Positions 1-20,813 of a stretch of DNA of 20,813 nt are shown piece by piece; positions within the stretch are counted from its first letter, which is position 1; every line of letters begins with the position of its first letter. This DNA is from Flavobacterium psychrophilum (lineage in GTDB: Bacteria > Bacteroidota > Bacteroidia > Flavobacteriales > Flavobacteriaceae). The position numbers and the translations under genes are program-made. The DNA is taken from positions 1-20,813 of the forward strand of contig CAMCTL010000051.1 in NCBI GenBank assembly GCA_945878515.1. Reading direction: 5' to 3'. The notes beneath the pieces were generated by a model. It made no database searches and had not been told where the DNA came from. It was given only the letters and a program-made list of their open reading frames with translations.

Positions 1-91
1 CATAAGTAACAGCAATTTCTTCTCCTTTTTTAACTTGCTCAATTACTTCAGAAAAATGAGTTTTGAATTCGCCAACAGTCATTGTTTTCAT
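1..91 (-). CDS. Phd/YefM-type antitoxin, N-terminal part (gene runs off the left edge)
   Basis: The minus strand from an ATG at 91-89 reads MKTMTVGEFKTHFSEVIEQV and continues open to base 1 (30 codons seen). The short T-V-G-E-F-K-x-x-F-S-E-V-I-E start followed by a K-x-G-E-x-I-x-V-T-Y stretch is the typical N terminus of Phd/YefM antitoxins, DNA-binding proteins that neutralise and autoregulate a Doc- or YoeB-type toxin. The C-terminal toxin-binding part and any toxin gene would lie beyond the left edge. A good promoter sits just upstream, giving a short leader. A second ATG three codons in is a possible alternative start. Family call is fairly sure; the partner is unknown. Confidence 0.8.
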   Translation of the reverse strand, partial: MKTMTVGEFKTHFSEVIEQVKKGEEIAVTY

Positions 92-112
92 AATCAAGGA
101 ATTTATTTCAAA

Positions 113-144
113 CAAAGATAAAGTTTATTTGACAACTTGACAAG
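113..144 (-). promoter_or_regulatory. Bacteroidetes-type promoter for the Phd/YefM gene
   Basis: On the minus strand the -7 element TATCTTTG (plus 113-120) matches TAnnTTTG exactly. A -33 element CTTG (plus 141-144) lies 20 bases upstream. The start site would fall around 100-106, about 10-15 bases before the ATG at 91. Confidence 0.55.
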
Positions 145-266
145 AAAACGAAAAATCTAGATTACATTTTGTTTTTTAAAGGTTAAATAAATTAGTTTTA
201 CTAAAGTTTAAGTATTGTTTACAGTTCATTATTTAAAAAATTCTTAATTTTATAAAAATTTACCTG

Positions 267-557
267 ATGGAATTAGTTGAACTAAAATTAGAAATTATTG
301 CAAAAATTATTGCAATTGACGATGTGATTCTTTTGAATAAAATTCTAGAATCAATAGCGGGTTATGAATTGAATTCATTGGTTAATGAACCGACTACAAT
401 ATATCATAAAGTTTATGTTCTCAATGAATGGCAACAAAAAAGAATAGATATTGCACTAAATCAAGTTGAAAACGGAGAATATATTTCTGAAGAAGAAGAT
501 AAAAAAGAGATGCAAAAATGGTTCAAAGAAGAAGAAGAAAGATTGAATGGACTGTAA
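267..557 (+). CDS. Putative antitoxin of a ParE/RelE-type toxin-antitoxin pair
   Basis: A 96-residue acidic protein whose gene overlaps the downstream ParE/RelE-like toxin gene by 40 bases. That order and overlap are typical of antitoxin-toxin operons. The N-terminal half (residues 1-40) is hydrophobic and helical (LKLEIIAKIIAIDD); the C-terminal half (55-96) is highly charged with runs of Glu and Lys, as expected for a segment that wraps a basic toxin. I do not recognise a named DNA-binding fold, so antitoxin status rests mainly on position, size and charge. No clear TAnnTTTG promoter was found in the 92-266 gap, which is AT-rich and holds no other gene. Confidence 0.65.
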   Translation: MELVELKLEIIAKIIAIDDVILLNKILESIAGYELNSLVNEPTTIYHKVYVLNEWQQKRIDIALNQVENGEYISEEEDKKEMQKWFKEEEERLNGL

Positions 558-826
558 ATGCTATTCTAACTAAGAAAAGTATATTTCGTTATTGGAATAG
601 TCGAAATAAGTCAACTGTTTATAGCCAAAAATTAAATCAACTATTTACTATAAGATTGCGAACAATAGAAAGTGCTCCAGAAGCTTCTATATCTATTAGC
701 AAAGAAAACATTCGAGCAATACTAGTTAGAGATTATTATTTAATTTTTGAAATTACAGAACTAAATATTAAAGTCTTGGACATCTGGGACACACGACAGA
801 ATCCTCAAAATTTTCCAATTAAATAA
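518..826 (+). CDS. ParE/RelE-family toxin
   Basis: A 102-residue basic protein. The C-terminal section Y-Y-L-I-F-E-I followed by V-L-D-I-W-D-T-R-Q-N-P (about residues 74-96) is the hallmark end of the RelE/ParE (plasmid stabilisation) fold. Members are mRNA interferases or gyrase inhibitors, and the sequence does not decide which. The ATG at 518 lies inside the antitoxin gene, which suggests translational coupling. Family similarity begins around K-I-E-W (residue 8), so the true start may be a few codons later, but no ATG fits there. The stop is one base before the ctaA start, so ctaA is probably read from the same transcript. Confidence 0.8.
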   Translation: MVQRRRRKIEWTVNAILTKKSIFRYWNSRNKSTVYSQKLNQLFTIRLRTIESAPEASISISKENIRAILVRDYYLIFEITELNIKVLDIWDTRQNPQNFPIK

Positions 827-827
827 A

Positions 828-1850
828 ATGAAAAATAAAAACAAATCAGTCATTATTTGGCTATTATCTGGTTGCACATTATTATTTATTATGGTCGTCG
901 TTGGCGGCATTACACGTTTGACTAATTCGGGGCTTTCGATGACTGATTGGCATTTGATAACTGATACTTTTCCGCCGTTGAACGAAGAAAAATGGTCTCA
1001 AGCATTCGAAGAATATAAAAAATTTCCAGAATATCAAAAAATAAATATTCATAATGATTTTACAATTAACGATTATAAGTTTATCTATTTCTGGGAATGG
1101 TTTCACCGCTTTATCGGTAGAATAATTGGATTGGTTTTTATCATCCCATTTGTATATTTTCTGATTAAAAAACAACTTTCGAAAGAAACCTTAAAAAAAT
1201 GTTTTGTTCTATTAGGAATGGGAGCCTTTCAAGGATTTTTAGGATGGTTTATGGTGAAGAGTGGCTTGATTGACAATCCCGATGTGAGCCATTTTAGACT
1301 TTCCTTACATTTGACTTTTGCATTTATTACTTTTTCTTATACACTTTGGGTGGCCTTGGATTTAATTTATCCAAATAAAGTAAAAGCAATTCTTCCATTA
1401 CAAAAATTAGCCCGAATTACATTGTTTTTTTTAATAGTCCAAATCATTTATGGAGGTTTTGTTGCGGGAATGAATGCAGGATTGATTCACAACCATTGGC
1501 CAATGATGAGCGACGGGCAATTCCTTCACGAAAGTGTGATTTTAGAAAAAGACAATTGGTTTCTAAGACTTACAGAAGGAAAAAGTGGCGTTCAGTTTGT
1601 TCACAGAACTATGGCTTATGTTGTGGTTGGATTGATGTTGTTTTTGTTCTTTAAGAGTAAGAAGTACAATCTTACAAATCAGCAAAAAAACGGACTCAAT
1701 GCAATGATATTTGTTGTGTTTTTACAATTTACATTGGGTGTTTTTACCTTGCTTTATCGTGTACCACTTTGGTTGGGATTAGCACATCAAGTGGTTGCTT
1801 TCTTTTTGCTTACCGCATTGGTTTTCAGTTTGCATCGATTGTCTAAATAA
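828..1850 (+). CDS. ctaA: Heme A synthase (COX15/CtaA family)
   Basis: A 340-residue membrane protein that oxidises the C8 methyl group of heme O to the formyl group of heme A, the cofactor of aa3-type cytochrome oxidases. About eight membrane segments are visible. The expected heme-ligand histidines occur in W-F-H-R (His93), S-L-H-L (His161), F-V-H-R (His259) and L-A-H-Q (His320), and H-N-H-W-P-M-M-S-D-G (221-230) is typical of the COX15 branch. Length is normal. The gene is not beside ctaB or oxidase subunit genes but follows the toxin gene by one base. No promoter of its own is evident, so expression probably depends on the toxin-antitoxin promoter or on one hidden in the toxin gene. Confidence 0.93.
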   Translation: MKNKNKSVIIWLLSGCTLLFIMVVVGGITRLTNSGLSMTDWHLITDTFPPLNEEKWSQAFEEYKKFPEYQKINIHNDFTINDYKFIYFWEWFHRFIGRIIGLVFIIPFVYFLIKKQLSKETLKKCFVLLGMGAFQGFLGWFMVKSGLIDNPDVSHFRLSLHLTFAFITFSYTLWVALDLIYPNKVKAILPLQKLARITLFFLIVQIIYGGFVAGMNAGLIHNHWPMMSDGQFLHESVILEKDNWFLRLTEGKSGVQFVHRTMAYVVVGLMLFLFFKSKKYNLTNQQKNGLNAMIFVVFLQFTLGVFTLLYRVPLWLGLAHQVVAFFLLTALVFSLHRLSK

Positions 1851-1859
1851 ATTATTTTG

Positions 1860-1888
1860 AAATGAATTTGAGTTTTTCAAATTCATTT
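1860..1888. terminator. Bidirectional hairpin terminator between convergent genes
   Basis: A perfect 12-bp stem (1860-1871 with 1877-1888) closes a 5-base loop GTTTT. It lies between the end of ctaA (1850) and the end of the leftward gene, whose stop codon (1883-1885) is inside the right arm. The stem is AT-rich and short T runs occur on both strands, so it can serve both directions. Confidence 0.7.
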
Positions 1889-2830
1889 TAAATAATTACT
1901 CAAATCGAAAGTATGAATAGCTTGAGGATTATTTGCAATAGGTTTTTTTATAAATGATTCGTTTGATAAATAAAATAATTCCTGATTTCTCTGCGTAATT
2001 CCTTCAATTTGATGAAATCTTAATGATAACTTAATTTTTCTTTTGTTAGCGGCAGAAAAATTAAAATCTTTTAAATCGGTTATCAAGTACAACATAGTTT
2101 TTAAAGTCTTTGTATAGCCGCAAAGTACAATGTTGTTTTTTGCGGTGAGCGTTGCGCCTGTGATGAGTCCATCAACATTAAGCGTAGCTTTCAATTTGGC
2201 AATGTAATTTCCCGGATTTTTTGGAAGAACATAAACTCCTGATTTATTTTGACTCCATTGTTTGGTAAACAAATATATACTGTCTTTAGAAACAACAAAG
2301 GCCTCGCAATCAAAATCAGTTTTATTTGGTTTTTGATTTGTAAAATCAGTTTGATTTGAATACGAAAAAGAAATAGTATCAATCAAAGCCTTGTTTTCTA
2401 AGAAAGACTTTTTTTCAATTCTTAAAATTTGCAAATTCTTTCGATTGCCTCTATAATTATTTCCAAAATCACCAATATAAATATAAGAACTATCTTGTGA
2501 AATTTCTTCCCAATCTATGTTCTTAACTTTTTCCAACTTTATTTGTTTTTGAATTTTCCCAATAGAATCTAATCCATAAATCGTGGTATCGTGATCGTCA
2601 TTATGTGTCCAAAATAAATCGTTAAACGCGATTAAACCAGAAGTTTCATTTAGTGTATCGCTAAGTACTAAAGAGGTTTTTGGTTTTATTTTAGTGCATT
2701 TATAAACACAACTTCCGTCATTTTCGGTTGCATTTGGATTATAATTTTTTGCTAAAACATCAGTACAACCTGAAATTTGACAGTAGGAAGATGTTATAAA
2801 TAGAAAGAAAAGAATGGGTAATTTTTTCAT
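1883..2830 (-). CDS. Secreted beta-propeller-like protein with N-terminal CTD-NYNP-DGSC motif
   Basis: A 315-residue protein from the ATG at 2830-2828. This start is preferred over an in-frame ATG at 2923 because it begins directly with a signal peptide (MKKLPILFFLFITSSYC). The mature N terminus carries a small Cys motif (residues 22-41, C-T-D ... N-Y-N-P-N-A-T-E-N-D-G-S-C) that is common in secreted Bacteroidetes proteins. The rest has recurring short strands with Asp/Gly turns (for example Y-I-Y-I-G-D-F-G-N-N), suggesting a beta-propeller. The function is not recognised. There is no type IX sorting domain at the C terminus. Convergent with ctaA across a shared terminator. Confidence 0.8.
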   Translation of the reverse strand: MKKLPILFFLFITSSYCQISGCTDVLAKNYNPNATENDGSCVYKCTKIKPKTSLVLSDTLNETSGLIAFNDLFWTHNDDHDTTIYGLDSIGKIQKQIKLEKVKNIDWEEISQDSSYIYIGDFGNNYRGNRKNLQILRIEKKSFLENKALIDTISFSYSNQTDFTNQKPNKTDFDCEAFVVSKDSIYLFTKQWSQNKSGVYVLPKNPGNYIAKLKATLNVDGLITGATLTAKNNIVLCGYTKTLKTMLYLITDLKDFNFSAANKRKIKLSLRFHQIEGITQRNQELFYLSNESFIKKPIANNPQAIHTFDLSNYLK

Positions 2831-3212
2831 ATTTAGATATTTACTCTTTTTCATCGGTCGTATATATTTACTTCGCCTAAATGCTTCGCTCGAGTCACTT
2901 ATCTTTATTGGTGGTTGTCTCATCGGTTAGTATTATTTTTTGTATTCGATGACCCGAGTTTGCCAACTGGTGAAGTATTTTCAATTGATACCAACTTGAG
3001 GACACGCTCATTTCATTAGAAATAAAGTTTGCTTACAGTTCAAAAATAATAATTTACAACAGATGTTTAGTGTAAAAACTTCAAGTTTCAGAAATCAAAT
3101 GACAATGTAATTTTAGTCAAATAAATAAACATTTTCAAAAATAGTGTTATATTGTGCTAATTTTTAAAGAATGTTTAAATTAATTATCGAAATTTTATAA
3201 ATGTAATTCAAT
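2831..3212. other. Intergenic region between divergent genes; no gene seen
   Basis: This 382-base AT-rich gap separates the leftward secreted-protein gene from fabH and should hold both promoters. An in-frame extension of the leftward gene covers 2831-2923, but its translation is basic and unlike a signal peptide. TCATCGGT occurs twice (about 2852 and 2919) without clear meaning. A TAnnTTTG match on the minus strand (3041-3048) has no -33 partner and lies 200 bases from the start codon. No convincing promoter for fabH was found. Confidence 0.4.
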
Positions 3213-4220
3213 ATGTTTCATTCAAAAATAACTGGACTAGGATATTATGTCCCTGATAATGTTGTAACTAATGACGATTTGTCCAAAATAATGGATACTA
3301 ATGATGAATGGATTCAGGAAAGAACTGGAATTCAAGAAAGAAGACATATCATTCGCGGAGAAGATACAACCACAACAATGGGCGTTAAAGCGGCCAAAAT
3401 TGCCATCGAGCGTTCTGGAGTTCCTCTTGAGGAAATCGATTTTGTAGTTTTTGCCACCTTAAGTCCAGATTATTATTTTCCTGGTGCAGGAGTTTTGGTC
3501 CAAAGAGATTTGGGATTGAGAACAGTTGGTGCTTTAGACATTAGAAATCAATGTTCAGGTTTTGTATATGCAATTTCTGTTGCTGACCAATATATTAAAA
3601 CAGGAATGTATAAAAATATTCTCGTTATTGGCTCAGAGGTTCAGTCTACTGGATTAGATATGACCGATCGTGGTCGAGGTGTTTCAGTAATTTTTGGCGA
3701 TGGGGCAGGAGCTGCCGTTTTGAGTCGAGAAGAAGATTTATCAAAAGGAATTTTATCTACACATTTGCATTCAGAAGGGCAACACGCCGAAGAATTATTC
3801 GTAAAAGCACCAGGAATGGGAGCAAGGTGGGTAACCGATATAATAACCGATCAAGATCCAGACGATGACAGCTATTTCCCATACATGAATGGTCAGTTTG
3901 TCTTTAAAAACGCAGTGGTTCGTTTTGCTGAAGTGATTGACGAAGGCTTAAAAGCCAATGGTTTGCAGGTTTCGGATATTGATATGCTAATTCCACACCA
4001 AGCGAATTTGAGAATTTCCCAGTATATCCAAAAGAAATTCAACTTGAATGATGATCAAGTTTTTAATAATATTCAAAAATACGGAAACACCACAGCAGCC
4101 TCGATTCCAATTGCTTTAACAGAAGCTTGGGAACAAGGAAAAATTAAGTCGGGTGATACAGTGGTTTTGGCAGCTTTTGGCAGCGGATTTGCCTGGGGAA
4201 GTGTCATAATTATATGGTAG
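3213..4220 (+). CDS. fabH: 3-oxoacyl-ACP synthase III (FabH)
   Basis: A 335-residue thiolase-fold enzyme that starts type II fatty acid synthesis by condensing an acyl-CoA with malonyl-ACP. The catalytic triad is complete: Cys114 in N-Q-C-S-G-F, His262 in I-P-H-Q-A-N, and Asn292 in Y-G-N-T-T-A-A-S-I-P. The glycine-rich G-D-G-A-G-A (162-167) and the terminal A-F-G-S-G-F-A-W-G are also present. The N terminus (G-L-G-Y-Y-V-P-D-N-V-V-T-N-D-D-L) is normal, supporting this start. It is not beside plsX, rpmF or other fab genes. Flavobacteria often carry more than one FabH paralogue, so this may be the second copy with a different acyl-CoA preference; substrate cannot be read from sequence. Confidence 0.93.
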   Translation: MFHSKITGLGYYVPDNVVTNDDLSKIMDTNDEWIQERTGIQERRHIIRGEDTTTTMGVKAAKIAIERSGVPLEEIDFVVFATLSPDYYFPGAGVLVQRDLGLRTVGALDIRNQCSGFVYAISVADQYIKTGMYKNILVIGSEVQSTGLDMTDRGRGVSVIFGDGAGAAVLSREEDLSKGILSTHLHSEGQHAEELFVKAPGMGARWVTDIITDQDPDDDSYFPYMNGQFVFKNAVVRFAEVIDEGLKANGLQVSDIDMLIPHQANLRISQYIQKKFNLNDDQVFNNIQKYGNTTAASIPIALTEAWEQGKIKSGDTVVLAAFGSGFAWGSVIIIW

Positions 4221-4308
4221 AATTTAAAAATGATTTAATCCTTTCTAAATTTCTTTCTAAACCCTATCTCTGCAATTCAAAATGTGATTTTAATTTTTTT
4301 GAAATCCC

Positions 4309-4316
4309 TATATTTG
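4309..4316 (+). promoter_or_regulatory. -7 promoter element upstream of argS
   Basis: TATATTTG matches TAnnTTTG exactly. No TTTG stands 19-21 bases upstream, so the -33 is weak or degenerate. If used, transcription starts around 4321-4325, downstream of the in-frame ATG at 4284, which favours the argS start at 4338. Confidence 0.5.
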
Positions 4317-4337
4317 CCGCTTTATATTAAAATACAA

Positions 4338-6116
4338 ATGACACTAACAAAAATGCTCTCCATTTCTATCGATAAAGCAATTCAATCTTTATTCAATGTT
4401 ACTTTAGACAAAATTGAATTCCAATCTACTCGCAAAGAATTTGAAGGAGATATCACAATGGTAATATTCCCTTTATTGAAAGTTGTAAAAGGCAATCCAG
4501 TTGAGTTGGGAAATAAAATTGGGAATTATTTGATTGAAAATGTTCCAGAAGTGAGCCGATTTAATGTTGTTTCAGGCTTTTTGAATATTGTAATTTCTGA
4601 CGAATTTTATTTGAATTTTTTCAATGAAATCCGAAATAATGAAAAATACGGATTCGTAGCTCCAAATCCAGAAGATAAGGCAGTTATGGTCGAATATTCC
4701 TCGCCAAACACCAATAAACCTTTGCATTTAGGTCACGTTCGCAATAATCTTTTGGGATATTCTGTTGCCGAAATCATCAAAGCTTCTGGCAAAAAAGTCT
4801 ATAAAACTCAAATCATCAACGACCGTGGAATACATATTTGCAAATCGATGTTGGCTTGGAAAAAATTCGGAAACAGAGAAACTCCAGAATCAACAGGGTT
4901 AAAAGGCGATAAATTAGTTGGAAATTACTATGTGGCTTTTGATAAAGCATATAAAGAAGAAATCAATCAATTAATTGCGTCAGGAAAGACAGAAGACGAG
5001 GCCAAAAAACAAGCGCCAATTATTCTCGAAGCCCAAGAAATGCTTTTGAAATGGGAAGCTAACGATGCCGAAGTAATTGCACTTTGGAAGACAATGAACC
5101 AATGGGTTTATGATGGTTTTGCCATAACTTATAAAAATTTAGGTGTTGATTTCGATCAATATTATTATGAAAGCAACACGTATTTATTAGGAAAAGACGT
5201 AGTTCAAATAGGTTTAGAGAAAGGTATTTTTGAAAAAGACCCAGACGGTTCGGTTTGGATTGATTTAACCGATGAAGGTTTGGATAGAAAAATCGTGTTG
5301 CGTTCAGATGGAACTGCGGTTTATATGACGCAAGATATTGGCACTGCAATTCAACGTGTAAAAGATTTTCCAGACGTTGGCGGAATGGTTTATACCGTTG
5401 GAAACGAGCAAGATTATCACTTTAAAGTATTGTTTTTGATTTTGAAAAAATTAGGTTTCGATTGGTCTAAAAACCTTTATCATTTGTCTTACGGAATGGT
5501 CGATTTGCCTTCGGGAAAAATGAAATCAAGAGAAGGAACTGTCGTTGATGCTGATGATTTAATGAAGGAAATGACGGAAACCGCTCAAAAAATTTCGGAA
5601 GATTTGGGGAAATTAGACGGATATTCTGAACAGGAAAAAGCCAAATTATACAAAACAATTGGGATGGGTGCTTTGAAATATTATATTTTAAAGGTCGATC
5701 CCAAAAAGCGAATCCTTTTCGACCCAGCCGAATCTGTTGATTTTGCGGGAAATACAGGTCCGTTTGTACAATATACGTATGCTAGAATCCAATCCATTAT
5801 TCGAAAAGCCAATTTCAATTTTACTGTACAGAGCAATATAATTGAGCTACACGAAAAGGAAAAAGAACTTATAAAACAACTTGAATTATTTCCAGAAGCA
5901 ATTCAAAATGCAGCACAAAATCATAGTCCGGCTTTGATTGCAAATTACACTTATGATTTGGTTCGTGAATACAATTCTTTTTACCAAGCTGTTTCCATTT
6001 TAGGAGAAGAGGATTTGGATAAAAAAATATTCAGAGTACAACTTTCTAAAAAAGTAGCCCAAACCATCACGTTGGCCTTCCAATTATTAGGAATTGATGT
6101 TCCAGAGAGAATGTGA
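4338..6116 (+). CDS. argS: Arginyl-tRNA synthetase
   Basis: A class I aminoacyl-tRNA synthetase that charges tRNA-Arg in the cytoplasm. Counted from the ATG at 4338 (592 residues), an N-terminal tRNA-recognition domain covers about 1-105. The HIGH motif appears as H-L-G-H (130-133) after S-S-P-N-T-N-K-P-L, and the KMSKS loop as K-M-K-S-R-E-G-T (394-401). The C-terminal DALR anticodon-binding domain ends in F-Q-L-L-G-I-D-V-P-E-R-M, the usual end of ArgS. An earlier in-frame ATG at 4284 would add 18 hydrophobic residues not expected in the family and precedes the likely transcription start. A strong terminator follows at once. Confidence 0.96.
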   Translation: MTLTKMLSISIDKAIQSLFNVTLDKIEFQSTRKEFEGDITMVIFPLLKVVKGNPVELGNKIGNYLIENVPEVSRFNVVSGFLNIVISDEFYLNFFNEIRNNEKYGFVAPNPEDKAVMVEYSSPNTNKPLHLGHVRNNLLGYSVAEIIKASGKKVYKTQIINDRGIHICKSMLAWKKFGNRETPESTGLKGDKLVGNYYVAFDKAYKEEINQLIASGKTEDEAKKQAPIILEAQEMLLKWEANDAEVIALWKTMNQWVYDGFAITYKNLGVDFDQYYYESNTYLLGKDVVQIGLEKGIFEKDPDGSVWIDLTDEGLDRKIVLRSDGTAVYMTQDIGTAIQRVKDFPDVGGMVYTVGNEQDYHFKVLFLILKKLGFDWSKNLYHLSYGMVDLPSGKMKSREGTVVDADDLMKEMTETAQKISEDLGKLDGYSEQEKAKLYKTIGMGALKYYILKVDPKKRILFDPAESVDFAGNTGPFVQYTYARIQSIIRKANFNFTVQSNIIELHEKEKELIKQLELFPEAIQNAAQNHSPALIANYTYDLVREYNSFYQAVSILGEEDLDKKIFRVQLSKKVAQTITLAFQLLGIDVPERM

Positions 6117-6130
6117 TTTTATTGAAACAC

Positions 6131-6162
6131 AAAAAAAAGACCTTGATTAAGGTCTTTTTTTT
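6131..6162. terminator. Rho-independent terminator after argS
   Basis: A perfect 14-bp stem (6131-6144 with 6149-6162) around the 4-base loop GATT has the core GACCTT/AAGGTC and ends in eight T. The symmetric A and T tracts make it usable from either strand, but no leftward gene ends close to it. Confidence 0.9.
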
Positions 6163-6353
6163 ATGAAATAATTTTAAAAAGAGTTGTCGTCTGGTTCTTT
6201 GTGGGCATTAATTTTTTAGATCATTATCTTCAAGTTGAAAATTAGAACCATTGTAAATTTTAATTTCCGTAATGAATCTTGATGGTTATAAGGTCGTGAA
6301 TACTAATTTTTAAACGCCAATAGTTTACAAAAATTTTGGAACTTCGTTTATAT

Positions 6354-6899
6354 TTAATTTGCTGCGAGAATAAAACTCATTGAAACTTTGGCATTCTCGG
6401 CAATTTTACCTTTTACAAGACTTGGAATTTCAACGTTATAATCTTGTGGCTTGATGGATATTAAAGTAGTAGCTGTAATTTTTTCGCCATTTGAAACCAT
6501 GGTCATTTTTGTTTTAATCTTTTTAGTAACGCCATGAATCGTTAAATCGCCTTCTAAATCATAGGATGTTTTAGTGGTTGAAAGTTTTTTTGTGTCAAAA
6601 TTGATTATTTTACCTTTAAAAGTAGCTTTTGGAAATTTGGACGATTCCATATAGTTTTCATTGAAATGTTCCTCCATTAAAGGCGCCTTAAATTTGAAAG
6701 CTTTTATTAGAACTAATGCTGCAAAATTTCCAGTTGATTGTTCAAAAATACATGAAGCGGTATTGTTTGTTGCTGCAATTTCTTCAAAGGCTGGCATCGA
6801 TGCTTCAAATTTTATCTCTCCAGTTCGCGTCATCATTTTTTGCGAAAAAATCAGGTTTCCTGAAAGAAAGAATACCAAGAGAATTATTATTTTTTTCAT
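6354..6899 (-). CDS. YceI-like periplasmic protein
   Basis: A 181-residue protein from the ATG at 6899-6897, chosen because it starts the signal peptide (MKKIIILLVFFLSGNLIFSQ) directly; an ATG three codons earlier is possible. The body shows the YceI pattern: a strand-rich lipocalin-like barrel with M-E-S-S-K-F-P-K-A-T-F-K-G-K-I (about 84-98) and D-L-E-G-D-L-T-I-H-G-V-T-K-K-I (about 116-130). Known YceI proteins bind polyprenoid or other amphipathic molecules in the periplasm; the ligand here is unknown. It is the last gene of a four-gene leftward cluster, 21 bases after the cytochrome gene. Confidence 0.88.
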   Translation of the reverse strand: MKKIIILLVFFLSGNLIFSQKMMTRTGEIKFEASMPAFEEIAATNNTASCIFEQSTGNFAALVLIKAFKFKAPLMEEHFNENYMESSKFPKATFKGKIINFDTKKLSTTKTSYDLEGDLTIHGVTKKIKTKMTMVSNGEKITATTLISIKPQDYNVEIPSLVKGKIAENAKVSMSFILAAN

Positions 6900-6920
6900 T
6901 TTTATCAATTTTTAAAATTG

Positions 6921-7265
6921 TTATTTTACACATCCTTGGTTTTTCCAAAGTATGATCTTATCGATAGTTTGTTTTGACATTGCTCCACTTTGTGGCATTA
7001 CGCTACCGCAAGATTGGCTTTGATCTATTCTGCAAATTAGAGTTCCTCCTAGGGTAGATTCTTTTACTTGTTCATAAGTAGTCAAGTTTGGAAATTGTCC
7101 TCCTGAATGGCAACCTGTGCAATTTGCTCTAATTACAGGTTCAATATTGGCGGTATAAGTAGGATTTGGAACAGCTGTAGAAATTTCTTCGTAAGTTGTC
7201 GAAGTACAGGAATTCAGATAAATAACAGCGCTGACAAACAGTATAATTAGAATAAACTTTTTCAT
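6921..7265 (-). CDS. Monoheme c-type cytochrome lipoprotein
   Basis: A 114-residue protein with a lipoprotein signal peptide ending at Y-L-N-S-C (lipid-attached Cys20) and a single heme c motif C-T-G-C-H (49-53). The axial Met is probably Met90 in V-M-P-Q-S-G, with Met96 as the alternative. The C-terminal helix I-D-K-I-I-L-W-K-N-Q-G-C is typical of small cytochrome c domains that sit near membrane electron-transfer proteins. The remaining Cys residues (78, 86, 112) may form a disulfide. It lies between the YceI gene and the DUF5777 gene, 30 bases from the latter, probably in one operon. The redox partner is unknown. Confidence 0.88.
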   Translation of the reverse strand: MKKFILIILFVSAVIYLNSCTSTTYEEISTAVPNPTYTANIEPVIRANCTGCHSGGQFPNLTTYEQVKESTLGGTLICRIDQSQSCGSVMPQSGAMSKQTIDKIILWKNQGCVK

Positions 7266-7295
7266 ATTTTATTTCTTTATTTATTAATGATTTTT

Positions 7296-8159
7296 TTAAA
7301 AAGTTCGGTACATATTAAATCCAAAATAGACACTTCCGCCATTCCAATCGCCCGATGTATTCGAAAATACAGTCACATCATTCATCGGTTGGCTATTGGA
7401 TAGTACCAATTGAAAAACGTGTCCGCCTGTTTCTATGTCTAAACCGACAGAAAGCGGGTTGTAGTAAGGAGATGTAAAGCCCTCAACCGCAATTACTCGT
7501 GCTGCATATTCAAGGTTTACACTCAATCTTTTGGCTATTTTGTATCTTGCACCAGCTCCAACAAGGAATAGGTCTTTTTGCTCTAAAGTATCATCATATA
7601 AATTTTTGTGAACATAAATTGGAGCAACTTCGATTGATAATTTTTCACTAAATTTCCTAGAAACCAATAATTGAGTACTAAAAGCAAGTCTGTCGGTAAA
7701 TTGCAAATTGGTAAATTCGCTCGTTTTCAAAGCACTATTAATATCCATAGTGTTGTAGCCAACGATTGTTACTGGGAAACCATCAATTTCCTGATTGGCC
7801 AATTTGTACTTGGCAGTAAGCTCATAAATCTTAAGATGAGTTTGCCGCGACGCTCCTAATTGTAGCCAATCCGTTACTCCATAAATTCCACCAAGTTTAG
7901 TGTAGGCTAGGTCTAAACCGAAGAAATTATCAAAACCCTCAGTCAAATCTCCAAAGCGATGTGAAACCAGCAAATACCATTCGCCTTTTGAAGCTAATTT
8001 TGTGGATTGCATGTTACATATTTGCAATCCTTTGAAGGCGGCCATTTCGATTTCTTTTTCATTCGATTTAACGGAATCCAATTGATTTAATAAGTCGTCT
8101 TGTGCACTTGCAAAGCCAGTAGAAAAGGCTACAAGTAAAAATGATAATAGGTATTTCAT
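7296..8159 (-). CDS. DUF5777-family beta-barrel protein
   Basis: A protein of about 287 residues with a signal peptide (MKYLLSFLLVAFSTGFASAQ). An ATG two codons earlier (8165) is equally possible. The mature part shows many alternating amphipathic strands ending in an aromatic residue (final F-N-M-Y-R-T-F), as in outer-membrane barrels. The segment G-E-W-Y-L-L-V-S-H-R-F-G-D and the G-L-D-I-E-T-G-G-H-V-F-Q-L stretch near the end are what I recognise as DUF5777. Members usually sit near YceI and cytochrome genes in Bacteroidetes, as here. The transported or bound substrate is not known. Confidence 0.82.
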   Translation of the reverse strand: MKYLLSFLLVAFSTGFASAQDDLLNQLDSVKSNEKEIEMAAFKGLQICNMQSTKLASKGEWYLLVSHRFGDLTEGFDNFFGLDLAYTKLGGIYGVTDWLQLGASRQTHLKIYELTAKYKLANQEIDGFPVTIVGYNTMDINSALKTSEFTNLQFTDRLAFSTQLLVSRKFSEKLSIEVAPIYVHKNLYDDTLEQKDLFLVGAGARYKIAKRLSVNLEYAARVIAVEGFTSPYYNPLSVGLDIETGGHVFQLVLSNSQPMNDVTVFSNTSGDWNGGSVYFGFNMYRTF

Positions 8160-8196
8160 GCTCATAATTGTTTAAATATTAGTATTTAATATAATT

Positions 8197-8204
8197 CAAA
8201 GTTA
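8197..8204 (-). promoter_or_regulatory. -7 promoter element before the DUF5777 gene
   Basis: On the minus strand the sequence TAACTTTG matches TAnnTTTG, about 40 bases upstream of the start codon. A weak -33 (TTGG) is about 21 bases further up. It could give the barrel, cytochrome and YceI genes a transcript separate from the OB-fold gene. Confidence 0.45.
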
Positions 8205-8253
8205 CAAAGACTTCTTTTTTTCTAACCAATAATTGTTTAATCTTTAGCAAATC

Positions 8254-8646
8254 TTAAGAAGTTTTGAAACATTGATCTAGTTTTATTTCCTGCATTAAAT
8301 CATCATAACCTACAACTCGTCCTTTTAAAGTTATAGTTTGGCCTTTTTGAATTGTAGGATCTAATTCTTTCATATTGCAAATGATAGTGTTGTCGATAAT
8401 GATTTCTTTGCCTGTAATTTTGGTAACAGTTCCTTTAATAACTATCGCTTGTTCTAGATATTTTTTATTTGCCAAATCAACATTAGAAGAAAATTCAGTT
8501 GTAATTGTTTTCGAAGAAACGGTGTATGCTGCATCCTCATTTAAAAGATTTCTAGCTCCGCCATGCATGATATAATAAAATCCACCGAAAGCCGCTATAC
8601 CCAATGCAACTATTGAAAACAGGATAATTTTAATTTTTTTGTTCAT
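8254..8646 (-). CDS. Membrane-anchored OB-fold (tRNA_anti-like) protein
   Basis: A 130-residue protein with an N-terminal membrane anchor (about 5-27) and a single OB-fold-like domain (about 60-128): A-I-V-I-K-G-T-V-T-K-I, then I-I-I-D-N-T-I-I-C-N-M, then I-T-L-K-G-R-V-V-G-Y-D-D and E-I-K-L-D-Q-C. This is the pattern of the tRNA_anti-like family of small extracytoplasmic proteins in Bacteroidetes, whose role is not established. It is first in the leftward cluster, 94 bases before the DUF5777 start. The start codon directly precedes a lysine-rich signal anchor and is convincing. Confidence 0.78.
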   Translation of the reverse strand: MNKKIKIILFSIVALGIAAFGGFYYIMHGGARNLLNEDAAYTVSSKTITTEFSSNVDLANKKYLEQAIVIKGTVTKITGKEIIIDNTIICNMKELDPTIQKGQTITLKGRVVGYDDLMQEIKLDQCFKTS

Positions 8647-9230
8647 TTTTTTTGAATTTAGGTTTAATATTGGTTGAGTGATTTGTTAAGTGTTAATTTT
8701 TTTTATGAAACAAACCGGATCTAAAATTGTTGTTTTTTCAGAAATTTATTCGTTAAAAGCTACATTTTAACCTTACAAAATTTATAGCGAGAAATTGATC
8801 TTAATTTTAACAAAAGACAATGATTAAAGATACTATTATATCTCAGAAAAATTTGTTTTTTTTTGAATAAAATGGAAAAGAGTTGTTTAGTTTATAATTG
8901 TTTTAAATTAGATAACATTCAATTCGATAATAATAATTAGGTTTTGCTCTAAATAATGTTTTTTAAGAAAGAATCACAGATTAATTTTTAATTCTTTTCC
9001 CATTTACACAAAAAAATAGTACTCGTGTATGTGATTACTTTTGGGAGTACCTAGAAAGAACAGAATTAAAATTTAATGCTTTTCAAATGCGTTTTAATCA
9101 CATCGATGACAATAATAAAAACGATTACCTTGATTTTGAAAAGAATTACTTCTTTAATTTAAAAATTGCTATTCTGAACTAAAGGAGTTTTTGGCAAGTT
9201 TATTATTCTCTAAATTTTACAAGTTTGTAA
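8647..9230. other. Long AT-rich intergenic region with a possible decayed reading frame
   Basis: No intact gene is seen between the OB-fold gene (minus) and the ffh promoter. It must contain the promoter of the leftward cluster, but no TAnnTTTG element is visible there. The part 8985-9182 is open on the plus strand and is listed separately as a possible gene remnant. Confidence 0.4.
8985..9182 (+). pseudogene. Possible C-terminal remnant of a decayed gene
   Basis: This frame is open for 65 codons and ends with TAA at 9180-9182, with no ATG except one near its middle. From about 9021 the translation looks protein-like (C-D-Y-F-W-E-Y-L-E-R-T-E-L-K-F-N-A-F-Q-M) and uses codons similar to its neighbours. 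I do not recognise the family. It may be the end of a lost gene, or chance in AT-rich DNA. Confidence 0.25.
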
Positions 9231-9231
9231 C

Positions 9232-9262
9232 TTTGAGGCTTTGCAACTTTAGCTTATATTTG
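9232..9262 (+). promoter_or_regulatory. Promoter of ffh
   Basis: TTTG (9232-9235), a 19-base spacer and TATATTTG (9255-9262) match the Bacteroidetes primary sigma-factor consensus fully. The start site would be around 9268, about 20 bases before the ffh ATG. Confidence 0.8.
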
Positions 9263-9288
9263 CAACTCAATAAAAGATATTTACCATT

Positions 9289-10647
9289 ATGTTCGATAAT
9301 TTAAGCGATAAATTAGACAAAGCCTTTCATATCCTCAAAGGTCACGGGAAAATAACCGAAGTTAACGTAGCCGAAACCCTAAAAGAAGTGCGTCGTGCTT
9401 TATTAGATGCCGATGTCAACTTTAAAATTGCCAAAGATTTTACCACTAAAGTAAAAGATAAAGCCATTGGCCAAAATGTTTTGACCACGCTGCAACCAGG
9501 GCAATTATTGGTGAAATTAGTTAAAGATGAACTTACCGAATTAATGGGTGGCGATGTAGTTGGAATCAATCTTTCCGGAAATCCGACCGTTATTTTGATG
9601 TCAGGATTGCAAGGTTCTGGTAAAACTACTTTCTCTGGAAAATTGGCTAATTATTTGCAAACCAAAAAGAAAAAGAAGCCATTGTTGGTGGCATGCGATA
9701 TTTATCGTCCTGCAGCAATTCAGCAATTATATGTTGTTGGAGATTCTATGGCTGTCGAAGTCTATTCGGAGCCAGAAAATAAAAATCCTGTTGAAATTGC
9801 GCAAAACGCCATCAAGTATGCAAAAGCCAATGGATTTAATGTTGTAATTGTCGATACTGCTGGTCGTTTGGCTGTAGATGAAGCAATGATGACCGAAATC
9901 TCTAATGTACACAAAGCCATTCAACCCCAAGAAACTTTGTTTGTTGTCGATTCGATGACAGGACAAGATGCTGTAAATACAGCAAAAGCGTTCAACGATA
10001 TTTTAAATTTTGATGGCGTAGTTTTAACAAAATTAGATGGTGATACCCGTGGTGGAGCAGCATTATCTATAAAATCGGTGGTCAATAAACCTATAAAATT
10101 TGTTGGAACAGGCGAGAAAATGGATGCAATAGATGTTTTCTATCCAGATCGTATGGCCGAAAGGATTTTAGGAATGGGAGATGTGGTGTCTTTGGTAGAA
10201 AAAGCACAAGAAAACTACAACGAGGAAGAAGCAAGAAAAATTCAAAAGAAAATTGCTAAAAATGAATTTGGTTTTGATGATTTCCTTTCCCAAATTCAGC
10301 AAGTGAAGAAGATGGGGAATATGAAAGACTTGGTCGGAATGATACCAGGTGCTTCAAAAGCGATGAAAGATGTTGAAATAGACGACGATGCTTTTAAACA
10401 TATCGAAGCTATTATCCATTCGATGACGCCAAAAGAAAGATCAAAACCTGCGATAATCGATGTAAAACGAAAAGCTAGAATAGCAAAAGGATCAGGTACT
10501 AAAGTCGAGCAAGTGAACCAACTGATGAAACAGTTCGAACAAATGAGCAAGATGATGAAGATGATGCAAGGTCCAGGCGGAAAAAATATGATGAAAATGA
10601 TGGGTAATATGAAAGGAATGCCTGGTGGAATGTCGGGAATGAGATAG
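9289..10647 (+). CDS. ffh: Signal recognition particle protein Ffh (SRP54)
   Basis: A 452-residue GTPase that, with the 4.5S RNA, binds signal sequences of nascent membrane and secreted proteins and delivers them to FtsY. The order is normal: helical N domain (1-95), G domain with G1 G-L-Q-G-S-G-K-T-T (106-114), D-T-A-G-R (189-193) and T-K-L-D (247-250), then a methionine-rich M domain from about 300 with a Met-Gly-rich end. Length is typical. It has its own strong promoter and is followed after 61 bases by folD without a terminator between them, so the two are probably cotranscribed. Confidence 0.97.
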   Translation: MFDNLSDKLDKAFHILKGHGKITEVNVAETLKEVRRALLDADVNFKIAKDFTTKVKDKAIGQNVLTTLQPGQLLVKLVKDELTELMGGDVVGINLSGNPTVILMSGLQGSGKTTFSGKLANYLQTKKKKKPLLVACDIYRPAAIQQLYVVGDSMAVEVYSEPENKNPVEIAQNAIKYAKANGFNVVIVDTAGRLAVDEAMMTEISNVHKAIQPQETLFVVDSMTGQDAVNTAKAFNDILNFDGVVLTKLDGDTRGGAALSIKSVVNKPIKFVGTGEKMDAIDVFYPDRMAERILGMGDVVSLVEKAQENYNEEEARKIQKKIAKNEFGFDDFLSQIQQVKKMGNMKDLVGMIPGASKAMKDVEIDDDAFKHIEAIIHSMTPKERSKPAIIDVKRKARIAKGSGTKVEQVNQLMKQFEQMSKMMKMMQGPGGKNMMKMMGNMKGMPGGMSGMR

Positions 10648-10708
10648 TATTCAGATTGCAGATTTCAGAGAACAAAAAACAACAAACCGTAAACTATAAA
10701 CAGTTTTT

Positions 10709-11590
10709 ATGCAGCTACTAGACGGAAAAAAAACATCTGAAGATATTAAAAACGAAATTGCTGCCGAGGTTCAAAAAATGAAAGCCGATGGGCAAAAAGT
10801 TCCCCATTTGGCAGCCGTTATTGTTGGAGCAAACGGTGCGAGTTTGACCTATGTGGGAAGCAAAGTCAAATCTTGTCAGCAAATTGGTTTCGAATCTACT
10901 TTGGTTGCCTTGCCAGAAACAATTACAGAAAGTGAATTGTTGGAAAAAATCAAGGAACTAAACGAAGACGAAGATTTGGATGGCTACATCGTTCAATTGC
11001 CTTTGCCAAAACATATCGATGAACAAAAAATCCTTATGGCGATTGATCCCGACAAAGATGTTGATGGTTTTCATCCTACAAATTTTGGAAAAATGGCGTT
11101 AGAAATGGAAACATTTTTGCCAGCAACTCCTTATGGAATTATGGAATTGTTAGAAAGATATAAAGTAGAAACAGCTGGAAAACATACCGTAGTTATCGGA
11201 CGCAGCCATATTGTAGGTAGGCCAATGAGTATTTTGATGAGTCGAAAAGGTTATCCTGGAGATTCAACAGTAACATTGACGCACAGCAGAACCAAAAATA
11301 TTGAAGAATACACTAAAAATGCCGATATTATCATAACTGCCTTGGGTGTTCCAAATTATTTAAAAGCCGATATGGTCAAAGATGGAGTAGTTGTAATTGA
11401 TGTTGGAATTACTAGAGTAGAAGATGCTTCTCATCCAAAAGGATATGTTATTACTGGTGATGTCGATTTTGCAACTGTAAGCCCTAAATCCTCCTTTATC
11501 ACTCCAGTTCCGGGTGGTGTTGGGCCGATGACGATTGCAATGTTATTGAAAAACACGCTTTTAGCGCGGAAAATTAGAAGTAGAAAGTAA
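10709..11590 (+). CDS. folD: Bifunctional methylenetetrahydrofolate dehydrogenase/cyclohydrolase
   Basis: A 293-residue enzyme that interconverts 5,10-methylene-, 5,10-methenyl- and 10-formyl-tetrahydrofolate, supplying one-carbon units for purines and formyl-Met-tRNA. Key features are Y48-V-G-S-K52 (the catalytic Tyr/Lys pair), the signature G-Y-I-V-Q-L-P-L-P (92-100), the dinucleotide-binding [11 protein letters not shown] (162-172), and the C-terminal [11 protein letters not shown] (265-275). Length and start are normal for the family. It follows ffh closely and is followed by a hairpin terminator. Confidence 0.96.
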
Positions 11591-11617
11591 ATTTCATTTA
11601 ATGTTTAAATCTATATG

Positions 11618-11645
11618 CAAAACCTATTCCACCGGATAGGTTTTG
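11618..11645 (+). terminator. Hairpin terminator after folD
   Basis: A 10-bp stem (CAAAACCTAT at 11618-11627 with 11636-11645) can extend inward by two G-C pairs. The following bases (TTGTTTAT) are moderately T-rich. It begins 28 bases after the folD stop. Confidence 0.7.
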
Positions 11646-11701
11646 TTGTTTATAGACAGTTTCAAAAGAACTTTATGACTTATCCCTTTTATCAATAAAG
11701 G

Positions 11702-11774
11702 CTTCGACAAGCTCAGCCAGACAACATTCAGAATATCGATTAGGAACCTTGATGTCTCCCTGAGCTTGTCGAAG
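11702..11774. repeat. Long inverted repeat of the CTTCGACAAGCTCAG type
   Basis: CTTCGACAAGCTCAG (11702-11716) recurs as its exact reverse complement at 11760-11774. The arms extend inward by seven bases with two mismatches, to AGACA and TGTCT. They flank 43 bases (29 between the extended arms). This arm sequence is a familiar dispersed intergenic palindrome in bacterial genomes, including Bacteroidetes. It may form a large hairpin in RNA downstream of folD. No transposase or open frame lies within it. Confidence 0.75.
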
Positions 11775-11855
11775 GGTTTCTGTTAAGAATCGTAAATAAG
11801 GACTCGTTCTCCAAATATTAATAAAAATGACAAGTCAAAAAACTTTATAAAAATG

Positions 11856-11886
11856 TTTGATAAGTCAAATAATAAATTTAACTTTG
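11856..11886 (+). promoter_or_regulatory. Promoter of the membrane protein/regulator unit
   Basis: TTTG (11856-11859), a 19-base spacer and TAACTTTG (11879-11886) fit the Bacteroidetes consensus. The -7 element overlaps the first half-site of the operator-like repeat, and transcription would start close to 11892, about 15 bases before the ATG at 11907. Confidence 0.75.
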
Positions 11887-11902
11887 CACTTCAAAGTACT
11901 TT
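11881..11902 (+). promoter_or_regulatory. Operator-like repeat, copy 1
   Basis: ACTTTG, five bases, CAAAGT, then ACTTT: three alternating half-sites, the last two forming the palindrome AAAGTACTTT. The same arrangement occurs at 12845-12866. Placement across the -7 element and the start site suggests repression, most simply by the winged-helix protein encoded between the two copies. Confidence 0.65.
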
Positions 11903-11906
11903 AATT

Positions 11907-12521
11907 ATGAATCAAAAACACCAAGAAGATTTAGCACACATTCGCTCGATGATGGAGCGGTCTTCAAGATTTATATCATTGAGCGGACTCTCAGGAGTAT
12001 TTGCTGGCTTATCAGCTTTAATTGGCGGTTTGTATGCGTTTCAACTATTTGAATCAAATACTTTATCTTATCTGGATGGACATTCTTATGATGGAAATAA
12101 GATTTTAGTTCGAGAATTATTTTTGACAGCTAGTATTGTTTTATTTTCCGCTTTGACTTTTGGTATATTCTTTACAATCAGAAAAAGCAGAAAAAATAAT
12201 TTGCCAATTTGGACTTCGGCCACAAAAAACATGCTTTTAAATTTAGCAATTCCTCTTTTTGTTGGTGGTGTTTTCTGTTTGGCTCTTTTAGCTTATAAAA
12301 TCTACTTCTTAATTGCTCCAGCCACTTTACTATTTTATGGTTTAGCATTGATTAATGCAGAGAAGTATACTTTTTCGGATATTAAATATTTAGGATTTTG
12401 CGAGCTAATTTTAGGATGTATTTCGCTATTCTTTTTAGGATATGGTTTGGTTTTTTGGATCGTCGGATTTGGTGTTTTACATATTTTGTATGGTTTAATT
12501 ATGTTTAAAAAATATAAATAA
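11907..12521 (+). CDS. Conserved small integral membrane protein
   Basis: A 204-residue protein starting M-N-Q-K-H-Q-E-D-L-A-H-I-R-S-M-M-E-R-S-S. It has a short cytosolic N-terminal helix and about six hydrophobic segments, with a charged loop around R-K-S-R-K-N-N-L-P-I-W. I recognise it only as the membrane protein often found before a winged-helix regulator in flavobacteria; no function is known. An in-frame ATG at 11853 is rejected because it lies upstream of the predicted promoter and start site. The regulator gene follows after nine bases, so the two should share a transcript. Confidence 0.75.
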   Translation: MNQKHQEDLAHIRSMMERSSRFISLSGLSGVFAGLSALIGGLYAFQLFESNTLSYLDGHSYDGNKILVRELFLTASIVLFSALTFGIFFTIRKSRKNNLPIWTSATKNMLLNLAIPLFVGGVFCLALLAYKIYFLIAPATLLFYGLALINAEKYTFSDIKYLGFCELILGCISLFFLGYGLVFWIVGFGVLHILYGLIMFKKYK

Positions 12522-12530
12522 GCAATCAGA

Positions 12531-12824
12531 ATGGGAATCATTGATAAACTAAATAAAGATTTTGAAAGTCGTGTAAGGTTGGGCATCATGTCTGTCCTTA
12601 TAGTCAATGATTGGGTAGATTTTACCGAAATGAAAACTTTATTGAATATCACTGATGGCAATCTAGCTAGTCATACAACCGCCTTAGAAAAAGGCACTTA
12701 TATTGAGATTAAAAAAGAATTTGTTGGCAAGAAACCAAAAACTTCTTATCGTGTAACCAATTTTGGTAGAATTTCTTTTGTTTCGCATCTCAATAGTCTA
12801 GAAAAATTGTTCAAATCTAAATAA
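12531..12824 (+). CDS. Winged-helix transcriptional regulator
   Basis: A 97-residue single-domain DNA-binding protein. The N-terminal helices (1-27) lead to D-F-T-E-M-K-T-L-L-N-I (30-40), then a recognition helix around T-D-G-N-L-A-S-H-T-T-A-L-E-K (41-54), and a wing at G-K-K-P-K-T-S-Y-R-V-T (66-76). This matches the MarR/PadR-like HTH group common in Bacteroidetes. No ligand domain is present. It lies between two membrane-protein genes that each have the same operator-like repeat just before the start codon, so it probably regulates this unit; that is inference. Confidence 0.85.
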   Translation: MGIIDKLNKDFESRVRLGIMSVLIVNDWVDFTEMKTLLNITDGNLASHTTALEKGTYIEIKKEFVGKKPKTSYRVTNFGRISFVSHLNSLEKLFKSK

Positions 12825-12844
12825 CTCCTTTTTTTTAACTCTTT

Positions 12845-12866
12845 ACTTTGAAAAGCAAAGTACTTT
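12845..12866 (+). promoter_or_regulatory. Operator-like repeat, copy 2
   Basis: ACTTTG, AAAAG, CAAAGT, ACTTT: the same layout as the copy at 11881-11902, differing only in the 5-base spacer. The -7-like element here is imperfect (TTACTTTG) and has no matching -33, so an internal promoter is uncertain. It lies 15 bases before the ATG at 12881, close to the 5-base distance to the ATG at copy 1 in relative position. Confidence 0.6.
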
Positions 12867-12880
12867 TAAATTTTTTAATT

Positions 12881-14275
12881 ATGAAAAAACACCATTTAAT
12901 TTTAGTTTGCAGTTCAATTTTCACACTGCTTTTTTACAACGAGTCAGTAGGTTTGAATCTGGCTATTTTCGGTTTAGTACTCACAGCAATCATTTGCTAT
13001 TTTTTTCAGGATCGATTATCGAGTCGGTCACATTTGTTACTTGTAGTTACTTCCATTCTGTCTTGTTTGGCTTTTGCGTGGTATGGCGATTTTGTTTCCT
13101 TTTTGGCTTTGGCTATTTCAATCATTTTTTTGCAATTCAAAACTCAGGAAACCAAACTGAAAATAGTAATGGTTTTTCCGTTGGTATTCATTAACGGAAT
13201 CGCTTCTTTAGGTCGAATATTGATGTTTTCGCAGTGGATTCCAAAAAGAGAAATCAAAAACAATTTTGCCAAGAAAATGATTGCCTATTTAATTATTCCA
13301 ACAATTTTTGTGGGATTGTTCTTTACAGTATATGCCTTTGGAAGTGACCATTTTTCTGCTCTGTTTACAGATTATTATTTGGATGTAAATATTTTCAACC
13401 TTATTCTAATAGCTATGTTGGGCTTTTACATTTCTTTCAGCTTCTGGAATTATTGGATTCCTGAGTCTTTCAATGATAATAATTCAAGATTGGATAATGA
13501 TTTCAACAATGAAAATGTAATTAGAAATCAACAAACTTTTTCGTTCCTAGATCTTGATTTCGAAAGAAAAAGCGGCGAGGTTACTTTCATTTTACTGAAC
13601 ATTTTACTTTTGGGTTTCATTGTAACTTACAATTATGAGCAATTTTTTTTGGTAATTGAAAATGCCGAATCTAAGTTGAGTGCTGCCACACACGAGCGAG
13701 TAAATGCTGTGATTTTTTCTATTGTGATGGCAGTTGGCGTGATTCTATTTTATTTTAAAGGAGGATTTAATTTTGATGAAAAAGCCAAAAACTTGAAGCG
13801 ATTGTCTAAAGTTTGGATTTTTTTAAATGGAATTCTAATTCTTAGTACGATTATAAAAAACTCCGAATACATATACTTTTTTGGGTTAACATATAAGAGA
13901 TTAGGCGTGTATGCGTTTCTTATTTTGGCAATTATTGGTTTGATTTTCACATTTTTGAAAATTATCAAGCAAAAAACAAATGCCTATCTTACAAACCAAA
14001 TTATCTGGTATTTTTATGGAACAATTCTTTTATGCAGTTTTGTAAATTGGGGAAGTTTGATCACAAATTACAATATTTCGGTTAATAAAGGAGTTGAACC
14101 AATGTTTTTGAGCAGCCTTGATTTTAATGATGAAACTAGAAGAGACTATTTTAAATTGAAGAATTTAGATGGGCAATATTCTGAAGTTTCAAAAGAGGAA
14201 GAAATTGATAGTTATCAAGATAGATCTTTTCTGTCCAAAGCTTTGTATTATGAGTTTTTAATGGATAAGAAATAA
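12881..14275 (+). CDS. DUF4153/DUF4173-type polytopic membrane protein
   Basis: A 464-residue protein from the ATG at 12881; an upstream in-frame TTG (12848) lies inside the operator-like repeat and is not favoured. About eleven or twelve hydrophobic segments cover most of the length, with a cytosolic insert around D-N-N-S-R-L-D-N-D-F-N (about 205-220) and a soluble C-terminal tail of about 60 residues rich in Asp, Glu and Lys. The layout and the R-K-S-G-E-V-T-F-I-L-L-N-I segment are what I recognise as DUF4153/4173. The function is unknown. It ends the three-gene unit. Confidence 0.75.
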   Translation: MKKHHLILVCSSIFTLLFYNESVGLNLAIFGLVLTAIICYFFQDRLSSRSHLLLVVTSILSCLAFAWYGDFVSFLALAISIIFLQFKTQETKLKIVMVFPLVFINGIASLGRILMFSQWIPKREIKNNFAKKMIAYLIIPTIFVGLFFTVYAFGSDHFSALFTDYYLDVNIFNLILIAMLGFYISFSFWNYWIPESFNDNNSRLDNDFNNENVIRNQQTFSFLDLDFERKSGEVTFILLNILLLGFIVTYNYEQFFLVIENAESKLSAATHERVNAVIFSIVMAVGVILFYFKGGFNFDEKAKNLKRLSKVWIFLNGILILSTIIKNSEYIYFFGLTYKRLGVYAFLILAIIGLIFTFLKIIKQKTNAYLTNQIIWYFYGTILLCSFVNWGSLITNYNISVNKGVEPMFLSSLDFNDETRRDYFKLKNLDGQYSEVSKEEEIDSYQDRSFLSKALYYEFLMDKK

Positions 14276-14405
14276 GTCTTGTAGAAGAAGAGTTTTTTTA
14301 TTGCATAAGTGTTAATTTTCCCAACATTGTTGGTTTGCTCTTGTTTTCAAAAATTCAAAGTAAACAACCATAATAATTATAAATACGAAGTGTATTGAAA
14401 GTAAA

Positions 14406-14437
14406 AAAAAGCATCATTAGGCCTAATGGTGCTTTTT
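14406..14437. terminator. Bidirectional hairpin terminator
   Basis: A 16-base arm, AAAAAGCATCATTAGG (14406-14421), pairs with 14422-14437 with one G-T wobble. The A and T tracts at the ends work in either direction. It lies between the end of the DUF4153/4173 gene and the end of the leftward repeat-protein gene. Confidence 0.85.
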
Positions 14438-14490
14438 ATACTAGTAGTACAGATGAGATTCTTATCTGTTATGGAATGAGTTTTAGGTTT

Positions 14491-15189
14491 CTAAGATTTT
14501 GACATTCTGTTAATTAATTCAAAATTTAAAGGTTCTGTTTCATTTGATAGATTGCTATCTGTAATTAAATTATCTTGAGCTATCACTTCATTGGCTGTTT
14601 TTTCTGCTTTAGCGTTTGGAAAGGGTTCAACAAACTCATCGTTGATCGTAATCGTATTGATATAATTATAATCCAATGTTTGAATTTTGTTTGAAATATT
14701 TTGTTCGGTAATTGCATTATCTGCTGCAATGAGTTGCTCTTCAGTTTTTCCTGTAAAATTTGATCTTGAATGTATAGCTGTTTCATAATCTAAATAAAAT
14801 GTATCAATTAAATCAAAATCCAAAACATTTGCTTCATTAGAAATGTTATTTTCTGTAATTGCGTTGTCTTCGGCAATAAGTTGATCAGCGGTTTTGTTTA
14901 TTTTGCAGATTGAAATCACAGCTAATGGTTCGTCACCGCCGAAAAATTTATGTGCTTTTGATTTGGTGAAATTTCCTTTAGTTCTATTATTCGATTTCAG
15001 TGCAATTCCAACTTTTGGGGCAAAAAGGCTATATGAGTTTGAAAACTTGGCTTTAAAACGATTACCATCAACAATTTCTTTTCTTGATTTTTGCGATGTT
15101 TCTCCATTCTTTTTATCATTAAAAGAAGTGTTGTTTGAGTTTAGCAATAAAGCTAATGCAATTCCGGAAAAAATGATTAAGTTTTTCAT
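14491..15189 (-). CDS. Secreted protein with three 49-residue-period repeats
   Basis: A 232-residue protein with a hydrophobic N-terminal segment (M-K-N-L-I-I-F-S-G-I-A-L-A-L-L-L). After a basic, low-complexity linker, three copies of a 31-residue core begin at residues 99, 148 and 197, exactly 49 apart. The core reads K-T-x-x-[QE]-[LV]-I-A-x-D-N-x-I-T-[ED]-x-N-[IL]-S-N, then a variable stretch, then L-[DN]-[FY]-x-x-I-[DN]. The 18-residue linkers between cores are not conserved. I do not recognise the family. The export signal lacks a clear cleavage site or lipobox. Upstream (higher coordinates) is the ankyrin gene, with a hairpin between. Confidence 0.7.
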   Translation of the reverse strand: MKNLIIFSGIALALLLNSNNTSFNDKKNGETSQKSRKEIVDGNRFKAKFSNSYSLFAPKVGIALKSNNRTKGNFTKSKAHKFFGGDEPLAVISICKINKTADQLIAEDNAITENNISNEANVLDFDLIDTFYLDYETAIHSRSNFTGKTEEQLIAADNAITEQNISNKIQTLDYNYINTITINDEFVEPFPNAKAEKTANEVIAQDNLITDSNLSNETEPLNFELINRMSKS

Positions 15190-15208
15190 GATGTTTTTTG
15201 TTTTTTAA

Positions 15209-15243
15209 AATTAGACACCACTTCAAAAAAGTGATGTCTAATT
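15209..15243 (-). terminator. Hairpin terminator after the ankyrin gene
   Basis: A 15-base stem (15209-15223 with 15229-15243) has one mismatch and a loop CAAAA. On the minus strand the stem is followed by a short T run. It begins seven bases after the ankyrin stop and lies before the repeat-protein start. Confidence 0.65.
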
Positions 15244-15249
15244 AGTTTA

Positions 15250-15630
15250 TTATACTTGTTTTAAATATTGAATAGCATCAAAAGCATTTGAAAGTTCAGC
15301 ATATTTTAGTGCAGTGAATCCTTGTGAGTCTTTAGTTTTAATTTTAGCTCCTTTTGAAACTAAAAATTTCATAATTTCCACTTTGTTGTATCGAGCTGCA
15401 AACATTAGTGGTGTCATTCCATTTGACTTTTCATTGACATCAGCTCCGTACTCAATTAGTTTTTCTATTGCCTCAATGTCGCCTTTACTTATTGCAGCGC
15501 ACAGAGGTGAAACTCCTTGATTAACAGAAACTGTAATTTTGTCATTAATTAAATAATTGACATTTGACGCTAAAGAAACATTTGAAAATGCTACTAAAGC
15601 CACTCCTAAACACACGATTGATTTTTTCAT
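15250..15630 (-). CDS. Secreted ankyrin-repeat protein
   Basis: A 126-residue protein with a signal peptide (MKKSIVCLGVALVAFSNVSLA) and about two and a half ankyrin repeats: G-V-S-P-L-C-A-A-I-S-K-G-D (39-51), G-M-T-P-L-M-F-A-A-R-Y-N-K (71-83) and G-F-T-A-L-K-Y-A-E-L-S-N (104-115). Each is followed by the usual L-x-x-x-G-A helix end. Ankyrin repeats bind proteins; the partner is unknown. A TAnnTTTG match on the minus strand (plus 15691-15698) may be its -7 element. It is the last host gene before the prophage. Confidence 0.85.
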   Translation of the reverse strand: MKKSIVCLGVALVAFSNVSLASNVNYLINDKITVSVNQGVSPLCAAISKGDIEAIEKLIEYGADVNEKSNGMTPLMFAARYNKVEIMKFLVSKGAKIKTKDSQGFTALKYAELSNAFDAIQYLKQV

Positions 15631-15690
15631 GATTTTTTTGATTAATTGTTGTTTTTTGATTTTTTTAAATATCTATAATAATATTCTATG

Positions 15691-15698
15691 CAAATATA
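15691..15698 (-). promoter_or_regulatory. Possible -7 element of the ankyrin gene
   Basis: On the minus strand the sequence TATATTTG matches TAnnTTTG, 61 bases upstream of the start codon. No good -33 was found at the proper distance, so it is tentative. Confidence 0.35.
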
Positions 15699-15805
15699 TA
15701 TCTAAAAGACAGTATCTTGTTTTACATAGTACTAATATTTAACGTTAATTTAACAATATTGAACTTTAATTCATGTAAGTTTAGTATTTAAGTAGTTGAA
15801 ATATA

Positions 15806-15902
15806 GGCCCTAAAACAAACCTACCAAAGATATACAATACAAAAAAGGTCGAAAACACCAATAAAATAAGGACTTCACAATAAAAAAGGGCGAAAACGGC
15901 AA
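15806..15902. repeat. Left-end direct repeats, candidate transposase-binding sites
   Basis: Two 21-base repeats, AAAAAAGGTCGAAAACACCAA (15841-15861) in one copy and a copy differing at four positions at 15882-15902, lie 41 bases apart. A weaker third site (GGCCCTAAAAC, 15806-15816) puts its AAAAC 40 bases before that of the next. Spacing near four helical turns suggests protein binding on one face. Mu ends carry several such transposase sites. Confidence 0.5.
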
Positions 15903-15923
15903 AGAAACAAAACTTCCCTTTTG

Positions 15924-15996
15924 CTACCATTAACTACTGTTTTACTACCATTGAATTAACCATTAATAGCCGGTATTAGCAACGATCTACCATTGA
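15924..15996. repeat. CTACCATTRA repeats in the left end
   Basis: CTACCATTAA (15924), CTACCATTGA (15945), TAACCATTAA (15957, degenerate) and CTACCATTGA (15987) form a cluster of short direct repeats. The first two are 21 bases apart, two helical turns. No coding frame explains them. Confidence 0.5.
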
Positions 15997-16022
15997 GAGG
16001 TAGAAACACCCGTGAAACTACT

Positions 16023-16062
16023 ATTTAAAAGGGATTTAAACGATATTTAAATACTATTTAAC
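16023..16062. repeat. Four AT boxes at exact 11-bp spacing
   Basis: ATTTAAA begins at 16023, 16034 and 16045, and ATTTAAC at 16056, each 11 bases after the last. Such phasing tends to bend DNA and is typical of sites for architectural or oligomerising proteins. Confidence 0.7.
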
Positions 16063-16083
16063 CTCATTTATTGAGGTTTTTTT
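16060..16083 (+). terminator. Rightward terminator with no gene before it
   Basis: AACCTCA (16060-16066), loop TTTAT, TGAGGTT (16072-16078), then five more T. The orientation is rightward, but no ORF precedes it on the plus strand back to the host boundary. It may stop host transcription entering the prophage or end a short RNA. Confidence 0.7.
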
Positions 16084-16133
16084 ATGCGATAAACTGAAAA
16101 TTTAGGAAATGACAAAAACGACTTATTTTAGTA

Positions 16134-16181
16134 TTGGGTAACGCATTGGGTAACGTAATGGGTAACGTAATGGGTAACGTT
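16134..16181. repeat. Four tandem 12-bp iterons (TGGGTAACG)
   Basis: TTGGGTAACGCA, TTGGGTAACGTA, ATGGGTAACGTA and ATGGGTAACGTT follow one another without gaps. Each shares the core TGGGTAACG. They lie between the rightward terminator and the end of the repressor gene, in non-coding sequence. Confidence 0.85.
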
Positions 16182-16244
16182 AAACGCGCATAAAAATATA
16201 CTGAACAATACCCCCTAGATGTAAATATATTGATAAAACGGAAT

Positions 16245-16268
16245 AAAAAAAGGGGTTAAGATACCCCC
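16245..16268 (-). terminator. Terminator of the repressor gene
   Basis: On the minus strand GGGGT (plus 16263-16267) pairs with ACCCC (plus 16252-16256) across a 6-base loop and is followed by seven T (plus 16245-16251). It lies about 50 bases after the repressor stop. ATACCCCCTA in its right arm is repeated exactly at 16208-16217. Confidence 0.75.
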
Positions 16269-16316
16269 TAATACATAAATAAACTATATTAAAATATATA
16301 AAGTATTGATTTTGTG

Positions 16317-16727
16317 CTATTTATGTTTTTCCGCTATTAATTCAGGTGCTGGTTCAGCCACATTCTTATAAACAATGGGATTCTTTGCTGATTGTTTGAG
16401 TGTGGCAATTTCGTTTTCTAGACGTTTAATTTTTTCCTCTTTCAGTTCTATAATTTGCAATCTGGCATCTGCGAGTTCTTTATAATTTGTTTGATCCGGC
16501 ACAAATTCATTTTTCAAAACACTTTTCAGCATTGACCCTTTTCCGGATAATAGCCATTCTGGATTAATTTCAGTACATTTTGTATATATTAATGCTGCAT
16601 CGTAAGTATTCCTTTTTTTCCATTTAGATAGATTTTGCGCAGGTATTCCGAGATGTTGTGCAAAATCAACATCTTTTTTATAATTATAATACTCTTGTAT
16701 CTTATTTAAAATCAAAAGTTTATCCAT
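16317..16727 (-). CDS. CI-like phage repressor (Mu c position)
   Basis: A 136-residue protein. Residues 1-65 match the phage CI repressor-type helix-turn-helix domain: D-F-A-Q-H-L-G-I-P-A-Q-N-L-S-K-W-K-K-R (21-39) is the HTH, and N-P-E-W-L-L-S-G-K-G-S-M-L (55-67) is its usual end. Residues about 85-113 form a Glu/Lys-rich coiled coil that would mediate oligomerisation. There is no LexA-type peptidase domain, so classic RecA-driven self-cleavage is not expected. It is transcribed leftward and opposes the Ner/Cro-like gene across a 106-base operator region. One operator copy lies inside its own coding sequence. Confidence 0.85.
   Translation of the reverse strand: MDKLLILNKIQEYYNYKKDVDFAQHLGIPAQNLSKWKKRNTYDAALIYTKCTEINPEWLLSGKGSMLKSVLKNEFVPDQTNYKELADARLQIIELKEEKIKRLENEIATLKQSAKNPIVYKNVAEPAPELIAEKHK
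16573..16584. promoter_or_regulatory. Operator copy inside the repressor gene
   Basis: GTACATTTTGTA is identical to the site at 16744-16755. It lies in the coding sequence of the repressor (codons around Y-T-K-C-T-E), about 170 bases from the main operators. Confidence 0.55.
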
Positions 16728-16743
16728 ATTATCAAAAATTAAT

Positions 16744-16799
16744 GTACATTTTGTATAAAAAAGTTTGTAAATAAGTACAAAATGTATTTACATTTGTAC
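16744..16799. promoter_or_regulatory. Operator cluster between repressor and Ner/Cro-like gene
   Basis: Three related sites: GTACATTTTGTA (16744-16755), its inverse TACAAAATGTA (16776-16786, preceded by G), and TTACATTTGTAC (16788-16799). The last two form an imperfect palindrome. The site at 16788 overlaps the -33 of the rightward promoter, and that at 16744 lies at the probable -7 of the leftward one. Confidence 0.7.
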
Positions 16800-16824
16800 C
16801 AACATCAAAACAAAGGTATATAAT
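16793..16824 (+). promoter_or_regulatory. Rightward early promoter of the prophage
   Basis: TTTG (16793-16796), a 20-base spacer, then TATATAAT (16817-16824), an imperfect TAnnTTTG. The -33 lies inside the operator at 16788-16799, so repressor binding would block it. The ATG of the first early gene is nine bases downstream. Confidence 0.5.
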
Positions 16825-16833
16825 TAAAAAGTT

Positions 16834-17037
16834 ATGACAATAGAACAAATCAAAAAAAAGACACAATATGGAGATTACACTCTATTGGGTCAAGTTATGG
16901 GTCTGAATGCTCCAGCCGCTAAAATGAGATTCCTAAGAGGAGACGAAAAGGCAAAAGAAGCTTTGCTCAAGATTATTGCTAATCGTGAGGAATTAATTAA
17001 AGACTTTCAAGAAGAGGAAACATTAAACAATCAATAA
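16834..17037 (+). CDS. Small Ner/Cro-like early protein
   Basis: A 67-residue protein, first gene of the rightward early unit and divergent from the repressor, the position of ner in Mu. Residues 13-45 (Y-T-L-L-G-Q-V-M-G-L-N-A-P-A-A-K-M-R-F-L-R-G-D) can form a helix-turn-helix, and the C-terminal third is an acidic helix. By position it would downregulate early transcription and the repressor promoter. Assignment rests on position and the HTH-like stretch, not on clear homology to Ner. Confidence 0.7.
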   Translation: MTIEQIKKKTQYGDYTLLGQVMGLNAPAAKMRFLRGDEKAKEALLKIIANREELIKDFQEEETLNNQ

Positions 17038-17040
17038 ACT

Positions 17041-17130
17041 ATGAAAGCACTAGACCACTACTATGACGATGCAGTATGCACCGCCGAGAGCATCGAGGAA
17101 ATGAACCAACTTTTAAAAAACAAACTATGA
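17041..17130 (+). CDS. Small early ORF, 29 residues
   Basis: Starts three bases after the preceding stop and overlaps the next start by four bases (ATGA at 17127-17130). The translation begins MKALDHYYDDAVCTAESIEE. The tight spacing suggests a real coupled small gene, but its product is not recognised. Confidence 0.5.
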   Translation: MKALDHYYDDAVCTAESIEEMNQLLKNKL

Positions 17131-17246
17131 AAACACAAATCATCCACCACGTGAACGAAGATTTCACGAGCGAAGTAATCGAAACTGTAACCTTTAGAAA
17201 CGGTGCGGTTTCAAGTATAAAATTTAGTAAACCTCAAAAACTTTAG
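17127..17246 (+). CDS. Small early ORF, 39 residues
   Basis: Begins in an ATGA overlap with the previous ORF and stops at 17244-17246, two bases before the next ATG. It starts MKTQIIHHVNEDFTSEVIET and ends in a basic tail. The strand-like pattern resembles small early phage proteins of unknown role; no family is recognised. Confidence 0.5.
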   Translation: MKTQIIHHVNEDFTSEVIETVTFRNGAVSSIKFSKPQKL

Positions 17247-17248
17247 TT

Positions 17249-17452
17249 ATGAAACCAATCGTAATAAACATCACAAGTCTTATCGGTACAATGGTAATCA
17301 TTGGAGATAAAGAAAGTGCATCGGCACAAATTCAAGAAGCTGTAAACGATGCACTATTGAAAGTTGTAGCTACAGCTCGCAATTTGGAAAATCAAGAATC
17401 GTGTCCAGATAAAACTTCGTTGCAATCAAAAGACCTGAAAAATCAAGATTAG
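17249..17452 (+). CDS. Small early protein, 67 residues, unknown function
   Basis: Follows the 39-residue ORF by two bases. Residues 1-20 (MKPIVINITSLIGTMVIIGD) look like two beta strands, residues 25-48 like a helix (Q-I-Q-E-A-V-N-D-A-L-L-K-V-V), and the last 20 are hydrophilic. It may be a small phage-encoded strand-helix protein; not recognised. Its last 83 bases overlap an opposite-strand ORF (17370-17570), and one of the two may not be translated to its full annotated length. Confidence 0.55.
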   Translation: MKPIVINITSLIGTMVIIGDKESASAQIQEAVNDALLKVVATARNLENQESCPDKTSLQSKDLKNQD

Positions 17453-17570
17453 GATTTTCAAGAATTGCTTTTTCGCAGGCTAGTTTAAATTTTTCTGATT
17501 GAATATCATTTAATTCAACCCCTTTTAGCTCTAAAGTACGATTGTACAGTTTTAATGCAAGTTCAGTCAT
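17370..17570 (-). CDS. Possible small leftward gene, 66 residues
   Basis: An open frame on the minus strand that starts M-T-E-L-A-L-K-L-Y-N-R-T-L-E-L-K-G-V-E-L and continues with E-K-F-K-L-A-C-E-K-A-I-L-E-N-P-N-L-D-F. The composition is typical of a compact helical protein and unlike a chance frame. It fills a stretch with no plus-strand gene (17453-17570), and its 3' end overlaps the preceding rightward ORF. No promoter was found upstream of it. Family unknown. Confidence 0.5.
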   Translation of the reverse strand: MTELALKLYNRTLELKGVELNDIQSEKFKLACEKAILENPNLDFSGLLIATKFYLDTILDFPNCEL

Positions 17571-17612
17571 ATTACTATTATTTAAGATTAGACACCGTAA
17601 ATGTAGTAATTA

Positions 17613-17665
17613 ATCCGATACAGGTTGTCGCCTACAAGCGCAAGGTTCGAGTCCTTGGTCGGAAC
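17613..17665 (+). ncRNA. tRNA-like hairpin 1 (T-arm plus acceptor-like stem)
   Basis: CAAGG, TTCGAGT, CCTTG (17641-17657) is a canonical 5-bp, 7-base T-arm. The next bases GTCGGA (17658-17663) pair with TCCGAT (17614-17619) as an acceptor-like stem with one G-T wobble. Only about 21 bases lie between, so there is no room for both D and anticodon arms. It is not a normal tRNA; a tRNA-like structure or decayed tRNA is possible. Confidence 0.4.
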
Positions 17666-17707
17666 AAATTTCTCAAGGTAGTTTTAGCTCTTACCACAGC
17701 GTTGAAC

Positions 17708-17747
17708 TCCCGCCACGGCTTTGCTTGGTTTCGACACCAAGGCGGGA
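17708..17747 (+). ncRNA. tRNA-like hairpin 2 before the transposase gene
   Basis: TCCCGCC (17708-17714) pairs perfectly with GGCGGGA (17741-17747). Nested inside, directly against the 3' strand, is TTGGT, TTCGAC, ACCAA (17725-17740). The outline resembles the T-arm and acceptor stem of hairpin 1, and both are followed by ACAAATT. It is 18 bases before the transposase ATG and could affect its translation. Confidence 0.4.
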
Positions 17748-17765
17748 ACAAATTAAAAATAATCA

Positions 17766-19874
17766 ATGGAAAACCCATACGAATATTACGATAACAAGCT
17801 AGGTGTAAAACTCAAATTTTTGATTTTTGACCGCAGCAATCATCCAGATAGTTTAGAAGTTGTAAGCTACAGATCATTGAACTGGAGAATGCACTCTAAA
17901 ACCTGCGTAGAAACACAACTTCGCCGTGCCTCATTAAATTACGACGCCTTGGTACTTCACTCCTCCCTTTGTCAAGATTGGAAAGATAGCCTAACGCTAA
18001 AATTCGGAAAACCGAAAGAAGTTGTAAAAGCTTCGTTTTTTGCGCAGCATTATGAAGCAGATCGCAAAGCATTTGATTTTTATGCAGCCTACACGTATGG
18101 CGAAGACAATAAGAAACTCGATTTAAAACTTATTGAAACCTACACCTACAATGCCTCAGTAATGAATGCCGTGATTAATTGCAAAACAAATCGCAAAGCC
18201 TACATCAAAGCACTCGGTGGTGTTCAAGTCGATATGTGGCAATCACTCTCTAACGATGTGAACTGCTTTCGTGAGGTAGCTCACAATTTGCCAACCACTT
18301 CCAGAGGGTTGCGCATCCGGTACAATGAATTTTTGAAATACGGTTACGTTTCTTTTGTTTCTGGAAGGTTGCAGAACTCAAACGCTTCCGTTTTGAAAGG
18401 TGAGGAACAAACAGCGCTACTTGATGCACTGATTGCTTTGCCTAACAATTTTGACAATGCCCAAGTTGCCAGATATTACAACGAAGTGGCTATTAAGGCA
18501 AACTGGAAAACGATTACAGCGCAAACCGTTGGCAATAGAAAAGAAAAAATGCAGCTCACGATTACTGCTGGACGAAAAGGCATCAAAGCATTAGAAAACA
18601 CCCTTTTGATGCAAAACAAACGATCTGCCCCAAAAAATTCAATGCTATTGTGGACACTCGATGGTTGGAAAACAGAGCTGATGTATCAACAAACCTATAT
18701 AGATAAAAACGGCTACTCGACAACTACTTATTTCAACCGATTGACAACTGTGATGGTTATAGATCCAACGAATAAATACATCATTGGTTATGCTGTCGGT
18801 AAGGAAGAGAAGCCAGAATTGATAAAAGCGGCTTTGCGAAATGCTTTTCAGCATACTCAGGAGTTATTTGGCGAAATGTATCGTCCGTATCAACTACAAT
18901 CAGACAACTATCAAATTGCTAATCTAACACCAGTATATGAAGCCTGTTCGGATCGTTTTACTCCCGCAAAAGTTGGTAATGCTAAGGCTAAAGTAATTGA
19001 GCCTTTCTTTAAAGACTTCAATAAAAAACATTGTCAAAACAAACCTAATTGGTCGGGGTACAATGTTAGTTCAGGCTCAAAAAACCAACCAAATGTTGAT
19101 GCCATCAACAAAAACAAACGCTTTTTTCCAGATGAAATGGGTTTGCGACAACAAATAGACTCGATTATTGCAGCCGATAGAGCCGAAAAAATAAGTCAAT
19201 ACATAGAAAACTGGAATAGTACGAAAAACGAATTTAAATCGGTTTTAAACTTTGAAATGTACCTACGCTATTTAGGTGCAATGACAGGATACACAAATCG
19301 ACTAGAAGGACCAGGAGTATTAGCCACGCTCAACGGACAAAAACTAACTTATGACTGTTTTGATGTTAATTTTAGAAAACTAGCGCATCTGGATTGGGCA
19401 TTAAAATTTGACCCTCAGGATTTGTCGAAAGTTTTAGTAACCAATGCCAATTCAAGAAACGGAAAGTTAGTGGAAATCGTAGGAACCTACGAATTTCTAT
19501 TAGAGCAAAAACACATCCAACCAATGGCACTTGCCGAAAGAAACGAGGGTGATGCGTTGAAACTTATGGAAGTAAAAAATCACAATTTAGACATTCTGAA
19601 TTACATCACAGATGAAGTTTGCAAAAGAGACTTACTAAACGAAAGTCTTTTCAATAACCGCCCAGAACTCTTCAATGACACACTATCTAAACTTTTAATC
19701 ACCGATTCCCGAGGCCAACACAAAGACCACAAATCAGAAAACAGATTACAGGCCAATACACAACGCCTTATCGAAGTGCAAGCCACCTCAGACAAAAAAG
19801 AACTTTCAGAGAACTGGAACCACGACCAAGACGAATACAACAAACAAAAAATAGACTACTTAAACTACCTTTAA
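17766..19874 (+). CDS. MuA-like DDE transposase
   Basis: A 702-residue transposase of the Mu/retroviral-integrase (rve) type, which would cut the prophage ends and join them to target DNA during replicative transposition. The N-terminal 280 residues should hold the end-binding HTH domains (for example T-S-R-G-L-R-I-R-Y-N-E-F-L-K-Y-G, 178-193). The catalytic core shows D299 (L-W-T-L-D-G-W), D380 (L-Q-S-D-N) and E412 (K-V-I-E-P-F-F), with 31 residues between the last two. The C-terminal 200 residues are strand-rich, then charged. Length is close to MuA (663). The ATPase gene follows after one base. No strong ribosome-binding site is visible, as usual in this phylum. Confidence 0.9.
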   Translation: MENPYEYYDNKLGVKLKFLIFDRSNHPDSLEVVSYRSLNWRMHSKTCVETQLRRASLNYDALVLHSSLCQDWKDSLTLKFGKPKEVVKASFFAQHYEADRKAFDFYAAYTYGEDNKKLDLKLIETYTYNASVMNAVINCKTNRKAYIKALGGVQVDMWQSLSNDVNCFREVAHNLPTTSRGLRIRYNEFLKYGYVSFVSGRLQNSNASVLKGEEQTALLDALIALPNNFDNAQVARYYNEVAIKANWKTITAQTVGNRKEKMQLTITAGRKGIKALENTLLMQNKRSAPKNSMLLWTLDGWKTELMYQQTYIDKNGYSTTTYFNRLTTVMVIDPTNKYIIGYAVGKEEKPELIKAALRNAFQHTQELFGEMYRPYQLQSDNYQIANLTPVYEACSDRFTPAKVGNAKAKVIEPFFKDFNKKHCQNKPNWSGYNVSSGSKNQPNVDAINKNKRFFPDEMGLRQQIDSIIAADRAEKISQYIENWNSTKNEFKSVLNFEMYLRYLGAMTGYTNRLEGPGVLATLNGQKLTYDCFDVNFRKLAHLDWALKFDPQDLSKVLVTNANSRNGKLVEIVGTYEFLLEQKHIQPMALAERNEGDALKLMEVKNHNLDILNYITDEVCKRDLLNESLFNNRPELFNDTLSKLLITDSRGQHKDHKSENRLQANTQRLIEVQATSDKKELSENWNHDQDEYNKQKIDYLNYL

Positions 19875-19875
19875 A

Positions 19876-20813
19876 ATGGATCACACCACCAAAATTGAAA
19901 TTGTAAACGCCTTAACGGCGTATATGTCAGAACACAAAATGTCTCAGGCTGACGTATCTAATAAATCAGGCGTTCGAAAAGAATATGTGTCAATAATTCT
20001 AAAGCCCGGAAGTAACTTTATGTACAGCTCTGGCGATGTGCAAGGTTTTATTCCTGCAAAACATTTCAACGCTCTAGCTAGCCTTTGCGGTTTCAAAACC
20101 GAGAAAGTATATTGGCAAACCCAACCCACCGCTCAAGCCAACTCCATTTTTGCCAACCTTCAAGATGCCAAACAACATCATTTAACCATCACTTTGATTG
20201 GTGAGACTGGATGTGGCAAGTCTTATACTGCTAATTTATTCGCTGCCAAAAATCCACTAGATACATTTATCGTAACCGCAGGATCTAGCGACACCCTTGG
20301 CGACTTGATTGACAAAATTGTCGATGAATTGAAGATACACGCTACCGGTAGATCTAAATCTACAAAGATTCGCCAAATCGCCTCTAAAATGGCAATGCTC
20401 AAAAACTACGGACACAAACCAATGCTAATCATTGATGAGTCGGAATATTTGAAACAAGCCGCTCTTTGCGCAATGAAGGAGCTCTACGATAACCTAAGCG
20501 ATTATTGTTCACTAGTATTCATTGGAACTAGCCAACTGGTTGATAATGTCGAAAAATTGAAACGCCGTAACAAATCAGGGATTCCACAATTTCACAGACG
20601 TATCAAGTTTGGATTGAGATTGCTCCCAAACATCGACCGAAGCTACACACTATTTGTTGATGATATCGAAGACCGTGAGCTCAAAAAGTTTCTGCTTACA
20701 AATTGCGACAACTACGGCGAACTGCACGACATCATTGTACCCGCCACGCGTGAGGCCGAAAGATTAGGACAGGAGTTGACGATGGGGCTAGTTAGACAAG
20801 TGTTGAACCTTCC
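19876..20813 (+). CDS. MuB-like AAA+ ATPase with N-terminal HTH (cut by the right edge)
   Basis: The first 312 residues are in the window and the frame is open to the end. Residues about 5-45 form a helix-turn-helix (M-S-Q-A-D-V-S-N-K-S-G-V-R-K-E-Y-V-S), which would bind DNA. The ATPase core follows, with Walker A G-E-T-G-C-G-K-S (109-116), Walker B M-L-I-I-D-E-S-E (183-190), a sensor-like F-I-G-T-S (215-219), and R-R at 241-242 as a possible arginine finger. In Mu, MuB selects target DNA, delivers it to the transposase and activates MuA. Position one base after the transposase supports that role. MuB itself also has an N-terminal HTH, so this layout is normal. Confidence 0.9.
   Translation, partial: MDHTTKIEIVNALTAYMSEHKMSQADVSNKSGVRKEYVSIILKPGSNFMYSSGDVQGFIPAKHFNALASLCGFKTEKVYWQTQPTAQANSIFANLQDAKQHHLTITLIGETGCGKSYTANLFAAKNPLDTFIVTAGSSDTLGDLIDKIVDELKIHATGRSKSTKIRQIASKMAMLKNYGHKPMLIIDESEYLKQAALCAMKELYDNLSDYCSLVFIGTSQLVDNVEKLKRRNKSGIPQFHRRIKFGLRLLPNIDRSYTLFVDDIEDRELKKFLLTNCDNYGELHDIIVPATREAERLGQELTMGLVRQVLNL

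Follow-up and report, generated by a model that had tools for sequence, protein, structure and literature searches.

Covarying tRNA-like elements before the transposase gene of a Flavobacterium Mu-like prophage and in the gene gaps of other phages: a possible form of mRNA punctuation

The mascRNA-menRNA RNAs, of which mascRNA comes from a mammalian long noncoding RNA, at its 3′ end, are excised by RNase P and RNase Z, and the C4 RNA of phages P1 and P7 and the CI RNA of phage P4 are phage transcripts cut by host RNase P. In plant mitochondria, tRNA-like structures in polycistronic gaps (t-elements), and tRNA punctuation generally, are described as setting the cleavage sites that make mRNA ends (PMC8003010). 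RNase P is reported to gauge how far the acceptor/T-arm stack extends between elbow and cleavage site and to pair with the tRNA 3′ end; the D-loop seems dispensable and a T-loop or similar loop required, and tRNA-like substrates other than tRNAs are listed (PMC4919913). RNase Z is described as recognising the elbow, formed by D-loop G18-G19 contacting the T-loop, and as acting on CCA-less pre-tRNAs (PMC4810234). A different kind of repeated, one-directional, intergenic element, the stoperator, occurs in cluster A-like and R4-like actinophages; eight or more are reported in R4-like phages (PMC10276819), and those of clusters A and CA are given as 13-14 bp repressor-site repeats (PMC13313380).

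Here we compare these systems with a locus of Flavobacterium psychrophilum. The window, that is the whole stretch of DNA analysed (20,813 nucleotides, contig CAMCTL010000051.1), closes with the apparent left end of a Mu-like prophage, which occupies its last 4.5 kb. This part carries a CI-like repressor gene on the minus strand (16317-16727; PF07022, E 1.5e-08) and a MuA-like transposase gene on the plus strand (17766-19874; phrog_310 transposase, E 6e-28, with tblastn matches to annotated MuA-like transposases), and its small early frames are without Pfam or PHROG family matches. Two tRNA-like modules on the plus strand, module 1 (17614-17665) and module 2 (17708-17749), sit between the MuA-like gene and a 66-aa minus-strand frame (17370-17570) directly upstream. 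This frame gave no Pfam or PHROG match, and no tblastn match at E<=1 in the collected loci.

In module 1, the acceptor stem pairs TCCGAT (17614-17619) with GTCGGA (17658-17663) through 6 bp, one of them G-U, and encloses first a linker (17620-17640), which has GG at 17623-17624 and might form a small arm TTGT/ACAA, and then a canonical T-arm, GGTTCGAGTCC (CAAGG-TTCGAGT-CCTTG, 17641-17657). Module 2 has a 7-bp acceptor stem, TCCCGCC (17708-17714) with GGCGGGA (17741-17747), enclosing the linker ACGGCTTTGC (17715-17724) and the T-arm TTGG-TTTCGACA-CCAA (17725-17740), whose 8-nt loop is a standard T-loop plus one. Each acceptor stem runs into A73-C74 (17664-17665 and 17748-17749), and the two modules share the 3′ end A-C-AAAT, which is direct repeat D1. 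Beyond module 2, an A+T-rich leader (17750-17765, plus strand) reaches to the transposase start. A preliminary description of this DNA had reported two tRNA-like hairpins, each with a T-arm-like hairpin on an acceptor-like stem, in a GC-rich region; re-reading the letters bore out the hairpins, and at 51.9% G+C, 17613-17747 exceeds its flanks, the preceding 200 nt having 29.0% and the following 200 nt 36.0%. Both modules thus have the acceptor stem and T-arm of a tRNA, and both lack a D-arm and an anticodon arm with a 7-nt loop.

ARAGORN and Rfam called no tRNA in the window, on which ground we rejected a functional tRNA gene there, and the only Rfam match, SNORD66 (E 6.3), is a chance match. 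Folding energies relative to shuffles are unremarkable (z -0.41, -0.68 and -1.08 for single modules, -0.05 for both together). Because folding statistics on single copies gave nothing, covariation among relatives was needed; comparing module 1 with module 2, from which selection for structure had initially been argued, would by itself be weak evidence. A 79-aa frame across the modules (17555-17794), raised earlier as the possible conserved feature instead, was rejected: it has no Pfam or PHROG match, and its best tblastn matches in the collected loci cover mainly residues 52-66, which are the module itself, and the MuA start.

Relatives of module 2 were gathered by IMG/VR pattern scans and from MuA relatives, and 16 copies, 15 of them distinct, were aligned. 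In this alignment 99.4% of the cells are paired, three pairs (five cells) are changed on both sides compared with 0.6 (0.7) in shuffles, and sliding the partner strand drops pairing to 36-59%. Specifically, the acceptor pairing CCCGCC/GGCGGG becomes CCCGTC/GACGGG in locus L007 and CCTGCC/GGCAGG in L163, and the outer T-stem pair is G-C, C-G, U-A or U-G within the family. Save for such paired changes the copies are near-identical, although MuA diverges (69% identity to the window gene in L002, 53% in L007). At the level of sequence comparison, the compensatory changes among relatives, which the preliminary description had proposed to look for, confirm module 2 as a real structure and bear out selection for structure there. 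For module 1 that claim would lean on its shape and on L165, which has a comparable tandem pair: a module-2 type is followed by a second type before MuA, with a TTG start 20 nt after the second copy. A covariance model of the GGCATACA family, CM R1, proved too narrow: across 80 sources it gave 11 matches at E<=0.1, six to the whole model and five to the T-arm only, the latter including module 1 (18.4 bits, E 0.029), and it missed module 2; under strict filters it matched 1 of 395 Bacteroidota genomes. Hosts seldom carry the window-type pattern: it is present in 2 of 397 Flavobacteriaceae genomes, both times near a MuA relative, while a MuA match occurs in 7 of the 397. In L012 and L013, near-identical element copies precede MuA-like genes whose N-termini differ strongly, as though the leader had stayed while the beginning of the protein was swapped.

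Leaders of MuA genes in other Mu-like phages were collected with L004, L019 and L016 as queries, one search contributing the best 80 of 175 stretches. With L006, L047, L059-L061, L066, L100 and L106 (gene start missing) and also L012 left out, 135 loci were entered, of which L023 and L037 were dropped for having less than 100 nt upstream; the 133 examined, each with at least 100 nt, include redundant ones (for example, L038-L040 share one leader), and L020 and L021 repeat L003 and L004. A T-arm of at least 4 bp with a TTCRANN loop lies within 100 nt before MuA in 30 of the 133, where 0.93 would be expected from the rest of those loci on both strands. The window is not among the 30, because module 1 lies further upstream and the loop of module 2 is longer. 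With a stricter T-arm (at least 5 bp, at least three of them G/C, within 2 kb upstream of MuA), the gene strand scores in 51 loci (54 hits) and the other strand in one (1 hit), leaving 82 of the 133 without. The element is thus dispensable, since these 82 loci do without it and L001, whose MuA is 70% identical, has none and leaves only some 40 nt from the upstream gene to MuA.

Among 29 distinct MuA-linked T-arms picked irrespective of GG, 19 have GG 5-10 nt before the T-stem, compared with a 26% background. The misses are mostly the eight full-length or long-linker forms; short forms have the GG in 19 of 21, the division into short and full tRNA-like forms being made by eye. Leaders with an AGCGANA loop, also recognised by eye, either lack the linker GG (L139, L143) or have it (L005). 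In L123, three T-arm elements stand on the gene strand 1310, 1151 and 704 nt upstream of MuA. The MuA leaders of L017, L078, L087, L124 and L125 have a similarly placed hairpin with loops GGCGGTG, GTCGGTG or GGCGGAG, possibly diverged forms.

The elements form a series: a complete-looking tRNA-Ser, then tRNA-likes whose anticodon arms are aberrant, and finally 40-nt "top halves". At one end, the complete-looking tRNA-Ser(GCT) at L036:1899-1985 scores 57.6 bits with the tRNA model RF00005 and ends 16 nt before a MuA-like gene. The element of L019, a Porphyromonas phage, keeps acceptor, D-arm and T-arm (45.2 bits), and further full-length forms score 46.7 (L018), 45.2 (L123) and 42.2 bits (L094). 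These forms precede MuA or another early gene, and in all but L036 the anticodon region is abnormal. By eye, a D-arm-like stem can be made out in L003/L004 and L008/L009, where the anticodon region is swollen; Rfam and ARAGORN called none of the four. Hankyphage-type phages place a tRNA-like element before an early gene other than MuA; in the hankyphage record BK010646 its T-arm occupies 1825-1841, 35 nt ahead of a gene at 1876. In L094, L098 and L111 a GCAA-capped stem, seen by eye, replaces the anticodon arm, with no normal anticodon loop. The Porphyromonas-type tRNA-like leader of L068 (approximately 1915-1985) has a large insertion in the anticodon region. Most other leaders are short, with acceptor, GG linker and T-arm, and short forms drew no Rfam 15 family at gathering score and no ARAGORN call in the loci scanned. 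To judge from the full tRNA-likes standing at the same place in L019, L009 and L036, the elements likely arose from real tRNAs. Of the earlier suggestion that the modules are tRNA relics, the origin is therefore retained, but not the decay, as the stems are kept by compensatory change.

The short element is widespread among phages. The pattern GGCATACANNNNGGTTCGAGTCC, which consists of linker and T-loop and leaves most stem letters open, retrieved 77 IMG/VR stretches, several with two to four copies, and yielded 69 distinct elements. Pairing holds for 605 of 621 cells in the nine open pair columns, compared with a shuffled mean of 335 and maximum of 363; over all 11 pairs, two of them fixed by the search pattern, 97.9% of the cells are paired against 62.5% in shuffles. 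Cells changed on both sides number 241 versus 68, a level reached in 0 of 500 shuffles. Letters fixed by the pattern carry no evidential weight in these counts. Additionally, a descriptor asked for an acceptor of 4-7 bp, a GG-containing linker of 8-16 nt, a T-stem of 4-7 bp and the loop [TA]TCRANN, with 10-12 bp in total; it gave 219 hits against 0 in reversed strings across both strands of the collected loci (3.58 million strand-bases, twelve duplicate loci skipped). The 219 are no census, because 184 come from contigs fetched with the element's own pattern; the others are from MuA loci (15), other MuA-type contigs (12) and annotated records (8). Of the 172 unique elements, 157 carry a purine at position 73 and 152 a C at 74, both positions that the descriptor leaves free, and in one element position 73 is followed by CCA.

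That these elements are hairpins arisen by chance, or functionless tRNA relics in decay, is hardly credible. Such a reading fits the unremarkable folding of the window copies and an acceptor shuffle test in which 3 of 31 reached p<0.05, a test of little power as 13 offsets were searched and full tRNA-likes included; it is contradicted by the paired fractions of both alignments, by the descriptor's excess over reversed strings, largely from pattern-fetched contigs though it is, and by the excess of T-arms before MuA.

In loci with several descriptor hits, all hits fall on one strand (39 of 39 loci), and this bias, together with the 54 hits to 1 upstream of MuA, speaks against a site acting at the DNA level. 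Up to 13 copies occur in one locus (L229), and stems differ among copies within one phage. Small tRNA mimics might act in trans by luring tRNA enzymes, nucleases or defence systems, with their placement secondary. The high copy number and the fact that the mimicked part of tRNA is described as being read by many enzymes (PMC4810234) speak for such decoys; the copies, however, occur one by one in separate gene gaps, on the same strand as the genes and with no array, and vary in their stems, and we hold a trans-acting role to be quite improbable.

A search of INPHARED with a 45-nt element listed 60 best places, all in Streptomyces phages, which nearly always have 5-8 each without annotation; the tail of the list consists of ordinary tRNA genes. 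A relaxed descriptor, with 0 hits in the reversed-string control, gave three chance-like hits nevertheless, one each in the left part of Lika, in hankyphage p00 and in TCUEAP3, and it is the relaxed form only that has a hit in Synechococcus phage S-RIP2. One IMG/VR contig with the element also has a Glutamine-II riboswitch (L222:3087-3139, minus strand, 54.7 bits).

Annotated actinophages show where the elements lie relative to genes. In the Streptomyces phage Lika (L246), all seven stand between annotated genes on those genes' strand; they begin 6-45 nt past the preceding gene, and the next start follows at 37-50 nt. The relaxed descriptor has one hit in the left 30 kb of Lika, inside a gene. 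In Sitrop, all seven strict elements are between annotated genes with the next start 34-52 nt on; the relaxed descriptor finds nine, 34-57 nt before the next start, and none in the left 37 kb. In the Mycobacterium phage Cborch11, seven relaxed-descriptor elements within 6 kb are all intercistronic, 45-49 nt before the next start. Two exceptions were met: an element of the Mycobacterium phage Weiss13 (L251:4001-4040) begins two bases before the annotated start of gene 79 and lies almost wholly inside that gene, whose start may be miscalled, with the true one further downstream; and in the Microbacterium phage Hubbs 170 nt separate the element from the next start. An annotated tRNA-Arg of Sitrop (L254:6907-6989; 41493-41575 of the record) overlaps a gene end and contains a short element at 6948-6987, and is probably a miscall of that element. 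Just before four of the seven Lika elements there is a separate repeated motif near CTGAGTGTGnAACCTTCGCA, which may be an R4-type stoperator or part of a promoter.

On the upstream side, 12 of the 14 Lika and Sitrop elements begin 6-18 nt past the end of the previous gene. A plain hairpin that stabilises the upstream message or shields its 3′ end, its tRNA likeness incidental or historical, would account for this proximity to the upstream stop; yet the kept loop, GG, purine 73 and C74 would be superfluous for it, and we regard it as very improbable. TTTT within 12 nt downstream is found for 8 of 172 elements, so the usual element is no intrinsic terminator, a candidate that we ruled out on this count; module 2 is followed by ACAAATTAAAAATAATCA.

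On the downstream side, an ATG opening at least 60 codons lies within 90 nt of 150 of 216 descriptor hits, compared with 345 of 1080 random positions, a measure that is blunt in G+C-rich genomes. Flavobacterial relatives (L158, L160, L163, L165 and L012) hold 12 descriptor elements, 11 of which have an ATG opening at least 66 codons 17-27 nt on, the twelfth being the L165 copy with the TTG start. The earlier idea of a structured, tRNA-like leader RNA for the transposase is supported by position and covariation, but its framing was too narrow, as elements also precede other phage genes and occur in actinophages. The nearness of the starts in flavobacterial phages, Lika and Cborch11, and the almost constant distance within Cborch11, would suit a translational element, in which an uncut mimic contacts the ribosome near the start codon or insulates the next start from upstream ribosomes, the more so as the ribosome is described as a reader of the elbow through the L1 stalk and L5 (PMC4810234). 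On the other hand, the start distance varies among host groups, purine 73, C74 and the missing CCA suggest maturation enzymes, not the ribosome, as the reader, and the Lika and Sitrop elements stay close behind the upstream gene, as if tied to the gap. We therefore consider a translational role unlikely.

The elements occupy the gaps of same-strand gene arrays, and for this reason we propose that they punctuate mRNA. Building on their observed structure, the selection on it, and their position, orientation and range, this proposal would have an early operon transcribed into one RNA, with the mimic taking its fold in the gap between cistrons. Host RNase P would then cut on its 5′ side, RNase Z after position 73, or both, separating the upstream message from the transposase message and releasing a small RNA. 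The mimic keeps what would serve as cues for the maturation enzymes, namely the acceptor/T-arm stack, the T-loop TTCRA, a linker GG that could stand in for D-loop G18-G19, and purine 73 with C, and it has lost or distorted what would be cues for translation, the anticodon arm and encoded CCA. In the window, a cut after A73 would give the transposase mRNA a short A-rich 5′ leader of about 17 nt, comprising 17750-17765. Co-transcription, cleavage, the enzymes taking part and the effect on expression are here what we infer. Against punctuation speak the start distance in all seven Cborch11 elements, whose constancy a pure cutting mark would not need, the Weiss13 and Hubbs exceptions, the single copies that fold no better than shuffles, and the MuA loci without a T-arm; in the window itself, co-transcription with the upstream gene is not evident because that gene is on the opposite strand.

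Taken together, we somewhat favour the reading that modules 1 and 2 belong to a widespread class of phage-encoded tRNA mimics that mark gene gaps and are cut by host RNase P and/or RNase Z. The broader proposal, for which we judge the chances to be evenly balanced, is that unrelated phages (Bacteroidota Mu-like, Streptomyces, Mycobacterium and probably others) share a way of punctuating mRNA with approximately 40-nt mini-tRNAs that lack the anticodon part, derive from tRNAs with intermediates still visible, sit on the transposase message in transposable phages, and are cut by host tRNA-maturation enzymes, which would give every early message ends of its own. If true, tRNA punctuation, known from organelles, would also be a device of phage gene expression, and tRNA end maturation, an essential housekeeping activity, would be tied to the expression of transposase and early genes. 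It would account for intergenic repeats that go unannotated in well-studied phages as well as for some odd "tRNA" calls and gene starts, and would add a new RNA family for annotation. Even without cleavage, a covarying mimic of the tRNA elbow before many phage genes calls for explanation.

We found no description of the elements in the open-access literature exclusive of preprints, which is weak as evidence, since structured-RNA surveys, including one of the human microbiome (PMC8040213), fell outside that scope. The word tRNA is absent from the main text of a hankyphage paper with RNA-seq of B. thetaiotaomicron jmh43 under repressor silencing (PMC12135933), and the R4-like phage paper mentions intergenic stoperators and, in the text available, not tRNA (PMC10276819). 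As far as this weak evidence of absence goes, the principle is known from organelles, whereas the element appears undescribed, as do its range and the use that phages make of it.

Among the known systems, the C4 and CI RNAs are single immunity RNAs rather than repeated gap elements, and Rfam gave no C4 match here. Stoperators, compared here in the form given for clusters A and CA, would not covary as stems, and unlike a fixed-sequence repressor site, the present elements vary in their stem letters with pairing kept. Full-length forms beside MuA or another early gene score as tRNA (RF00005), from which the short forms differ in having no anticodon region and in going uncalled. The closest RNA family, matched weakly, is mascRNA-menRNA (RF01684), whose tRNA-like structure likewise lies within a longer transcript and combines an acceptor and a T-arm with a D-loop-like GG; its best score, for the Sitrop element L254:3853-3898, is 27.0 bits against a threshold of 42.5, and it has no Rfam match in the window. 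By analogy, the closest working parallel is offered by t-elements and mitochondrial tRNA punctuation. As there, a tRNA-like structure occupies a same-strand gap for every element of Lika and Cborch11 and every strict element of Sitrop, the window differing in its opposite-strand upstream neighbour; the elements described here belong to bacterial phages, come several to a genome, measure approximately 40 nt, have shed the anticodon arm, and would, on the reading we favour, be cut in the same manner.
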